Source: Parasegetibacter sp. NRK P23 (GTDB lineage Bacteria > Bacteroidota > Bacteroidia > Chitinophagales > Chitinophagaceae). Taken from it: 64,000 nt of DNA. The position numbers and the translations under genes are program-made. The number at the start of each line of letters is the position of its first letter. Positions within the stretch are counted from its first letter, which is position 1. Under the pieces are notes generated by a model, which had not been told where the DNA came from, did not search any database, and saw only the letters and a list, made by a program, of their open reading frames with translations. This document shows, one piece after another, positions 1-64,000 of the stretch. The DNA lies in NCBI RefSeq assembly GCF_023721715.1, contig NZ_JAMDLG010000001.1:2519784-2583783 (forward strand), read 5' to 3'.

Positions 1-1
1 T

Positions 2-712
2 CCTGCCACCGACGGATCATCCGTTGCTGTTGCCGTAAGCCCGACCAGCGACCGTCTCCAATTGCTGGAACCATTCTCCGCATGGGAAGGAACAGAGTTG
101 CGTGGACTGAAACTGCTGATCAAAGCAAAAGGAAAATGTACAACGGACCATATTTCTATGGCAGGTCCATGGTTGAAATACCGCGGTCACCTCGATAACA
201 TTTCCAACAACATGCTGATCGGCGCCGTGAATGCTTTCAACAACGAAACCGATAAAATCAAGAACCAGCTTACGGGTGAATACGGCCCGGTTCCGGCCAC
301 CCAACGCGCTTACAAAGCCGCCGGTCTCGGAAGCGTGGTGGTTGGTGATGAAAACTATGGTGAAGGCTCCAGCCGTGAGCACGCTGCTATGGAACCGCGT
401 CACCTCGGTGTACGTGCCATCTTGGTGAAGAGCTTCGCGCGTATCCACGAGACCAACCTGAAAAAACAAGGTATGCTGGCACTTACTTTCGCCAACAAAG
501 AAGATTATGACCGCATCCAGGAAGATGATGTGATCGATATCGAAGGACTCACTGAATTCGCACCAGGCGCTCCGCTTACAGTAGTACTTACCCACAAAGA
601 CGGCAGCAGGGAGCAGTTCCCGGTGAACCATACCTACAATGAACAACAGATCCAGTGGTTCAAGGCAGGTGGGGCGCTGAATGTGATTCGTGCTGAGTTT
701 GCTAAGAATTAG
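2..712 (+). CDS. acn: Aconitate hydratase, C-terminal part (5' end outside window)
   Basis: Open from base 2 in frame to the TAA at 710-712, so only the last ~236 residues are present. Aconitase isomerises citrate and isocitrate in the TCA cycle. The visible part is the end of domain 3, the linker and the swivelling domain 4. [15 protein letters not shown] and [10 protein letters not shown] resemble the mitochondrial-type enzyme rather than the longer AcnA/IRP type, and [15 protein letters not shown] is the substrate-binding Ser-Arg loop. The [4Fe-4S] cysteines lie upstream of the window. The apparent TTG start at 62 is internal. A strong terminator follows directly. Confidence 0.95.
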
Positions 713-731
713 TACTATTTCTTTGAATAGT

Positions 732-766
732 AATGCCGCTTCTTGATGAGGAGCGGCATTTTTTTT
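732..766 (+). terminator. Rho-independent terminator of aconitase gene
   Basis: A nine-base stem (AATGCCGCT / AGCGGCATT) with a loop of about ten bases, followed by eight T residues, 20 bases after the aconitase stop codon. Confidence 0.85.
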
Positions 767-1080
767 GTTTTTTTCACGCGATTGCTTTTTCACGCGAAGA
801 CGCAAGGGAGCAAGGACGCAAAGCGTTGATTAAGCAGGAAGATTAAGGGTTGCGGTTTGCATTTTTAACGTGAAATAGATGAGCAGTAAGCTTCGTTTGA
901 ATCGGGATGATTGGGGGAGAAGAAATTTCTCGCGACGGCGCACTGCTTCGTGCCTCGCAGACGCGGAGCATTAATTAAGCAGGAGCGGCTGAAGAATGGA
1001 GAGACATCTACAATTAGAACGCATTATAGTTTCTTCTTCGGCAAGTAACACTTTTTGTGTAAGTGGATGAGTAATGTAGT
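767..1080. repeat. Gene-free gap with degenerate dispersed repeats
   Basis: No credible gene was seen in this gap. It holds two degenerate copies of a GC-richer motif built from CGCGAAGACGC and CGCAAAGCGTTGATTAAGCAGG: one at about 775-845, the other at about 925-990 (TTTCTCGCGACGGCGC through CATTAATTAAGCAGGAGCGG). A third relative lies at 57313-57365. The copies look like decayed dispersed intergenic repeats. Open frames crossing the region are short and resemble nothing. Confidence 0.55.
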
Positions 1081-1884
1081 TTACCAATCTCCTGAAGGTG
1101 CGGGATTTCCTGCTTTGATGATCTTGAAAAATTCGTTGAGCCGCACATCTTCCCTTTCTTCGGAAGAGTTTTTGAGTTGGGCATCAATATTGGCGATCCT
1201 GGTATCAAAAAGCGGGTGAGTGCTCATGAAAGCCGCAGGTTCGCTTCCGGCCGTTTCTTCCGCGAGGAACTCCATCAACGCTTTCATACCAACGGGGTTG
1301 ATCTTTCTTTTTTTCATGAAGGCAATGCCCTGATTGTCGGCTTCGGTTTCCAGTTCGCGGGAATACTCCAATCCTTTCAATTCATTGGCACGACTCAATA
1401 TCGCGCCCGCCACACCATCCCCGTTTCCGGTGACCAGCGCGATCAGCATACCGCGGCCCATGCTCCGCATGATATTGCGCAGCGTGTGGCGCTGTGTGAT
1501 GTGTGCCGTTTCGTGCGCCAGCAACGCGGCAAGTGCTTCGGCGGAAGGCATATCTTCCAGAATGCCGGTGTACACTACAATAAAACCGCCGGGTAAAGCG
1601 AAAGCATTTTTCTCCGGGGACTTCACCACAGTAACTTTGGTGTTGTAAGCACGGTCGTAATTCAGGTCTTCGTAAAAAAGCTGCAGCAGGCGGGTTCTTG
1701 CTTCATCCACCTCCCAGGTCTTGCGCATCTGATCATACAACTGCTGCCCCACGGATTGCTCGTAGGAAACCGGCACCCTTCCCGCGAATTTCTCCGCAAG
1801 GGCCGGTACCCACCAAACATACGCGGCGATCAGGATACCGAGGATGGCACCAAAAAACAGCAGAATCTTCACTTTAGCGCTCAT
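1081..1884 (-). CDS. M48 family zinc metalloprotease, membrane-anchored
   Basis: 267 residues. A single N-terminal membrane segment (about 7-29) is followed by an M48 peptidase domain. The zinc site is complete: HETAH at 124-128 and, in the family pattern SRxxExxAD, Glu179 as third ligand. M48 proteins of this small type (Ste24/BepA/LoiP relatives) degrade misfolded envelope proteins. The lack of a Lys/Arg-led signal with lipobox argues for a membrane anchor. The frame stays open upstream to 2097, but that part would translate a terminator-like hairpin and gives a Cys/Phe-rich, unlikely protein, so MSAKVK at 1884 is taken as start. Transcribed divergently from the bestrophin gene. Confidence 0.88.
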   Translation of the reverse strand: MSAKVKILLFFGAILGILIAAYVWWVPALAEKFAGRVPVSYEQSVGQQLYDQMRKTWEVDEARTRLLQLFYEDLNYDRAYNTKVTVVKSPEKNAFALPGGFIVVYTGILEDMPSAEALAALLAHETAHITQRHTLRNIMRSMGRGMLIALVTGNGDGVAGAILSRANELKGLEYSRELETEADNQGIAFMKKRKINPVGMKALMEFLAEETAGSEPAAFMSTHPLFDTRIANIDAQLKNSSEEREDVRLNEFFKIIKAGNPAPSGDW

Positions 1885-1908
1885 GCCACAAATTAGGGAT
1901 TCCGGATA

Positions 1909-1938
1909 TAAAAAGTCCCGCTCGAAGCGGGACTTTTT
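1909..1938 (-). terminator. Terminator-like hairpin in the M48 gene leader
   Basis: Stem AAGTCCCGCT / AGCGGGACTT with short loop and runs of A before and T after, so it could work on either strand. It sits 25 bases upstream of the M48 start codon, where no upstream minus-strand gene exists to be terminated. It may end a short leader or small RNA, or act as an attenuator. Confidence 0.6.
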
Positions 1939-2126
1939 TAAACACACACAGACATGAGAAAAGAAACATAGGTTAACAACGCATCGTATGATGCAATGCT
2001 GTGTAAATGTTGTAAAAACACCCGACAAACCTTGTTTAAAATATACGAACACCTCCGTATAATGTATTAATTCCTTCAACGGCCTCCCAAAATCCAAAAA
2101 TCCTGTACATTCGACCTTATTTATCT

Positions 2127-3002
2127 ATGGTAGAATACAACCCGAAAGACTGGTTCACCTTTATTTTCCGCGTACACAAGGCAGATACTTTCCGCAAACT
2201 ACTGCCCATGATCATTGCCATCTGCATTTATTCCGGCATCATCGCTTACCTGGAAACAGAGGTCTGGAAATTAGCGGAAAGCAGCCATGTAAAGAACATC
2301 ACCTTATTGCACAGCATGCTGGGCTTCGTAATTTCCCTTTTGCTGGCCTTCCGGTCCAATACCGCCTACGACCGTTGGTGGGAAGGCCGTAAACACTGGG
2401 GTTCCCTGGTGAATGCCAGCAGAAACCTGGCCATGAAAATGGCGGCGATCCTACCTGAAAATGATGAACACCGGGCTTATTTCAGGGTGATGATCCCGAA
2501 CTTCGCTTTCTCGCTGAAAAACCACCTCAGGGGTAAATACCATGCTGGCGACTTCATATCTACTCATGGGTTCTCCCACGAAAACATTGATCCGCACAAA
2601 CACGTGCCCAACCAGATCGCATTTCTGATGATAGATAAAGTGAACCGCCTTTACAAACAAGGCACCATCACCGGCGACCAGCTTATTACACTCAACACGG
2701 AAATGCAGAGCTTCGCCGATATCTGCGGTGCCTGTGAACGCATCCGCAATACGCCTATCCCCTTCTCCTACTCCGCTTTCCTAAAAAAATTCATCTTCGC
2801 CTACGTGATGACGTTGCCTTTCGGTTTTGTATTCAGCCTGGGCTATTACGTGATACCCGTAATCGGCTTTATCTTCTATGTACTCGCTTCACTTGAACTG
2901 ATCGCCGAAGAAATCGAAAACCCTTTCGGCCTGGATGCAAACGACCTGCCCACCGATTCCCTCAGCGCCAACATCCGCAACCATGTAGGAGAACTCATAT
3001 GA
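2127..3002 (+). CDS. Bestrophin family (UPF0187) anion channel protein
   Basis: 291 residues, the usual length for bacterial bestrophin-like proteins. These form pentameric ion channels in the inner membrane. The family signature is clear: LLAFRSNTAYDRWWEGRKHWG at about 72-92 follows the first helices, and residues 210-260 form the last hydrophobic helices before IAEEIENPFGLDANDLP, the typical C-terminal bestrophin motif. The start ATG at 2127 gives the expected MVEYNPKDW N-terminus. The stop overlaps the start of the following SET gene by four bases (ATGA), indicating translational coupling. Confidence 0.92.
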   Translation: MVEYNPKDWFTFIFRVHKADTFRKLLPMIIAICIYSGIIAYLETEVWKLAESSHVKNITLLHSMLGFVISLLLAFRSNTAYDRWWEGRKHWGSLVNASRNLAMKMAAILPENDEHRAYFRVMIPNFAFSLKNHLRGKYHAGDFISTHGFSHENIDPHKHVPNQIAFLMIDKVNRLYKQGTITGDQLITLNTEMQSFADICGACERIRNTPIPFSYSAFLKKFIFAYVMTLPFGFVFSLGYYVIPVIGFIFYVLASLELIAEEIENPFGLDANDLPTDSLSANIRNHVGELI

Positions 3003-3382
3003 TTTTACCCTGCCTTTACATCGCCCCCACTCCTTCCATGGACCGCGGCGTATTTACGGCGGAAGCGCTGGAAGCCGGAACGGTGATAGAAATTTCTCCT
3101 GTCATTGTGATGAACAGTGACCACCGGAAACTGCTCGATCAAACGCCGCTCCACGATTATATCTTCGAATGGGGAGAAAACCTAGATGAATGTGTGGTGG
3201 CCCTCGGCTACCTTTCGATGTACAACCATGCCTACCATTCTAATTGCGATTATGATATGGATTATGAGGGCAGAACCATGCAGATACGCACCGTAAGAGA
3301 CATTGCCGCGGGAGAAGAGCTGTTCATCAACTACAACGGGGCCTGGAACGAAACGGAACCGGTATGGTTCGATGCGCAATAA
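2999..3382 (+). CDS. Small SET-domain protein, putative lysine methyltransferase
   Basis: 127 residues consisting almost only of a SET domain. SET enzymes transfer a methyl group from S-adenosylmethionine to lysine. The two core motifs are intact: NHAYHSN at 76-82 (family NHSxxPN) and GEELFINY at 105-112 (family GEELxxxY). The N-terminus RGVFTAEALEAGTVIE matches the usual G-x-G-V/L-F-A entry. No pre-SET or post-SET zinc cluster is seen. Start overlaps the bestrophin stop by four bases, and mgtE follows 29 bases later. The substrate is unknown. Confidence 0.85.
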   Translation: MILPCLYIAPTPSMDRGVFTAEALEAGTVIEISPVIVMNSDHRKLLDQTPLHDYIFEWGENLDECVVALGYLSMYNHAYHSNCDYDMDYEGRTMQIRTVRDIAAGEELFINYNGAWNETEPVWFDAQ

Positions 3383-3399
3383 GGCTGAACCGAATTCCT

Positions 3400-3407
3400 T
3401 AACTTTG
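3400..3407 (+). promoter_or_regulatory. Candidate -7 box of the mgtE promoter
   Basis: TAACTTTG matches the Bacteroidota -7 consensus TAnnTTTG exactly and lies five bases before the first mgtE ATG. No good TTTG was seen at the -33 distance. If used, the transcript would be leaderless or start at the second ATG (3418). Confidence 0.5.
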
Positions 3408-3411
3408 CGGG

Positions 3412-4803
3412 ATGTCGATGGAAACGGAACAAAAAGAACTTTTCCGCCAGTTTGAAGCGTTGATAGCACGGGAAGACAAGCTACTGATCCGTGATTTTCT
3501 GAACCACCAGAACATCAGCGACGTGGCTGAAATGATCTATGAGTTCCCAGACTATGAGGCACAGATCATGGCCCATCTTTCGCTCCACCGCGCCACCAGC
3601 ACTTTTAAAATACTTGACTTCCCCACCCAGAAGCGCATCATCCAGTCGTTGCCGGCGTTTACCAGTGCCGAGTTACTGAATGAACTGCCCGCCGACGACC
3701 GTACGGCCTTCCTGGAAGAACTGCCTACCGAAGTGGTGCGGGAAATGATCAAAACACTTGATCCCGAAGAGCGCAGGATCACCCTCGCGCTGCTGGGCTA
3801 CCCCGAAGGTACCGTGGGCAGGCTGATGACGCCGGATTACCTCGCCATCCACGAAGAATGGACCGTACAACAGGTGCTGGACCATATCCGGGAAGTGGGC
3901 CGCGATTCCGAGACCATCGATGTACTTTATGTGGTCAACGACCAGGGGCAGCTGATAGACGATATCCGTATCCGTGAGTTCCTCTTCGCCGCCCCCGATA
4001 AACCGGTGAACGAACTGATAGATGGCCGATTCATCGCCCTCCATGTAAACGACGACCAGGAGAGCGCCAACAACATCTTCAAGATGAACAACCGCGTGGC
4101 CCTGCCCGTAGTGGACGATGCAAACCTGCTGCTGGGCATCGTTACCATCGACGATGTACTCTGGATCACCAACGAGGAATTCTCCGAAGACATTCAAAAG
4201 ATAGGCGGTACCGAGGCCCTGGACGAACCCTACCTCGAAATGCCGCTCCTGAAACTGTTCCGCAAACGTGTGGGCTGGCTCATCATCCTTTTCCTGGGCG
4301 AAATGCTCACGGCTACCGCTATGGCTTATTTCGAGGATGAAATCGCGAAAGCCGTTATCCTGGCGCTTTTCGTACCGCTGATTATTTCAAGCGGCGGCAA
4401 CAGCGGCTCCCAGGCATCCACACTCATTATCCAGGCGATGGCCCTGGGCGAAATTTCCGTCTCCGACTGGTGGCGGGTGATGCGCCGGGAAATTCTTTCC
4501 GGTCTGTTACTGGGCGGTGTATTGGGCGTGATCGGCTTTTTCAGGGTATTCATCGCGGCGCATTTCTTCCCGGAGCTTTATGGGAGCTTCGGTACTGAAG
4601 TTGGTCTGGTGGTGGGCATCACCTTACTGGGCGTGGTTTTGTGGGGCACACTCACCGGCTCCATGCTACCAATCTTTCTGAAAAAACTCGGTGCCGACCC
4701 GGCAGTATCCTCCGCGCCTTTCGTGGCCACGTTGGTGGACGTAACCGGACTAATCATTTATTTCAGCGTGGCCTACTATTTCCTCCAGGGCCTGTTGCTT
4801 TAA
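3412..4803 (+). CDS. mgtE: Magnesium transporter MgtE
   Basis: 463 residues, close to the 450 of the family. MgtE is a Mg2+-gated magnesium channel of the inner membrane. Domain order: an N-terminal superhelical MgtE_N domain (about 1-130, with LPADDRTAFLEELP), a pair of CBS domains (about 135-255, GRLMTPDYLAIHEEWTV and VALPVVDDANLLLGIVTIDD), a connecting helix and five membrane helices (about 285-463) with ISSGGNSGSQASTL in the pore region, a family hallmark. Two starts are possible (3412 and 3418) because of MSMETEQ. It follows the SET gene by 29 bases but has its own candidate promoter. Confidence 0.95.
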   Translation: MSMETEQKELFRQFEALIAREDKLLIRDFLNHQNISDVAEMIYEFPDYEAQIMAHLSLHRATSTFKILDFPTQKRIIQSLPAFTSAELLNELPADDRTAFLEELPTEVVREMIKTLDPEERRITLALLGYPEGTVGRLMTPDYLAIHEEWTVQQVLDHIREVGRDSETIDVLYVVNDQGQLIDDIRIREFLFAAPDKPVNELIDGRFIALHVNDDQESANNIFKMNNRVALPVVDDANLLLGIVTIDDVLWITNEEFSEDIQKIGGTEALDEPYLEMPLLKLFRKRVGWLIILFLGEMLTATAMAYFEDEIAKAVILALFVPLIISSGGNSGSQASTLIIQAMALGEISVSDWWRVMRREILSGLLLGGVLGVIGFFRVFIAAHFFPELYGSFGTEVGLVVGITLLGVVLWGTLTGSMLPIFLKKLGADPAVSSAPFVATLVDVTGLIIYFSVAYYFLQGLLL

Positions 4804-5112
4804 CGGTGGTACCGGCGGCACCGCTAGTACAAAAAAAGTCAATTTGCAGGTATCCGTATTTTCACCAGTTCTTTTCAAAACACCATCCGCATCTATTGTA
4901 ATTTTCTGCGTTAAAAAACGCGGGTTCACCCCGGTATAAACACGGTAAAAATTTATGGATAGAATCGGTATTAAACCGGCCTGAAACTGCTTCGGGAAGG
5001 AAACCGGTGCCACCGACGTTGTTTTCCGGGTTGGAACACCGTTTAAAAACGCGCCATCACTCCATATTTGAGCACATGTTTTGCAAGTTATAAAACAGAT
5101 TAACTTCAGCCC
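4804..5112. other. Gene-free gap between mgtE and the aldehyde dehydrogenase
   Basis: 309 bases with no convincing gene, RNA or terminator. The only notable element is a possible promoter near its right end (TTTG at 5080-5083, 17-base spacer, TAACTTCA at 5101-5108; two mismatches in the -7 box). Confidence 0.5.
5080..5108 (+). promoter_or_regulatory. Possible promoter of the aldehyde dehydrogenase
   Basis: TTTG, 17-base spacer, TAACTTCA. Spacing is right for the Bacteroidota sigma factor, but the -7 box differs from TAnnTTTG in its last two bases. It ends four bases before the first ATG. Confidence 0.35.
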
Positions 5113-6519
5113 ATGGATTTGAAAATGAAAATAAACGCCGTTGTTGCCGATGCTTTCAACGTGTATCCGCATTTCGCCAATACTTTACCCGCGCAGCGCG
5201 CGGCTTTGATGCATGCTATTGCGATGGCGCTGCAAGCAAATGAAACCGAACTTATCCATGCTGCAGCCAAAGAAACGCATTTACCACCGGCAAGGTTAAA
5301 AACTGAACTCAACCGCACGATTTTACAATGGAACCAATACGCCGACGCTTGCGCGGCCGGTAAATGGCTCCACATTTCAAAGGACCTCAGCGGTCCGGCA
5401 CCCATCCTGAAAATGAACAGGGCGCTTGGGCCCGTTGTGGTTTTCGGCGCAAGCAATTTCCCTTTCGCTTACTCAACGCCCGGCGGAGACACGGCCACAG
5501 CATTGGCCGCAGGCTGCCCGGTGATTGTGAAAGCGCATCCGGCGCACCCGGAAACATCTTTGTTGTGTGCAAAGCTGTTGCAAACAGTCATTGAAAAAGA
5601 AGGATTTTCACCGCCTATCTTTCAACATGTTCCGGACGAAGGTTTTGAAACAGGTGCATTGCTTGTGCAACATCCGCTTACCGCAGCCGTTGCCTTCACC
5701 GGTTCGTTTTCGGGAGGAAAAGCCTTGTACGACCTGGCCCAGGCGAGACCAGCCCCCATTCCTGTTTTCGCTGAAATGGGCAGTGTGAATCCCGTGGTTA
5801 TTCTTCCGGAAGCCCAGAAAGACGCGGAGGCACTTTCCGGAACGCTCGTTCAATCTCTTACCGCCAGTGCGGGCCAGTTCTGCACCAATCCGGGGGTATG
5901 GTTCTTACTTCAAACAACCCATACGAATCACCTGCTTGCCGCGTTGAAGAAAGCCCTGAATAAAAGCCAAAGTGAACCCATGCTGCATGAAGAGATCGCC
6001 AAAAGTTTCAGCACAAAACGGAAAGAAGTGCTGGCATCCGGAATGGTGGATTTACTGGCTTCCGCCGAAGCACCCGGCAACGACCTTTTTTCTATCCCCA
6101 CCATCTCCACTACCTCCGCAAAAAAATTTATTGCAAACCGGATGTTAAGGGAAGAAATTTTCGGTCCTTACGCCGTGGCTGTTTTATGCAATAATATGCA
6201 GGAATTAGCCGAGGCATTGGAGGCTATGGACGGACAATTAACAGGAACAATCCAGGCCAGATCAGCAGATGAAATACTGGTGCCTGAAATACTTGAAATC
6301 TTAGAACGAAAATGCGGAAGACTTGTATTCAACGGTGTTCCAACGGGCGTTACGGTTACTGAAGCCATGCACCATGGCGGACCGTTCCCGGCCACTACAG
6401 ACAGCAGGTTCACAGCCGTTGGTGCCGATGCGATATGCAGGTTTGTGCGGCCTGTTTGTTACCAGGGTTGGCCCGGGCACCTGCTACCCCAAACACTTCA
6501 ATCTTTTATAGGCACATAA
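5113..6519 (+). CDS. Aldehyde dehydrogenase, alpha-ketoglutarate semialdehyde dehydrogenase type
   Basis: 468 residues. An NAD(P)+-dependent aldehyde dehydrogenase of the KGSADH group, which oxidises 2-oxoglutarate semialdehyde in pentose, hydroxyproline or glucarate breakdown. Catalytic residues are visible: Asn115 (FGASNFPFAY), Glu221 (FAEMGSVNPVV) and nucleophile Cys257 in SAGQFCTNPG, the wording typical of this group. It is about 50 residues shorter than many KGSADH proteins, mostly at the N-terminus. MDLKMK offers two starts, 5113 or 5125. No catabolic partner gene lies next to it, so the physiological substrate is inferred only from family resemblance. Confidence 0.87.
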   Translation: MDLKMKINAVVADAFNVYPHFANTLPAQRAALMHAIAMALQANETELIHAAAKETHLPPARLKTELNRTILQWNQYADACAAGKWLHISKDLSGPAPILKMNRALGPVVVFGASNFPFAYSTPGGDTATALAAGCPVIVKAHPAHPETSLLCAKLLQTVIEKEGFSPPIFQHVPDEGFETGALLVQHPLTAAVAFTGSFSGGKALYDLAQARPAPIPVFAEMGSVNPVVILPEAQKDAEALSGTLVQSLTASAGQFCTNPGVWFLLQTTHTNHLLAALKKALNKSQSEPMLHEEIAKSFSTKRKEVLASGMVDLLASAEAPGNDLFSIPTISTTSAKKFIANRMLREEIFGPYAVAVLCNNMQELAEALEAMDGQLTGTIQARSADEILVPEILEILERKCGRLVFNGVPTGVTVTEAMHHGGPFPATTDSRFTAVGADAICRFVRPVCYQGWPGHLLPQTLQSFIGT

Positions 6520-6533
6520 CAATACGCAAACGG

Positions 6534-6562
6534 TTGCGTTTTAACCAAATAACAGATATTTG
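6534..6562 (+). promoter_or_regulatory. Candidate glmS promoter
   Basis: TTG at 6534-6536, 18-base spacer, GATATTTG at 6555-6562, one mismatch to TAnnTTTG. It lies 20 bases before the glmS ATG. Confidence 0.5.
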
Positions 6563-6582
6563 TAGCCGTTAAAATCAATACC

Positions 6583-8418
6583 ATGTGCGGAATCGTTGCT
6601 TACATAGGACCAAAAGAAGCTTATCCCATTATCCTGAAAGGCCTGAAGCGCCTGGAATACAGAGGTTACGACAGCTCCGGCGTAGCCCTGATGAACGATG
6701 AGCTGAGAACGTATAAAAAGAAAGGCAAAGTTGCCGAACTCGAAGAAAAGCTGGTGGGCCGGGATGTTCATGCCAACGCAGGCATAGGGCACACGCGTTG
6801 GGCCACCCACGGTGAACCTTGTGACCGTAACGCCCATCCACATACGTCCGCAAATGGCAAACTGGCCATGGTACACAACGGCATTATCGAGAACTATGCC
6901 CTGCTCAAAAAAGAGTTAGAGAACAAAGGCTATAAATTTGAAAGTGATACCGATACTGAAGTATTGCTGAAATTCATCGAAGACATCCAGGTAAACAACA
7001 ACTGCAGCCTGGAAGAAGCAGTACGCATCGCGCTGAAAAGAGTCGTGGGCGCCTACGTGATCCTTCTCCTCGACCAGGACAATCCTGATACCATCATAGC
7101 GGCACGCAAAGGGAGTCCACTAGTAATCGGTATCGGTAAAGGAGAACATTTCCTGGCATCTGATGCATCCCCCATTATTGAATACACCAAAGAAGTGGTG
7201 TACGTGAATGATTACGAACTGGCCATCATCAAAGCCGATGAGCTGGTGCTGAAAAACCTGGGCAACGAGAAGATCACGCCCTACGTGCAGAAACTGGACA
7301 TGGAACTGGCCGCCATCGAAAAAGGCGGTTACGACCATTTTATGCTGAAAGAAATATTCGAACAACCCAGTACGATTCAGGATTGCCTCCGGGGCAGACT
7401 GGATGCCGCTGCCGGAACGATCACCATGGCTGGTGTGGAGAAATATATGGAAGCCCTCGTGAACGCCCCGCGCATTATCATGATCGCCTGCGGCACTTCG
7501 TGGCACGCCGGATTGGTGGCGGAATATGTGTTCGAAGAACTGTGCAGAATACCCGTTGAAGTGGAATATGCTTCGGAATTCAGGTACAGAAACCCCATCG
7601 TCAACAAGGGTGATGTGATTATCGCGATCTCACAAAGTGGAGAAACGGCGGATACGCTTGTCGCGATAGAAAAAGCCAAAGAACAGGGCGCGATTATTTT
7701 TGGCGTGGTGAACGCGGTGGGTTCTTCCATCGCCCGCATCTCTCACGCCGGCGCATATACGCACGCGGGTCCGGAGATAGGCGTAGCTTCCACAAAAGCT
7801 TTCACCGCCCAACTTGCGGTACTGAACATGATCGCCCTGAAGATCGCACAAACGAAGGGCACCATCACCAAAGAAAGGTACCTCCACCTGCTCAACGAAA
7901 TGCAGGATGTTCCTGAAAAAGTAGCGACTGTACTGAGTTCCAGCGAACACATCAAAGCAGTGGCTGAAAAATACAAAGACGCGCGCGATTTTCTTTACCT
8001 GGGAAGAGGCTATAACTTCCCGGTAGCCCTGGAAGGCGCATTAAAACTGAAAGAGATTTCTTATATCCATGCCGAAGGTTATCCCGCCGCGGAAATGAAG
8101 CACGGCCCCATAGCATTGGTAGACGAACAGTTGCCAGTTGTTTTTGTCGCAACAAAAGATGCGTACCACGAAAAGATCGTCAGCAACATACAGGAAATCA
8201 AAGCCAGGAAAGGCATGGTATTGGCCACGATCACAGAAGGGGATGATACCATCTCCGGTATGGCCGATGATGTACTCACCGTTCCTTCCGCTGATGAACT
8301 GATTGCGCCCATGCTCTCCGTGATCCCCATGCAACTGCTCGCATACTACGTGGGCGTCGCGAAAGGACTTGATGTTGACAAACCACGCAACCTTGCCAAA
8401 TCCGTAACCGTTGAATAA
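6583..8418 (+). CDS. glmS: Glutamine--fructose-6-phosphate aminotransferase (isomerizing)
   Basis: 611 residues, the full normal length. It makes glucosamine-6-phosphate from fructose-6-phosphate and glutamine, the first step towards UDP-GlcNAc for peptidoglycan and lipid A. The start is fixed by MCGIVAYIGP: Cys2 becomes the N-terminal nucleophile of the glutaminase domain (about 1-220). Two SIS domains follow (about 285-425, with ISQSGETADT, and 460-600), and the C-terminus DKPRNLAKSVTVE is the conserved tail. No glmS ribozyme is seen in the short leader. The stop overlaps the next start by one base. Confidence 0.98.
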   Translation: MCGIVAYIGPKEAYPIILKGLKRLEYRGYDSSGVALMNDELRTYKKKGKVAELEEKLVGRDVHANAGIGHTRWATHGEPCDRNAHPHTSANGKLAMVHNGIIENYALLKKELENKGYKFESDTDTEVLLKFIEDIQVNNNCSLEEAVRIALKRVVGAYVILLLDQDNPDTIIAARKGSPLVIGIGKGEHFLASDASPIIEYTKEVVYVNDYELAIIKADELVLKNLGNEKITPYVQKLDMELAAIEKGGYDHFMLKEIFEQPSTIQDCLRGRLDAAAGTITMAGVEKYMEALVNAPRIIMIACGTSWHAGLVAEYVFEELCRIPVEVEYASEFRYRNPIVNKGDVIIAISQSGETADTLVAIEKAKEQGAIIFGVVNAVGSSIARISHAGAYTHAGPEIGVASTKAFTAQLAVLNMIALKIAQTKGTITKERYLHLLNEMQDVPEKVATVLSSSEHIKAVAEKYKDARDFLYLGRGYNFPVALEGALKLKEISYIHAEGYPAAEMKHGPIALVDEQLPVVFVATKDAYHEKIVSNIQEIKARKGMVLATITEGDDTISGMADDVLTVPSADELIAPMLSVIPMQLLAYYVGVAKGLDVDKPRNLAKSVTVE

Positions 8419-10622
8419 TGAACCATATCGTTCGCCATAAGCTTGACTCCCTCGGCTACCAGTTCGTTCCGGAACAATACCTGCCCGAAGGGAAAAATGA
8501 ATACCATTTACGCAACCTGCAAAATGGGGGCAACGCGGGCTACCGCCAGCTCAACGCGCAGGAAATAGAGATACTCGTCCGCAACAGGAACCAGTCCGAC
8601 AACTGGAACAATATCTTTGTTTCAGAAGCTTTCAACCCGGAACTGGTTAAGAACTGTAAATTCTTCGGTTTGATCCGGATCGGTAAACTGGAGCCTTTCT
8701 ACCTCGAGTTCCACAACCTCCGGATGCCCGTTGGACTATACAATAGCATCATCATCAGTTGCGATATCGGCGACAACGCCGTGATCGATAACGTGAACTA
8801 CCTCGCCCACTACATTATCGGCAACGAGGTGATGATCATGAACGTGAACGAAATGACCACGAGCAGTACCGCTAAGTTCGGAAACGGCATCGTGAAAGAT
8901 GGAGAAGATGAGCAGATCCGCATTTTCCTGGAACTCTGCAATGAGAACGGCGGCCGCAGCGTAATCCCTTTTAACGGCATGTTGCCAGGCGACGCTTACC
9001 TATGGGCCAAATACAGGGCAGATAAAAAACTGCTGGACCGGTTTAAGACATTCACGGAAGCCAGATTCGATAAACAAAGGGGCTATTATGGTAAAGTGGG
9101 CGACCGCTCCATCATCAAGAATACCAACATGATCAAAGATGTATGGATCGGCTCCGATGCCTACATCAAAGGCGCAAATAAACTGAAGAACCTCACCATC
9201 AATTCTATTCCGAAAGCATCAACTCAAATTGGAGAAGGCTGTGAAATGGTGAATGGCATCATCGGTTACGGCTGCAGGATATTCTATGGTGTTAAAGCCG
9301 TTCGGTTTGTAATGGCCTCCCATTCGCAACTGAAATATGGCGCGCGGCTCATCAACTCCTACCTCGGCAACAATGCCACCATATCCTGTTGCGAAGTATT
9401 GAATTCACTGATATTCCCCGCCCACGAGCAGCACCACAACAATTCGTTCCTTTGCGCGGCCCTGGTGATGGGACAAAGCAATATGGCTGCCGGCGCCACC
9501 ATTGGTTCCAATCATAATTCCAGGGGCGCCGATGGGGAGATCGTTGCAGGAAGAGGCTTCTGGCCCGGGTTGTGCGTGAGTCTGAAACACAATTCCAGGT
9601 TTCCTTCCTTCACCATCATGGCCAAAGGGGATTACCCGGCGGAACTGGATATTAAAATTCCCTTTTCCCTGGTCAGCAACAATGTTTCCAAAGATAAGCT
9701 GGTCGTGATGCCCGGCTATTGGTTCCTCTATAACATGTACGCGCTCGCCAGGAACTCCTGGAAATCGGCCGACAGGGATAAGCGTGTGGAAAAAGTGCAG
9801 TCGCTCGAATATGGCTACCTCGCACCCGATAGCGTGCAGGAAATGGAAGAAGGACTGAAGATCATGGAACTTGCCGTAGGAAAGGCTTTCCTGGAACAGG
9901 TTTCAGGAAAAACCGATATTACGGATAAACAAGCCCGTGAGACCGGACTTTCCCTGCTCCTGAACAACGATCCGCAGATTGATACGCTACTGGTAACCGT
10001 AAACGGCTGGGAAAACACGAACCGCATCGTCCAGTTGGTTAAAGTGCGGAAAGCCTGGGGCATTTTCCGGAAGATGATCGTTTTCCACGCCGTGAATTGC
10101 CTATATGAACTTTGCCCGGCTTCACCCGAAAACTTCGACCAATTTGTTCAGGGGCGTTCATCCAAAAAATGGCAGAATGTGGGTGGACAGTTAATGCCGG
10201 AAGAAACACTGAAAGAACTGATCAGTTCCATCAAATCGAAAAAGATCAACAGTTGGGCGGACGTGCACGCCTTCTACACCACGCAGGCCGCGGATTACAA
10301 CAAACAAAAATGTTTCCACGCCTGGAATGTTTACTTCAATGTATTCAGGAAGAAAGCCGCAACTTTTACAGCCGAAGACCTTGTGACACTTGCCAACGAA
10401 GCGATTGCCACCCGCGAATGGATCGCAGGCGCCATTTATGCATCCCGGGAAAAAGACTACAATAACCCATTCCGCAATATGCTGTACGATTCCGAAGCGG
10501 AAAGAGATGAGGTGATTGGAAAGCTGGAGGAGAACAGTTTTATCCAATTGGAGCAGGAAGAACTGAAAAAATACCGGAAACAGCTGCGCCAATGGCTGAA
10601 GAAAATAAAAATCCCCGCTTAA
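8418..10622 (+). CDS. DUF4954 family protein, left-handed beta-helix, linked to glmS
   Basis: 734 residues. It resembles the DUF4954 family known mainly from Bacteroidota and spirochaetes; its function is not established. The middle part (about 95-400) is rich in short hydrophobic turns such as IGNEVMIMNVNE, VWIGSDAYIKGA and GEGCEMVNGIIGYGCRIF, typical of hexapeptide left-handed beta-helices seen in sugar acyl- and nucleotidyltransferases. The C-terminal third is helical with charged coils. The A of its ATG is the last base of the glmS stop, so it is probably coupled to glmS and may act on hexosamine-related substrates (inference). Its stop codon lies in the loop of the downstream terminator. 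Confidence 0.8.
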   Translation: MNHIVRHKLDSLGYQFVPEQYLPEGKNEYHLRNLQNGGNAGYRQLNAQEIEILVRNRNQSDNWNNIFVSEAFNPELVKNCKFFGLIRIGKLEPFYLEFHNLRMPVGLYNSIIISCDIGDNAVIDNVNYLAHYIIGNEVMIMNVNEMTTSSTAKFGNGIVKDGEDEQIRIFLELCNENGGRSVIPFNGMLPGDAYLWAKYRADKKLLDRFKTFTEARFDKQRGYYGKVGDRSIIKNTNMIKDVWIGSDAYIKGANKLKNLTINSIPKASTQIGEGCEMVNGIIGYGCRIFYGVKAVRFVMASHSQLKYGARLINSYLGNNATISCCEVLNSLIFPAHEQHHNNSFLCAALVMGQSNMAAGATIGSNHNSRGADGEIVAGRGFWPGLCVSLKHNSRFPSFTIMAKGDYPAELDIKIPFSLVSNNVSKDKLVVMPGYWFLYNMYALARNSWKSADRDKRVEKVQSLEYGYLAPDSVQEMEEGLKIMELAVGKAFLEQVSGKTDITDKQARETGLSLLLNNDPQIDTLLVTVNGWENTNRIVQLVKVRKAWGIFRKMIVFHAVNCLYELCPASPENFDQFVQGRSSKKWQNVGGQLMPEETLKELISSIKSKKINSWADVHAFYTTQAADYNKQKCFHAWNVYFNVFRKKAATFTAEDLVTLANEAIATREWIAGAIYASREKDYNNPFRNMLYDSEAERDEVIGKLEENSFIQLEQEELKKYRKQLRQWLKKIKIPA

Positions 10623-10636
10623 AGCGGGGATTTTTT
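10607..10636. terminator. Bidirectional terminator overlapping the DUF4954 stop codon
   Basis: Stem AATCCCCGCTT / AGCGGGGATT with an A-run before and T-run after, able to serve both the DUF4954 gene and the convergent small lipoprotein gene. The TAA stop at 10620-10622 lies at the tip of the hairpin, so the left arm encodes the last residues of DUF4954. Confidence 0.88.
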
Positions 10637-10657
10637 ATGCTTAATCTTTGAAGATCA

Positions 10658-10864
10658 TTATTTAGCGATGCTGTCGATAGCGCCTTTAGCGGAATCAGCG
10701 ATAGCGGAAACTGAATCGGTAGCGGCAGCTACAGTAGAGTCGATAGCAGCAGCAGTAGAATCTACAGCGGCAGAAGTTGAGTCAGCAGATTCAGTAGGTT
10801 CAGCGGCATTGTTACAAGCAGCAACAGAAGCAGCGATAGCGAGAACGGCGAAGAACTTTTTCAT
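10658..10864 (-). CDS. Small Ala/Ser/Asp-rich lipoprotein
   Basis: 68 residues. The N-terminus MKKFFAVLAIAASVAAC is a lipoprotein signal with lipobox VAAC, cleaved before Cys17. The mature part is low-complexity, made of irregular repeats around DST-AAA/V (for example SAAVDSTAAAIDSTVAAA), and would likely form an amphipathic helix or stay disordered. Size and composition recall small abundant envelope lipoproteins, but no family is recognised. It has its own strong-looking promoter and a terminator, so it is a single-gene unit between der and DUF4954. Confidence 0.8.
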   Translation of the reverse strand: MKKFFAVLAIAASVAACNNAAEPTESADSTSAAVDSTAAAIDSTVAAATDSVSAIADSAKGAIDSIAK

Positions 10865-10890
10865 TGTTATTGTTTTTTCGGTTTTGCCAG

Positions 10891-10920
10891 CAAAGATAAT
10901 CGCTGGAACGGTTCCTGCAA
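10891..10920 (-). promoter_or_regulatory. Promoter of the small lipoprotein with an inverted repeat in its spacer
   Basis: Read on the minus strand: TTG, 19-base spacer, TATCTTTG, an exact match to TAnnTTTG with right spacing. The spacer contains GGAACCGTTCC (10905-10915), a five-base inverted repeat that could be an operator. Confidence 0.68.
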
Positions 10921-10938
10921 GCCCCTGTTAAAAATCTT

Positions 10939-12258
10939 TTATTTTTTTCTGAAGAACAACCGCACCGGCACACCGCTGAAATTGAAGTTTTTCCTCAACT
11001 GGTTCTCCAGGTAATTGCGGTAAGGCTGCTTGATGTCATCCGGATAATTGGCAAAAAACGCGAACGAAGGCACGTGCGTCGGCAATTGCGTCACATACTT
11101 GATTTTCACCTGGTTGCCGCGTACCACCGGCGCATGATAAGCTTCAATGGCCTTCAGCATCACATCGTTCAGTTTAGATGTGGGGATACGTTGTTGCCTA
11201 TGCGCGAATACATCCAGCGCGATTTCAATCGCCTTGAAAATGCGCACTTTTTCGGTGGCGGATATGAAGAGAATGGGCACGTCGGAGAAAGGCGCGATCC
11301 TGTCTTTCAGCACCTTTTCGTAATCGCGGGCGGTATTCGTTTCCTTCTCCATGGTATCCCATTTGTTCACGAGAATCACGATGCCTTTACCTTTTTTAGA
11401 CGCCAGACTGAAAATGCTCAGGTCCTGGGCCGTGATTCCCTTTTCAGCATCCAATACCAGTAAACAAACATCGGCTTCGTCCATGGCTTTGATGGCGCGG
11501 ATCACCGAATAGAACTCCAGGTCCTCGTTCACCTTGGTTTTCTTCCGAATACCTGCCGTATCGATGAGGATGAATTCTTTCTGGAAGAGGTTATAGTGGG
11601 TATGGATCGTATCTCTGGTGGTTCCGGCGATATTGCTCACGATGGTGCGTTCCTGCCCTACCAATGCGTTCAGCAGAGAGGATTTCCCCACATTGGGCTG
11701 CCCGATGATGGCGAACTTGGGAATAGGATTTTCCTCCGCGCCCTCTTCTGCCTCGGGTTGTTCCGGTATCAGGGCCGTAACGGCGTCGAGGAGTTCACCT
11801 GTTCCGCTCCCGGTCATGGAGGAAAGGAAGAAAATATGTTCGAAACCGAGGCTGTAAAACTCAGTAGCCTCCAGTAAACGTTCGTGGTTGTCCACTTTGT
11901 TCACCGCCAGGAAAACCGGTTTGGTGGTTCTGCGCAATACATCGGCCATGGAGTCGTCGAGGTCGGTGATGCCGGTCACGGTATCCACCATAAACACAAC
12001 TGCATCTGCTTCATCGAGTGCGATGATCACCTGCTTGCGGATTTCTTTTTCAAAAACATCCTCACTTCCGGCCACGAAACCGCCGGTATCAATCACGTTA
12101 AACGATTTGCCGGCCCATTCCGCCACGCCGTATTGCCTGTCGCGGGTAACACCACTCACGTCGTCCACGATTGCTTTTCTTTGTTCCAGCATCCGGTTGA
12201 AGAAGGTGCTTTTCCCCACGTTCGGTCTTCCAACAATAGCTAATGTAAATCCTGACAT
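10939..12258 (-). CDS. der: Ribosome biogenesis GTPase Der (EngA)
   Basis: 439 residues, normal length. Der is an essential double GTPase that helps mature the 50S ribosomal subunit. The first G domain has GRPNVGKST (about 9-17) and NKVD; the second, after an acidic linker PEAEEGAEENP, has GQPNVGKSS and NKWD; a KH-like domain forms the C-terminus. Start ATG at 12258 gives the usual MSGFTLAIVGRPNVG. It lies downstream of era on the same strand, separated by 221 bases containing repeats, so both GTPases are clustered but probably separately transcribed. Confidence 0.97.
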   Translation of the reverse strand: MSGFTLAIVGRPNVGKSTFFNRMLEQRKAIVDDVSGVTRDRQYGVAEWAGKSFNVIDTGGFVAGSEDVFEKEIRKQVIIALDEADAVVFMVDTVTGITDLDDSMADVLRRTTKPVFLAVNKVDNHERLLEATEFYSLGFEHIFFLSSMTGSGTGELLDAVTALIPEQPEAEEGAEENPIPKFAIIGQPNVGKSSLLNALVGQERTIVSNIAGTTRDTIHTHYNLFQKEFILIDTAGIRKKTKVNEDLEFYSVIRAIKAMDEADVCLLVLDAEKGITAQDLSIFSLASKKGKGIVILVNKWDTMEKETNTARDYEKVLKDRIAPFSDVPILFISATEKVRIFKAIEIALDVFAHRQQRIPTSKLNDVMLKAIEAYHAPVVRGNQVKIKYVTQLPTHVPSFAFFANYPDDIKQPYRNYLENQLRKNFNFSGVPVRLFFRKK

Positions 12259-12261
12259 AAT

Positions 12262-12481
12262 AAAATTTTGAATTTTGGATTTTGAATGTTGGATGAAGAA
12301 TGAATTTGTTGGTGCAACGCAGTTTCATTCAGGGAACAATCAAAATCCGAAACAACCTGTTTTCAGTGCGGCCAATTGGTTTTATGTGATCGCACTTTAT
12401 TCTTTTTTCAATTTAGAACCTGATTGCCGAACAATTCCCCATAGTATTCCATTTAAAGTTCAGCATTCAAAATTCAACATT
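12262..12481. repeat. Inverted copies of the ATTTTGAATG repeat between der and era
   Basis: Next to the der start, 12263-12294 reads as tandem ATTTTGAAT-type units (TTTGAATTTTGGATTTTGAA, then TGTTGGA). Near the era stop, 12458-12480 carries the opposite orientation (CAGCATTCAAAATTCAACAT). Related sequence occurs at 17019-17035 and 17125-17178. No gene or RNA was seen in between. Confidence 0.6.
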
Positions 12482-13349
12482 ATTTATACCCATATTCCCT
12501 CAGAAAAATCTCACTGTCCCGCCACTTGGGACGGACTTTCACAAACAGTTCCAGGAACACTTTCCTTCCGATGAATGCTTCGATATCTTTCCTCGCTTCG
12601 GTGCCCAGTTTTTTGATGCCTGAACCTTTTCCGCCCAGGATGATCGCCTTTTGTGTTTCCCGCTGCACGATGATATCGGCGGCGATTTTCACCAGCGTAT
12701 CCTTTTCTTTGTATTCCTGCACCAACACGGTGGTATGGTAAGGAATCTCATCTTCATAAAACTGGAATATCTTTTCCCGGATCATTTCTCCTACAAAAAA
12801 GCGGGTAGGCAAATCCGTGAGATCGTCCTCGCTGTAGAAGGGTTCTCCTTCGGGAAGATATTTTAAAATCTTTTCTATAAAATCATGCTTATCGAATCCT
12901 TTCAGGGCCGATAAAGTCACGATTTCTCTGGCATAAGGTTTATCCGAGAACCAGTCGAGCGCTTCTTTCAGTTTGGCGGGGGAAACCGTATCGATTTTAT
13001 TCAGCACAAAAACGCCTGGCACTTTGAGCCGAAGTTTACTGAAAAGCTGGTCCACCTCCTCGCGGTCATCGTTGATGTCGGCAAGCAGAATGGCCACATC
13101 CGCATCCTCCAGCGAATTTCTGACGGCCTGCATCATTTTTTCGTGCAGTTTGTATTTCGGCTCAATAATGCCTGGCGTATCGGAGAAAATAATCTGGTAG
13201 CCAGGTTCCGTGAGGAACGCCTTGATCCTGTGCCGGGTGGTTTGCACTTTAGGGGAAACAATGGCCATTTTTTCTCCGATGAGCGCGTTGAGCAACGTGC
13301 TTTTTCCCGCGTTGGGCTTCCCGAATATGTTTACGAATCCTGCTTTCAT
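12480..13349 (-). CDS. era: GTPase Era
   Basis: 289 residues, the usual size. Era is an essential GTPase that binds 16S rRNA and promotes 30S assembly. The G domain carries GKPNAGKST (about 10-18), DTPGI and NKID, and a type II KH domain follows (about 200-289) with GGKGSGIKKLGTEARKDIE, the GxxG-type RNA-binding loop. The start at 13349 gives MKAGFVNIFGKPNAGKS. A -7 box lies about 20 bases upstream, and the terminator of the tRNA-fMet gene separates it from transcription further upstream. Confidence 0.97.
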   Translation of the reverse strand: MKAGFVNIFGKPNAGKSTLLNALIGEKMAIVSPKVQTTRHRIKAFLTEPGYQIIFSDTPGIIEPKYKLHEKMMQAVRNSLEDADVAILLADINDDREEVDQLFSKLRLKVPGVFVLNKIDTVSPAKLKEALDWFSDKPYAREIVTLSALKGFDKHDFIEKILKYLPEGEPFYSEDDLTDLPTRFFVGEMIREKIFQFYEDEIPYHTTVLVQEYKEKDTLVKIAADIIVQRETQKAIILGGKGSGIKKLGTEARKDIEAFIGRKVFLELFVKVRPKWRDSEIFLREYGYK

Positions 13350-13367
13350 TTTTCAGCTGAGACCTTG

Positions 13368-13375
13368 CAAAAGTA
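13368..13375 (-). promoter_or_regulatory. Candidate -7 box of the era promoter
   Basis: Reads TACTTTTG on the minus strand, an exact TAnnTTTG match, 18 bases before the era ATG. A -33 box is not clear. Confidence 0.5.
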
Positions 13376-13383
13376 GTACAAAT

Positions 13384-13406
13384 AAAAAAAGCCTCTCTCG
13401 AGGCTT
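13384..13406 (-). terminator. Terminator of the tRNA-fMet gene
   Basis: On the minus strand, AAGCCTC-GAGA-GAGGCTT followed by a run of T; it starts seven bases after the tRNA 3' end. Confidence 0.85.
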
Positions 13407-13412
13407 CCTTAG

Positions 13413-13484
<72 letters not shown>

Positions 13485-13494
13485 ATGTGGAGTG

Positions 13495-13526
13495 CAAAGG
13501 TAAGGCGCTGATTTTTAACGGCCAAA
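13495..13526 (-). promoter_or_regulatory. Promoter of tRNA-fMet
   Basis: On the minus strand, TTTG (13523-13526), 20-base spacer, TACCTTTG (13495-13502): a full match to the Bacteroidota promoter, with the tRNA 5' end ten bases further on. Confidence 0.8.
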
Positions 13527-13562
13527 TCTTTTTCATAAATTTCTCGACCTCCTAAAAATAAA

Positions 13563-13589
13563 GAGGGCGCATCACGCTGATACGCCCCC
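13563..13589 (-). terminator. Possible terminator of the GIN-domain gene
   Basis: On the minus strand, GGGCG and CGCCC pair around a 13-base loop, followed by the T-rich TCTTTATTTTT. It lies about 30 bases after the stop of the GIN-domain gene. Confidence 0.55.
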
Positions 13590-13615
13590 GGCACAACAAT
13601 AAAACACGAGACTGT

Positions 13616-14332
13616 TCAGGAACGTCGTGCTACTGTACTCGCCCCACTCTGCTTAATATCTTTGGCCGTGGCGCTGCCCTTGAAATAAATATCTGAAGCG
13701 CCGCTGGCACTCGCGGCAATTTCTTTGTTCACGCTGATCTGGATGTCGGAGGCGCCGCTTGCGGAAGCTTTGCAATATTCCGTTTCCAGGCCATAAGCTT
13801 TGATATCCGAAGCGCCGCTCACTTCCAGTTTGGCATGTTGCGCCTTTCCCGCCAGGAAAGAATCGGAACTGCCGCTCTGGTGCACAGCAAGGTTCTTAAC
13901 CTCAAGGGTGCCCTTGAAATCGGAGGATCCGGACAAATTGATCTCAAGGTCGTCCTGCTTCAATACCCCTGAAATCAGCACATCACAAGCCCCGGAAGCA
14001 CTTATTCTATGCAATACGGGAGCCGAGATATACGCCTTTAAAGGCTTTCCGATCCGGTTAAAAGACTTCATTCCCTTCTCCGCATAAATCCTTAAAACAC
14101 CATCTTTCACCTCCGTTTTCAGGTAAGGAACCAGCTTTTTTTCCGAAGCGCTGACGGCTAGCGCGATTTCATTGGATTGAGAAATATACAGATCGATTCC
14201 CCCCGACACTTCCACCGCAACGAACTTTTCAATATCGCGCGGGGTTACGTTTTCATCTACAACGATCTTCTCCTGGGCCACTGCGGAGAAAGACGCCAGG
14301 AAGCATCCTGCTAAAAAAAGAAGATTTTTCAT
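13616..14332 (-). CDS. GIN-domain (DUF2807) exported protein
   Basis: 238 residues with a Sec signal peptide (MKNLLFLAGCFLASFSAVAQ). The rest is a head GIN domain, a right-handed beta-helix-like fold common in Bacteroidota; its function is unknown, perhaps adhesion or envelope-related. Periodic GASDI, GSSD and SGASD turns (about 130-235, at least five copies) mark the helical coils. Transcribed alone and divergently from the TPP-regulated receptor; the two promoters overlap. Confidence 0.85.
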   Translation of the reverse strand: MKNLLFLAGCFLASFSAVAQEKIVVDENVTPRDIEKFVAVEVSGGIDLYISQSNEIALAVSASEKKLVPYLKTEVKDGVLRIYAEKGMKSFNRIGKPLKAYISAPVLHRISASGACDVLISGVLKQDDLEINLSGSSDFKGTLEVKNLAVHQSGSSDSFLAGKAQHAKLEVSGASDIKAYGLETEYCKASASGASDIQISVNKEIAASASGASDIYFKGSATAKDIKQSGASTVARRS

Positions 14333-14383
14333 GCGCTTACTTTTATAGGTTTTGCTACTGAATACACCTGTGGTACGTTATCG

Positions 14384-14412
14384 CAAAGGAAATGTTACAA
14401 GTTTTTGGCAAA
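14384..14412 (-). promoter_or_regulatory. Promoter of the GIN-domain gene
   Basis: On the minus strand, TTTG (14409-14412), 17-base spacer, TTCCTTTG (14384-14391), one mismatch to TAnnTTTG. The leader to the ATG would be about 45 bases. Confidence 0.55.
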
Positions 14413-14435
14413 AAAAAACGGGCGGCATACCTTTG
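14404..14435 (+). promoter_or_regulatory. Promoter of the TPP riboswitch transcript
   Basis: TTTG (14404-14407), 20-base spacer, TACCTTTG (14428-14435), a full consensus match about 40 bases before the riboswitch P1 stem. Confidence 0.75.
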
Positions 14436-14474
14436 GACCGTCTTTCAAAGGAGCTCCAACGTAAAGACATCAAG

Positions 14475-14556
14475 TTCCCGGGGTGCTTAATTCACATTTT
14501 GTGAAAGCTGAGATCATACCCGTAGAACCTGGACAGGGTAATGCCTGCGCAGGGAA
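14475..14556 (+). ncRNA. TPP (THI-box) riboswitch
   Basis: All conserved blocks of the thiamine pyrophosphate aptamer are present in order: P1 TTCCC / GGGAA closing the element, GGGGTGC at 14480-14486, the GCTGAGA block at 14507-14513, ACCCG and AACCTG, then ACAGGGTAATGCCTGCGCAG before the closing strand. TPP binding normally switches genes off. The element precedes a TonB receptor start by 86 bases. No clear terminator hairpin follows, so control may act on translation or by a structure not recognised here. Confidence 0.95.
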
Positions 14557-14642
14557 GGTGGAAGGATTCGCGCAATATTGTTCTCCCCTCTTCACAATCG
14601 CAGCATTTCCAAATTCAATTTTTCAACTTTAAAAAAAGAAAC

Positions 14643-17018
14643 ATGAAAAAATTGTTTTTGGGGATATGCTTGTTTGTATTTTCCCCAATGCTATTCGCCC
14701 AATCTATTTCGGGCAAAATCACCGATGCCGTTACCGGAGAAGTTATTGCCGGGGCATCCGTTCAGTTGGTCCACCATTTCGCGGTTTCCGCCGGATCCAA
14801 AGGCGATTTCCGCATCGCTCCCGTTAAACCGGGAAGTTATCTATTGAAGATCAGCGCCGTTGGTTACAATGAAACCCAGGTACAGGCCCAGGTGCCCGGT
14901 GCAGCAAACCTGGTCATCAGGCTTAACCGCACCGAACTGCTGCTGCAGCCCATCGAAGTGAAAGCCACCCGCGCTTCCGAGATTGCGCCTTTTTCGAAAA
15001 CCAATCTCACCAAAAAGGACCTGGAAAAGAACAACATCGGCCAGGACCTGCCTTTCCTCCTGCAACAAACCCCCTCCATGGTGGTGAGTTCCGACGCTGG
15101 AAACGGCGTAGGTTATACCGGATGGCGCATCAGGGGAACCGATGTGCAACGCATCAACATGACCATCAACGGGATCCCCTATAACGATCCCGAATCGCAT
15201 GGTACTTTCTTTGTAAACCTCCCCGATTTCGCTTCCTCCGTGAGCAGCGTACAGATACAACGCGGGGTGGGCACTTCCACCAATGGCGCGGGCGCGTTCG
15301 GAGGCACCATCAATTTCAGCACCAACGAATTCAACGAGAAGGCCTACGGCGAAGCCAATAATTCCTACGGCTCCTTCAACACCTGGAAACACACGGTAAA
15401 AGCCGGTTCCGGACTACTGAACAATCATTTCACCATCGACGCACGCTTTTCCAAAATTGCCAGCGACGGCTTCGTGGACCGTGCCACCTCCGACCTGAAA
15501 TCGGCTTACCTTTCCGCAGCGTGGCTCAATGAAAAAAGCTCCGTCCGCTTCAACGTGATCACCGGTAAAGAAAAAACTTACCAATCCTGGAACGGGCTGC
15601 CTGAAAGCAAACTCGACAACGACCGCACTTATAATTCAGTGGGAACCGAAAAGCCCGGAACACCCTACGACAATGAGACCGACAATTACCAGCAGGACCA
15701 CTACCAATTGTTTTACAACCAGGAACTGTCGCCTAAACTGAAACTCAACACCGCACTTTTCCTTTCAAGGGGACGCGGTTATTACGAGCAGTACAAAGCC
15801 GATCAATCGTTCTCTGACTACGGACTTGCTGATCCGGACGTGAACGGCGACCCGGTTTCGGAAACGGACCTGATCCGTCAACTCTGGCTCGACAACCATT
15901 TCTATGGCGGCATTTTCTCCCTCCAATATAAAAACGGCAAACATGAACTCACTTACGGGGGCGGCGTGAACCAATACGACGGCAAGCACTACGGCAAAGT
16001 GATCTGGGCCGAAACAGGCATCCCCAAAGACCATGAATGGTACAATTACACCGCGATGAAGCGCGACTTCAACACGTACGCCAAATGGCAGTTTGAAGCA
16101 TTCCGCAACTTTTACACCTTCGCCGACCTGCAGTTCCGGTACGTGAAATATGATATCGATGGATTCAGAAGTACACCCGGATTAAGCGCTTACAACCAAT
16201 ACCGTTTTTTCAACCCTAAAGCAGGTGTATCCTATCTTTTCGGCAATGGGTTCACCGCATTCGCCTCCTACTCCATCGGGCAGAAAGAACCCAACCGGGA
16301 TGATTTTGAAGCAGGCGCTTTATCCAAACCGAAGCACGAACTGCTCCGCAACATTGAATCCGGTCTGCAGTTCAGGAACAGCCGTTACCAATTGGCGGCT
16401 ACTTTCTACCACATGGATTACAAAAACCAACTGATCCCTACCGGGAAAATCAATGATGTGGGCGCCGCCACGCGTGTGAACATACCCGATAGTTACAGAA
16501 TGGGGATAGAACTGGAAGCCGCAGCACGCCTTACCGACTGGGCCAGCGTTTCAGGCAATCTTACCCTGAGCAGGAACAAGGTGAAGAACATTACGGTGTA
16601 CTACGATAACTACGACGACCCGAACTATGTACAGTTATCAGAAACGTTGAAAAAAGCCGATATCGCCTTCTCCCCTTCCATTGTGTCGTCCTTCTCCCTG
16701 GATTTGGTTCCCTTCAAACATGCGCGGGTAAGTCTGCCCGGAAAATATGTTGGGCGTCAATACCTGGATAATACCTCCCGAAAAGAAAGGAGCCTGGACG
16801 ATTTTTATGTGCAGGACCTGAGAATGCAATACAGTATTCAACAGAAACTCGTTCCGGAACTCACGCTGATGTTCCATGTCAACAACGTATTCGACCGGAA
16901 ATATGAGCCGAACGGTTACACCTTCAGCTACCAGTATGGCGGCGCTTTTACTACGGAGAATTATTATTACCCGATGGCAGGCGTGAACTGGATGGCGGGA
17001 GTGAACATCAGATTTTAA
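14643..17018 (+). CDS. TonB-dependent receptor under TPP control, predicted thiamine-compound importer
   Basis: 791 residues from MKKLFLGICLFVFS, a Sec signal ending FAQ. Then a carboxypeptidase regulatory-like domain (about 20-105, ISGKITDAVTGEVIAGA), a plug domain (about 120-230, GWRIRGTDVQRINMTINGIP) and a 22-strand barrel ending in an aromatic residue (NIRF). The receptor lies alone behind a TPP riboswitch. Receptors in this position in Bacteroidota are predicted to import thiamine or its precursors across the outer membrane; that substrate is inferred from regulation only. The frame also opens at 14541, but that start lies inside the riboswitch. A terminator follows. Confidence 0.9.
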   Translation: MKKLFLGICLFVFSPMLFAQSISGKITDAVTGEVIAGASVQLVHHFAVSAGSKGDFRIAPVKPGSYLLKISAVGYNETQVQAQVPGAANLVIRLNRTELLLQPIEVKATRASEIAPFSKTNLTKKDLEKNNIGQDLPFLLQQTPSMVVSSDAGNGVGYTGWRIRGTDVQRINMTINGIPYNDPESHGTFFVNLPDFASSVSSVQIQRGVGTSTNGAGAFGGTINFSTNEFNEKAYGEANNSYGSFNTWKHTVKAGSGLLNNHFTIDARFSKIASDGFVDRATSDLKSAYLSAAWLNEKSSVRFNVITGKEKTYQSWNGLPESKLDNDRTYNSVGTEKPGTPYDNETDNYQQDHYQLFYNQELSPKLKLNTALFLSRGRGYYEQYKADQSFSDYGLADPDVNGDPVSETDLIRQLWLDNHFYGGIFSLQYKNGKHELTYGGGVNQYDGKHYGKVIWAETGIPKDHEWYNYTAMKRDFNTYAKWQFEAFRNFYTFADLQFRYVKYDIDGFRSTPGLSAYNQYRFFNPKAGVSYLFGNGFTAFASYSIGQKEPNRDDFEAGALSKPKHELLRNIESGLQFRNSRYQLAATFYHMDYKNQLIPTGKINDVGAATRVNIPDSYRMGIELEAAARLTDWASVSGNLTLSRNKVKNITVYYDNYDDPNYVQLSETLKKADIAFSPSIVSSFSLDLVPFKHARVSLPGKYVGRQYLDNTSRKERSLDDFYVQDLRMQYSIQQKLVPELTLMFHVNNVFDRKYEPNGYTFSYQYGGAFTTENYYYPMAGVNWMAGVNIRF

Positions 17019-17035
17019 TTTTGAATGATGGATTA
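17019..17035. repeat. Short copy of the ATTTTGAATG repeat
   Basis: TAATTTTGAATGATGGATTA runs directly out of the stop codon of the TonB receptor; it matches the inverted copy at 17160-17178. Confidence 0.5.
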
Positions 17036-17063
17036 CTACGCATTTAATGCTACAGTATAAAAG

Positions 17064-17101
17064 AAAGCCGGGGCGTGTTTATTCAACATACCCCGGCTTT
17101 T
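17064..17101. terminator. Terminator between TonB receptor and rhodanese gene
   Basis: Ten-base perfect stem AAAGCCGGGG / CCCCGGCTTT with a 17-base loop; A and T runs on both sides allow use from either strand. Confidence 0.85.
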
Positions 17102-17124
17102 AAAATTATACTTCTTTGCTTCTT

Positions 17125-17178
17125 TTGAATTATGAATTCAACAACCAATTCAACATTCAAAATCCATCATTCAAAATT
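17125..17178. repeat. Inverted ATTTTGAATG repeat downstream of the rhodanese gene
   Basis: Two units in minus orientation (AATTCAACATTCAAAATCC and ATCATTCAAAATTC) abut the end of the rhodanese gene. They share wording with the copies at 12263-12294, 12458-12480 and 17019-17035. Confidence 0.55.
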
Positions 17179-17181
17179 CGC

Positions 17182-17487
17182 TCACCCAACGATTTCCTGC
17201 CAGGCGAGCATTCCGCCCACCACATTGGTCACATTCTTAAAGCCAACGGTTTCAAGAATAAGACACGCTTGTCCGCTGCGGTTACCGCTTCTGCAGTAGC
17301 AGATTACTTCTTCCTCTTTGAGGTCTTCGATATCATCGAGTTGCATAGTCTGTATCTTTCCTAGGGGATACAAGGTTCCGCCGATGTTGAATTCGGCGTG
17401 TTCGTGTGGCTCGCGCACGTCCAGGAGGTTGAGCTTTTCACCGCTGTCAAGCCTGGATTTCAGTTCCGCAACAGTCATTGTTTTCAT
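17182..17487 (-). CDS. Single-domain rhodanese-like protein
   Basis: 101 residues, one rhodanese domain. Such proteins carry sulfane sulfur on a cysteine and take part in sulfur transfer. The active-site loop is CRSGNR with Cys65, the six-residue loop typical of sulfurtransferases, and LLDVREPHEH is the conserved entry motif. No signal peptide, so it is cytoplasmic. It begins 32 bases after the PASTA gene on the same strand and is probably the last gene of a ddl-PASTA-rhodanese unit. Confidence 0.92.
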   Translation of the reverse strand: MKTMTVAELKSRLDSGEKLNLLDVREPHEHAEFNIGGTLYPLGKIQTMQLDDIEDLKEEEVICYCRSGNRSGQACLILETVGFKNVTNVVGGMLAWQEIVG

Positions 17488-17519
17488 CAGTTATATGCTT
17501 TTAGGTGGTAGATACTTGG

Positions 17520-18395
17520 TTAAAAGTTGGTGCCCGTGGAATCCACGCGCACTGGTTTTTGAAGTCCGAGCCAGATGGTCACGAGTTGTCCGGGACGGAT
17601 CCTGTTGATGCGTCCTTCCTCCCCGTTTCTTTCCGGCGATTGTTTGTAAATATAAGCCCCGGCGGTATCCTGCACGTTGGGATCCACCACGGTGGCGCCA
17701 CGTGAAAGTCCGTTCGCGTTCAACAAGGCTTCGGCTTCCGTGAGGGTCATGCCGAACAGATCGGGCACGGAAATCTCTTCGTTGCTGATGCCGCTTCCGA
17801 ATACCAGGGAAATAGTGCTTCCCATCGGAATCTTGGTGCCGGGCTCCACTTTCTGGTTGTTGTACAGTTGCTCAATCACCGCGTTTTTGGCGAAATCCGG
17901 TTTGTAGCTGGTGTCGCCGAGTTTCAGTCCGTACGATTTCAGGTAATCGCTGGCGGAGCGGTAGCTCATGTTCAACAGGTTCGGCATATCTATGATTGGC
18001 GGAATGGCGCGGTTGATGGTGAGGTATACGGTCCGGTTCACTTTCACCGATACATCCGGTTCCGGGAACTGACGGATCACACTCAGGCGCGCGGCGGTAT
18101 CTACGTAAACCGAATCCTGGATGGCCACATCAAAACCTTGCGCTTCCAGCGTTTCCGTTGCTTTGTCCACATTCATCCCCGCCACGGAAGGCACCCGGAG
18201 TATTTTGCCGTGGTTCGTAAAAAAGTCAAGGGATTGAAGAAAAATGAACACCAGGATGAAAATCAGCGCAATAGCGGCCAGGAGGTTCACCCAGAAAGGT
18301 TTATTCGTTATGAATCGGAACACGTGGTATCTGTTTTTTAAGTATTTGCCCTGTTTGGGTGGTTCAAAGAAAACAAAATTATGCCAAACATTCAT
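17520..18395 (-). CDS. Membrane-anchored PASTA-domain protein without a kinase domain
   Basis: 291 residues: a short cytoplasmic N-terminus, one membrane helix (about 37-56), then three PASTA domains (about 64-135, 136-205, 206-285), each with the P-x-[LV]-x-G/N-M start. PASTA domains bind muropeptides or unlinked peptidoglycan. The usual kinase or transpeptidase part is missing. The ATG at 18395 overlaps ddl by 17 bases; a GTG at 18323 just before FRFITNKPFW is an alternative start. Following ddl suggests a role in peptidoglycan metabolism (inference). Confidence 0.87.
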   Translation of the reverse strand: MNVWHNFVFFEPPKQGKYLKNRYHVFRFITNKPFWVNLLAAIALIFILVFIFLQSLDFFTNHGKILRVPSVAGMNVDKATETLEAQGFDVAIQDSVYVDTAARLSVIRQFPEPDVSVKVNRTVYLTINRAIPPIIDMPNLLNMSYRSASDYLKSYGLKLGDTSYKPDFAKNAVIEQLYNNQKVEPGTKIPMGSTISLVFGSGISNEEISVPDLFGMTLTEAEALLNANGLSRGATVVDPNVQDTAGAYIYKQSPERNGEEGRINRIRPGQLVTIWLGLQKPVRVDSTGTNF

Positions 18396-19362
18396 CCAGG
18401 AGGGCGGAGTAAAAATCTTTCAGCGTTCCACCGGAGGCGCGTACCTGTTGCGGAACGATACTTGCCTCGCTTTGTCCGGGCACGGTATTGATCTCCAGGA
18501 GGAAAGGCTCTTTTATTTCCGGTTCATAAATAAAATCCATGCGCACCACGCCCCGGCAGTTGAAAAGCTCGTAAACCTTTTTAGCATTCATTTCCAATTG
18601 GGATTGGAGCGCGGCATCTATTTCAGCGGGCGTGGTCTCCATCGCCAGGCCAGGCGTGTATTTCGCCTCAAAATCAAAAAACTCTTTCTTGCTTTTCACT
18701 TCAGTGATCGGCAGCACATGAATGGCGCCTTTTGAGCGATAGACGCCGATGGTGAACTCCCGGCCCGTAATAAATTCCTCCACCAGCACCTGGGCATCTT
18801 CCTTAAATGCTTTTTCGATGGCGGGCGCCAATTCTTCTGGCAGGTTTACCTTACTCATCCCGATACTGGAGCCTCCATTGTTTGGCTTCACAAAAACGGG
18901 CAGTTTCAATTGAGCCAGCACCTGTGCGGAGGAAAGCGGCTGCGCTTTGAACAGGTGAAGCGATTTCGCCACCCTGATCCCGCCAAAAGCCGCCACGGCT
19001 ACCGTATACCTTTTATTGAATGTAAGGGCAGAAACGGCCGCGTCGCAAGAAGTATAGGGCAAGCCCATCAGATCGAAGTACCCCTGCAGTTTCCCATCCT
19101 CACCCGGTGTTCCGTGGATACCGATGAATACCCCGTTGAAACGGATTTTTTTCCCGGCAATCGTAAGGGTGAAATCACTTTTATCTACCGGTATTTTTCC
19201 GCCATCGGCCGTAGGATGAAACCATTCTTCAGGCGTGATATTGATGCGGTACACCTCGTATTTTTCCGGGTCCAGGTTTTGTTCGATGGTAATGGCGCTT
19301 TTATAGGAAACAACGGCTTCACCGGAGTAACCACCGGTTACGAATGCGATAACGGGCTTCAT
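18379..19362 (-). CDS. ddl: D-alanine--D-alanine ligase
   Basis: 327 residues from MKPVIAFVTGGYSGE. It joins two D-alanines with ATP to make the peptidoglycan precursor dipeptide. ATP-grasp features are visible: VKPNNGGSSIGMSKV in the central domain, VEEFITGREFTIGVY, and the C-terminal metal-binding EINTVPGQSEASIVPQQ. The N-terminal GGYSGE replaces the common GGxSxE and keeps the key Ser and Glu. The frame is open to 19467, but that extension is basic and Phe/Tyr-rich, so the internal Met is chosen. First gene of a probable ddl-PASTA-rhodanese operon. Confidence 0.95.
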   Translation of the reverse strand: MKPVIAFVTGGYSGEAVVSYKSAITIEQNLDPEKYEVYRINITPEEWFHPTADGGKIPVDKSDFTLTIAGKKIRFNGVFIGIHGTPGEDGKLQGYFDLMGLPYTSCDAAVSALTFNKRYTVAVAAFGGIRVAKSLHLFKAQPLSSAQVLAQLKLPVFVKPNNGGSSIGMSKVNLPEELAPAIEKAFKEDAQVLVEEFITGREFTIGVYRSKGAIHVLPITEVKSKKEFFDFEAKYTPGLAMETTPAEIDAALQSQLEMNAKKVYELFNCRGVVRMDFIYEPEIKEPFLLEINTVPGQSEASIVPQQVRASGGTLKDFYSALLDECLA

Positions 19363-19552
19363 GTATTGGTTGAATTTTCTGAAAGCAAAGTAAAGGAAAA
19401 AATAAAAGGTGAAGGTTGTTTGTCCCTTCACCCTTGATTCTCGACGGGAAATATCACCCGCCTGCATTAGGTAGCGCTAGGCTACTCTTATTAAGAGTTT
19501 GAAATTGCTTAAACTAAGTTAATAAAATTTCCGAAACGGCCAAGAATTTCTT

Positions 19553-19900
19553 TTACACATGCAGCTTCGCTTTCTTGTCCATCAGTTCCTCCACGGTTTC
19601 CTGGTACATTTCATCGGGCACACAGCAATCCACGGGGCAAACGGCCGCGCATTGGGGCTCTTCATGGAAGCCCTGGCATTCGGTGCATTTATTGGGAACA
19701 ATGTAATAAATATCCACGCTTACAGGGGCATTGCGCTGATCGGCATCTATTGTACTGCCATCCATCATGGTGAAAAGACCTTTCACCGCAGTTCCGTCTG
19801 ATATGGCCCACTCCACGCCGCCTTCATAAATGGCGGTATTGGGGCATTCGGGTTCACACGCGCCACAGTTGATACACTCATCGGTTATTTTGATCGCCAT
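19553..19900 (-). CDS. 4Fe-4S dicluster ferredoxin
   Basis: 115 residues. A small electron carrier with two [4Fe-4S] sites: Cys9-x2-Cys12-x2-Cys15-x3-Cys19-Pro and Cys72-x2-Cys75-x8-Cys84-x3-Cys88-Pro. The long insert in the second site ([18 protein letters not shown]) places it with the Alvin/YfhL-type group. The two sites are separated by an unusually long 50-residue middle piece. Divergent from an acyl-CoA reductase gene only about 110 bases away, an arrangement common in Bacteroidota, so it may supply electrons in a shared process. Confidence 0.92.
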
Positions 19901-20011
19901 AGGTTCTTTATTTTAAACAGTATGATTTGCAATAACTTTACACGGCAAACGTACAATTTTTTACAAAAAACAGCGCAAGAAAGCGCCGGTTTGATACAGA
20001 AGATCAACGAA

Positions 20012-21013
20012 ATGAACCTGCAAGAAAGAATTGCCCTGCTGGTAAAGCTAGGCGGATATATGAATGGAAACGAACCCGGATGGGCCGAAGCAAAGGAACT
20101 TGCCCTGCAAAAAAATCCCTGGTTCAACGAACAGTTTACGGCCAACGCCATAGCCGGCATTGCCGGATGGCTGAAAGAAGAAAAACTCACGGCCTGGGCC
20201 GGAAACTACCAGCTTCCGGAAGAAAATACAGCTCCGGCCAACGTGGGCATCGTGATGGCGGGAAATATTCCAATGGTGGGGTTCCACGACTGGCTCTGTG
20301 CTTTTATTACGGGACACACAGCAATGGTGAAACTTTCTTCCAAAGACGATGTACTGCTCCCCCACCTGGTACAATGGCTGGAAAAACAGGCACCCGAAAT
20401 AAAAGGACAGACCCGTTTCGAAGAAACGCTTAAAGGCGCCGACGCGTACATCGCTACAGGCAGCAACAATTCAGCGCGGTATTTCGACCAGTATTTCGGG
20501 AAGTTCCCCAACATTATCCGGAAGAACCGTACTTCTGCGGCTATACTTACGGGTGAGGAATCTCCTGAAGAACTGAACGCGCTCGCCACCGATATCCACC
20601 TTTATTTCGGTATGGGCTGCCGGAATGTGACCAAACTTTTCGTGCCCGAAAATTATGATTTCCTGCCCCTGCTGGAAGCATTCGAACCCTATGCGTGGTT
20701 CTTCGATCACCCGAAATTCAGAAGCAACTTCGACTACCACCTCGCAGTCCGTATCCTGAACAAGGAATATTTCATGACGAAAAACACAATGCTGCTGGTG
20801 GAAAACAAATCACTTTTCGCACCGATTGCTGTACTGCATTATGAATTTTACCGCGCGCCCAACGCGGTAATAGATGCATTGGAAGGCAGTGAGGAACTCC
20901 AATGCCTGGTAGGCAGGAACCATATTCCTTTCGGAAAGGCGCAGGTCCCTGAACTGGAGGATTATGCTGATGGTGTGGACACAATGGAGTTTTTGCTGAC
21001 CCTAAAAAAATGA
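20012..21013 (+). CDS. LuxC-like acyl-CoA reductase
   Basis: 333 residues from MNLQERIALLVKLGGYM. It belongs to the acyl-CoA reductase (LuxC) family, distant relatives of aldehyde dehydrogenases that reduce acyl-CoA or acyl-phosphate to aldehyde. The probable catalytic cysteine is in YFGMGCRNVTKLFVP, and GSNNSARYFDQYFG and NVGIVMAGNIPMVG fit the cofactor-binding parts. The frame also opens at 19922, but TAACTTTA in that stretch looks like a -7 box, so the internal ATG is preferred (moderately sure). No luciferase genes are near; the substrate is unknown. Confidence 0.82.
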   Translation: MNLQERIALLVKLGGYMNGNEPGWAEAKELALQKNPWFNEQFTANAIAGIAGWLKEEKLTAWAGNYQLPEENTAPANVGIVMAGNIPMVGFHDWLCAFITGHTAMVKLSSKDDVLLPHLVQWLEKQAPEIKGQTRFEETLKGADAYIATGSNNSARYFDQYFGKFPNIIRKNRTSAAILTGEESPEELNALATDIHLYFGMGCRNVTKLFVPENYDFLPLLEAFEPYAWFFDHPKFRSNFDYHLAVRILNKEYFMTKNTMLLVENKSLFAPIAVLHYEFYRAPNAVIDALEGSEELQCLVGRNHIPFGKAQVPELEDYADGVDTMEFLLTLKK

Positions 21014-21190
21014 CATGCAGACTGTCAATCTTCACTGTCAATTTTTCACCGAGTTTCCCATAGAACCGTTAACATCTACGAAAATCTTACTAATTTACTG
21101 TTAAATGGGCTTTCGGCAACAACCATATACGAACGTTCTCGTTTATTTTGTACGCAAGGCATTAAATTTGAATAAGATTAGAGAACTTAA

Positions 21191-22717
21191 ATGAGTAGCA
21201 AAATGAAAATCAAACAGATTCTTTCCATTGTGCTGATCAGTGCCGGAACCTCCGTACTGAGTGTATGGGGATATGGTAAATGGATCGGCGGCAATAACAA
21301 CTCCTATTCCGCAACCGACGGAAAAATTCCTGCCAATTACGCGAATTTCGTAGACGCTTCGGGCAATGTAGCGGCTCCGGTTGACTTCACGCAGGCATCT
21401 GCCGCGGCGGCGCCGGCCGTTGTGCACATTAAAACGAAAACCATGCAGCAACGTGTTAACAACAACAGGCGCGGCAATGGTGGTTTCGATGACATCTTCG
21501 GCGACTTCTTCGGATACGGCCCCACCGTGATTCCTGAACAACGTGCTTCGGGCTCCGGTGTCCTCATCAGCGAGGACGGCTATATTGTTACCAACAACCA
21601 CGTGGTATCTAATGGTAATAATGGCATCGCCGATGAAATAAATGTGACGCTCAGCAATAAGAAGACCTATAAAGCCAAAGTAGTGGGCAACGATCCGGGC
21701 AGCGACCTCGCTGTACTGAAAATTGACGGCAAGAACCTTCCCTTCGTATTGTATGGCAATTCCGATAACATCAAGATTGGTCAGTGGGTACTGGCGATTG
21801 GTTATCCACTGAACCTGGAAACTACCGTTACAGCAGGTATTGTTTCCGCTAAAGCAAGAAGTCTGGGCATCAACCAGCGCCAGGCGAACCCTACGAATGT
21901 AATCGAATCTTTCATACAGACCGATGCGGCCGTGAACCAGGGCAACAGTGGTGGTGCACTCATCAACACCAACGGTGAGCTGGTGGGCATCAACTCCGCG
22001 ATCGCTTCTCCCACAGGTTATTATTCCGGCTATTCTTATGCGATTCCGGTGAACCTGGTAAAGAAGATCGTGAATGACCTTATGAAGTTTGGTTCTGTTC
22101 AACGCGGCTACATTGGTATTCAATACCCCAACGAGTTGTTGAGCGATGATCAGAAAAAGGCCAACGGCATTCCTGAAGGTGAAGGCGTATATGTAATGGA
22201 AGTGGTGCCCGGAGGCGCCGCACAGGATGCCGGTATTAAGAAAGGGGACATCATTACCAAAATCAATGGCTCCAACACTTACAGCGGACCGGAAATGGTA
22301 GGAAAAATAGCCTCTTACAGTATTGGCGAAAAAGTGGCCATCACTTACCTGCGTAACGGCAAAGAATATACGACGAATGTAACACTGAAGAACGGTTCCA
22401 ATACGCTTGCAGCTGTAAAGGGTTCCGTACTCGATAAAATGGGCGCTGAATTTGTGAACCTGGAAGCCTCCAAAGCAAAAGAACTCGGCATTAAAGGTGG
22501 CGTGGTGGTTAAAGGTATTTCTTCCACAGGCCTCATCGCAGATCAAACCAGGATGAAGAACGGTTTCATTATCCTGAAAGCCGGTAACAGCCCGGTAACA
22601 AGCGTAGATGAACTGAAGGCCGCGCTTTCAAAAGCGGGCAGCAGCACAATTCTGGAAGGTATTTACCTGAACGTTGAAGGTATTTTCTCCTATGGATTGA
22701 ACGAACTGGACAGATAA
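21191..22717 (+). CDS. HtrA/Do-type periplasmic serine protease
   Basis: 508 residues. An N-terminal membrane anchor or uncleaved signal (about 6-28) is followed by a trypsin-like domain with a complete triad: His137 (VTNNHVV), Asp172 (SDLAVLKI) and Ser253 (NQGNSGGAL). A PDZ domain follows (about 290-390, VVPGGAAQDAGIKKGDIIT) and a second, weaker one at the C-terminus (about 410-500). It degrades or refolds damaged envelope proteins. MSSKMK gives a choice of start between 21191 and 21203. A perfect-stem terminator follows. Confidence 0.95.
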   Translation: MSSKMKIKQILSIVLISAGTSVLSVWGYGKWIGGNNNSYSATDGKIPANYANFVDASGNVAAPVDFTQASAAAAPAVVHIKTKTMQQRVNNNRRGNGGFDDIFGDFFGYGPTVIPEQRASGSGVLISEDGYIVTNNHVVSNGNNGIADEINVTLSNKKTYKAKVVGNDPGSDLAVLKIDGKNLPFVLYGNSDNIKIGQWVLAIGYPLNLETTVTAGIVSAKARSLGINQRQANPTNVIESFIQTDAAVNQGNSGGALINTNGELVGINSAIASPTGYYSGYSYAIPVNLVKKIVNDLMKFGSVQRGYIGIQYPNELLSDDQKKANGIPEGEGVYVMEVVPGGAAQDAGIKKGDIITKINGSNTYSGPEMVGKIASYSIGEKVAITYLRNGKEYTTNVTLKNGSNTLAAVKGSVLDKMGAEFVNLEASKAKELGIKGGVVVKGISSTGLIADQTRMKNGFIILKAGNSPVTSVDELKAALSKAGSSTILEGIYLNVEGIFSYGLNELDR

Positions 22718-22740
22718 TAACTGGTCAGACCCGAATAAAC

Positions 22741-22774
22741 AAAAATCCTCCCGGTAATAACCGGGAGGATTTTT
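22741..22774. terminator. Bidirectional terminator between htrA and the GH13 gene
   Basis: A perfect 15-base stem (AAAAATCCTCCCGGT and its complement) with a four-base loop, serving convergent genes. Confidence 0.9.
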
Positions 22775-22830
22775 GTTTTATAGTGTATTATTCAGAAGAG
22801 TTGCAGGAGAATCCTATACCAACATGGTTG

Positions 22831-24105
22831 CTATTGATGGAAAACATAATAGCCATAAGGCGGGAGGGTGATTGAGGTATTACTTTCCAGCACAACTTCG
22901 TTGTTACCAAACAGCTCCGTAAATTGGCCCGACGCGATTTCAGTATTCAATGAAAAACTTACGGTAGAAGCGGAGAAATTCAGCATAATCAACACGCGTG
23001 CACCCTGGTTTTCACGTACAAAGCAAAACACCTGTAAAGGGTGAGAAGTAGGAATACGTTGGGTATATACATTCGTATCGCCCGCCCGAAGGGCGGAATG
23101 CACAGCGCGGAGGTGAAACAGTTTCTTATAGAACTCATGCAGGGCGGGCCTTTCATTCCATTCTATCTCATCTTTATCGAAGAACTTCAGCCGTTTAATG
23201 TTGGGCATTTCCTGGCCGCTGTACAATAGGGGCATCCCATTCCAGGTAGCGGAGAATACAGCCAGTGGCAGTGCCAGTCCACCGAACTTCTCGTATTCCG
23301 TACCATTCCAACTGTTCTCGTCGTGGTTCGTCGTAAAATAAGCGCGCATGGCAACCGGGGGAAACCGGTGGTCCAGTTTGTACAACAATTCCCAGAGGTC
23401 CTGCATGGAGGCTTGTTGTTTCGCGAACCTTTCGCTGGCATGCATCCATTCCCAGGTGTAGGTAACATCAAATACATCGTGGTAGCGCACTTCCTCGCAT
23501 TCGGCGAGCCAGAAATGTTGCTGCCGCGCATCCAGCCGGGTCCGGGCCTTTTGCCAGAATGAAAGCGGCACAAGGTGTGCCATATCGCAGCGGAACCCAT
23601 CTATCTTGAAGCTTTGCAGCCACCATTCCATACAGGCGATCATTTCTTCTTCGAGGGCAGGGTTGGTGTAATCGAGGTCAATCACATCGTCCCACCCGTT
23701 TTTTTCCGTGAAATTTCCCGCTGCGTCACACAGGTAAAAATCAGGGTTTGTACGGGTCCATTCATGGTCAAGACCGGTATGGTTCGCGACCCAGTCGATG
23801 ATGAGCTTCATCCCCAGTTCGTGTACCTTATCCACCAGTGCACGGAAATCATCCAGGGTGCCGAATTCCGGGTTCAGCGCCCGGAAAGCCTTCGAGGCGT
23901 AATAACTTCCCAGCGTACCCTTTCTTCCTTCCACCGCGATGGGCGTAACCGGCATGAGCCACAACACCTGAACGCCCATATCCGCCAGCCGGGGCAGGTG
24001 GTCCATAAAAGCACGGATGGTACCTTCGGGCGTGTATTGCCGAAGGTTCACTTCATAAATATTCGCAGAAAAAGCCCAGGAAGGAGGATCAAAAAGAACA
24101 GCCAT
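22831..24105 (-). CDS. Cytoplasmic alpha-amylase family (GH13) glycoside hydrolase
   Basis: 424 residues with no signal peptide, so it acts in the cytoplasm. The GH13 barrel motifs are in place: region I DWVANH (104-109), the nucleophile Asp174 in GFRCDMAH, the acid/base Glu202 in WLAECEE, and Asp262 in TNHDENS. A short beta-sandwich C domain ends the protein. Probably cleaves alpha-glucosidic bonds of internal maltodextrin or glycogen; exact specificity cannot be read. It stands alone, divergent from ispH. Confidence 0.9.
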   Translation of the reverse strand: MAVLFDPPSWAFSANIYEVNLRQYTPEGTIRAFMDHLPRLADMGVQVLWLMPVTPIAVEGRKGTLGSYYASKAFRALNPEFGTLDDFRALVDKVHELGMKLIIDWVANHTGLDHEWTRTNPDFYLCDAAGNFTEKNGWDDVIDLDYTNPALEEEMIACMEWWLQSFKIDGFRCDMAHLVPLSFWQKARTRLDARQQHFWLAECEEVRYHDVFDVTYTWEWMHASERFAKQQASMQDLWELLYKLDHRFPPVAMRAYFTTNHDENSWNGTEYEKFGGLALPLAVFSATWNGMPLLYSGQEMPNIKRLKFFDKDEIEWNERPALHEFYKKLFHLRAVHSALRAGDTNVYTQRIPTSHPLQVFCFVRENQGARVLIMLNFSASTVSFSLNTEIASGQFTELFGNNEVVLESNTSITLPPYGYYVFHQ

Positions 24106-24234
24106 TGATAGTGTTTGCCGGTTAAATTAATGTATTTCGGGAACTTTGTACCTTTACCACTCGCAAGCAGCGTGCCGTAAGGCCGAACAAATGAACAATA
24201 TTCCCGTTAGGGTAAAGAAAAATATATTCCACGG

Positions 24235-25446
24235 ATGAAGCAATTCAATGTGCCCGCTTTTTACAGAAGTCCGCTCATTACGTCCATCAAACAACAACGA
24301 CGCAGCAAGGATAAGCTGAAGAAAGACTTCACGCCTACCCTGCTCAATTTCGGACCACTGCACATTTACCTGGCCAGGCATTTTGGCTTCTGCTATGGCG
24401 TGGAAAACGCTATTGAGATCGCGTTCCGTACGGTGGAGGAAAACCCGGGAAAAAACATCTACCTCCTCAGTGAAATGATCCACAACCCGCAGGTAAACGC
24501 CGACCTTATTTCAAGAGGTGTCCGCTTCCTGATGGATACGAAAGGCAATGAACTGATTCCCCTTTCAACCCTGAGCGCCGAAGACATTGTGCTGATCCCT
24601 GCTTTCGGCACTACCCTGGAAATGGAATCCAAGTTGCACGAAATGGGCATAGCCGTTGAACATTACAACACCACCTGCCCCTTCGTGGAGAAAGTATGGA
24701 ACCGTTCCGCCCAGATCGCGGAAAAAGGCTACAGCGTGGTGGTACATGGCAAACCCGGGCATGAAGAGACCCGTGCCACTTTCTCCCACAGCGCCGCGGG
24801 AACGCCTACCCTTGTGGTAAAAGACATTAAAGAAACCATTGAACTCGGGAAAATCATTACAGGTGAACGTGCTAAAGAAGATTTTTTCACCCTCTTCGAA
24901 GGCAGATTTTCCCCGGGATTCGATCCTGAAAAAGACCTGCAGCGTATCGGCGTGGTGAACCAAACCACCATGCTGGCCAGCGATACACAGGAGATCGCAG
25001 AATACCTGAAAAAAATCATGGTGAAAGTATTCGATCTGAAACCCGAAAACACCACCGAAAGATTCGCCGATACCCGCGACACACTTTGTTATGCCACCAA
25101 CGACAACCAGCAGGCCGTGTATGGCATGTTGGAAACACCCGCGGATATAGCCATTGTGGTGGGCGGGTATAACAGTTCCAATACTTCTCACCTTGTAGAA
25201 CTCTGTGAAGAGAAACTCCCGACCTATTTTATCAGCGACGCGTCAAAAATATTATCGGATACTTCCATACTGCATTACGATTTTCATCATGCGCGCGAAC
25301 TGCTTTCCACCGATTATCTTCCAGCGAACAGGCCACTTCGTATACTCATGACCAGTGGCGCGTCCTGCCCTGATGCTTTGGTGGAGCAGGTGATTGAAAG
25401 GGTACGGGAATTGATTCCGGGCACAACTGATCCGGTAATCTCGTAA
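24235..25446 (+). CDS. ispH: 4-hydroxy-3-methylbut-2-enyl diphosphate reductase
   Basis: 403 residues, the longer form also found in cyanobacteria and other Bacteroidota (E. coli IspH has about 316). It catalyses the last step of the MEP isoprenoid pathway, making IPP and DMAPP with a [4Fe-4S] cluster. The three cluster cysteines are visible in HFGFCYGVENAI (Cys53), NTTCPFVEKVW and TSGASCPDALVEQVI, with VHGKPGHEET supplying substrate-binding His and Glu. The first 40 residues are a basic extension. Confidence 0.95.
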   Translation: MKQFNVPAFYRSPLITSIKQQRRSKDKLKKDFTPTLLNFGPLHIYLARHFGFCYGVENAIEIAFRTVEENPGKNIYLLSEMIHNPQVNADLISRGVRFLMDTKGNELIPLSTLSAEDIVLIPAFGTTLEMESKLHEMGIAVEHYNTTCPFVEKVWNRSAQIAEKGYSVVVHGKPGHEETRATFSHSAAGTPTLVVKDIKETIELGKIITGERAKEDFFTLFEGRFSPGFDPEKDLQRIGVVNQTTMLASDTQEIAEYLKKIMVKVFDLKPENTTERFADTRDTLCYATNDNQQAVYGMLETPADIAIVVGGYNSSNTSHLVELCEEKLPTYFISDASKILSDTSILHYDFHHARELLSTDYLPANRPLRILMTSGASCPDALVEQVIERVRELIPGTTDPVIS

Positions 25447-25469
25447 AAAAATAAAACTTCCAAATAACA

Positions 25470-25508
25470 AGAAGGGCCATCGCAAGAATGCGACGGCCCT
25501 CTTTTTTA
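25470..25508 (+). terminator. Terminator of ispH
   Basis: GAAGGGCC-A-TCGC / GCGA-C-GGCCCTC stem with short loop and a T-run on the plus side, 24 bases after the ispH stop. Confidence 0.85.
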
Positions 25509-25522
25509 TACAAACCACAGTG

Positions 25523-27154
25523 TTACTTCATCAGTTTCATGGCCACTTTCTGCTCCTGCGTTTGCAGGATCACGGTATAAATACCTTTGGCGTAAGCGGC
25601 CAGGTTGGGCACTTCCACGGTATGGCGGCCGGCGGAAAGCTGCATGCTCTTCGACTGCATTACTTTTCCTGCGTTGTCGACCAGCAGCACCTGTACCTGT
25701 TGTGTTTTGTCGAGTTTTACATCAAGATTGATGCGGTCGATGAAAGGGTTGGGATAGGTTTTTACTTGTTCTACACTCAGGGAGGAACCCATGTTCAGTT
25801 TTACTACATTGCTGTATTCAACGGTACCATCGGTTGCCACGATTTTAAGGCGGTAGAAATTAAAGCCTGCCGCGGGTTGCGTATGAATGGCGTTGTACTG
25901 TTGCTGAGTGGAAGCGTTTCCTTTACCAGCGATCTTTTCGATGGCGGTAAAATTCTTTCCGTCCGTAGCGGATTCCACTTCAAAATAACTGTGGTTCAGT
26001 TCCATTTCAGTGGTCCACTTCAGGTAAACTTTTCCGTTTTTCTCCGCGGCTTCAAAGCTACTCAGCTTAACAGGTGTAGGCGCTCCGGCAGCCTGACAGT
26101 TGAGCGGAGCTCCATAGCTGTCCGCAAAGTTGGTGGTATCGTACAAAGGCATGGTGGCATCCACCACTACATTGGAACCGAGGTTATTCATGCTTTTGTT
26201 TACTTTCAGTTTGTTGGAAGCATTCAGGCCGTTCAGTTGGCTGTTGTTGTGAATGGTTGTTCCACCCACATAAAGGTTACCGCCGGTGTTGCTCACGTTG
26301 TCACGGGTCATATCGCCGGAGATGCGGAAAAGCGCGGAAGGATTTGTCTGACGGAGGGTACCCGCTGAATTGAAGTTCACCAACCCGTTCACCATCACCA
26401 GTCCTTCGTTTCGGATGGGCTTGTCTACGGTGATACCACCGTTGAACACCAGGTAGTGCAGGTTAACAATAGAATCTCCGGGGTTCAAACTCGTACCCTG
26501 CAACACCATCCATGATTCGTTGTACACTTTCCCGGTGATCACGGAACTGCCGGATACATAAAGGCGACCGCGGTTATTAAATTTCCCGCCACTCTGCACT
26601 TCAAAAGATCCTGAAATATTAAGACGGCCATTGTTATTGAAAGTAACGTTATTCTTCACCTGGAGGGAAGGCATGTTCATGGTACCGCATACCGCGTTGG
26701 AGAAAGTAAGCGGTCCATCCATATACTGAAGGCTGTTTCCGCTGATGGCGCCTTCGTTCTGAATGCTTGCACCGGTTTTGAAACTGGCGCTATTCAGTAC
26801 CGCGGTACCATAATTGAGCAGTGAACCTTTAAAATCCCAAAGACCTGAAGGACTGAATGTGCCGCCAACAGCTACTTCTACAATAGAACCTTGTTTGGCG
26901 GTAAGTTGTCCGGTGAAGGAACCGGTACTGGAGATGAACAGTTTAGCGCCATTGTTAAGGGTAAGACCACCGGTGAAGGAAGAAGAAATACAAACTACAT
27001 CTCCATTGTTATAAGTGGCCCAGTTGGTAGGAGCCACGGAGCCGGATGGGCATTGCGCCTGCGCGGCAGTGGCGAAGAAAGAGATCAGGGCAAAAAGAAT
27101 AGGCAATACGATGCCGTTACGGCTTTTGCCGTTGTTTGTGTAAAAATTATTCAT
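25523..27154 (-). CDS. T9SS type A sorting domain protein, probable secreted beta-helix protein
   Basis: 543 residues from MNNFYTNNGKSRNGIVLP. A signal peptide ends at about ATAAQAQ. Residues 45-340 consist of repeated short beta turns rich in N, G and S (NNGAKLFISSTG, NNGRLNISGSF, NNRGRLYVSGSS), suggesting a beta-helix. A fibronectin-like region follows (about 365-450, LKWTTEMELNHSYFEVE), then the type IX secretion sorting domain (about 462-543, YPNPFIDRINLDV ... KGIYTVILQTQEQKVAMKLMK). Likely displayed or released at the cell surface. No enzymatic motif. The frame opens further to 27244 but without signal character. Confidence 0.88.
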   Translation of the reverse strand: MNNFYTNNGKSRNGIVLPILFALISFFATAAQAQCPSGSVAPTNWATYNNGDVVCISSSFTGGLTLNNGAKLFISSTGSFTGQLTAKQGSIVEVAVGGTFSPSGLWDFKGSLLNYGTAVLNSASFKTGASIQNEGAISGNSLQYMDGPLTFSNAVCGTMNMPSLQVKNNVTFNNNGRLNISGSFEVQSGGKFNNRGRLYVSGSSVITGKVYNESWMVLQGTSLNPGDSIVNLHYLVFNGGITVDKPIRNEGLVMVNGLVNFNSAGTLRQTNPSALFRISGDMTRDNVSNTGGNLYVGGTTIHNNSQLNGLNASNKLKVNKSMNNLGSNVVVDATMPLYDTTNFADSYGAPLNCQAAGAPTPVKLSSFEAAEKNGKVYLKWTTEMELNHSYFEVESATDGKNFTAIEKIAGKGNASTQQQYNAIHTQPAAGFNFYRLKIVATDGTVEYSNVVKLNMGSSLSVEQVKTYPNPFIDRINLDVKLDKTQQVQVLLVDNAGKVMQSKSMQLSAGRHTVEVPNLAAYAKGIYTVILQTQEQKVAMKLMK

Positions 27155-27374
27155 CTTATTGTGGTTTGTATGTGAACAGTGGTAAAGCCGTTTTTCAAAC
27201 CGGAGATTGGAGGTGGTTAAGCGCGGGCAATAAATGGACAGCACTACTTTTCAGTAGAAGTTTACCATAAAAGCCATACAGATTAACCGATGGAGTTTTT
27301 AAGAGGATTTTGGGTACGAATAGGTGTTAATGCTTAGGCAAAGGTAAATGCCATTTTGAAAACCTGCAAGTGTT

Positions 27375-28061
27375 TTACCCGCATTTTTCGTTAACGAGAT
27401 GCAAAGCCTTGTGTAATTGTTGCTCCATGGTGAGGTGTGTATTGTCGATAACGATGGCGTCATCTGCTTGCCGGAGCGGGCTTATTTCGCGGTGAGAATC
27501 AATGTAGTCGCGCATTTCGAGGTTATTTTTCACCTCTTCAATGCTGATGTTGGGGTTCTTCTGGAAGAGTTCTTTGAAGCGCCGCTGCACCCGGATGGCG
27601 TTATCGGCGGTCATGAATATTTTTAGTTCGGCATGGGGGAAAACCACGGTACCGATGTCGCGGCCGTCCATTACAATGCCTTTCCGGGCACCCATTTTCC
27701 GTTGCTGGGCCACGGCGAAATCGCGTACTTCCTTAATGGAAGCCACATCGCTTACTTTTTCGGCCACCACAAGGTCGCGGATCACGTATTCCACATTTTC
27801 GTCATTCAGGAACATTTCGCTCTGGGCGCTTTGTTCGTTGAAACGGAAATCCAGGTGAATATTTTGCAGGGCCTCTACCACCTGTACGGGACTGGTCCAG
27901 TCGATATGGTTCCTCAGAAAATACAGGGTAACGGCCCGGTACATCGCGCCACTGTCTATATAAACGTAGTTCAGTTCCTTCGCCAGCTGCTTGGCGAGTG
28001 TACTTTTTCCGCAGGAGGACCAGCCATCGATGGTTACTATGATCTTTTTCGAGGGAACCAC
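27375..28061 (-). CDS. cmk: Cytidylate kinase
   Basis: 228 residues, the usual size. It phosphorylates CMP and dCMP with ATP in pyrimidine salvage and DNA precursor supply. The P-loop GWSSCGKST is at about 13-21, YIDSGAMYRAVT is the conserved substrate segment and DGRDIGTVVFPHA is the family signature. A strong inverted repeat lies about 50 bases upstream and ends the preceding gene, so cmk probably has its own promoter. Confidence 0.95.
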   Translation of the reverse strand: MVPSKKIIVTIDGWSSCGKSTLAKQLAKELNYVYIDSGAMYRAVTLYFLRNHIDWTSPVQVVEALQNIHLDFRFNEQSAQSEMFLNDENVEYVIRDLVVAEKVSDVASIKEVRDFAVAQQRKMGARKGIVMDGRDIGTVVFPHAELKIFMTADNAIRVQRRFKELFQKNPNISIEEVKNNLEMRDYIDSHREISPLRQADDAIVIDNTHLTMEQQLHKALHLVNEKCG

Positions 28062-28109
28062 AACAAAAAATTTAGCTGTTTATTGAAAAAACAGTAGGAT
28101 GTAAATCAA

Positions 28110-28154
28110 AATCGTATTTCTTCCCGGAATACCGTGCCGGAAAGAAATACGATT
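28110..28154 (-). terminator. Long-stem terminator after the four-helix membrane protein
   Basis: A perfect 13-base outer stem (AATCGTATTTCTT / AAGAAATACGATT) encloses a CCGG/CCGG inner pairing and ends on the minus strand in TTTTGATTT. It separates the membrane protein gene from cmk. Confidence 0.72.
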
Positions 28155-28171
28155 GAACGAAACATTTTTTA

Positions 28172-28639
28172 TCAGAACCAGCCTCTGCCTGCTCCGATTT
28201 CGCGGAACGGCCAGGGAATGGAAATCAGGATCACCAGCAATGCCAGTCCATAGAACAGCAGGGAACGCTTGTGCTTCACTTCGTCGGCGATATTCTTCTT
28301 CGCGAAGGATTTGCCTACGTGCACCAGCGCGATGGCGATGATCATGCTGATGAAGTGCTCCACCGCGAAGAAACGCATGGTGGGGTTCTTCATTACACCA
28401 GCCATGCCTTCGGCCTTGATGTGCACCAGCCCCCAACTATCGCCCACGGCCCAAAGGTACAATCCGATCAATAACATAATATCGCAGGAAATCATCAGGA
28501 AAAGCCCGGTTTTCTTATCACCTGGCGTGAACGCTTTTTTACCGGAGATACCTGCGATACTTCTGAGGATGGCGATGACCAGCAAAAGAAGGATCACCCA
28601 GCGTAAAAAACTATGCAAATGGAGCATTCCTGTGTACAT
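28172..28639 (-). CDS. Four-helix inner-membrane protein, function unknown
   Basis: 155 residues with four predicted membrane helices (about 9-27, 42-64, 88-107, 124-143). MYTGMLHLHSFLRWVIL, with His residues in the first helix and MRFFAVEHFISMIIA in the third, resembles a conserved Bacteroidota membrane family sometimes labelled cytochrome b-like. The histidines could bind haem, but this was not tested. It sits between cmk and a divergent TPR gene and seems to be transcribed alone. Confidence 0.75.
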   Translation of the reverse strand: MYTGMLHLHSFLRWVILLLLVIAILRSIAGISGKKAFTPGDKKTGLFLMISCDIMLLIGLYLWAVGDSWGLVHIKAEGMAGVMKNPTMRFFAVEHFISMIIAIALVHVGKSFAKKNIADEVKHKRSLLFYGLALLVILISIPWPFREIGAGRGWF

Positions 28640-28785
28640 GCGTGTAATTTTAAAGAGTTGAAAATTATTAAGATAGAACGCGTAATTTGTTGATTGAAAT
28701 GCAAATATACCTTTTCTGCATTTTGTTCGTTTAATACTGGAATGTTTAATTTCAGTTTTCGGGCCCGCAATAAATTTTGAAGCAG

Positions 28786-29601
28786 ATGAAGTTCAGTTAC
28801 GCCGCATATGTTATCCTGATGACCTCTTTTTTTGCGGGAAGTTCCTGCCAGCACAATGGTTCCGCCGGAGGACAACAGCAGGAGGAACAACCGGAACAGA
28901 ATACGATCAGCCGTTTGAAAGCTGAAATCCGTTCTTATCCTGATTCTCTCCCCCTCCGTATGCAACTCGCGGCCCGCTTACGGCGCCAGGGCGAATTGAG
29001 GCCAGCACTCCGCCAAACGGACACCATCCTGCAAAAAGATTCCCTCAACCCCGCGCTGCACCTTTTTAAAGGAGAACTGTTGCTGGAACTGAAAGATACC
29101 ACCGCAGGCATCCTCGCTTACGAAACCGCTTACAGGATAGAACCTGCTTCCGAAACGCCTTTTAGCCTGGCTTACCTGTATGCCGTTACAGGAAACTCCA
29201 AAGCGCTGGAACTGTCTGATACACTGATCGCACGCATGAGCCGGCAAAACCCCAAAGGAGACCCCTACTACATTAAAGGCATATACCATCTTCAAAAAGG
29301 CAATCAGCCGGAGGCGCTCCGTTCCTTCAACCAAAGCATCAATATCGACCATACTTTCATGGAGTCTTACACGGAAAAGGGGCGATTGTTGTTCAACCAG
29401 AAAAATTACCGCGACGCGCTTAAAGTGTTCCAACTGGCTGCCACCGTTTCCAACAGCTATCCCGATGCTTATTATTGGCAGGGCAAATGCCTCGAAGAAA
29501 TGGGAGAAAAAACCACCGCGGCCAACCAATATAAAAAAGCGATAGGACTCGATCCGGACTATAAAGCCGCACGTGAAGCGTTGCAGAAACTCGCCGACTG
29601 A
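28786..29601 (+). CDS. TPR-repeat lipoprotein
   Basis: 271 residues. The N-terminus MKFSYAAYVILMTSFFAGSSC is a signal ending in a weak lipobox (GSSC), followed by a disordered Gln/Glu-rich linker. Residues 45-270 hold about six tetratricopeptide repeats (for example YYIKGIYHLQKGNQPEALRSFNQSINID), a protein-protein scaffold. The frame also offers a TTG at 28777, but that TTG is part of a TAAATTTTG promoter-like box, so ATG 28786 is chosen. It precedes rpe by 36 bases and may be co-transcribed with it. The partner is unknown. Confidence 0.83.
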   Translation: MKFSYAAYVILMTSFFAGSSCQHNGSAGGQQQEEQPEQNTISRLKAEIRSYPDSLPLRMQLAARLRRQGELRPALRQTDTILQKDSLNPALHLFKGELLLELKDTTAGILAYETAYRIEPASETPFSLAYLYAVTGNSKALELSDTLIARMSRQNPKGDPYYIKGIYHLQKGNQPEALRSFNQSINIDHTFMESYTEKGRLLFNQKNYRDALKVFQLAATVSNSYPDAYYWQGKCLEEMGEKTTAANQYKKAIGLDPDYKAAREALQKLAD

Positions 29602-29637
29602 TTATATTGCAGCGAATTATCTCCAAAAACTGATACA

Positions 29638-30297
29638 ATGCCGATCATCGCTCCCTCCCTGCTTGCCGCCAATTTCCTGCGTTTACAGGAAACCTGCGAC
29701 ATGCTGAACGCTTCAGAAGCAGACTGGTTCCACCTCGACGTAATGGACGGGCGATTTGTGCCGAACATCAGTTTCGGCCTGCCCGTGATTGAACAGATCA
29801 GGACCACCACCCAAAAAACCTGTGACGTTCACCTGATGATCGAGGAACCGGGTTTATACGCTGAGGCGTTCAAAAAAGCAGGCGCGGATATATTAACGGT
29901 ACACATTGAAGCCTGTCCGCACCTCCACCGGAACATTCAACAGATACGGCAACTGGGTATGAAACCCGGTATCGCTGTTAACCCGCATACCCCCATTCAC
30001 CTGCTTACCGATATCATCAACGATGTGGATGTGGTTTGCCTGATGAGTGTGAATCCTGGTTTTGGCGGGCAACAATTCATTCCGCATACCTTAGAAAAGA
30101 TCAGGCAACTTAAAAAACTGATCGAGGAACGCAAAGCCTCGGCGCTGATCGAAATTGACGGCGGCGTTACCGAAGACAACGCGGCACAAATACTGGGTGC
30201 CGGGGCAGACGTACTGGTAGCTGGCAGCACCGTTTTCAAATCGAAAGACCCAATGGCCACCATCGCCGCTTTAAAGAATACCCAACCCATTAGCTGA
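29638..30297 (+). CDS. rpe: Ribulose-phosphate 3-epimerase
   Basis: 219 residues, normal length. It interconverts ribulose-5-phosphate and xylulose-5-phosphate in the pentose phosphate pathway. TIM-barrel signatures are clear: the start PIIAPSLLAANF, HLDVMDGRFVPNIS with the metal-binding His and Asp, VHLMIEEP, LMSVNPGFGGQQF, and EIDGGVTEDNA with the second catalytic Asp. The gene stands between the TPR lipoprotein and a TonB receptor that starts 11 bases later, so the three may form one transcript. Confidence 0.96.
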   Translation: MPIIAPSLLAANFLRLQETCDMLNASEADWFHLDVMDGRFVPNISFGLPVIEQIRTTTQKTCDVHLMIEEPGLYAEAFKKAGADILTVHIEACPHLHRNIQQIRQLGMKPGIAVNPHTPIHLLTDIINDVDVVCLMSVNPGFGGQQFIPHTLEKIRQLKKLIEERKASALIEIDGGVTEDNAAQILGAGADVLVAGSTVFKSKDPMATIAALKNTQPIS

Positions 30298-30308
30298 ACC
30301 AACGCTGA

Positions 30309-32801
30309 ATGCTATCCCCCACTATTTTCCGCTGCTTATTGATTTCTTTCCTCCTGCTTTCTTTAGGAAAAATAGCCGTCGCGCAAAACAAAACGGCTAC
30401 CGTAAAAGGCATAATACTGAATGAGAATGATCATCCGCTGAGTGGCGCCTCGATTTCAATGCTGGGAAAGAACGGCGGATTGAATTCCAATGATTCCGGC
30501 CGGTTTGAATGGACCGTTCCCTCCAACAAAGCCTTTGCGCTGGTATTTACTTATACAGGATACAAGCCGCTTCAGAAGAATTTCATCCTGAATACCGGGG
30601 AGGTGGAAACGATCACCATTAAGCTTGAAAGGGAAACCAATACTTTAAAAGAAGTAGTGGTCACCAACAATGCCGACCGTTATCAACCGGGATTGGTGAG
30701 CATTAACCCTAAAAACGCGTTGATACTTCCTTCTACCACAGGCGGCATTGAAAGCCTTATCAAAATACTGGTAGGTTCCAACAATGAGCTGACCTCCCAA
30801 TATTCCGTGCGGGGTGGCAATTATGATGAGAACCTTATCTATATCAACGATTTTGAAGTATACAGACCATACCTGGTGCGCAGCGGACAACAGGAAGGGT
30901 TGAGTTTCATTAACCCCGAACTTACACGCAGCGTACAATTTTACAATGGCGGTTTCCAAGCGAAATATGGCGATAAAATTTCTTCGGTACTCGATATAAA
31001 ATACAAACAACCTTCGCGCAGCGGCGGATCCGCTTACATCTCCCTGCTGGAACAGGGACTGCACCTGGAAGGCGCCTCCAGGAACGGCAAACTCAGTTGG
31101 CTGGCCGGGGCCAGGAACAGAAGCAACCGCAACCTGCTGGCGAGCCAGGAAACACAGGGCAATTACGTACCTTCCTCTTCTGATGTGCAGGCTTTCCTGA
31201 CGTATCGCCCCAACAACCGTTGGGAACTATCGGCCACGGGTATCCGCTCTGGAACAAAGTTTAGTCTGGAACCCACCTTCAGCCAGCAATCCACCTCGGT
31301 ATTCAGTCCCTTCTACACCGCCAACATCGCCCTCGATATTTATTTTGAAGGAAAAGAAAAAGACCGGTACGCCACCAATATGCTCGGCATTTCCGCGGAG
31401 CGCATCGTGAACGATAAACTCCGGCTCAAATGGATGGCTTCTTATTTTCAGAACAAAGAAGAAGAATCCATCGACATTTCAGGCACCTATCTTTTTGGAG
31501 AAAGAGAATTCGATAAAAGCAAACCGGAATTTGGTTCCATCACCAATCCCCTTGGTGCCGGACTTTACCAGCAGTTCGCCCGGAACAGGCTCAACCTCCA
31601 GAACCTGCACCTCTCTCACAAAGGAGCGCTGGATGCAGGAAAACATTTCATCCAATGGGGACTTGGCCTTGAGCAATACAATATCTACGACAAACTGAAT
31701 GAATGGGAGTTGCAGGATTCAGCAGGTTACTCCCTTCCCTACCAGCCCGGCGCGCTCACCCTGAACAAAGCGATCCGTTCCAATGCGGACCTGGATTTCA
31801 TCAGACTGACCGGGTACCTTCAGGACAATCTTCTCCCTTCAGATTCAGGAAAATTTACTTTACAGGCAGGACTTCGCTTCAATTACAACGCACTCAATAA
31901 AGAACTGTTGCTGTCGCCACGACTGCAGGGCACGTTCAGGCCGGAATGGAAGAAGGACATTATTTTCCGTGCTTCACTCGGCGCTTACCACCAGCCTCCT
32001 TTTTACCGCGAACTCCGCAGACCCGATGGCAGCGTGAACCGCGACCTGCTGGCACAGAAAAGCTGGCAGGTCAGCGCGGGAATGGATTACCAGTTTACCT
32101 GGAACGACCGTCCCTTCCGCCTTACCACCGAAGCATGGTACAAGAACCTGTACGATGTGGTTACCTACGACCAGGAGAACGTGAAGATCCGTTACGCAGG
32201 AGAGAACAACGCAAAAGCCTATGCCGCCGGATTTGAAACCCGCCTCTTCGGAGAGATCGTAAAAGACGCGGAAAGCTGGGTGAGCCTGGGTTTCATGCGC
32301 ACAAGAGAGAACCTGGAAAACGATACTTATTACAACTACACACTGGATGAACAGAACAATCCAACCGACAGCACTTTGGTGAACGGAGGCTGGTTCAGGC
32401 GCCCTACCGACCGCTTCATCACCTTCGGCCTTTTCTTCCAGGACTACCTTTCCACCAACAAGAACTTCAAGGTGCACATTAACGCTATTTACGGCAGCAA
32501 TATGCCCTTTAACTTACCCAATAGCGTGAAGTACAGAAACGCGCTCATCATTGAACCCTACATCCGCATGGACATGGGATTCAGCGCGCTTTTACTGGAC
32601 ACCGACGCCAGCAACAGGAGAAGCAAAAGCCCGTTCAGGAACTTCAAAAACATCTGGCTCAGCCTCGAGGTGTTCAACCTCATCGACAGGGCGAATACCA
32701 TTTCTTACCAGATGGTGAAAGACTTTTCCAACAACGTTTTCTCCATTCCCAACCGGCTCACACCCCGGTTGCTGAACATCAAACTCGTGGGGCGCTGGTA
32801 A
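30309..32801 (+). CDS. TonB-dependent outer-membrane receptor
   Basis: 830 residues. Signal peptide (about 1-25, ending AVAQ), carboxypeptidase-like regulatory domain (about 28-115, ATVKGIILNENDHPLSGAS), plug (about 120-230, SVRGGNYDENLIYINDFEV) and a large beta-barrel ending KLVGRW, a typical aromatic last residue. No SusD partner follows, so this is not a SusCD pair. The substrate cannot be read. It starts 11 bases after rpe, which suggests co-transcription. The 200 bases that follow hold promoters for phoH and no terminator. Confidence 0.9.
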   Translation: MLSPTIFRCLLISFLLLSLGKIAVAQNKTATVKGIILNENDHPLSGASISMLGKNGGLNSNDSGRFEWTVPSNKAFALVFTYTGYKPLQKNFILNTGEVETITIKLERETNTLKEVVVTNNADRYQPGLVSINPKNALILPSTTGGIESLIKILVGSNNELTSQYSVRGGNYDENLIYINDFEVYRPYLVRSGQQEGLSFINPELTRSVQFYNGGFQAKYGDKISSVLDIKYKQPSRSGGSAYISLLEQGLHLEGASRNGKLSWLAGARNRSNRNLLASQETQGNYVPSSSDVQAFLTYRPNNRWELSATGIRSGTKFSLEPTFSQQSTSVFSPFYTANIALDIYFEGKEKDRYATNMLGISAERIVNDKLRLKWMASYFQNKEEESIDISGTYLFGEREFDKSKPEFGSITNPLGAGLYQQFARNRLNLQNLHLSHKGALDAGKHFIQWGLGLEQYNIYDKLNEWELQDSAGYSLPYQPGALTLNKAIRSNADLDFIRLTGYLQDNLLPSDSGKFTLQAGLRFNYNALNKELLLSPRLQGTFRPEWKKDIIFRASLGAYHQPPFYRELRRPDGSVNRDLLAQKSWQVSAGMDYQFTWNDRPFRLTTEAWYKNLYDVVTYDQENVKIRYAGENNAKAYAAGFETRLFGEIVKDAESWVSLGFMRTRENLENDTYYNYTLDEQNNPTDSTLVNGGWFRRPTDRFITFGLFFQDYLSTNKNFKVHINAIYGSNMPFNLPNSVKYRNALIIEPYIRMDMGFSALLLDTDASNRRSKSPFRNFKNIWLSLEVFNLIDRANTISYQMVKDFSNNVFSIPNRLTPRLLNIKLVGRW

Positions 32802-32892
32802 ACGTTAAAAAACAGCATTACACAATTTCGGTTAAGAATTAAATAACAGTGCTTTACAGACATTTCTTTCAACATCCTGTTAATAACTAAAA

Positions 32893-32924
32893 TTGCATCT
32901 AATAGTGTTCAAAAACTATATTTG
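32893..32924 (+). promoter_or_regulatory. Candidate distal promoter of phoH
   Basis: TTG (32893-32895), 21-base spacer, TATATTTG (32917-32924), an exact -7 match. The transcript would carry a small perfect hairpin CCTTCA-TTGC-TGAAGG at 32949-32964. A weaker box, AACCTTTG, sits at 32981-32988. Confidence 0.5.
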
Positions 32925-33002
32925 GTTAGAAGCGTTATCAGTGTATGACCTTCATTGCTGAAGGCATATAAATTGCACTGAACCTTTGCAGCGCCAGTAA
33001 TT

Positions 33003-34025
33003 GTGAACCAAAATTCGAACACCTTGACAGACACGATCATCAACCTCGAAACGGTGAACCCCATTGAATTCTTCGGGGTCAACAACGGAAAGCTGGACCT
33101 CCTGAAAAAGAAATTCCCACTACTCAAGATCCTCTCACGCGGCACACAGATCAAACTCAGCGGCGCCCCTGAACAAGTGGAAACCGCCAAAGAAAAGATC
33201 GACCTCATTGTGCAGTACCTCGAAAGAAACGGACACATGAGTGAGAATTATTTTGAACAGATCCTTGGTGGAGACGATGCCGAGACCGTTGACAATTTTG
33301 TAGAAAGAAATCCGAACGACATTTTAGTATTTGGTCCGAACGGAAAAACCGTACGCGCCCGGACGGCCAACCAGAAACGCATGGTAACCGCCTGCGATAA
33401 GAATGATATTGTATTCGCAATCGGACCCGCGGGTACCGGTAAAACATATACTGCCGTAGCCCTGGCCGTACGCGCCCTGAAAAACAAGGCCGTTAAAAAA
33501 ATCATCCTCACACGTCCCGCGGTGGAAGCAGGCGAAAGCCTTGGTTTTTTACCCGGCGACCTGAAAGAAAAAATTGATCCGTATCTTCGTCCGCTATACG
33601 ATGCGCTGGACGACATGATTCCCGCCGATAAACTTGGTTACTACATGAGTACCAGGACCATCGAAATTGCACCGCTGGCTTATATGCGCGGAAGAACGCT
33701 GGACAACGCCTTCATCATCCTCGATGAGGCGCAGAACTCCAACGAACTGCAATTGAAAATGTTCCTGACCCGTATAGGCGCCAACGCGAAAGCCATTATA
33801 ACGGGAGACCCCACACAGGTGGACCTTCCCAAGAACCAGCGAAGCGGTCTGGATAAAGCCACCCGCATCCTGAAACACATTGATGGCATCGCGCATATTG
33901 AGCTGGACGAAGAAGACGTTGTAAGGCACAGACTGGTGAAAGCCATTATCCGCGCCTACGACAAAGACAAGGAACGTGAGGAAGCGTATCTGGAACAACG
34001 ATCCCAGAACAGACATCAATCATAA
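33003..34025 (+). CDS. PhoH family ATPase
   Basis: 340 residues with a GTG start. PhoH-like proteins are P-loop ATPases related to the helicase fold, linked in other bacteria to RNA metabolism and YbeY. A KH-like N-terminal part (about 10-75) precedes the ATPase domain with Walker A GPAGTGKT (141-148), [20 protein letters not shown] and Walker [10 protein letters not shown] (about 239). The gene heads a tight group: a small lipoprotein starts five bases after its stop and the CLC transporter four bases after that gene. Confidence 0.93.
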
Positions 34026-34030
34026 TTCAA

Positions 34031-34456
34031 ATGTTGAAAAGTAAAAAACGCAGCCTGTTATTGTTCTTAACCACAGTAACAGGCTGTTGGCTTGCATGCA
34101 ATTCCCACGACGACGCGCCAAAAAATGCAGAGAACGCCCTTGACGCCGGCAGAGAATTTGTGCGCGCCTCTTTAGATGGCAATTACAAGAAAGCCGCCTT
34201 TTTCCTCCTCGAAGACAGTACAAACCAGAACCTGCTCACCCGCTGGGAAGAGAGTTACCGCAACCTTTCCTCCGACGACCGGGAGGCTTTCCGCCGGGCC
34301 AGCATCACCATCAATTCAGAAGAAGAAGTAAGCGACTCCGTTTCCATCATCAACTTCTCGAACAGTTACAAAAAGAAACCCCAGGTATTAAAGGTCATCA
34401 AAAGAGACGGCACCTGGAAAGTGGATTTCAAGTACACGTTCTCCGGAAACCTGTAA
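34031..34456 (+). CDS. Small lipoprotein, DUF4878-like
   Basis: 141 residues. The signal ends in lipobox WLAC. The mature part (about 35-140) has the layout of NTF2-like DUF4878 proteins: an acidic helical start (ALDAGREFVRASLDGNYKKA), then strands ending in VIKRDGTWKVDF, a common closing motif of that family. The function is unknown. Placed between phoH and the CLC transporter with gaps of five and three bases, so it is very probably co-transcribed with both. Confidence 0.78.
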   Translation: MLKSKKRSLLLFLTTVTGCWLACNSHDDAPKNAENALDAGREFVRASLDGNYKKAAFFLLEDSTNQNLLTRWEESYRNLSSDDREAFRRASITINSEEEVSDSVSIINFSNSYKKKPQVLKVIKRDGTWKVDFKYTFSGNL

Positions 34457-34459
34457 CGG

Positions 34460-35701
34460 ATGTCCGCAAAGTATTATCTGCTTCAAACAATCCGGGTACT
34501 GCTGATCAGCGGCGCTACCGGTTCGCTCGTGGCATTTTTTCTTGTTTCGCTGGATATGGCCACCAATCTGCGCTGGCAACATCCGTGGCTGTTGTATTTG
34601 TTGCCTGTGGCCGGTTTGGGTATATGGTACCTGTACCATCATTACGGCAAAAACAGTGAGAAGGGGAATAACCTTTTGCTGAACGAAATTCAATCGCCCG
34701 ATGCCGGCATTCCGAGGAGAATGGCCCCGCTGGTGTTGGCATCCACCCTCATCACTCATCTTTTTGGCGGTTCGGCCGGTCGCGAAGGAACCGCCGTCCA
34801 GATTGGCGGCAGCATGGCCGCTTCTTTTTTTCCGATTTTCAAGATTGGTCCCCAGGATAAAACATTGCTTATTTCAGCGGGCATGGCGGCTGGATTCGGC
34901 GCGGTTTTCGGAACGCCCGTTACAGGTGCCATCTTCGCACTTGAAGTAGTTTCCATCGGCAATATCCGCTACCGTTCACTCCTTTTCTGCATGATCGCGG
35001 GTTATGCCGGGCACCTCACCTGCATGGCCTGGGGTGTGCACCACACTTTATATAAGGTCCAAACCATCGCGGAAGCCGATCCCTACCTCACCGATCCCTT
35101 GCTTTGGGTAAAAGCCGTGGCGGCAGGTGTAGCTTTCGGTCTGGCAGGACGCTTGTTCGCCTGGTCGGTGCGCAACTGGAGCGCGGAAATGAAAAGAATT
35201 ATGCCTAAACCCTGGCTGGTGCCAGTGGCGGGGGGCATTGTAATGGTAGCATTGGGCAGCCTGCCGGGAGCGGGTGATTACCTGGGGCTGGGCGTGCATA
35301 CCAAAGATGGAACCGGAGTTTCTATCATCAACGCATTCCAGACTGGCGGAGCCGATACCTTCAGTTGGGCCATCAAACTGGCTTTCACGGCCATCACACT
35401 GGGTTCGGGCTTCAAAGGCGGTGAAGTGACCCCGTTATTTTTTATCGGGGCAACACTGGGCAATGTACTGGCCCCGGTATTGGGCGTTCCGGTAGACCTG
35501 TTCGCGGGTCTTGGGTTCATCGCTGTGTTCTGTGGCGCCACCAATACCCCCATCGCCTGTACCCTTATGGGCGCCGAATTGTTTGGCGGCGGGAACATCC
35601 TGTACTTCGCCACCGCTTGTGTGGCGGCTTACATGGTGAGCGGGCACAAAGGAATTTACAGTGCGCAAACCATTGCTGAACCAAAATCTATCCACAAATA
35701 A
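34460..35701 (+). CDS. CLC-family anion transporter, CLC-F (fluoride/proton antiporter) type
   Basis: 413 residues with about ten hydrophobic helices. The CLC motif GREGP is here GREGT (107-111) with the gating Glu109 kept, and it is preceded by GNNLLLNEIQSP and HLFGGSAGREGTAVQIGG. From memory, this wording matches the fluoride-exporting CLC-F branch rather than classic chloride CLCs; a tree is needed. It would expel fluoride from the cytoplasm. The next gene is inorganic pyrophosphatase, a well-known fluoride target. No fluoride (crcB) riboswitch was found upstream of either gene. Last gene of the phoH group. Confidence 0.85.
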   Translation: MSAKYYLLQTIRVLLISGATGSLVAFFLVSLDMATNLRWQHPWLLYLLPVAGLGIWYLYHHYGKNSEKGNNLLLNEIQSPDAGIPRRMAPLVLASTLITHLFGGSAGREGTAVQIGGSMAASFFPIFKIGPQDKTLLISAGMAAGFGAVFGTPVTGAIFALEVVSIGNIRYRSLLFCMIAGYAGHLTCMAWGVHHTLYKVQTIAEADPYLTDPLLWVKAVAAGVAFGLAGRLFAWSVRNWSAEMKRIMPKPWLVPVAGGIVMVALGSLPGAGDYLGLGVHTKDGTGVSIINAFQTGGADTFSWAIKLAFTAITLGSGFKGGEVTPLFFIGATLGNVLAPVLGVPVDLFAGLGFIAVFCGATNTPIACTLMGAELFGGGNILYFATACVAAYMVSGHKGIYSAQTIAEPKSIHK

Positions 35702-35744
35702 TATAATTTTCACGCAAACGAGTGCATCAATAAAAGAGGAACAC

Positions 35745-35752
35745 TACTTTTG
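35745..35752 (+). promoter_or_regulatory. Candidate -7 box of the ppa promoter
   Basis: TACTTTTG, an exact TAnnTTTG match, 53 bases before the ppa ATG. No clear -33 element. Confidence 0.5.
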
Positions 35753-35805
35753 CACCGCCTTAAGACCTTACTCAAAACAAAACATATATTAAGTAAAAAA
35801 CAAAT

Positions 35806-36363
35806 ATGCATCAAGTGTTACACCCCTGGCACGGCGTTGAACCCGGTGACCAGGCCCCAAGAGTGGTAAATGTGATCATCGAGATACCCCAGGGCTCGAG
35901 AGCAAAATACGAGATCGACAAAGCAAGCGGCCTGCTGAAACTGGACCGTGTGATCTACTCTTCTTTCCACTACCCTGTGAACTACGGATTTATTCCCCAG
36001 ACTTATGGTGACGATAAGGATCCGCTGGACATCCTCGTGTTCACGTCGCTCCCCGTGCAGCCCCTCACCCTCATGGAAGCCAAAGTGATCGGCGTAATGC
36101 AGATGATCGATGGCGGAGACGGAGACGATAAGATCATCGCGGTGGCATCTAACGATCCCAGTGTGAACCACTACAACAATATGGAAGAACTGCCCCCGCA
36201 TTTCTTCAGTGAGCTGCGTCACTTCTTCGAAGAATACAAAAGGCTCGAGAACAAGACCGTAAAAGTGGAAGAATTCCAGGATAAGGCCACTGCGCTCAAA
36301 ATTGTGAGCGATGCCATCAAGCTTTACCAGGAAAACTTCGGAAATAAAGAACAAAACGCTTAA
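35806..36363 (+). CDS. ppa: Inorganic pyrophosphatase, family I
   Basis: 185 residues. It hydrolyses pyrophosphate to two phosphates and so drives biosynthetic reactions; Mg2+-dependent and inhibited by fluoride. The family I signature [10 protein letters not shown] at about 68-77 supplies the metal-binding aspartates, with [15 protein letters not shown] just before it and GDGDDKI later. The C-terminal half is helical ([11 protein letters not shown]). It has its own promoter and is followed by a 50-residue membrane protein 21 bases downstream. Confidence 0.95.
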
Positions 36364-36384
36364 TTTCGCCAAAATTTTAAACGT

Positions 36385-36537
36385 ATGGAAGAAAAAAAAT
36401 CAACCGGTAAATATTGGGTTTACTTCTTTTTATCGCTTGCTTTGATGGCAGGTATGTGGTTCCTCCTTCCTGAATATTCTTCCCTCTCCCTCGCGTTTGT
36501 GGTCACCGCATTCGTGAAGGCCATGGATATGATGTAA
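36385..36537 (+). CDS. 50-residue single-helix membrane protein
   Basis: ATG at 36385 to TAA at 36535-36537. The protein starts MEEKKSTGKYWVYFFLSLAL, has one or two hydrophobic segments (about 10-32 and 35-46) and ends VKAMDMM. The charged N-terminus followed by a hydrophobic stretch, the tight 21-base gap after ppa and the terminator 16 bases later support a real gene. No family recognised; it could associate with a membrane complex. Confidence 0.62.
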   Translation: MEEKKSTGKYWVYFFLSLALMAGMWFLLPEYSSLSLAFVVTAFVKAMDMM

Positions 36538-36552
36538 GCTTTTTTCAAATAT

Positions 36553-36587
36553 TGGATAAAGGCCGCCTGTATGGTGGCCTTTTTTTA
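36553..36587 (+). terminator. Terminator of the ppa transcript
   Basis: AAAGGCCGCC / GGTGGCCTTT stem with a five-base loop and a seven-T tail. Confidence 0.85.
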
Positions 36588-36626
36588 TGGGTTAAAACAC
36601 CTATTTTTTTGCAATGGTCATTGAGA

Positions 36627-36634
36627 TAGTTTTG
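36627..36634 (+). promoter_or_regulatory. Candidate promoter of the DUF433/DUF5615 pair
   Basis: TAGTTTTG, an exact -7 match, with TTTG at 36608-36611 (spacer 15, a little short). Confidence 0.45.
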
Positions 36635-36726
36635 TGTTTATGAAAGACATTTCTTTATTAAACAGGCACACTGGCGCTCACTATGATTATCCTTCAAAAA
36701 GGGTACATTTGGATAAACGTAGTTTC

Positions 36727-36960
36727 ATGAGCGGAAAAATTATCCATATCGACCCGGAGATCCTTGGCGGCACGCCGGTATTCTTCGGCACAAGGGTACC
36801 GATTAAGAACCTGTTTGACTACCTCGAAACAGGTGATTCCATCGAAACCTTCCTGAACGATTTTGAAGGGGTACAAAAAGAGCAGGTGATCAAATTATTG
36901 GAGATGTCTCAAAAACTTATTGAAACATCTACAAACATCCTGAATGAAAATTTTGCTTGA
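36727..36960 (+). CDS. DUF433 protein, putative antitoxin
   Basis: 77 residues from MSGKIIHIDPEILGGTPVFFGTRVPIKNLFDYL, the exact start of typical DUF433 proteins, a small winged-helix-like fold found as the antitoxin partner of PIN-like toxins. The frame extends upstream to a GTG at 36634 and an ATG at 36640; these would add about 30 residues with no family likeness. The last 17 bases overlap the DUF5615 gene. The pair likely binds DNA and represses itself, as in other toxin-antitoxin operons (inference). Confidence 0.82.
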   Translation: MSGKIIHIDPEILGGTPVFFGTRVPIKNLFDYLETGDSIETFLNDFEGVQKEQVIKLLEMSQKLIETSTNILNENFA

Positions 36961-37270
36961 TGAATGTGTAACCAGAAAACTGAAACCTTTCCTGGCTGAA
37001 TATGAAGTGTACACCGTTGCGGAATGCGGGTGGAGCGGAATCAAGAATGGTAAATTGATGGGATTGTGCAGGGATCATGCTTATGATGTACTGATTACGA
37101 TCGATAAAAACCTGATCTTTCAGCAACACTTAAAAGATTTTCCAGTTTGTATCGTGGTGCTGAATACTACTACAAGTAAATTGGAGGAATTAAGGGCGTT
37201 CCTTCCGGCGTTGAAATCAATGCTGCCATTACTCGAGCCGTCCAAAGCTTATATCGTTAATTCGTCTTAA
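36944..37270 (+). CDS. DUF5615 PIN-like protein, putative toxin nuclease
   Basis: 108 residues. MKILLDECVTRKL at the N-terminus gives the Asp6/Glu7 acidic pair of the PIN-like Mut7-C fold, and DVLITIDKNLIFQQHL supplies the second acidic site. Such proteins are predicted RNases paired with DUF433. The start lies inside the DUF433 gene (17-base overlap), showing coupling. Together they form a two-gene toxin-antitoxin-like module after the ppa terminator, with no mobile element seen around it. Confidence 0.82.
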   Translation: MKILLDECVTRKLKPFLAEYEVYTVAECGWSGIKNGKLMGLCRDHAYDVLITIDKNLIFQQHLKDFPVCIVVLNTTTSKLEELRAFLPALKSMLPLLEPSKAYIVNSS

Positions 37271-37341
37271 TACCGGCGTTCCGGATTACGCAACGGAAGT
37301 AAAGTTGAATAAAAACACCAGGCCTTGCATACGTCCAATAC

Positions 37342-38157
37342 CTACTCAAAAACATATTCCGGCAGCACCCTGCGCAATAACCGCAATTTATGTGTGCGCT
37401 CGCCGGTGGTACTGCTGATGATTCCTTCGTGGTGGATCAAATCCACCCGCACTTCTCCTGATGCGTGGATAATTTGTCCGTCGCCGAGTAACAACCCCAC
37501 GTGCGTGATTTTTCCTTCTTCGTTGTCGAAGAAAGCCAGGTCGCCGCAACGGGTCTCTTCGAGGAAGCCGATTTCTTTTCCCTGCCCTGCCTGCATTGAC
37601 GCATCCCTGAGCAATGGCACCCCCATTAATTTGAACACCTGTTGTACGAAACCGCTGCAGTCTGCGCCGAAAACGGATTTTCCGCCCCACAGGTAACCGG
37701 TGTGAAGAAACTGGAACGCGAGCCCTTTCAGGATTACATCTTCACGAAGTGTTTCAGACCGGCGCCACAAAATCCCTTTATACAACAACTGAAGTTTGCC
37801 CCACGAAAAACCTTCGGGATGAAATCCGGGCAGGGACGCGCCAAGCGGAATGCGCACCGGCTCGCCGTTCAACATCACATCGTTCACCCAATCGCCCGCA
37901 AATGCTTCGCTTTCCTGCTCAAACAATGATGCATCTATAGCATGAAGCTGCGCTTGCTGGCACCAGCCTTCATAACCATCAAAACGCAACTGCACTTTCA
38001 CCCATCCCCCCGGTTCATTTTCGAGTATGCGGCACCGTTCCCCAAACAGGAGCTGGCTCACCATTTCAGCACGATGCGAAGCGGTGGCGCGCAAAGGGGC
38101 GACTGGCACAATGCAGATGGCAACAGAAAATTGTTCCTCCGAAAAAAGAGTTTGCAT
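37342..38157 (-). CDS. NlpC/P60 family cell-wall peptidase (C40)
   Basis: 271 residues. An SH3-like N-terminal part (about 15-75, CRILENEPGGWVKVQL) and a second small domain precede a C40 peptidase domain with Cys167 (GADCSGF), His219 (ITHVGLLL) and His231 (IIHASGEV). Such enzymes cut gamma-D-glutamyl bonds in peptidoglycan stem peptides, resembling dipeptidyl-peptidase VI. No signal peptide is evident, so it may work in the cytoplasm on recycled muropeptides. Transcribed alone, divergent from the sigma factor gene. Confidence 0.9.
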   Translation of the reverse strand: MQTLFSEEQFSVAICIVPVAPLRATASHRAEMVSQLLFGERCRILENEPGGWVKVQLRFDGYEGWCQQAQLHAIDASLFEQESEAFAGDWVNDVMLNGEPVRIPLGASLPGFHPEGFSWGKLQLLYKGILWRRSETLREDVILKGLAFQFLHTGYLWGGKSVFGADCSGFVQQVFKLMGVPLLRDASMQAGQGKEIGFLEETRCGDLAFFDNEEGKITHVGLLLGDGQIIHASGEVRVDLIHHEGIISSTTGERTHKLRLLRRVLPEYVFE

Positions 38158-38229
38158 AATAAAATATTGATGTGCCGATTTTTATGGAAATTTACCAAGA
38201 ATCCATCAAACAGGAAACCTTAGCGGCAC

Positions 38230-38796
38230 GTGGCGATCAAATCATTTGAAGACATTACCGACCAGGAACTGCTGAACCGGTTCCGCCACCAGCAGAACAA
38301 TGAGTGGCTGGGCGTCCTGTTCGAACGGTACACCATGCTGCTGTTCGGCGTTTGCATGAAGTACCTGAAAGATGAAGACGAAGCACGCGATGCCGTACAA
38401 CAGGTATTTCTGAAAGCACTCACCGAACTGCAGAAGTATGAAGTGAGCTACTTCAAATCCTGGGTGTACATGATCGCGAAGAACCATTGCCTGATGCAAC
38501 TGAGGGGAAAACCGCAGAAGACGGAACTGCACGAGCACACGCTTTCTTCCGAATCAGAAATACCAGTGGAAGAAATCCTGGAACACGAATGGCAACTGAA
38601 CCTGATGGAATCGGTGATCCCCCTGCTGAACCCGGAGCAACAACGGTGCATCAAACTGTTCTACCTGGAAAAAAAATCCTACCAGCAGATATGCGCTGAA
38701 ACCGGTTTTTCGATGTTGCAGGTGAAGAGCCATATCCAGAACGGAAAACGCAACCTCCGCATCCTTATGGAACGTAAAATGAAGCGACCATCATGA
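38230..38796 (+). CDS. ECF-type RNA polymerase sigma factor
   Basis: 188 residues with a GTG start. Region 2 (about 25-90: FERYTMLLFGVCMKYLKDEDEARDAVQQVF, then SWVYMIAKNHCL) and region 4 (about 125-180: LNPEQQRCIKLFYLEKKSYQQI, then GFSMLQVKSHIQNGKRNLR) are both complete, with the short linker of extracytoplasmic-function sigma factors. It directs transcription of an unknown regulon. The stop overlaps the next gene start by four bases (ATGA), pointing to a sigma/anti-sigma pair. Confidence 0.93.
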   Translation: MAIKSFEDITDQELLNRFRHQQNNEWLGVLFERYTMLLFGVCMKYLKDEDEARDAVQQVFLKALTELQKYEVSYFKSWVYMIAKNHCLMQLRGKPQKTELHEHTLSSESEIPVEEILEHEWQLNLMESVIPLLNPEQQRCIKLFYLEKKSYQQICAETGFSMLQVKSHIQNGKRNLRILMERKMKRPS

Positions 38797-39146
38797 ACGA
38801 ACAATCACCATACGAACAAGGAAACGGCCCCATCGATGAAAAGATGCTGCTCAAATTCCTGCGCGGTGAACTGAACGAACAGGAAGCCGCGGAAATGGAA
38901 GCGAGGATGGCAGCGTCCGACTTCGAGAAAGACGCGCTGGAAGGCCTGTCGCTGGTTTCTCCTGCTACGCCCATCGCCGACCATGTGCAGCAAATCAACC
39001 TACACCTGGAAACGCAGTTGAAAAAAAAGAACCGGGGCAGGAAGAAAAGAAAAATCTCCCTCCGATGGATTTATCTTGCACTCATCGTATTGCTGGGCCT
39101 GATCGTGATCGCTTATACCGTGCTGCACCTCCATTACCGTCAATAG
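38793..39146 (+). CDS. Single-span membrane protein, putative anti-sigma factor
   Basis: 117 residues. The N-terminal half (about 17-55, MLLKFLRGELNEQEAAEMEARMAASDFEKDALEGL) resembles the helical sigma-binding start of Bacteroidota anti-sigma factors; a basic stretch KKKNRGRKKRK precedes one membrane helix (about 90-112). Only five residues are left outside, so there is no periplasmic sensor domain. It overlaps the sigma gene by four bases. The role is inferred from coupling and layout. It converges with guanine deaminase, overlapping it by seven bases. Confidence 0.75.
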   Translation: MNEQSPYEQGNGPIDEKMLLKFLRGELNEQEAAEMEARMAASDFEKDALEGLSLVSPATPIADHVQQINLHLETQLKKKNRGRKKRKISLRWIYLALIVLLGLIVIAYTVLHLHYRQ

Positions 39147-39616
39147 ATCGTTTTTCCGGGAAGATGTTTCCAGTCCTCGAAGACCAATGTGGCGGAAGGC
39201 ACTGGTAAATGAATCAGTGGCACCTTTCTTAACTCAGTTGGCAGTTCCAGTTCATTGTAAATAAATGAGTCGTCGAAACCAATGGCCGCCGCATCGTGGC
39301 GCGTGTTCGCATAAAATACTTTTGATGGCCTTGCCCAATACAATGCCCCCAGGCACATCGGACAGGGTTCGCAGCTGGCATATACTTCACAACCATCCAG
39401 CTGAAAATGATCCAGGAACCTGCAGGCGTCCCTGATGGCCACCACTTCGGCATGCGCGGTAGGATCTTTGTGCGCTGCCACATTGTTCCAACCGCGGCCC
39501 ACCACTTCATCTCCTTTTACGATCACGCAGCCGAAAGGGCCGCCATATCCACCTTCCATTCCTTTCCGTGAAAGGGCTATGGCCATTTGCATGAAATGTA
39601 GTTCACGTCCGGTCAT
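39140..39616 (-). CDS. guaD: Guanine deaminase
   Basis: 158 residues. A cytidine-deaminase-fold enzyme converting guanine to xanthine. Zinc ligands are visible: His55-Ala-Glu57 (HAEV) and Cys82-Glu-Pro-Cys85. ALYWARPSKVFYANTRHDAAAIGFDDSF is much closer to the Bacillus subtilis GuaD type than to tRNA adenosine deaminase TadA. The first four bases of the ATG region overlap the stop of the histone-like gene (39613-39616), so the two are probably co-expressed. Residue TIY ends the protein. Confidence 0.88.
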   Translation of the reverse strand: MTGRELHFMQMAIALSRKGMEGGYGGPFGCVIVKGDEVVGRGWNNVAAHKDPTAHAEVVAIRDACRFLDHFQLDGCEVYASCEPCPMCLGALYWARPSKVFYANTRHDAAAIGFDDSFIYNELELPTELRKVPLIHLPVPSATLVFEDWKHLPGKTIY

Positions 39617-40107
39617 TTCTTTTTCTTTTTAGTCTTTGCGCCAGGTAAAATAGCCGTTACTTTCTCCTTCAGATCGGTGATCTTTTCGCTGGCGGCTTCG
39701 GCAATTTCAGCAGTCTTTTCTTTTACATCATCCCAAACCTGTGCAGCTTTTTCCTTTACTGTTTCGGCTGCCGCGGCGGCTTTTTCAGCAATCGACACTT
39801 CTTTTTTCATTGCCGGCTTGCGTACTTTCGCTGGGGTTTGTTTTGCAACGGGCCGGGCTTTTGTGGCAACAGTTTTGACCTTTTTAGGCGCTGTTTTTTT
39901 CGCCGGAACAGTCTTAACCGCTGCTTTTTTTAAAGGTGTTGCTTTCGTGGCAGCCTTTGTTTTTTTAACCGGTGACTTCACCAATTTTTTAACGGGTTTA
40001 CCAGCGGTCTTTTTAACAGCGGCTTTCGTTGTTTTAACTGGCGCAACGGCTTTTTTAACGGTCTTTCTGACCGCCTTTTTCACGGAAGTTTTGGGAGTAG
40101 ATGGCAT
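39613..40107 (-). CDS. Histone H1-like, lysine/alanine-rich protein with helical tail
   Basis: 164 residues in two parts. Residues 1-100 are a disordered Lys/Ala/Pro/Thr repeat (KKAV, KTTKAAV, PVKK units) like the C-terminal tail of eukaryotic H1 and bacterial H1-like DNA-binding proteins. Residues 100-155 form a charged, Ala-rich amphipathic helix (AEKAAAAAETVKEKAAQVW) and the end is KTKKKKK. It may bind DNA or RNA, or act as a stress-type protein. It overlaps guaD by four bases on the same strand, a pairing with no known logic. Confidence 0.8.
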   Translation of the reverse strand: MPSTPKTSVKKAVRKTVKKAVAPVKTTKAAVKKTAGKPVKKLVKSPVKKTKAATKATPLKKAAVKTVPAKKTAPKKVKTVATKARPVAKQTPAKVRKPAMKKEVSIAEKAAAAAETVKEKAAQVWDDVKEKTAEIAEAASEKITDLKEKVTAILPGAKTKKKKK

Positions 40108-40184
40108 AAACTTGTTTTGTAGTAAATGAATAAGGCCCTTATAAATTTACTGCATTACAAAACCATGCCGAAGCAAATTACCCA

Positions 40185-41285
40185 CTATTTAAGCGGATAC
40201 CACAAATTAAGCAGGTAACGGTACGCTTCAAAAGAATGGTGTACGAACACATTCTTCCCGGTAAAAACATACTGGTTAAAATAAGCGGAATCCGGCTGAA
40301 GAATGATGGGCACACCCGCTGTCTGGTAATTACTTTCGTGAGCGTAGGCAGGTTCTTCCATCTGCGGCATTGATTTTTTCACCTGTTTAAATACCGTTTT
40401 TCCCAGGTATTTCCGGAATCTTTTCACTGACTTACTGGAAGAGCGCTCCATCTTATTGTAGACATGATTGCCGTAGGCCCTCACCAGGAAAGGCTGCTTT
40501 TTCAGTGCCCCTTTTACATCTTTAAAGGGATTCACTTCATTAAAATCGCGTACGGTCTGGAGGGAGAAGGGCGTTTCGGGTACCCAATCCACTGCGTTCA
40601 CGATCCTGAAACCCCATCCGTTCCGGGTAATAAAATCAAAATCGTAGGCGTAATACTGGTTGCCAGGTTTAGGCGCCGCGCTGCAATACGTTTTGAACCG
40701 GATGTCTTTGGGAAGCAATTCGGGCTCCAGGTATTCAAAGAAAGACCGCACCATATAACTCAACGCGCCACCCTGACTATGGCCGATAATGATGAATTCC
40801 TTCACGCCTTTCTGGTAAAGTTTTTTTACTTCCGCCAACATCGAAGGCGCCATATCCGCAAGCCCGGTGAGCCAGCCCACATGCACCATGGCGCGTGGAT
40901 TCGCGGAAAGCCTGTACTGAAAATTAACGGAGTCCGATACTTTAATAGTACCGGTTGCCGGCACCATGGCCGCATAGAAGTTTTCGAGCCAGGAAGGCGT
41001 TTTTCCAATGGTGCCACGGATGGAAATGATCCCGGTTTTATTTTGAAAGGTCCACATTTCCCATTTATTGTAAAGTCCGGACACCTTTGAAGAATACACC
41101 CTTCGGTATTCGTTCCCTGGTCTGATCTTGGGTCCCGGCGTCAGTGAATCATAAAAATGCGCTCCGAGATTGAGCGCGTTCACATATTCCTTCGGATCAA
41201 ATCCCGACTGAAGGATTTGAGCGGAAACTGAAAGCGAAACAATACACGAGAAAAGGATCAGCAGGATGCGGACTGAAAAACGCAT
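40185..41285 (-). CDS. Secreted lipase (class 3 family)
   Basis: 366 residues with a signal peptide (MRFSVRILLILFSCIVSLSVSAQ). The alpha/beta-hydrolase nucleophile elbow GHSQGG with Ser170 and the preceding RGTIGKTPSWLENFYAA (oxyanion side) fit the fungal-type class 3 lipase family. An Asp and a C-terminal His (HESNYQ or FVHHSFEAYRYL) would complete the triad. Likely acts on esters in the periplasm or outside. Transcribed alone; no terminator seen after it. Confidence 0.83.
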   Translation of the reverse strand: MRFSVRILLILFSCIVSLSVSAQILQSGFDPKEYVNALNLGAHFYDSLTPGPKIRPGNEYRRVYSSKVSGLYNKWEMWTFQNKTGIISIRGTIGKTPSWLENFYAAMVPATGTIKVSDSVNFQYRLSANPRAMVHVGWLTGLADMAPSMLAEVKKLYQKGVKEFIIIGHSQGGALSYMVRSFFEYLEPELLPKDIRFKTYCSAAPKPGNQYYAYDFDFITRNGWGFRIVNAVDWVPETPFSLQTVRDFNEVNPFKDVKGALKKQPFLVRAYGNHVYNKMERSSSKSVKRFRKYLGKTVFKQVKKSMPQMEEPAYAHESNYQTAGVPIILQPDSAYFNQYVFTGKNVFVHHSFEAYRYLLNLWYPLK

Positions 41286-41450
41286 GATTTTACTTTTTAA
41301 TATTCAATCAATTAACTTAAGTAAAGTTGCTCATATTTCCAAAGAATGTGCATTTCATAGACCTGTCCAATATGAATTTTATATTAACAAATTGCGGACT
41401 GGAGTGCGGCAAGGGAGATGGCTGTACCTTTCCGGCGTAAAAAATGCATT

Positions 41451-41942
41451 ATGGCTCAGATCTACGTTCACTCCCACCACGGCAACGAAGTATTCGAATT
41501 ACAGAATGGCAACGGCACGGAAGTGTCTATCGTTTATAATCCTGCCCTGGCTACCCTCCGTGTAACGAGCCACGATGAGCAACGGATGTTTATTGTTGAG
41601 GAAGAAGAAAGCCTGCTTCAGAAGAAGCTGATCCTCAAAAATGAATATGGGGTAAAAATTGGACAAATGGGGAATGAGAAATGGCATATCGGCCGCGGTC
41701 ACATTGATATTGAACAGGAACGCTTCTTTTACAAATGGCAGAAATCTCCCGCAACTGAACTCATCATTTACCAGGATTCTCTTTCCAATCCGTTATTACG
41801 TTCAGCCTTAAACGCCGATCAGGCTTCATCTCTGGAGCAGTTGCACCGCAGGTCGGGCGCTGGTCAGTGCCTGTTGATGGCGCTCTGCTGGCACCTCTTC
41901 CTTCCCGTATCCAGGGAGCACAGTCTCTCACACGCCGTATAG
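41451..41942 (+). CDS. Unknown small protein conserved-looking in Chitinophagaceae
   Basis: 163 residues from MAQIYVHSHHGNEVFEL. The first 115 residues look like beta strands (NGNGTEVSIVYNPALATLRV, EYGVKIGQMGNEKWHIG), and the end (QCLLMALCWHLFLPVS) is a hydrophobic segment that may be a membrane helix. No family recognised. The frame has an upstream ATG at 41418, but TACCTTTC just after it resembles a -7 box, so the inner ATG is preferred. It lies just before tamB and shares its direction. Confidence 0.6.
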   Translation: MAQIYVHSHHGNEVFELQNGNGTEVSIVYNPALATLRVTSHDEQRMFIVEEEESLLQKKLILKNEYGVKIGQMGNEKWHIGRGHIDIEQERFFYKWQKSPATELIIYQDSLSNPLLRSALNADQASSLEQLHRRSGAGQCLLMALCWHLFLPVSREHSLSHAV

Positions 41943-41979
41943 GTAATAATTTAATGTAATGTATTGAAGGTATTGGCGT

Positions 41980-41987
41980 TATCTTTG
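41980..41987 (+). promoter_or_regulatory. Candidate -7 box of the tamB-tamL promoter
   Basis: TATCTTTG, an exact TAnnTTTG match, 23 bases before the tamB ATG; no clear -33. Confidence 0.5.
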
Positions 41988-42010
41988 AATAACGACCATT
42001 AATACCTCGC

Positions 42011-45000
42011 ATGGAAAAGACAAAACGACCAATTTACAGGCGCATACTTCGTGGGCTGGCATGGCTGTTTGGCATAGTGGTCGTGTTACTGGTGTTGCTG
42101 ACCCTGATCCTGCAAACCCCATGGGCACAGGGAAAAATCAAAAACATCGCGGTAAGTTATCTTGAAAAGACACTCAAGACAAACATTGAAATAGGCTCTA
42201 TCCGAATCAACTGGTTGTACAACCTGGAATTATCGGGTATAAGAGTGGATGACCAACAGCAGAAAACACTGCTCTACATCGGCGAACTGGAAGCCTCCTA
42301 CCGCCTGCTGGACCTGTTAAGTAATCAACTGACCATACACAGCGTAGAAGTGGATAGTTTATACGCCAACGCATACAGGCCCGTAAATACCGACCAGTTC
42401 AATTTCAGTTTTATTATTGATGCCTTCTCCGATAGCAGCGCCGCTCCGGCTGATACTTCATCGGCGGGAAGTGCCATGCGGTTCGATATCGGGAAACTTA
42501 CGTTGAACAAACTGAACCTCACGTTCAATGACGCTTTCGGCGGACAATATTATATGCTGAAAGGGAACAGCATAAAAACGAAGATCAGATCCCTGGACCT
42601 AGAAAAACAACGCTATGATGTAGATTACTTGGAATCATTGGGATTGAACGGGGTCGTAAAATTCAGCGCTTCCAGAGATACCACCGTTGTTGAAGCGGTT
42701 GCCACACAAGGCAGTTCCCCACTTCCCGAAGTAAGCATCGGCAAAATCAGTCTCAAACAAACAACATTTATATTCGACGACGGGCCCGGTGGCATCAAAA
42801 CACAAACTTACGCCGGGTTACTCCGGATAGACCGGTCCAACCTGAAGCTTGATGATAACCGGTTAATGGTAAAACAAGTATTGCTCCACGACCACCATAC
42901 CGGCGTGGTAATGGGCCCTTCTGCTGAACCCCAGGCACCAGTCGCCTCCGTAGATGCAGATACCTCCGCGCCATTCCGGTTTTATGTGGAGCAACTCTCC
43001 CTGGCCAGGAACCAGTTCAGCTATAACGACAACAATACACCAGCGGCACCCGCGGGTATTGACTTTGCCCATCTTTTGCTGAGCGACCTGAATACCTCCA
43101 TTGAAAAGATCAGCTATAACGGCGAAGAATATACGGCGTCCATCCGCAATATGACTGCCGGCGAACGCTCCGGCCTGCAATTAAAAGCATTGGAAGGCGA
43201 TATCGTTTACGGCGATAAAGGCATCTCCTGGAAGAACGGTCGACTGCAGACCAACCGCAACCAGATCAATGCTGATCTCTATGCCAAATATGATTCCATC
43301 GGCCAGTTCACCAGCCATCCCCAGCTTGTGTCCATCGCCGCAGCGGTATCGAACACCTCCATCGTTTTGGATGACATGCTTTATTTTTCTCCTGAACTGG
43401 GAAAGAATGAATACGTGCGGCCGCTACTGGGCAAAACGTTCAAATTAAATACTACCCTGAAAGGCAAACTGAATAACCTGGATATTCCTTCGCTTACGCT
43501 GAACGAAGGGAAAACAAGCCTGAATGCCTCCGCCAAAGTAACCGGCCTTCCCGACGCTGAAAAAATGAAGATCGATCTCCGGCTCAAACAATTTTCGTCC
43601 ACAAGAGAAGGCTTGCTGAGCTGGCTCCCGAAAGATTTATTGCCCGATAACATTCAGTTGCCTGAAACCTTTTCCCTCAGCGGTACCTACAATGGTACGC
43701 TAAGCAATATGCGCACTGATCTTCAACTGAAAACAAGTAGCGGCAATATCTCTATTAAAGGAAAACTGGAAAACATCACCGACCAACGCAATGCACGGTA
43801 CGATATGGCGGTTTCCACCAACACGCTTGACCTGGGCTATCTCCTGAAAAATCCAGCCCTCGGCAAAACAACGGTGCAGGTTACCGCCAAAGGAAAAGGG
43901 TTAGACCCCAATACCGCCAATGCTGTATTTCAGGGTAACATCGCTTCGCTGGAAGCGAACGGCTATACCTATTCGAAAATGAAACTGAATGGTAGTTTAC
44001 AAAACAAACTACTGAAAACGGCCCTGGATTCAGAAGATCCAAACCTTCAAACCAAATTAACGCTGGAGTACAGCCTTGACAGCACACGTCCCAGTCTTAA
44101 ATCGAATATTGAAGCGTTTTTTGTTGACCTTAAAAAACTTGGCTTCACCCGGGAAGAACTTACCCTTAAAGGAAAGATAGACGCGGACCTTGCCAGCGCG
44201 GACCCCGATCATCCCGAAGGCGATATCACCATCCACGAAGTACAATTCGGCAGGAACGGCGAACTGTACCCGCTCGATAGTATTCGCATTGAGGCAACGC
44301 GGTTCGCTGATAGTCAACGCATCCGGGTGAATGCACCCTTTCTTCAGCTGGACCTGTCTGGAAAATATGGTCTTACCCAACTGGCCACACAAACGGGTGA
44401 TATGATCCAAAGGTACCTCAGCGACAGACCGGATACTATTCCATTCCCACAAAACCCTCAGCAGGCAAGGCTTTCAGGTGTCATCTCTTATCCGAAGATC
44501 GCAGCTACCTTTGTTCCGGAATGGAAGTCGATGACGCCCATGCCCTTCAATGGCTTCATCAATACAGCCGATGCCACCCTCAATTTTGAGACCGCTACCA
44601 GACAAATACGGTATGGCAACTTCATCTTCGATTCCCTGCGCATTGACCTGGAAGGCAACAAAGACAGCATGAACTACTTTGCGGGTATCAGAAGGTTGAT
44701 CAGCAGTGATTTCCCTTTGTTCAAAACCCAAGTGAGCGGAGGCATTTCCCAAAATACCATCAGTTGGGCCGTAAGTACAGACGACCGTGAGGAAAAAGAG
44801 CGGTACAGGTTAGCCGGTAGTCTGCAATCAGCCGGCACACGTAAAATATTACAATTGCAACCGGGCATTCTACTGAACGGCGCCAACTGGAACGTAAACC
44901 CCGAGAACCAGGTTGTATTTGAGGATGGCGGTCTTGCAGGTGGTGCGCTGGAACTGTCGCACCAGGGCCAGTCCATCACCGTAACAACCGGGGCGGGCGG

Positions 45001-47011
45001 GAAACCCGTTGAAATGCGTTTCAACAACTTCCCCATCGAAGCGCTTACGGCCATTATCGAAAAGGATACCACACTGGCAGAAGGTTACCTGAACGGAAGC
45101 GTCATTGTACCCGAACTGAAACCCTTCTCTTTTAACGCCGATATCCGGATCGATAGCCTGAAAGGATTGGGTTACCCCGTAGGTCAGTTGACCGCGCAGC
45201 TCAACAGCAAAGAAGCAGGTATTTACAATGTAAACGCGAACCTGGGCAGCAACGGAAACAATGTGGACATCGACGGATGGTACAACGCGAACGACAGCGG
45301 CAGCATGAACCTGGACGTAAAGCTATCCCCCATCAATATACGCAGCTTGCAACCCGTAATGACCAGCTTCCTGGATTCAATGAGGGGATTTATTAATGGG
45401 AATATCAGCGTAAAAGGAACGCCCTCCAAACCAATCATCAGGGGCAACCTGAACACACGTAACGCAAGCCTGGTATATAAGGCATACAACACATACGTGA
45501 ACATGCCGAACGAAAGCATCATCTTCGATGAGCAGGGCATCCTCCTGAATGAATTCGTGCTGGCCGACAGCGCCCGTAACGAAGCTGTGGTCTCCGGAAG
45601 AATCCTCACCACGGATTACAGTAAGTTCCGTTTCAACCTGAAACTGGATGCCAGCAATTTCAGGGCGGTGAACGAACGCAGTAGCCCCGACCAATGGATT
45701 TACGGACCCGCCGCCATAGATGCCGCCCTCACCGTGAAAGGCGACCTGGATCTGCCCGTAATTGAAGGACAGGTGAAAGTAAGGGACGAGTCCAAACTTA
45801 CCGTTATCATTAAAGAAGAAGACCCCGGGCTGGAAGACCGGAAAGGCATTATCGCTTTTGTAAACAGAAACGCGCCATTGGATTCCACCCTCATCCGCAA
45901 CCAGGTAAAAAAAGACTCTTTGGAAGAGGATAAAGTTACGGGGATACAACTCAGTGTAAACACCGAAATCACCCCGACCTCTTCCCTCACCATCGTGCTG
46001 GATGAAATGAACGGGGACTTCCTCCAGGTGAATGGTACCGCCAGTCTCAACACCACCATCGACCCCAGCGGGAAAACAAGTATGACGGGCAGGTATGAAG
46101 TGGATGAAGGCAAATACCAGCTTTCCCTAAACCAACTCATCAAAAGGAATTTCGATATCGTGAAAGGTGGTACCATCATCTGGAACGGCGCCCCTACCGA
46201 AGCCACTTTGGACCTGAGCGCGGTGTACCGCCTGAACACCACTGCCTACACGCTGATCCAGGATGTGGTAAGCAATACCAACACCGCCGCGGTTCGCCAA
46301 AGACTTCCCTTTGAAGTGTACCTTAATATAGATGGAGAAATGCTCCAGCCGGAAATCTCCTTTAAACTTGATATGCCGGAGCAGGAACGGAACGCGTTCG
46401 GAGGAGTGGTGTATACCAGACTGAAACAAATTAACCAGGATCCTTCGGAACTGAACAAACAGGTGATGGGATTGCTGGTGCTGAACAACTTCATCGCAGA
46501 CAACCCCTTCTCCAGCCTGGAAAGCAGTCTTTCAGGCGACCTCGCCTCCACGGCCCGGCGTACCGCGGGTAAGATCGTGGGCCAGCAACTCAACAACCTG
46601 CTGGGCGACGTTATTAAAGGCGTGGACCTGAATTTCGACCTGGAATCGCAGGACGATTATTCCAGCGGCAACAAGAATACACAAACCGATCTGAACATCA
46701 GCGCGTCCAAAAACCTGTTCAATGACCGCACCACCGTAACTGTTGGCAGCAGCATTGGCGTGGAAGGCGCACAAAATGCCAGTAACCTGGCGGGAGATAT
46801 TTCCATTGAATACAAACTGTCGAGAGACGGCCGCTACCGGGTGAAACTTTACCGCCGTAACAACGATGATGTGGTGATACAGGGACAGTTCGTGGAAACC
46901 GGCGTCAGCTTTATCCTGTTTATGGACTACAATAACTTCAGGGAAATTCTCCAGCGCACACGGCAGGAAAAGATCATCCGGAGAAGAGACGAGGAGGACG
47001 ACAAACAATAA
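42011..47011 (+). CDS. tamB: Translocation and assembly module protein TamB
   Basis: 1666 residues. An N-terminal inner-membrane anchor (about 14-38) precedes a very long periplasmic beta-rich region of repeated AsmA/TamB-type units, and the C-terminal DUF490/TamB domain (about 1250-1640), which docks on an outer-membrane Omp85 partner. TamB-like proteins bridge both membranes and are thought to carry phospholipid or assist outer-membrane assembly. The partner gene (TamL) starts three bases after the stop, confirming the pair. A shorter paralogue lies at 52457-57289. Typical motifs: LTNLELSGIRVDD and GKYQLSLNQLIKRNFDI. Confidence 0.93.
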   Translation: MEKTKRPIYRRILRGLAWLFGIVVVLLVLLTLILQTPWAQGKIKNIAVSYLEKTLKTNIEIGSIRINWLYNLELSGIRVDDQQQKTLLYIGELEASYRLLDLLSNQLTIHSVEVDSLYANAYRPVNTDQFNFSFIIDAFSDSSAAPADTSSAGSAMRFDIGKLTLNKLNLTFNDAFGGQYYMLKGNSIKTKIRSLDLEKQRYDVDYLESLGLNGVVKFSASRDTTVVEAVATQGSSPLPEVSIGKISLKQTTFIFDDGPGGIKTQTYAGLLRIDRSNLKLDDNRLMVKQVLLHDHHTGVVMGPSAEPQAPVASVDADTSAPFRFYVEQLSLARNQFSYNDNNTPAAPAGIDFAHLLLSDLNTSIEKISYNGEEYTASIRNMTAGERSGLQLKALEGDIVYGDKGISWKNGRLQTNRNQINADLYAKYDSIGQFTSHPQLVSIAAAVSNTSIVLDDMLYFSPELGKNEYVRPLLGKTFKLNTTLKGKLNNLDIPSLTLNEGKTSLNASAKVTGLPDAEKMKIDLRLKQFSSTREGLLSWLPKDLLPDNIQLPETFSLSGTYNGTLSNMRTDLQLKTSSGNISIKGKLENITDQRNARYDMAVSTNTLDLGYLLKNPALGKTTVQVTAKGKGLDPNTANAVFQGNIASLEANGYTYSKMKLNGSLQNKLLKTALDSEDPNLQTKLTLEYSLDSTRPSLKSNIEAFFVDLKKLGFTREELTLKGKIDADLASADPDHPEGDITIHEVQFGRNGELYPLDSIRIEATRFADSQRIRVNAPFLQLDLSGKYGLTQLATQTGDMIQRYLSDRPDTIPFPQNPQQARLSGVISYPKIAATFVPEWKSMTPMPFNGFINTADATLNFETATRQIRYGNFIFDSLRIDLEGNKDSMNYFAGIRRLISSDFPLFKTQVSGGISQNTISWAVSTDDREEKERYRLAGSLQSAGTRKILQLQPGILLNGANWNVNPENQVVFEDGGLAGGALELSHQGQSITVTTGAGGKPVEMRFNNFPIEALTAIIEKDTTLAEGYLNGSVIVPELKPFSFNADIRIDSLKGLGYPVGQLTAQLNSKEAGIYNVNANLGSNGNNVDIDGWYNANDSGSMNLDVKLSPINIRSLQPVMTSFLDSMRGFINGNISVKGTPSKPIIRGNLNTRNASLVYKAYNTYVNMPNESIIFDEQGILLNEFVLADSARNEAVVSGRILTTDYSKFRFNLKLDASNFRAVNERSSPDQWIYGPAAIDAALTVKGDLDLPVIEGQVKVRDESKLTVIIKEEDPGLEDRKGIIAFVNRNAPLDSTLIRNQVKKDSLEEDKVTGIQLSVNTEITPTSSLTIVLDEMNGDFLQVNGTASLNTTIDPSGKTSMTGRYEVDEGKYQLSLNQLIKRNFDIVKGGTIIWNGAPTEATLDLSAVYRLNTTAYTLIQDVVSNTNTAAVRQRLPFEVYLNIDGEMLQPEISFKLDMPEQERNAFGGVVYTRLKQINQDPSELNKQVMGLLVLNNFIADNPFSSLESSLSGDLASTARRTAGKIVGQQLNNLLGDVIKGVDLNFDLESQDDYSSGNKNTQTDLNISASKNLFNDRTTVTVGSSIGVEGAQNASNLAGDISIEYKLSRDGRYRVKLYRRNNDDVVIQGQFVETGVSFILFMDYNNFREILQRTRQEKIIRRRDEEDDKQ

Positions 47012-47014
47012 CGC

Positions 47015-49276
47015 ATGACAAGGATCTTATACTACATACCATTCCTATTACTACTCGCCTCGTGCAGCAACCTGAAAAAGCTGCCCGCAGGTGATAAATT
47101 ATACACAGGCGCCACCCTGAAATTCACCGATGATCCCAAGGGAAAAAAACTGTTGAGAACGGAATTAGAGGGCCTGATCCGGCCCGTACCCAACCGGAAA
47201 ATACTGGGTATGCGCATCCCACTCAGTTTGTACAACCTGGCAAAGCCCCCGAAAGGAAAGGGACTGAACTACCTGCTCCGCGAAAAATGGGGAGAGCCAC
47301 CGGTGCTGTTGAGCAAACTGCGGGCGGGCTATACCGCTGCGGTGCTCAGGAACCACTTGCAGAACAATGGCTTCTTCAATGCCACCACACTTTTTGAGAC
47401 CATAGAAACTGAAAAAACCGCCAGAGCCGTTTATACCGTTCATGCCGGAGAAGCGTATCACATCAACAAAGTTGTACTTCCTGAAGACAGTTCCATGGTG
47501 GCTTCCATCATCCGGACCTATAGAAACGAGTCCGTATTAAAACCTGGGGAGCGGTTCAGTCTGGATAAAATAAAGGAGGAGCGCGACCGCATTGACCTGG
47601 CCCTGAAAGAAGAAGGATTCTTCTACTTTAACCCGGAATACCTGTTGGTGGAAGTAGATTCTTCTTTAAAAGGAAAAGTGGACCTCTATGTTACCGTTAA
47701 GCCTGAAACACCGGGTCTTGCGCGCCAGCCCTACCACATCAAAGAAGTGACCATTTACCCGAATTATTCGCTGGAGAAAGACTCGCTTATCCAGGAAGAC
47801 AAAGTTCGTCCATACAAGGAATTCAGTCTGGTAGATGACGACAGCCTTTTCCGCCCCATCGTATTCGACCGGTCCGTGTTCCTCAAGCAGGACTCCATTT
47901 ACCGGCGCTCTTCCCATAACATCACGTTGCGGCGCCTGGTTAGTTTAGGCAGTTTCAAATTCATCCGGGCAGCTTTTGAACGGGTACCAGGTCAGCCCTT
48001 GCTGAACGCTACACTTTTCCTGACGCCCTACCCCAAAAGAACGATCCAACTGGAACTGAACGGCAACAGTAAATCAAATAACTTCATTGGTTCGGAAGTA
48101 TCGCTGCGCATGATCAACCGCAACCTGATGCGCGGGGCGGAGAAGTTGGACATCAGTCTGGGCGGCGGTTTCGAGAACCAGGTTGGCGGCGGTGCCACAC
48201 AATTATCGACGAGATCACTTACACTGAACGGTGAAGTGGGACTCAGTTTTCCGCGCTTCATATCCCCTTTCAGAATCATCAACCCCAGAACGCCGTTCGT
48301 ACCCAACACACGCATGGCGGTAGGTTACGAGATATTGAAAAGAACGGGCCTGTACACCCTGAAAGCTGTTCGCGGAAACTATGGCTACAACTGGAAACAG
48401 AACAATTTTTGGGAACATATATTCCTTCCGTTGAACTTCAATTACGTTTTGCCCTCGAATATTACGCCTGAGTTTGAAGCCATTCTTTCCCAGGACCTCG
48501 CGCTGCGGCAGTCTTTCGAAAAACAATTCATTATCGGGTCCACCTACACCTTGCGTTTCAGCAACCAGGCCGAGACCAAAAGATGGAACACCAGCTTCGC
48601 GGACTTTAATATCGACCTCTCCGGCAACGCGTTGGGCCTGCTCACAAAGGAAAGAAACGCATCAGGCCAGAAACAACTGCTGGGCAATCCGTTCTCTCAA
48701 TATGTCCGGTTCACCGCAGACCTCCGCAATTACTGGAAACTGAGTGAAGGCGCCACCTGGGCCAACAGGTTCTTACTTGGCTACGGCTTTTCATATGGCA
48801 ACTCGGAAGTAATGCCATTCGTAAAGCAATACTTTATCGGGGGAAGCAACAGCATCCGGGCTTTCAGGGCAAGAACACTGGGACCGGGCAGCTACCATTC
48901 CACCAGCAGCCAATTGCTCGCAAGCGAAGCCGGCGATGTGAAGCTGGAAATGAGTACTGAACTACGGGCCAAACTATTCAGCGTAGTGAACGGCGCCATT
49001 TTCGCCGATGCCGGCAACATCTGGTTCCGAAAAGAGAACGCGCAAAAACCCGGCAGCGGCCTGGAGGACTGGACCAAAGAGATAGCCGTTGGCGCCGGTG
49101 CAGGTCTCCGGTTCGATGCCTCCATACTGGTAGTACGATTCGACCTGGCTTTCCCCCTGCGCAAACCCTGGTATCCCGAAGGAAACAGGTGGGTACTGGA
49201 CGAGATCAGTTTTGGCGACAAGCAATGGCGGAAGGAAAACATGGTGCTGAACATAGCGATCGGGTATCCGTTTTAA
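47015..49276 (+). CDS. tamL: Omp85-family outer-membrane lipoprotein TamL
   Basis: 753 residues. A lipoprotein signal with lipobox LLASC is unusual for BamA/TamA proteins and is the mark of the Bacteroidota TamL variant. POTRA-like domains (about 90-330, with AVLRNHLQNNGFFNATT and IDLALKEEGFFYFNPEY) lead to a 16-strand beta-barrel (about 350-753) with VGAGAGLRFDASILVVRFDLAFPL, and the last residue Phe is the usual outer-membrane signal. It forms with TamB an envelope-spanning machine; gene order TamB then TamL. Confidence 0.9.
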   Translation: MTRILYYIPFLLLLASCSNLKKLPAGDKLYTGATLKFTDDPKGKKLLRTELEGLIRPVPNRKILGMRIPLSLYNLAKPPKGKGLNYLLREKWGEPPVLLSKLRAGYTAAVLRNHLQNNGFFNATTLFETIETEKTARAVYTVHAGEAYHINKVVLPEDSSMVASIIRTYRNESVLKPGERFSLDKIKEERDRIDLALKEEGFFYFNPEYLLVEVDSSLKGKVDLYVTVKPETPGLARQPYHIKEVTIYPNYSLEKDSLIQEDKVRPYKEFSLVDDDSLFRPIVFDRSVFLKQDSIYRRSSHNITLRRLVSLGSFKFIRAAFERVPGQPLLNATLFLTPYPKRTIQLELNGNSKSNNFIGSEVSLRMINRNLMRGAEKLDISLGGGFENQVGGGATQLSTRSLTLNGEVGLSFPRFISPFRIINPRTPFVPNTRMAVGYEILKRTGLYTLKAVRGNYGYNWKQNNFWEHIFLPLNFNYVLPSNITPEFEAILSQDLALRQSFEKQFIIGSTYTLRFSNQAETKRWNTSFADFNIDLSGNALGLLTKERNASGQKQLLGNPFSQYVRFTADLRNYWKLSEGATWANRFLLGYGFSYGNSEVMPFVKQYFIGGSNSIRAFRARTLGPGSYHSTSSQLLASEAGDVKLEMSTELRAKLFSVVNGAIFADAGNIWFRKENAQKPGSGLEDWTKEIAVGAGAGLRFDASILVVRFDLAFPLRKPWYPEGNRWVLDEISFGDKQWRKENMVLNIAIGYPF

Positions 49277-49374
49277 CACCTATTGTACAAAAAGCCCGGT
49301 AGAAATTATATACCTTTGCCCCCGCAAATCAGGAATGCTTTGCCCCCATTTTAAACAAGCCGCAAACAGGTAAT

Positions 49375-50250
49375 ATGAGTAAAGTTAAAGTAGGTCTGGT
49401 GCAGATGAGTTGTGTAGCAGACAAGCAGGCCAATCTTGAAAAAGCCATGCAGAAAGTACGTGAAGCCGCTCAACAGGGTGCGCAGATCGTTTGCCTGCAG
49501 GAACTTTTCACCTCGCTGTATTTCTGCGACGTGGAAGATTACGACAACTTCAAACTGGCGGAACCCATTCCCGGACCGTCCACTGATGCGTTGCAAAAAC
49601 TCGCGGGAGAACTGGGTGTGGTCATCATCGCCTCGCTCTTTGAGAAACGTGCGCAGGGACTTTACCATAATACCACCGCCGTGCTGGATGCCGATGGCAG
49701 CTACCTGGGTAAATACAGGAAGATGCACATCCCGGATGATCCTGCTTATTACGAGAAGTTCTACTTTACACCCGGCGACCTGGGTTATAAAGTATTCAAT
49801 ACCAAATTCGCCAAGATTGGCGTGCTGATCTGCTGGGACCAATGGTACCCGGAAGCCTCCCGCATTACGGCACTCATGGGTGCCGAGATCCTCTTCTACC
49901 CCACCGCCATTGGCTGGGCCACTTCGCAGGATGAAGCCACCAATGTGGAGCAGTACAATGCCTGGCAAACCATTCAACGCAGTCACGCCGTGGCCAACGG
50001 TGTACACGTGGTGAGTGTGAACAGAACCGGTCTGGAGCAGGATGGGGCGATGAAATTCTGGGGCGGCTCCTTCGTGGCCAATCCATTCGGCAGCGTATTG
50101 TACCAGGCTTCCCATGAAGCAGAGGAAATAAAAGTGATGGAACTGGACCTGGAAAAAACCGACCGGTACCGCACCCACTGGCCCTTCCTCCGCGACCGCC
50201 GCATCGACTCCTACCAGCCCATCACCAAAAGGCTGATAGATGAAGATTAA
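49375..50250 (+). CDS. aguB: N-carbamoylputrescine amidase
   Basis: 291 residues. A nitrilase-fold amidase releasing putrescine, CO2 and ammonia from N-carbamoylputrescine. The catalytic triad is visible: Glu43 (LQELF), Lys116 (GKYRKMHIP) and Cys153 (GVLICWDQWYPE). The following agmatine deiminase gene supplies its substrate, so the two perform agmatine to putrescine conversion. A TACCTTTG -7 box lies at 49311-49318, about 57 bases upstream. No arginine decarboxylase gene is in the window. Confidence 0.93.
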   Translation: MSKVKVGLVQMSCVADKQANLEKAMQKVREAAQQGAQIVCLQELFTSLYFCDVEDYDNFKLAEPIPGPSTDALQKLAGELGVVIIASLFEKRAQGLYHNTTAVLDADGSYLGKYRKMHIPDDPAYYEKFYFTPGDLGYKVFNTKFAKIGVLICWDQWYPEASRITALMGAEILFYPTAIGWATSQDEATNVEQYNAWQTIQRSHAVANGVHVVSVNRTGLEQDGAMKFWGGSFVANPFGSVLYQASHEAEEIKVMELDLEKTDRYRTHWPFLRDRRIDSYQPITKRLIDED

Positions 50251-50302
50251 CCTGACCGGACCACACTGAACCCTATTTTAAAGAACAATAAGCGCACGGA
50301 AG

Positions 50303-51340
50303 ATGACCCCGAAAGAACTTGGCTACTATTTCCCCGCCGAATTCGCCCCGCACACCGCCACCTGGCTCAGCTGGCCCCACAAAGAAGCCTCCTGGCCCGG
50401 AAAGATAGACGCGATCTACCCTTACTACGCGCAGTTTATCGCCAAACTGGCCGAAAGTGAACTGGTGCGCATCAACGTGAGCGATGCGAAAATGGAAGCC
50501 TTCGCCCTGTCGTATATCGAAAAAGCAGGTGCCGATCTTTCAAAGGTTTCGTTTTACCATTTCCCCACCAACGATGCCTGGTGCAGGGACCACGGCCCCG
50601 CCTTCCTGATCAATCCCCATGCGGAACATAAAAAAGCGATCGTGGATTGGGGATACAATGCCTGGGGTGGAAAATATCCGCCATTCGACCTTGACGATGT
50701 AATCCCCACGAAAATAGCTGAGCATTTCAACCTGCCCGTTTTCCATCCCGATATAGTGATGGAAGGTGGTTCAGTGGAATTCAACGGGGCAGGAACAATC
50801 CTCACCTCCACGGCCTGTTTGCTGAATCCTAACAGGAACCCGCACCTGAACCAGGAACAGGTGGAAACTTACCTCCGCGATTATTATGGCGCAGAACAAA
50901 TTCTCTGGGTGGACGAAGGAATCGTGGGCGATGATACCGATGGCCATATTGACGATACCATCCGTTTTGTGAATGAAGATACCGTGCTTACCGTAGTGGA
51001 AACAGATCAAAACGATGAGAACTACGCGTTGCTGCAGCACAACCTGAGTCAACTCAAAAAAATGCGTCTGCTGAACGGCAAGCAACTGAACATCATTGAA
51101 TTACCGATGCCCGAAGCGGTGGTGTACGATGACCAGCGTCTACCTGCTTCCTATGCCAATTTTTATATCGCGAACAAGTCGGTGATCGTTCCCACCTACA
51201 GCAGCAAGATGGACGATAAAGCATTGCAGCTCATCCAGGAAGCATTTCCTTCACGAGAAGTGGTGGGCATTGATTCCACCGAGATCATCTGGGGATTGGG
51301 AAGTTTTCATTGTCTGAGCCAGCAGGAACCGGAGGTGTAA
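50303..51340 (+). CDS. aguA: Agmatine deiminase
   Basis: 345 residues, usual length. It hydrolyses agmatine to N-carbamoylputrescine and ammonia. Features of the guanidine-modifying fold: WCRDHGPAFLI (substrate Asp and Arg), DGHIDDTIRF with the catalytic His, EGGSVEFNGAGT, and the nucleophile Cys337 in GSFHCLSQQEP. Placed 52 bases after aguB, in the same direction and probably the same transcript. The stop is only four bases from the stop of the convergent isoaspartyl peptidase gene. Confidence 0.95.
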   Translation: MTPKELGYYFPAEFAPHTATWLSWPHKEASWPGKIDAIYPYYAQFIAKLAESELVRINVSDAKMEAFALSYIEKAGADLSKVSFYHFPTNDAWCRDHGPAFLINPHAEHKKAIVDWGYNAWGGKYPPFDLDDVIPTKIAEHFNLPVFHPDIVMEGGSVEFNGAGTILTSTACLLNPNRNPHLNQEQVETYLRDYYGAEQILWVDEGIVGDDTDGHIDDTIRFVNEDTVLTVVETDQNDENYALLQHNLSQLKKMRLLNGKQLNIIELPMPEAVVYDDQRLPASYANFYIANKSVIVPTYSSKMDDKALQLIQEAFPSREVVGIDSTEIIWGLGSFHCLSQQEPEV

Positions 51341-51344
51341 TGAG

Positions 51345-52370
51345 CTACTTGTAAATCTCCGTCACCACCTTCCCATCCTTCACATATCCTCTGTACATCC
51401 CGGCGGTATTAAAAGGCATGGCAATATTACCATTCTTATCCACGGCGATCAGCCCGCCATCGCCGCCGAGTTGGGGCAGTTTGTGATGGATCATTTCATT
51501 GGCGGCATTGGAAAGTGGCATCTTTCCATACTCCATCATATCACTGATTGATTTAGCCATCACCAGGCGGATAAAGTATTCGCCCCAGCCGGTGCAACTG
51601 ATGGCGCAGGTGGTATTGTTGGCGTAAGTGCCGGCTCCGATGATGGGTGCATCGCCTACCCTGCCGTATTTTTTGTTGGTCATGCCCCCTGTGGAAGTTG
51701 CCGCGGCCAGGTTACCGTGAAGGTCCAGGGCAACGGCACCTACCGTTCCATATTTATGGTCGCGGTTGCCGGGTTGAAGTACAGCTGCCTCCTGCTTTTC
51801 GTTGTGATCGAGTGTAGTTTTGAGTGAATCTTCCTTTTTCAATCGCTGTAATCCTTTCCAGCGGGATTCAGTATAGAAATAAGACGGAGCCACAATTTCC
51901 AGTTTCTTTTCCGCGGCAAATGTTTCCGCCCCTTTTCCCGTGAGCATTACATGGGGGCTTTGTTCCATTACCGCGCGTGCCGCTGTGATCGGGTTCTTAA
52001 TGGTGGTAACGCCAGCCACTGAACCTGCCGATAATGTTTTCCCATCCATGATGGCGGCATCCAGTTCGTTGCGGCCATCGTTGGTGAATACCGCTCCTTT
52101 ACCCGCATTGAAAAGGGGATTATCTTCCATCACCCGCACCGCGGCTTCCACGGCATCCAATGCGTTGCCGCCGTTTTTCAGAATGGTTTCACCCGCGGCC
52201 AAAGCTGCTTTCAATGCGGCATGGTACGCGGCTTCCGCCTCCGGCGTCATTGAACTTTTCAGGATGGTGCCGGCGCCACCATGGATCACCAACACATAAC
52301 GGGGAGAAGAGGCTGTTTGGGCAAAAGCGATAGTAGGGAAAGCGAATAGTAGCAATAGCAGTATTCTCAT
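51345..52370 (-). CDS. iaaA: Secreted isoaspartyl peptidase/L-asparaginase
   Basis: 341 residues with a signal peptide ending FAQ. An Ntn-hydrolase that self-cleaves before Thr209 in HKYGTVGAVALD to expose the catalytic threonine; it removes isoaspartyl residues from damaged peptides and can hydrolyse asparagine. VIHGGAGT at about 28-35, NPLFNAGKGAVF and GGDGGLIAVDKNG are family motifs, the last forming the substrate-binding glycine site. Periplasmic location follows from the signal. Transcribed alone. Confidence 0.93.
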   Translation of the reverse strand: MRILLLLLFAFPTIAFAQTASSPRYVLVIHGGAGTILKSSMTPEAEAAYHAALKAALAAGETILKNGGNALDAVEAAVRVMEDNPLFNAGKGAVFTNDGRNELDAAIMDGKTLSAGSVAGVTTIKNPITAARAVMEQSPHVMLTGKGAETFAAEKKLEIVAPSYFYTESRWKGLQRLKKEDSLKTTLDHNEKQEAAVLQPGNRDHKYGTVGAVALDLHGNLAAATSTGGMTNKKYGRVGDAPIIGAGTYANNTTCAISCTGWGEYFIRLVMAKSISDMMEYGKMPLSNAANEMIHHKLPQLGGDGGLIAVDKNGNIAMPFNTAGMYRGYVKDGKVVTEIYK

Positions 52371-52455
52371 TGGTGCAGGTTTTCTACCGCAAGCTACCCA
52401 AAAACCCCATTCAAAGTTTCTGTTAAATTAAAAGGGATGAAATACTTCCTATCTC

Positions 52456-52484
52456 TTTGGTATTGAATTTGCCACGTAGGTTTG
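52456..52484 (+). promoter_or_regulatory. Promoter of the second tamB gene
   Basis: TTTG (52456-52459), 17-base spacer, TAGGTTTG (52477-52484): an exact match to the Bacteroidota promoter in both boxes and spacing. The TTG start of the open frame at 52457 lies inside the -33 box. Confidence 0.75.
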
Positions 52485-55400
52485 TTTACCTATTTTTACA
52501 CATCAATCGAGGTAATTTCCTGAAGCGCTTTTTTACTTTCCTGCTGCGGACCTTCCTGGTTCTGATTCTCCTGCTGATCCTGGCCTGGGGACTTGTACAA
52601 ACCACTCCTGTCCAGAACTGGCTCGTCGGCAAAGTGACGCACCGCCTTTCCAAAGACCTGAAGACGAATGTTTCCATCAAAAAAGTGGATTTCGCCCTTT
52701 TCAACAGGATGTTACTGGAAGGTACACTGATTGAGGACCTGAACCGGGATACCCTCCTATATGCCGGAACACTTAAAGTAAACATCACCGACTGGTTTTT
52801 CGTAAGAAGCAATATAGAACTGAAATACATCGGACTGGATGACGCGAGCATTTACCTCCACCGGAAAGACAGTACCTGGAACTACCAGTTCATCGCCAAC
52901 TATTTCGGCTCCGCGCCTTCCACAAAAACAAAAAAGAAAAAGAACATACAACTGGATATCCGCGAGATAGACCTCACCAATACCACCATCATCCAAAGGG
53001 ATGAATGGCGCGGGGAAGACCTCACCGCAAGGCTCGCTTCCATGGAAATGAATGCCAGGGAAATCAGCTTCGCGAAGCGCATCATCGACATCAACTCGCT
53101 CATTCTCCGCAACCCATTCTTCAGCGTTTACCAATACGACGGGCTCCGTCCCGACAGCCTCAGGCCGAAAAGAAACGATGCTGTGGCTATGAACAGCGAT
53201 GAACTCCAATGGAACCCCGATAACTGGTTGATTAAAGTCGCCAACCTCGGATTGCGGGAAGGGCAATTCAAACACGACCTCCGCACAGAACGCGGCGTGT
53301 ACGCCTCTTTCGATCCCAACCACATCCATTTCACCACCATCAGCGGACGGTTCAGGAATTTCAAATGGGAGCAGGATACCATTTCAGGAAAGGCGGCCCT
53401 TCATTTTGAAGAAAGATCGGGGTTTACAGTAGATACATTAAGAGCTGATATTAAGTTCTTTCCCAAAGGCATGTTCTTCAGCAACCTGGACATCAGGACC
53501 CCGAAAAGCAGGCTAAAGAACTACTTCGCCATGGAGTACGAAAACTTCAACGACGATATGATCGACTTCGAAAGAAGGGTTCGTTTAACCGGTAATTTTG
53601 AAGATGCCGTGATCGATAGCGACGATATCGCCTTCTTCGCCCCGGAATTAAAGTCGTGGAAGAAGAAACTTAAAGTATCGGGAAATGTTTCGGGCAGAAT
53701 AGAAAACCTTAAAGGACGCAACCTTCTCGTTGAAGCAGGCAAAAACACTTCACTTAACGGGGACCTCACCATTTCAGGATTGCCTTACATCGAAAGAACC
53801 TATATTGATTTCAAAGCAAGGGATTTCCGTACCACTTCGGAAGACGCCATGCTGATCGTTCCACAACTGCGCACCATCACACAACCGAATATACAATCCA
53901 TAGAATGGCTGCAGTTCCAGGGTAACTTCACCGGGTTTATAAGGGATTTCGTAACCTATGGTACCATTCGCACCAACCTGGGTTCCATCACTTCCGACGT
54001 AAACATGAAATTGCCGGAGAACAGTATGGCACGGTATTCCGGCAACCTCAGCGCGAATAGTTTCCATATCGGAAAGTTCCTTAATGTGCCGCAGCTTGGA
54101 ACAATCAGTTTCTCTTCCAAACTGAAAGGAACAGATTTTGAACTTAAAAACATCAACGCCGACCTCGATGCGAAAATCCAATCGCTCGAAGCTAATGGGT
54201 ACACTTATACGGATATCGCCGCGAAAGGAACGCTCAGCAGGAAAAAGTTCAACGGATGGATACAATCGCTGGACAGTAACCTCGTGTTCCACCTCAACGG
54301 ACTGGTGGATTTCAGCAACAAGATACCCCGGTTCGATTTTGATGCGCTCGTACAAAAAGCCGACCTCAAAAAACTCGGATTCTCCCGAAAACCTTTCGAT
54401 TTTACTGGTTCGTTCGCCCTCAATTTTGAAGGAGACGATATCGACAACTTCCTCGGAGAAGCACGCATCTACAATGCGTCCGCCTATGTTTCCGGTAAAA
54501 GGATATCTTTCGACTCCCTCAACCTCAGTTCAAGAATCATTGACGACTACAAAACGCTTGTACTCAAAAGCAATGAACTGGATGCCGCCATCGTGGGCAA
54601 ATACTCCGTGCGCGATATGCCCGCGGCCGTGTCTCAATTCCTGAGCATCTATTACCCCAGCTATGTGAAAACGCCCAAACGCCTGAGCACCGACGAAGAT
54701 TTTAGCTTCGTGGTGAAAACAAAAAGCGTGGATGAATACATCTCCTTACTTGACCTCGGCATTTCAGGGTTCGACAACAGCGCTTTCAGCGGAAGAATCA
54801 ATTCGGCACAAAACATCTTCACCCTCGATGCCGATATTCCTTCCTTCAACATCGGAGATGTCGGTTTTTCAGGATTGGTATTGAAAGGAAACGGCGACCT
54901 CAACGCATTGAACCTGCACACCGTAATAGGCAATACCGTGGTGAACGATAGTTTGTATTTCCCCGAAACCAGCATCACCATCGCTTCCAGGAACGATACG
55001 TCCAATATCGCGATAAAAGCCACGGCCAACCAGACTTTCAATACCGCGAACATCAGCGCCAAAGTGATCACGTTATCCGATGGCGTACAAATCGTATTCA
55101 ACGCGTCCAACTTTGACATCAACGGGAAAACATGGGCGATCGACCGGAACGGGGAACTGATCCTCCGGAAAAACCAGCTCAACTCCAGTAACCTGCGCAT
55201 CTACCAGGACCTGCAGGAGATCACGGTATCCACTGAACCTTCCGATATCGGTTATACCAACGACCTTCGCGTTGATCTGGCCAACATCAATATCGGCGAC
55301 TTCGCCCCTTTCTTTATCACCAGCAACAGGCTGGAAGGCATCCTGCATGGTACGGTACGCGTAGCGGATCCCTTCGGGAAACTTTCCGCCGAAACGGACC

Positions 55401-57289
55401 TCAACATAGAACAATTCAGACTGGATAACGACTCCATCGGAAACATCCGCGGAAACGCCAACTACATGCTGCAATCAGGCAAGGTCAACTTCCTCGCGGA
55501 AGCGGATAATAAAGATTATACATTCGACATATCCGGTTCCGTAAATACAAAAGATACCACGCAGCAGGAGATCGATATACTGGCGGATGTACGCAACACC
55601 CGGGTAAACCTGCTGCAGCAATACCTGACCGGCATCTTCAGTAAAATCGAAGGCAAGGCAACGGGCAAACTCAGGATCAGGGGATCAGGCGATAACCTGG
55701 TGTATACCGGTCCCGTTACCTTAACCAACGCCATGCTGAAAGTGGACTATACCCAGGTAGAATACCGGCTGCCCACCACCACGATCCAGTTCACCGAAGA
55801 AGGGATTGATTTTGGAAAATTTGTGGTGTACGACCGCTTCGGCGATTCAGCCCGTGGCTCCGGAAGTCTGGCCCATAACAATTTCAGCGATATGCGGTTC
55901 AACCTGAACCTCAGCGCGAACCGTCTCGAACTGCTGAACACCTTCGCCGCCAACAACCCACAGTTTTACGGTCAGGCGCGCGGCAGGGCTACCATGAGCA
56001 TCACCGGACCCGAATCGGATATCCGCATGACGCTCCGTGCAGAACCCACCGACTCCTCGCATATTTTCATTCCTTCTTCCAGCACCCGCGAAGGCGGCAG
56101 CGCCGATTTCATCGTTTGGAAAGTGTATGGGCGTGAGATGAACGCCAACGATGCGATGAAGAAAGAATCCAACTTTACCCTGGACATGGACGTGACCGCG
56201 AACAACCTGCTTTCCATCGATATGATCCTTGACGATCTTACCGGCGACGTGATCAAAGCCACGGGCAAAGGTATCGTGAACTTCCACATCGGCACGAGAG
56301 ATCGATTTACCATGAACGGTCGCTACGAGATTGACCGGGGCGAATACAATTTCAGTTTCCAGACATTGGTACGGAAACCATTTACCCTTCGTCCGGGCGC
56401 GGGCAATTATATCCAGTGGAACGGGGATCCATATGAAGCGGATATTAAGATTGATGCGGAATACACCGCGCAGAACGTGCGCTTCAGCGACCTGATCTCC
56501 TCGCAGAACTCGGCGCTTCTCGGCGACCCCAATATCCGGAAATACCGGGGTGACGTGTATGTGATCGCTGAACTGAGGGGAAGTCTGAACCGCCCGGATA
56601 TCCGCTTCAACTTCGACTTCCCCACCAACATGCCCTTCCGCAACGACCTGGCTTTCACCCAGGCCCTCGAACTGATTAAACAGGATAACCAGGAACTGAA
56701 CAAACAGGTGACCTACCTCGTGGTGTTCAACAGTTTCGCGCCCTTCTCTTCCAACAACGTGGACGTGGGCGCCTCCTTCGTGGAAGGTGTGGTGGTAAAT
56801 ACCATTTCGGGTATTTTCTCCAATACGCTCAGCAAGGAATTCAATTCCGTATTGCAAAAAATCTTCAAGGATGAAACATTGAAGGTGAACATATCTACCA
56901 GTTTTTACAACGGTAGTAACATCATATTGGAGAACTCCTCGTCTTCCGGTCGCTCGGGCCTGGTGATAGACCGGAGTAATTTCAACCTCTCCGTGGGTAA
57001 AAGTATTCTGAACGACAGGCTCACATTCACTTTCGGGAGTGAACTGGATTTCGGGCTGAGTACCATGCAGCAGGCACAGTTGAATTTTCAGTTCCTCCCG
57101 GATCTGAACGCGGAATGGAAGATTACGCCGGACGGCAGGGTGCGGGCTACATTCTTTACAAGGAACAGTTATGATTTTTATGTGGGCAGGCAGCGGAATC
57201 GTTCCGGGGCGAGTATTTCGGTGAGAAAGGAGTTTGAGACGCTGGGGGATTTGTTGCGGAAGCGGAAGGATAGCAGTGGGGTGAAGTAA
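52457..57289 (+). CDS. Second TamB-like protein (TamB paralogue)
   Basis: Up to 1610 residues. After a basic N-terminus (LKRFFTFLLRTFLVLILLLILAWG, membrane anchor) comes a long periplasmic beta-rich region like TamB and a C-terminal DUF490/TamB domain (about 1230-1580) ending in GDLLRKRKDSSGVK. No Omp85 partner gene is adjacent, unlike the first TamB. Start uncertain: the given TTG at 52457 overlaps the -33 promoter box, and transcription would begin after about 52490. The next in-frame candidate is CTG at 52520 (seven bases after GAGGT), which begins LKRFFTF as typical TamB proteins do. Confidence 0.9.
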   Translation: MVLNLPRRFVYLFLHINRGNFLKRFFTFLLRTFLVLILLLILAWGLVQTTPVQNWLVGKVTHRLSKDLKTNVSIKKVDFALFNRMLLEGTLIEDLNRDTLLYAGTLKVNITDWFFVRSNIELKYIGLDDASIYLHRKDSTWNYQFIANYFGSAPSTKTKKKKNIQLDIREIDLTNTTIIQRDEWRGEDLTARLASMEMNAREISFAKRIIDINSLILRNPFFSVYQYDGLRPDSLRPKRNDAVAMNSDELQWNPDNWLIKVANLGLREGQFKHDLRTERGVYASFDPNHIHFTTISGRFRNFKWEQDTISGKAALHFEERSGFTVDTLRADIKFFPKGMFFSNLDIRTPKSRLKNYFAMEYENFNDDMIDFERRVRLTGNFEDAVIDSDDIAFFAPELKSWKKKLKVSGNVSGRIENLKGRNLLVEAGKNTSLNGDLTISGLPYIERTYIDFKARDFRTTSEDAMLIVPQLRTITQPNIQSIEWLQFQGNFTGFIRDFVTYGTIRTNLGSITSDVNMKLPENSMARYSGNLSANSFHIGKFLNVPQLGTISFSSKLKGTDFELKNINADLDAKIQSLEANGYTYTDIAAKGTLSRKKFNGWIQSLDSNLVFHLNGLVDFSNKIPRFDFDALVQKADLKKLGFSRKPFDFTGSFALNFEGDDIDNFLGEARIYNASAYVSGKRISFDSLNLSSRIIDDYKTLVLKSNELDAAIVGKYSVRDMPAAVSQFLSIYYPSYVKTPKRLSTDEDFSFVVKTKSVDEYISLLDLGISGFDNSAFSGRINSAQNIFTLDADIPSFNIGDVGFSGLVLKGNGDLNALNLHTVIGNTVVNDSLYFPETSITIASRNDTSNIAIKATANQTFNTANISAKVITLSDGVQIVFNASNFDINGKTWAIDRNGELILRKNQLNSSNLRIYQDLQEITVSTEPSDIGYTNDLRVDLANINIGDFAPFFITSNRLEGILHGTVRVADPFGKLSAETDLNIEQFRLDNDSIGNIRGNANYMLQSGKVNFLAEADNKDYTFDISGSVNTKDTTQQEIDILADVRNTRVNLLQQYLTGIFSKIEGKATGKLRIRGSGDNLVYTGPVTLTNAMLKVDYTQVEYRLPTTTIQFTEEGIDFGKFVVYDRFGDSARGSGSLAHNNFSDMRFNLNLSANRLELLNTFAANNPQFYGQARGRATMSITGPESDIRMTLRAEPTDSSHIFIPSSSTREGGSADFIVWKVYGREMNANDAMKKESNFTLDMDVTANNLLSIDMILDDLTGDVIKATGKGIVNFHIGTRDRFTMNGRYEIDRGEYNFSFQTLVRKPFTLRPGAGNYIQWNGDPYEADIKIDAEYTAQNVRFSDLISSQNSALLGDPNIRKYRGDVYVIAELRGSLNRPDIRFNFDFPTNMPFRNDLAFTQALELIKQDNQELNKQVTYLVVFNSFAPFSSNNVDVGASFVEGVVVNTISGIFSNTLSKEFNSVLQKIFKDETLKVNISTSFYNGSNIILENSSSSGRSGLVIDRSNFNLSVGKSILNDRLTFTFGSELDFGLSTMQQAQLNFQFLPDLNAEWKITPDGRVRATFFTRNSYDFYVGRQRNRSGASISVRKEFETLGDLLRKRKDSSGVK

Positions 57290-57299
57290 GTTTTATTGC

Positions 57300-57365
57300 T
57301 GAAGTTTTTTTTATTTCTCGCGATTGCATCGTACCTCGCAATGCAGCGACGCAACGCCTTGATTT
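57300..57365. repeat. Dispersed repeat copy after the second tamB
   Basis: TTTCTCGCGATTGCATCGTA followed by CCTCGCAATGCAGCGACGCAACG resembles the elements at about 775-845 and 925-990 and is equally decayed. Confidence 0.5.
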
Positions 57366-57416
57366 TGTGTGTAGATGACATTGAATTCACGGACTGATTT
57401 AATAAGATTTGATAAT

Positions 57417-57448
57417 GAAAATGCCCCGGTTTTGTACGGGGCATTTTC
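57417..57448. terminator. Bidirectional terminator between tamB paralogue and ribBA
   Basis: AAAATGCCCC / GGGGCATTTT stem with an 11-base loop, usable by both convergent genes. Confidence 0.88.
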
Positions 57449-57472
57449 TATACTATTATATATTCTTTTGAA

Positions 57473-58708
57473 TTAACTATTCCCTGATACGACGGGGTTT
57501 TGGGGCATACCATTCAGAATTTCATGGCCCATTTTGTCCCGTTTTGTGGTAAGGTATTTTTCGTTGTGGGGGTTGGGGCAGGATTCGATGGGTACTGTTT
57601 CTACGATTTCGAGGCCGTAACCAATGAGGCCCGTGCGTTTTTTTGGATTGTTGCTCATCAGTTTGATGCGACTGATGCCGAGGTGGCGGAGGATTTGTGC
57701 GCCAACGCCATAATCGCGTTGATCGGTCTGGAAGCCGAGGTGGAGGTTCGCTTCCACGGTATCCATGCCCTGCTCCTGGAGTTTGTATGCTTTCAGTTTG
57801 TTCAGCAAGCCAATGCCGCGGCCTTCCTGATTCATGTACAGGATAGCGCCTTTGCCTTCGGATTCCACCATTTGCATGGCTTTGTGTAATTGTTCACCGC
57901 AATCGCAGCGGAGGGAACTGAGGATATCGCCGGTGAAGCAGGAAGAGTGTACGCGCACGAGGACGGGCTCATCTTTTGCCCAGGAGCCTTTGATAAGCGC
58001 CATATGTTCGTTGCTGGTATGGCGTTCCTGGAAAGCGACCAGTTGAAAATTACCATACTGCGTGGGCATCTCCACGCGCACGATCTCTTCGATGAGCGAG
58101 TCGGATTTCAGGCGGTATTCGATCAGGTCCTTGATGGAGATGATTTTGAGGTCGAATTGTTTGGCGAGCACTTCCAGTTCGGGAAGGCGGGCCATAGAGC
58201 CATCATCGTTCATGATTTCCACGAGTACGCCCGCGGGTTCGAATCCGGCGAGCCTTGCCAGGTCGATGGTGGCTTCGGTATGGCCGGTTCTGCGGAGTAC
58301 ACCGCCGGTTTTGGCGCGGAGCGGGAATATATGTCCGGGGCGGCCGAGGTCGCCGGGTTTTGTATCGGGATCGATGAGGGAGAGAATGGTTTTGGAGCGG
58401 TCGTGGGCGGATATGCCCGTTGTACAGCCGTGACCGAGCAGGTCAACGGAAACGGTGAATGCCGTTTCGTGGAGGGAAGTATTGCTGTTCACCATCATTT
58501 CCAGTCCCAGTTCAGTGCAGCGTTCCTCTGTGATTGGGGCGCAAATCAGTCCGCGACCGTATTTACTCATGAAATTGATCACTTCGGGGGTGGCGTGGCG
58601 GGCGGCGATCACGAAATCCCCTTCATTTTCACGGTCTTCATCATCTACCACGATCACCATTTTTCCGTTCCTGATATCGGCTATGGCACTTTCTATACTG
58701 TCTAACAT
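57473..58708 (-). CDS. ribBA: Bifunctional DHBP synthase / GTP cyclohydrolase II
   Basis: 411 residues. It provides both entry steps of riboflavin synthesis. The N-terminal RibB part (about 1-205) has [12 protein letters not shown] and SAHDRSKTI; the C-terminal RibA part (about 206-400) has the zinc site [15 protein letters not shown], with HSSC, and the GTP-binding [29 protein letters not shown] box sits at 58729-58736 on the minus strand, 20 bases before the ATG. No FMN riboswitch was found upstream. Confidence 0.97.
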
Positions 58709-58728
58709 CTTTTATCGGGATTAAAGTG

Positions 58729-58755
58729 CAAATGTAACGATTAAAGACGGGCAAA
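58729..58755 (-). promoter_or_regulatory. Candidate ribBA promoter
   Basis: On the minus strand, TTTG (58752-58755), 15-base spacer, TACATTTG (58729-58736). The -7 box is exact; the spacer is a little short. Confidence 0.5.
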
Positions 58756-58906
58756 AGTTGAGCGGCTTCTTTAGGGCAGGGTTTACCATGAATTTCCTGT
58801 TAACATGCAGCATCTGGGTATTTTTCATGTCCTAATAATTTGTTAACAAATCCTAAAAAAGCCTTTAACATATTTCTTCATCTTTGCACAGTAAAACACA
58901 TACATT

Positions 58907-61900
58907 ATGCTTATTAAGAGAATTTTGTACCTACTTGCCCTGTTGGTACTACCGGCGGCTATGTTCGCGCAGGTGACCACCAGTAGTATGAGTGGTTCCG
59001 TAAAAGCCAAAAATGGAGAGGCGCTTGTTGGCGCAACGGTAAAAGCCACCCACGTTCCTACAGGCTCAGTCTACACGACAACCACGAGGACAGGCGGACG
59101 CTATGACCTGGCGAATATCAACCCAGGTGGTCCTTACATTATTGAAATTTCTTACGTTGGCTATGAAAAACTTGTTAAAAGTGATATTCAGTTATCACTA
59201 GGTGAAACTTCCAAGCAGGATGCAACGCTCTCTAATGAAGGCTCCCAGTTAAGTGAAGTTATTGTTTCTAGTAGCAGGAGAAACCCGCAGGGGGCCAAGG
59301 GGGGGGCAGAAACAAACATAGGCAAAGACAAAATGGCCAACCTCCCAACAGTAGGAAGAAATATCGCTGACTATTTAAGGTATGTCCCTCAAACCAAAAT
59401 CACCAATGATGGCGGCATTTCAATTGCTGGCCAGAATAACCGGTTCAACAGTTTTTACATTGACGGTGCGGTTAACAATGATGTATTCGGACTTGCTGCA
59501 TCTGGAACCAATGGAGGCCAGGCCGGTATTGCACCGATTTCAATTGACGCCATTGACCAGTTTCAGGTGGTACTTTCACCCTACGACGCTTCGCTTGGCA
59601 ACTTTACCGGGGGCGGCATCAACGCGATCACCAGAAGCGGTACAAATAAATACGAAGGTTCCGTATACTATTTTTTTAGGAATCAGAACCTATCCGGCAA
59701 AACACCTGGGATTGACAAGAGCCAGGCTGTAAAGCTTTCCAATTTCAGTAATAAAACTTATGGCTTCCGTGTTGGTGGCCCCATTATTGAAAACAAGCTC
59801 TTTTTCTTCCTCAACGGAGAAGTACAACGCGATGAAAGACCGCAACCTTTCAATTTTGACAACTATGAAGGTTCATTAACTCAGTCAGATCTGACCAACC
59901 TTACCAATGTCCTGAAAAACACTTATGGTTATGATCCGGGAGGCTACCTGGATAACCCGGAAAAAGTAACGGCAGACAGGATAGTGGCTAAAGTTGACTG
60001 GAATATAAATGCCATACACAGGCTCAGCGCGTCCTATAGGATGAATAAAGGCGAGCGGCTCAATACCAGCAGAAGCACCAATCAGAACATTAATTTCTAC
60101 AATAATGGCTACGCCTTTCCAACGCTTTCAAATTCCGGAACATTGGAGTTGAACTCCCGTCTGAAAGCGGGCAAAAGCAACCGACTCCTTCTCACCTTTA
60201 CCAATGTTGAAGATGACAGAGGAGCAATGGGCAATCCATTTCCACGCGTCCGCATAAGAGACGGCTCATCTAATCTGTACTTTGGAACCGAAGAATTTTC
60301 TACCGGTAATTTGTTGAAGCAAAACAACTACGCGCTCTTCGATGTGTTCAAATTATATGCAGGAAGCCACAGTATATCTATAGGAACAGACAATGAATTC
60401 AGCAAGTCTTATAATGTTTTCATTCGTCAAAACTATGGCTCATACGATTTCCCAAATCTTTCAGCATTTCTTAACGGAGGTTCTGCAACCACCTATAACC
60501 GTTCTTACTCGCTAGTAGACGACGTAACTGGAGACAATTCTGAAAACGCAGCGGCCAAGTTCAACACTGCACGTCTTGCATTTTTTGTGAACGATGAAAT
60601 TAAAGTTTCAGACAACTTCACTTTGAATCTTGGTGTACGGGCAGACAAGGCTTATTTTCTCACCACAGCGAAAACTGACAAGTTCTTCAATGATACCGCC
60701 CTTGGTGCCATTTCACAATATTATGATCTTAAGGGAGCGCGCTCTGGACAAATCAACAACCCTAAACTGTCGATCAATCCAAGAATTGGATTCGTTTACA
60801 AGATTAATGAGGAAGATATCACGATTAGAGGAGGTCTCGGGATGTTTACAGGAAGAGTTCCTTTGGTTTGGCCGGGAGCAATTTACAATAATAACGGAGT
60901 AGTTATCGGCGGAATAAATGCTAGTAACGTAGCTTTCCGTCCTGACCCTTTTGATCAATATGTAGCTTCCGACTTTGGACAAACCCTCAATATCCCTTCC
61001 GGAGAGGTGAATATTATTTCTGAGGACTTTAGAATGAATAAAGTATTCAGAACATCATTGGCAGTTGACAAAAATCTTGGTAAGGGCTGGAAGTTTACCA
61101 TAGAGGGAATTTTCACCAAAAACATCAATGAAATTGACTACAAAAGTGTAAACATACTTGCGCCAACTGGAACAAGCGTGGGTGCAGACCAAAGAAATGT
61201 TTATCCATTAAGTGGAAGTTTCACGGCCAGAATCCCTATGCGCTCTAATGGCTCCAATCCTTATACTGGTGTATATCTCCTTTCAAACAATGATGGCAAA
61301 AAGGGTTATGCATATAATTTCACAGCATCCATAGACAAGTCATTTAAAAACGGATTCGCCCTTAATGCTAACTATTCCTATGGAAGTTCAACCGTGCTGA
61401 ATGAAGGTACCAGCTCCCAGAACAGTTCGCAATGGAGATATATGGAAACTGTCAATGGCAGAAACTTTATAACATTAAGCAGAAGCGATTTCGACCAGGG
61501 CCATAGAATCAACGCTTTCGTTTCCAAGAAATTCAGCTATGCAATGAATAGGCTTGCCACAACAATTTCCCTGGTATATAATGGGCAAAGCGGTTCTCCT
61601 TACAGTTATGTAATGTCCAGAGGCATGGTGAGAGACCTGGACAACGCTGAAGATAATGACCTGATTTATGTTCCCAGAAATGCTTCAGAGATCACGTTCC
61701 TTCAAAACGGAACCCTTACGCCTCAACAGCAATGGGAACTTTTTAATGCCTTTATCGATGGCGACAAATACCTTAGCAAGCGAAGGGGGCAATACGCAGA
61801 AAGAAACGGAGCAAGACTCCCCTTTACCCATGTAGTGGACCTGAAACTACAACAGGATTTTAATATTAAACTTGCCGGAAGAACTTACCAACTGCAAGTA

Positions 61901-62134
61901 ACTTACGATGTATTTAACTTCACCAACATGATTAATCGTAAGTGGGGAACCGTGTACTTTGCGAACAATGACAATTATCAACTCCTCCAGTTTGACAGCT
62001 ATGCAAGCGCTTCGAACCTCACACCAAGATTTAAATTTACGCCTCCTACCAATAACAGACCTTATACAATTAGCGATGGCGTTTTCAATTCATCCAGGTG
62101 GACAAGTCAACTTGGATTCAGAATAACATTCTAA
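58907..62134 (+). CDS. Large Oar-like TonB-dependent receptor
   Basis: 1075 residues. Signal peptide (MLIKRILYLLALLVLPAAMFAQ), carboxypeptidase-like regulatory domain (about 27-115, MSGSVKAKNGEALVGA), plug (about 120-250, with GQNNRFNSFYIDGAVNNDVFGL and ISIDAIDQFQVVLSPYDAS), then a very large barrel ending LGFRITF. The plug wording and length fit the Oar group, linked in other bacteria to adhesion or protein translocation. A CATCTTTG box lies about 22 bases before the ATG. Base composition is lower in GC than the neighbours. Terminated by a 62-base palindrome. Confidence 0.9.
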   Translation: MLIKRILYLLALLVLPAAMFAQVTTSSMSGSVKAKNGEALVGATVKATHVPTGSVYTTTTRTGGRYDLANINPGGPYIIEISYVGYEKLVKSDIQLSLGETSKQDATLSNEGSQLSEVIVSSSRRNPQGAKGGAETNIGKDKMANLPTVGRNIADYLRYVPQTKITNDGGISIAGQNNRFNSFYIDGAVNNDVFGLAASGTNGGQAGIAPISIDAIDQFQVVLSPYDASLGNFTGGGINAITRSGTNKYEGSVYYFFRNQNLSGKTPGIDKSQAVKLSNFSNKTYGFRVGGPIIENKLFFFLNGEVQRDERPQPFNFDNYEGSLTQSDLTNLTNVLKNTYGYDPGGYLDNPEKVTADRIVAKVDWNINAIHRLSASYRMNKGERLNTSRSTNQNINFYNNGYAFPTLSNSGTLELNSRLKAGKSNRLLLTFTNVEDDRGAMGNPFPRVRIRDGSSNLYFGTEEFSTGNLLKQNNYALFDVFKLYAGSHSISIGTDNEFSKSYNVFIRQNYGSYDFPNLSAFLNGGSATTYNRSYSLVDDVTGDNSENAAAKFNTARLAFFVNDEIKVSDNFTLNLGVRADKAYFLTTAKTDKFFNDTALGAISQYYDLKGARSGQINNPKLSINPRIGFVYKINEEDITIRGGLGMFTGRVPLVWPGAIYNNNGVVIGGINASNVAFRPDPFDQYVASDFGQTLNIPSGEVNIISEDFRMNKVFRTSLAVDKNLGKGWKFTIEGIFTKNINEIDYKSVNILAPTGTSVGADQRNVYPLSGSFTARIPMRSNGSNPYTGVYLLSNNDGKKGYAYNFTASIDKSFKNGFALNANYSYGSSTVLNEGTSSQNSSQWRYMETVNGRNFITLSRSDFDQGHRINAFVSKKFSYAMNRLATTISLVYNGQSGSPYSYVMSRGMVRDLDNAEDNDLIYVPRNASEITFLQNGTLTPQQQWELFNAFIDGDKYLSKRRGQYAERNGARLPFTHVVDLKLQQDFNIKLAGRTYQLQVTYDVFNFTNMINRKWGTVYFANNDNYQLLQFDSYASASNLTPRFKFTPPTNNRPYTISDGVFNSSRWTSQLGFRITF

Positions 62135-62138
62135 ATTC

Positions 62139-62200
62139 TTTTTTACAAAATAAAACGGGCGAATCGCAATTGTGATTCGCCCGTTTTATTTTGTAAAAAA
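62139..62200. terminator. 62-base near-perfect palindromic terminator
   Basis: Two 31-base arms (62139-62169 and 62170-62200) pair with a single G-T wobble and no spacer; the core is ACGGGCGAATC / GATTCGCCCGT flanked by A/T runs. It lies between convergent genes, five bases after the receptor stop and 22 bases before the esterase stop, and can end transcripts from both sides. Confidence 0.9.
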
Positions 62201-62222
62201 TTTTCAAGCTCCGAATCCTATT

Positions 62223-63020
62223 TCACCACTCCAAAAATACCGGCCACGCCGCTCCCCAGGTTTCCGCATCATGCTTCCCTCCTTCAATTTCCAAATACCT
62301 CACCTGTTCATCCCCATATCCTTTCTCCTTCAAAATTTTTATCAGGTCAAGCGTATCATCAATGGAATCGATCACGCCGTTGTTGTTGCGGTCCGCCGCT
62401 TCATCTTCCGTTCCGCATTCGAAAAAGAAACGCATCCAGGGGAAATAAGGAAGGGACTTCACATAGTTATGGATGATGCGGTTATTTTCATCTGCATAAT
62501 GTTCATGGTCCAGCGCTAGGTTCCGCCACCAGAGTGAGCCGGAGAAAACAGCGGCACAGGAGAATTCATGGGGGTGGTTCAACACGATATCCAAAGCGCT
62601 TAATCCACCAAGGGAGAACCCAGCGAATATTTTTTCACGGAAAGCCGGAATGCGGTATTGCATGCGTATCCAGGGCAACAATTCCTCCATTACAAAACGC
62701 GCGTACAGTCTGGCTTTAGCGCCACGGCCCAGGTAATCCTTTTCGTTTATAGTACCGTACTCCATTAACCTTTCTTTGCCCGCGTGAATACCCACACAAA
62801 AAACAGGCACATTGGCTTCTTCGGAATGGTAAGTTGAAAGTGTGGACGGGAACCCTGCATCGTGTAACAGTTGTCCATCGTTTACGAGAATAAGGCGGTA
62901 TTCTTCCCTTATATCTCCAGGTGCGGGATACCAGCATTCCACCTTTACCTCGCGGTTCAGGTGCAATGAACTAAGCAGTGTGGTATGGTGGTACATTTCT
63001 TTCGCAGCAATAACAGACAT
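62223..63020 (-). CDS. Esterase-like alpha/beta-hydrolase, D-family
   Basis: 265 residues, cytoplasmic. A putative-esterase (Fes/EstD-type) fold: LILVNDGQ on the oxyanion strand and the nucleophile elbow GFSLGG with Ser136. The acid residue and His (GGKHDAETWGAAWP, residues near 250-262) complete the triad. The ATG at 63020 is used; an alternative is MYHHTTL at 62996. Divergent from a second hydrolase of similar family only about 130 bases away. The substrate is unknown. Confidence 0.83.
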   Translation of the reverse strand: MSVIAAKEMYHHTTLLSSLHLNREVKVECWYPAPGDIREEYRLILVNDGQLLHDAGFPSTLSTYHSEEANVPVFCVGIHAGKERLMEYGTINEKDYLGRGAKARLYARFVMEELLPWIRMQYRIPAFREKIFAGFSLGGLSALDIVLNHPHEFSCAAVFSGSLWWRNLALDHEHYADENNRIIHNYVKSLPYFPWMRFFFECGTEDEAADRNNNGVIDSIDDTLDLIKILKEKGYGDEQVRYLEIEGGKHDAETWGAAWPVFLEW

Positions 63021-63123
63021 CCTTCCGGTTTATTCTTCGAAACATACATACGGCCGGTAATTGCCGTGCATGATCCTTTCATTAATGTAAACGCCAAATG
63101 TAGGAATTCTGCCGTAAAAAAGA

Positions 63124-63131
63124 TATATTTG
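63124..63131 (+). promoter_or_regulatory. Candidate -7 box of the second hydrolase promoter
   Basis: TATATTTG, exact match to TAnnTTTG, 21 bases before the ATG at 63153; no clear -33. Confidence 0.5.
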
Positions 63132-63152
63132 GTAGCACCTCAAATACACTGC

Positions 63153-63860
63153 ATGCAAGAGGAATTTCACCGCTGGTACTCCCCAAATCTGGAACGCGAA
63201 ATGGAAATGCTGGTCTTTGGAACGGCAGGAATTCCCGTATTGCTCTTTCCCACTTCCATGGGAAAATATTACGAAGCAAAAGACAGGCACCTGATACAGG
63301 CGGCATCCTGGTTCCTGGAGCAGGGCAAGATGAAAATTTACTGCCCGGACAGTTTCGACAGTTTCGCCTGGTACAACAAACAGGCGCATCCCGGCGAAAG
63401 GGCCTGGAACCAGCACCGTTATGATACCATGCTGAAAGACGAGATCGTTCCGAGAATGCAGCAGGAAACGGGACACCAACGCATCATTGCCGCAGGATGC
63501 AGTTTCGGGGGATACCATGCTCTCAACTTCGGATTCAGGCACCCATATATTGTGAGCTACATCTTCTCCATGAGCGGCGTATTCAACATCAAAGGAAGAC
63601 TGGATGGCTATTTCGACGACCATGTCTATTTTAATAATCCGGTTGACTTCGTGCCCGATGCCAACCACCCTGATATCTGGAGGCTCGGCATCGTGCTGGG
63701 CACGGGAGAAAATGATATATGTCGTCCCTACAATGAGGAAATGAGCAATATATTACTGAAGAAAAGAGTGAACCACTGGCTGGATATACGTCCCGAAGCG
63801 GTCCACGACTGGCCCTTATGGCTGAACATGTTTCCCCATTATCTATCATTGGTGAAATAA
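63153..63860 (+). CDS. Esterase-family alpha/beta-hydrolase
   Basis: 235 residues from MQEEFHRWYSPNLEREMEML. Nucleophile elbow GCSFGG with Ser117; the strand VLLFPTSMGKYYE is the oxyanion region, and AVHDWPLWLNMFPHYL near the C-terminus carries the catalytic His. No signal peptide. The frame opens to 62985, but that part crosses the promoter and the opposite gene, so ATG 63153 is taken. It is followed 41 bases later by a partial gene in the same direction; the two are likely co-transcribed. Confidence 0.83.
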   Translation: MQEEFHRWYSPNLEREMEMLVFGTAGIPVLLFPTSMGKYYEAKDRHLIQAASWFLEQGKMKIYCPDSFDSFAWYNKQAHPGERAWNQHRYDTMLKDEIVPRMQQETGHQRIIAAGCSFGGYHALNFGFRHPYIVSYIFSMSGVFNIKGRLDGYFDDHVYFNNPVDFVPDANHPDIWRLGIVLGTGENDICRPYNEEMSNILLKKRVNHWLDIRPEAVHDWPLWLNMFPHYLSLVK

Positions 63861-63901
63861 CCATTCTTATAAAGCACAACTCTTACACCAACAACATTTG
63901 T

Positions 63902-64000
63902 ATGAAGAAAATAGGTATCCTTTTCGGTAAAGAAAGAAGTTTTCCCGAAGCGTTCATCGAACGCATCAACAGCAGGGGCATTGCGGGCATTATAGCCGAA
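63902..64000 (+). CDS. N-terminus of a gene cut by the window edge, possible ATP-grasp protein
   Basis: 33 residues remain: MKKIGILFGKERSFPEAFIE and on to GIIAE. The strand-helix start (KKIGILFGKE, then FPEAFIERINSRG) fits the N-terminal pre-ATP-grasp fold, and from memory this wording recalls ATP-grasp proteins sitting next to esterases in Bacteroidota. The catalytic part is outside the window, so the family is a guess. Confidence 0.5.
   Translation, partial: MKKIGILFGKERSFPEAFIERINSRGIAGIIAE

Follow-up and report, generated by a model that had tools for sequence, protein, structure and literature searches.

In Bacteroides thetaiotaomicron the TonB receptor OMthi (BT2390) has its own TPP riboswitch and is split from pnuT-tnr3, as described in the accessible part of PMC5613172. 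According to the same source, single deletion of OMthi was harmless and its deletion together with pnuT or biosynthesis impaired growth at low thiamine. In Variovorax a TonB receptor is part of a TPP-controlled thiamine operon and is a predicted thiamine carrier (PMC10409787, as far as the accessible part goes). The earlier note on the DNA analysed here mentioned predictions that TPP-controlled TonB receptors of the Bacteroidota import thiamine compounds. One such receptor has been deletion-tested, in B. thetaiotaomicron (PMC5613172).

The window, the whole 64-kb stretch of DNA that was analysed, contains a lone TonB receptor gene behind a TPP aptamer. With a probability of about 0.85, this is a TPP riboswitch that lowers, at high cellular TPP, the expression of a receptor through which a predicted auxotroph takes up thiamine or one of its phosphates. 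Direct observation covers the aptamer and its promoter boxes, the family to which the receptor belongs, the class-wide linkage and the absence of recognisable biosynthetic genes. What the receptor carries, in which direction TPP acts and how the switch works are what we infer. A TPP-controlled thiamine receptor was also the proposal of the earlier note, and it is supported by the covariance score, the promoter, the conserved linkage and the phyletic pattern.

Aptamer and Promoter

Judged by its sequence, the window RNA is a TPP riboswitch, predicted to bind TPP. Rfam cmscan of the whole window with 4227 families gave two matches above gathering, one tRNA and one TPP aptamer. The aptamer (RF00059) spans 14469 to 14572 on the plus strand and scored 60.4 bits (E 2.4e-9) against a gathering threshold of 54.3. 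Its core blocks are GGGGTGC from 14480, CTGAGA at 14508-14513 and AGGGA at 14551-14555, the last of which lies 86-87 nt from the receptor ATG at 14643. The covariance check suggested in the earlier note thus returned a score above gathering and bore out the THI-box blocks that it had placed 86 bases before the ATG.

Several non-standard pairs are marked in P1 in the Rfam alignment of the window. Across 108 receptor leaders the best P1-like stem per leader averaged 3.7 Watson-Crick pairs. Such a weak P1, and a score only 6 bits over gathering, would suit an aptamer that is a non-regulating relic. This is highly improbable, as the aptamer has been retained at 108 of 110 loci, whose receptors share 41-68% identity (best local alignments) with that of the window.

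A -33-type promoter box TTTG (14404-14407, plus strand) stands 20 nt before a -7-type box TACCTTTG of the form TAnnTTTG (14428-14435, plus strand). We take the two boxes to be a promoter of the Bacteroidota type. The unit TTTG-20-TACCTTTG ends 44 nt upstream of the aptamer GGGG. The boxes of the consensus promoter that had been claimed ahead of the THI-box are enriched in relatives too. Of 107 family leaders, 78 have the motif TANNTTTG no more than 90 nt ahead of the aptamer core, compared to 5.6 in mononucleotide shuffles. Both boxes together were present in 17 of the 107 (0.4 expected from mononucleotide shuffles). A sigma-70 promoter scan gave no match. An in-frame ATG at 14541, inside the aptamer, was considered as a start and taken as chance; the frame is open from there in 4 of 107 relatives (L011, L027, L079 and L109).

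Receptor Gene and Gene Neighbourhood

The receptor gene (14643-17018, plus strand) encodes an OMthi-like TonB-dependent receptor of 791 aa, a predicted thiamine importer. Domains over cut-off were CarboxypepD_reg, Plug (PF07715) and the TonB barrel (PF00593). The nearest NCBIfam names were heme and siderophore receptors with scores far below their cut-offs. The nearest named receptors were 57-61% identical and were labelled Flavihumibacter, which points to the Chitinophagaceae as the probable family of the source bacterium.

The divergent neighbour is a DUF2807 gene (13616-14332, minus strand; domain match), which is outside the system. An ORF judged by eye to be similar to DUF2807 is likewise divergent from the receptor at L030. 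Other neighbours in the window are tRNA-Met and, upstream and assigned by eye, Era- and Der-like GTPases. The downstream ORFs, also read by eye, are rhodanese, PASTA and Ddl-like. No thiamine gene was recognised among the ORFs neighbouring the window receptor in this partly by-eye reading, in agreement with the earlier statement that the receptor has no adjoining thiamine gene. PnuC or a NadR-like kinase was found in the receptor flanks (1.5-4 kb) at one of 110 family loci (L030), and a lone receptor gene is the usual arrangement in the family. Elsewhere in the class, the receptor is often downstream of pnuC and a NadR-like kinase.

Linkage of Aptamer and Receptor

The family set comprised 117 genomes. 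At a search threshold of E <= 1e-60 the receptor was found in 112 of these, at one place per genome and sometimes split into two pieces. Loci from 110 of the 112 were sampled, the window included; G024 and G045 were left out as the 5' end of the gene was missing. A covariance model (R1) was built from 21 aptamers, without P1, and placed an aptamer before the receptor at 108 of the 110 loci, the window included. As 19 of the 21 model sequences came from these same loci, the matches there are partly by construction. This model found no aptamer before the receptor at L105 and L106. The Rfam model alone found the aptamer in 19 of 20 loci (L007-L026), with L026 missing.

Outside the family but within the class, the aptamer was present 500 nt or less before the receptor in 66 of 66 sampled loci, with scores down to 27 bits. 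These loci came from 64 of 128 receptor-bearing genomes and were chosen as 26 of the best-scoring, 20 with a nearby kinase and 20 with no kinase found. Among 80 named loci (Flavihumibacter to Pedobacter, Pontibacter and Bacteroidales bins) the aptamer was present in 76. Three of the four others (L286, L289 and L307) start less than 75 nt from a contig end, and the fourth locus where it was not found is L230. The linkage of TPP aptamer and receptor is fixed across the class and is no local accident.

Thiamine Synthesis Genes and Receptor Substrate

The window genome is 99.87% complete. No ThiC candidate and no match to canonical thiamine pyrophosphokinase (TPK, PF04263) were found in it (G000), and its best ThiD match reached 26.6 bits, far below the cut-off of 205. 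With the ThiG model, a match of 31 bits that covers positions 118-225 of 247 lies over the Pfam cut-off of 23, and a second match lies below it. The same model matches in all 14 control genomes, and the ThiG-like matches are therefore tentatively read as other TIM barrels. The source bacterium is a predicted thiamine auxotroph on this gene content.

ThiC was present in 20 of the 117 family genomes. All 97 genomes without ThiC carried the receptor, and the five receptor-less genomes (G005, G078, G089, G096 and G104) all had ThiC (Fisher p 9e-5, with related genomes treated as independent). G005 and G104 are of one genus, so the real weight of the test is lower through descent. A PnuC-family match was absent in the five receptor-less genomes and in four others of the 117. 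Given this phyletic pattern and the aptamer, thiamine would be the best substrate for the receptor, with thiamine phosphates possible. The receptor is best read as the predicted route by which thiamine crosses the outer membrane of this presumed auxotroph, comparable to the OMthi of Bacteroides.

The window genome yielded three TPP sites, one of them in the window. The second has a terminator-like hairpin behind it (by eye) and precedes genes for a methyltransferase, an AIR-synthase protein and a ThiE-like protein. The AIR-synthase protein is a weak ThiL match (58 vs 184 bits). The ThiE-like protein scored 102 vs 145 bits and is over the Pfam cut-off for TMP-TENI. No thiamine gene is in sight of the third site. 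The TPP-controlled operon of the second site, with its ThiE-like and weakly ThiL-like genes, together with the lack of a canonical TPK match, would be in keeping with a receptor that imports a thiamine precursor (HMP or HET) or thiamine phosphates rather than thiamine. Such a substrate is unlikely. HMP use needs ThiD, and no ThiD near cut-off was found in the window genome. In other family genomes, operons of ThiM, ThiE, ThiD and TenA (by eye) follow TPP sites, but none of the three TPP sites of the window genome precedes an operon of this kind.

A NadR-Like Kinase Tracking the Receptor

Thiamine taken in by the receptor would cross the inner membrane through PnuC, of which the genome has a single family member, located beside a NadR-like kinase elsewhere on the chromosome. 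This kinase is a 173-aa AAA_28 protein. It matched the NadR model TIGR01526 in the kinase part only (111 vs 341 bits), and a fused NMN adenylyltransferase is absent from it. The adjoining PnuC scored 103 bits against the cut-off of 42 of the nicotinamide riboside transporter model.

Of the 117 family genomes, two (G031 and G098) have a PF04263 TPK, and each of them also carries ThiC. The kinase was present in 106. No copy was detected in any of the five receptor-less genomes, in either PF04263-bearing one, or in G045, G055, G075 and G091 (79, 97, 93 and 60% complete, respectively). It occurs in 106 of 110 genomes with receptor and no TPK compared to 0 of 7 otherwise (p 7e-9, with related genomes treated as independent). 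In the class outside the family, 91 of 92 kinase-bearing genomes had the receptor compared to 128 of 194 overall. Kinase absences rest on a first-look filter, and tblastn finds kinases missed by it in L208 and L216.

Outside the family the two genes are often close on the chromosome. Of the 91 class genomes that carry both, 33 have the kinase on the receptor's strand and no more than 4 kb upstream, and none has it downstream. At 19 loci, most of them chosen for adjacency, pnuC, kinase and receptor are codirectional with a TPP aptamer before the receptor. A further TPP aptamer precedes pnuC-kinase in L203 (Rfam 56.3 bits) and L204, which are of one genus. In L030 the kinase directly follows the receptor. 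L213 and L219, again from a single genus, are arranged TPP-receptor-pnuC-TPK, and the TPK was confirmed as PF04263. At L184, L186, L290, L292 and L294 a stretch resembling TPK is found downstream of the receptor; that of L184, the one tested of the five, had no Pfam family match. Three of these loci (L184, L186 and L294) carry the kinase as well, which counts against it as a substitute for TPK.

Trp 85 is present in 67 of 67 stand-alone kinase rows of less than 260 aa, which are loci and not all independent. Of seven longer ORFs, four also have Trp; the residue is Tyr in both NadR-type fusions, and L199, a DUF4301 fusion, has Phe. The two aligned solved NadRs have Phe and Tyr at this position. 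An AlphaFold model of the stand-alone kinase had a pLDDT of 97, and its best match was NadR (TMq 0.88 to 8x7f). In ten family genomes the stand-alone kinase is accompanied by another, longer match (330-386 aa). The one tested, from L119, fits the full NadR model and follows PnuC.

There is about an even chance that the missing enzyme, a thiamine kinase or pyrophosphokinase, is the stand-alone AAA_28 protein with its invariant Trp 85, which would replace TPK in the family and much of the class and act with PnuC behind the TPP-controlled receptor. If real, this replacement would be new as far as the open-licence papers searched go. No such kinase is named in them, including the accessible parts of PMC6593275, PMC9723704 and PMC2258182. 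The kinase and PnuC may instead serve nicotinamide riboside salvage unrelated to the receptor, which is rated a little short of even odds. The nearest solved proteins are NadR, the modelled fold suggests a nicotinamide riboside kinase, and PnuC is well over the nicotinamide riboside transporter cut-off. No TPP site was found at the PnuC-kinase pair of the window genome. Among the matches listed, and read by eye, five genomes (G007, G022, G059, G082 and G113) have a TPP-controlled PnuC yet carry the kinase beside a second PnuC without a TPP site, and in G015, G066 and G115 the kinase is apart from the TPP-controlled PnuC. Salvage of this kind would leave four observations to explain: the same-strand kinase upstream of the receptor in the 33 class genomes; the TPP-pnuC-kinase order of L203 and L204 in one genus; the lack of the kinase in the receptor-less and TPK-bearing family genomes (it was also not found in the four others named); and the separate 330-386 aa match in ten genomes, of which that of L119, the one tested, is of full NadR type behind a PnuC.

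Expression Platform and Proposed Switch

The 108 leaders were sorted, by patterns defined for this analysis, into class A (80), class B (11) and class C (17); the window is of class A. Ten of the 108, with long or unclear spacers, were omitted from the leader listing. The leaders used were 74 or 73 of 80 in class A, 7 of 11 in class B and 14 of 17 in class C. The receptor ATG lies mostly 50-92 nt past the end of the aptamer model.

No terminator-like site was present in the window leader, the one match of the scan being on the other strand inside the receptor gene. Terminator-like hairpins occurred in 2 of 79 class A leaders compared to 0.8 in shuffles. An intrinsic terminator, absent from the window leader and near chance in class A, was accordingly rejected. 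Class B had 2 of 11 compared to 0.2 in shuffles, and a terminator is not cleared there. Class C had none in 17. Start-codon sequestration was also rejected, as predicted openness from -20 to +10 was unchanged (0.482 free and 0.479 with the aptamer forced; n = 73, p 0.22).

The earlier note had seen no clear expression platform. The lack of a terminator-like site in the leader agrees with this, but the spacer is not featureless once relatives are compared. Class A spacers are 24% C and 10% G, with C exceeding G in 73 of 74. In 289 regions upstream of other long ORFs at the same loci the values are 18.8 and 16.3%, respectively (p 4e-27). In the window the spacer (14560-14642, plus strand) contains TTCTCCCCTCTTC (14581-14593) and GCAGCATTTCC (14600-14610) and is the putative expression platform. 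The proposed switching strand is the aptamer 3' strand GGGAAGG (14552-14558, plus strand), for which free folding predicts pairing to the spacer.

Averaged over 73 class A leaders, the probability of GGGAAGG-spacer pairing was 0.70 compared to 0.49 with dinucleotide-shuffled spacers (p 2e-10). Forcing the aptamer (P2 and P4) reduced the pairing by 0.24 compared to 0.10 in shuffles (p 5e-7, n = 73) and opened the spacer by 0.049 compared to 0.028 (p 8e-4). The class A leaders are related, and these p values therefore overstate independence. Six-base complements to the 3' strand showed a slight excess only (about 57 of 74 vs 51 in shuffles). The signal of the window alone was weak (0.587 free vs 0.566 with the aptamer forced). 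In folding of classes B and C there was no pairing loss on forcing the aptamer.

Other pairings were rejected. The pairing CCCTGTTC:GAACAGGG of spacer and P4/P5 occurs in 35 of 74 class A leaders compared to about 15 expected; it is absent in GATCAGGG leaders and in the window and may follow one clade. For the class B strand GGTAAG the spacer complement CTTACC was present in 7 of 7 tested leaders compared to about 2 expected, and folding was without competition. Class C leaders had no convincing platform.

A switch by P1 competition, perhaps read by Rho, is proposed. Without TPP the 3' strand GGGAAGG would pair with the C-rich spacer and the gene would be expressed. With TPP the strand would be held in the aptamer and the C-rich, G-poor spacer would be freed. 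Expression would then stop, most simply through Rho, a step that we infer. A freed tract of this composition fits a Rho site, since TPP should shut off import.

TPP binding might instead act on translation, altering ribosome access to the start region rather than transcription; this is possible, although on the doubtful side. The leader has no terminator, class A is near chance and the spacer is short. In the accessible part of PMC5613172, the OMthi and pnuT mRNA of B. thetaiotaomicron showed no significant response to thiamine. An RNA-seq survey placed termination at 6 of 57 TPP riboswitches, none of them from Bacteroides, with three Bacteroides species in the table (PMC12121620, accessible part). 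The unchanged OMthi mRNA and the lack of Bacteroides among the six disfavour transcriptional control. In view of that unchanged mRNA, a negative RNA-seq result would not by itself be enough to refute control at translation. Against such control stands the equal start-region openness of free and forced leaders, in folding that ignores tertiary contacts and ribosome standby sites.

Comparison with Known Systems

The lone TPP-controlled receptor is a standing arrangement of a family mostly without ThiC, so vitamin uptake through it is likely a growth condition. For TPP riboswitches of the Bacteroidota the question of mechanism is narrowed, with no terminator, no predicted start sequestration and, in relatives, a C-rich spacer competing for the aptamer 3' strand. 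A gap is also exposed, as bacteria of the family appear to salvage thiamine without the known kinase; there is one candidate.

Compared to NadR, the model of the stand-alone kinase has the fold of the ribosylnicotinamide kinase domain (8x7f, 1lw7 and 6gye). Unlike NadR, the protein is without the adenylyltransferase domain and has Trp 85 where the solved NadRs have Phe or Tyr. The window aptamer has the core blocks of RF00059 and a score over its gathering threshold; it differs in that P1 looks weak, that neither a terminator nor a sequestered start was detected in the leader and that the spacer of relatives is C-rich.

Like OMthi, to which it is likened by description rather than by alignment to BT2390, the window receptor has a TPP riboswitch directly upstream. 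Unlike in the OMthi system, ThiC and a PF04263 match are lacking in the window genome, and its PnuC adjoins a NadR-like kinase with no TPP site found there. The TPP-receptor-pnuC-TPK order of L213 and L219 resembles that described for OMthi-pnuT-tnr3 in the accessible part of PMC5613172. The Variovorax receptor lies inside an operon with biosynthetic genes, whereas the window receptor, also TPP-controlled, stands alone. The pair of TPP riboswitch and TonB receptor is an already known type, to which the window adds one more.

TPP Aptamers Without a Recognised Downstream Thiamine Gene

Another TPP aptamer of the window's own genome was followed by a terminator-like hairpin (locus L004, 2381-2520; G000:C1:3149380). 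The same arrangement was found in 12 of the 25 further TPP sites fetched from the family (loci L319-L323, L325, L326 and L328-L332), giving a set drawn from 13 genomes in total. The hairpin lay immediately 3' of the aptamer in all 13, and no thiamine gene was recognised in the ORFs listed downstream of them. P1 comprised 6 to 12 Watson-Crick pairs of differing sequence in 12 of the 13 and five pairs in L328. The P1 of L319, L323, L328 and L331 did not exceed that of shuffles. A sigma-54-like box (GGCAY..TT), a pattern drawn by eye from the same sequences, was present 34-51 nt upstream of the core in 12 of the 13 compared to 5 of 107 receptor leaders. These hairpin-backed aptamers may be non-switching TPP-binding small RNAs.

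Variation at Receptor Leaders

An in-frame ATG lies within the window's aptamer and would lengthen the receptor by 34 codons (14541-14642). The frame from this ATG was open in only 4 of 107 relatives. Two adjacent weak TPP-like matches upstream of the receptor were given by R1, a covariance model that lacks P1 and was built from 21 aptamers, in L184, L186, L274, L290, L292, L294 and L301. Those of the seven loci that carry a name belong to Olivibacter, Pedobacter and Mucilaginibacter. When L184, L290 and L294 were tested with Rfam, every one of them gave just one aptamer, weakly matched, so the pairs are either tandem aptamers or one aptamer with a long insert.

TPP-Controlled Operons and Gene Fusion

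Elsewhere in the window's genome, which lacks ThiC, a TPP-controlled operon encodes a methyltransferase, a weakly ThiL-like protein and a ThiE-like protein (L005, 2475-5083). This trio also stands behind a TPP site in family loci L308, L309 and L324. Operons after TPP sites in family loci L310-L315, L317 and L318 encode, as read by eye, ThiM, ThiE, ThiD and TenA, which is a precursor salvage route. No such route was recognised after the three TPP sites found in the window's genome.

In L199 a NadR-like kinase is fused to DUF4301 (PF14134, 666 bits; 4886-6997). The fusion gene is preceded by pnuC and followed by a TPP-controlled receptor. The fusion and its neighbourhood provide a clue for DUF4301.
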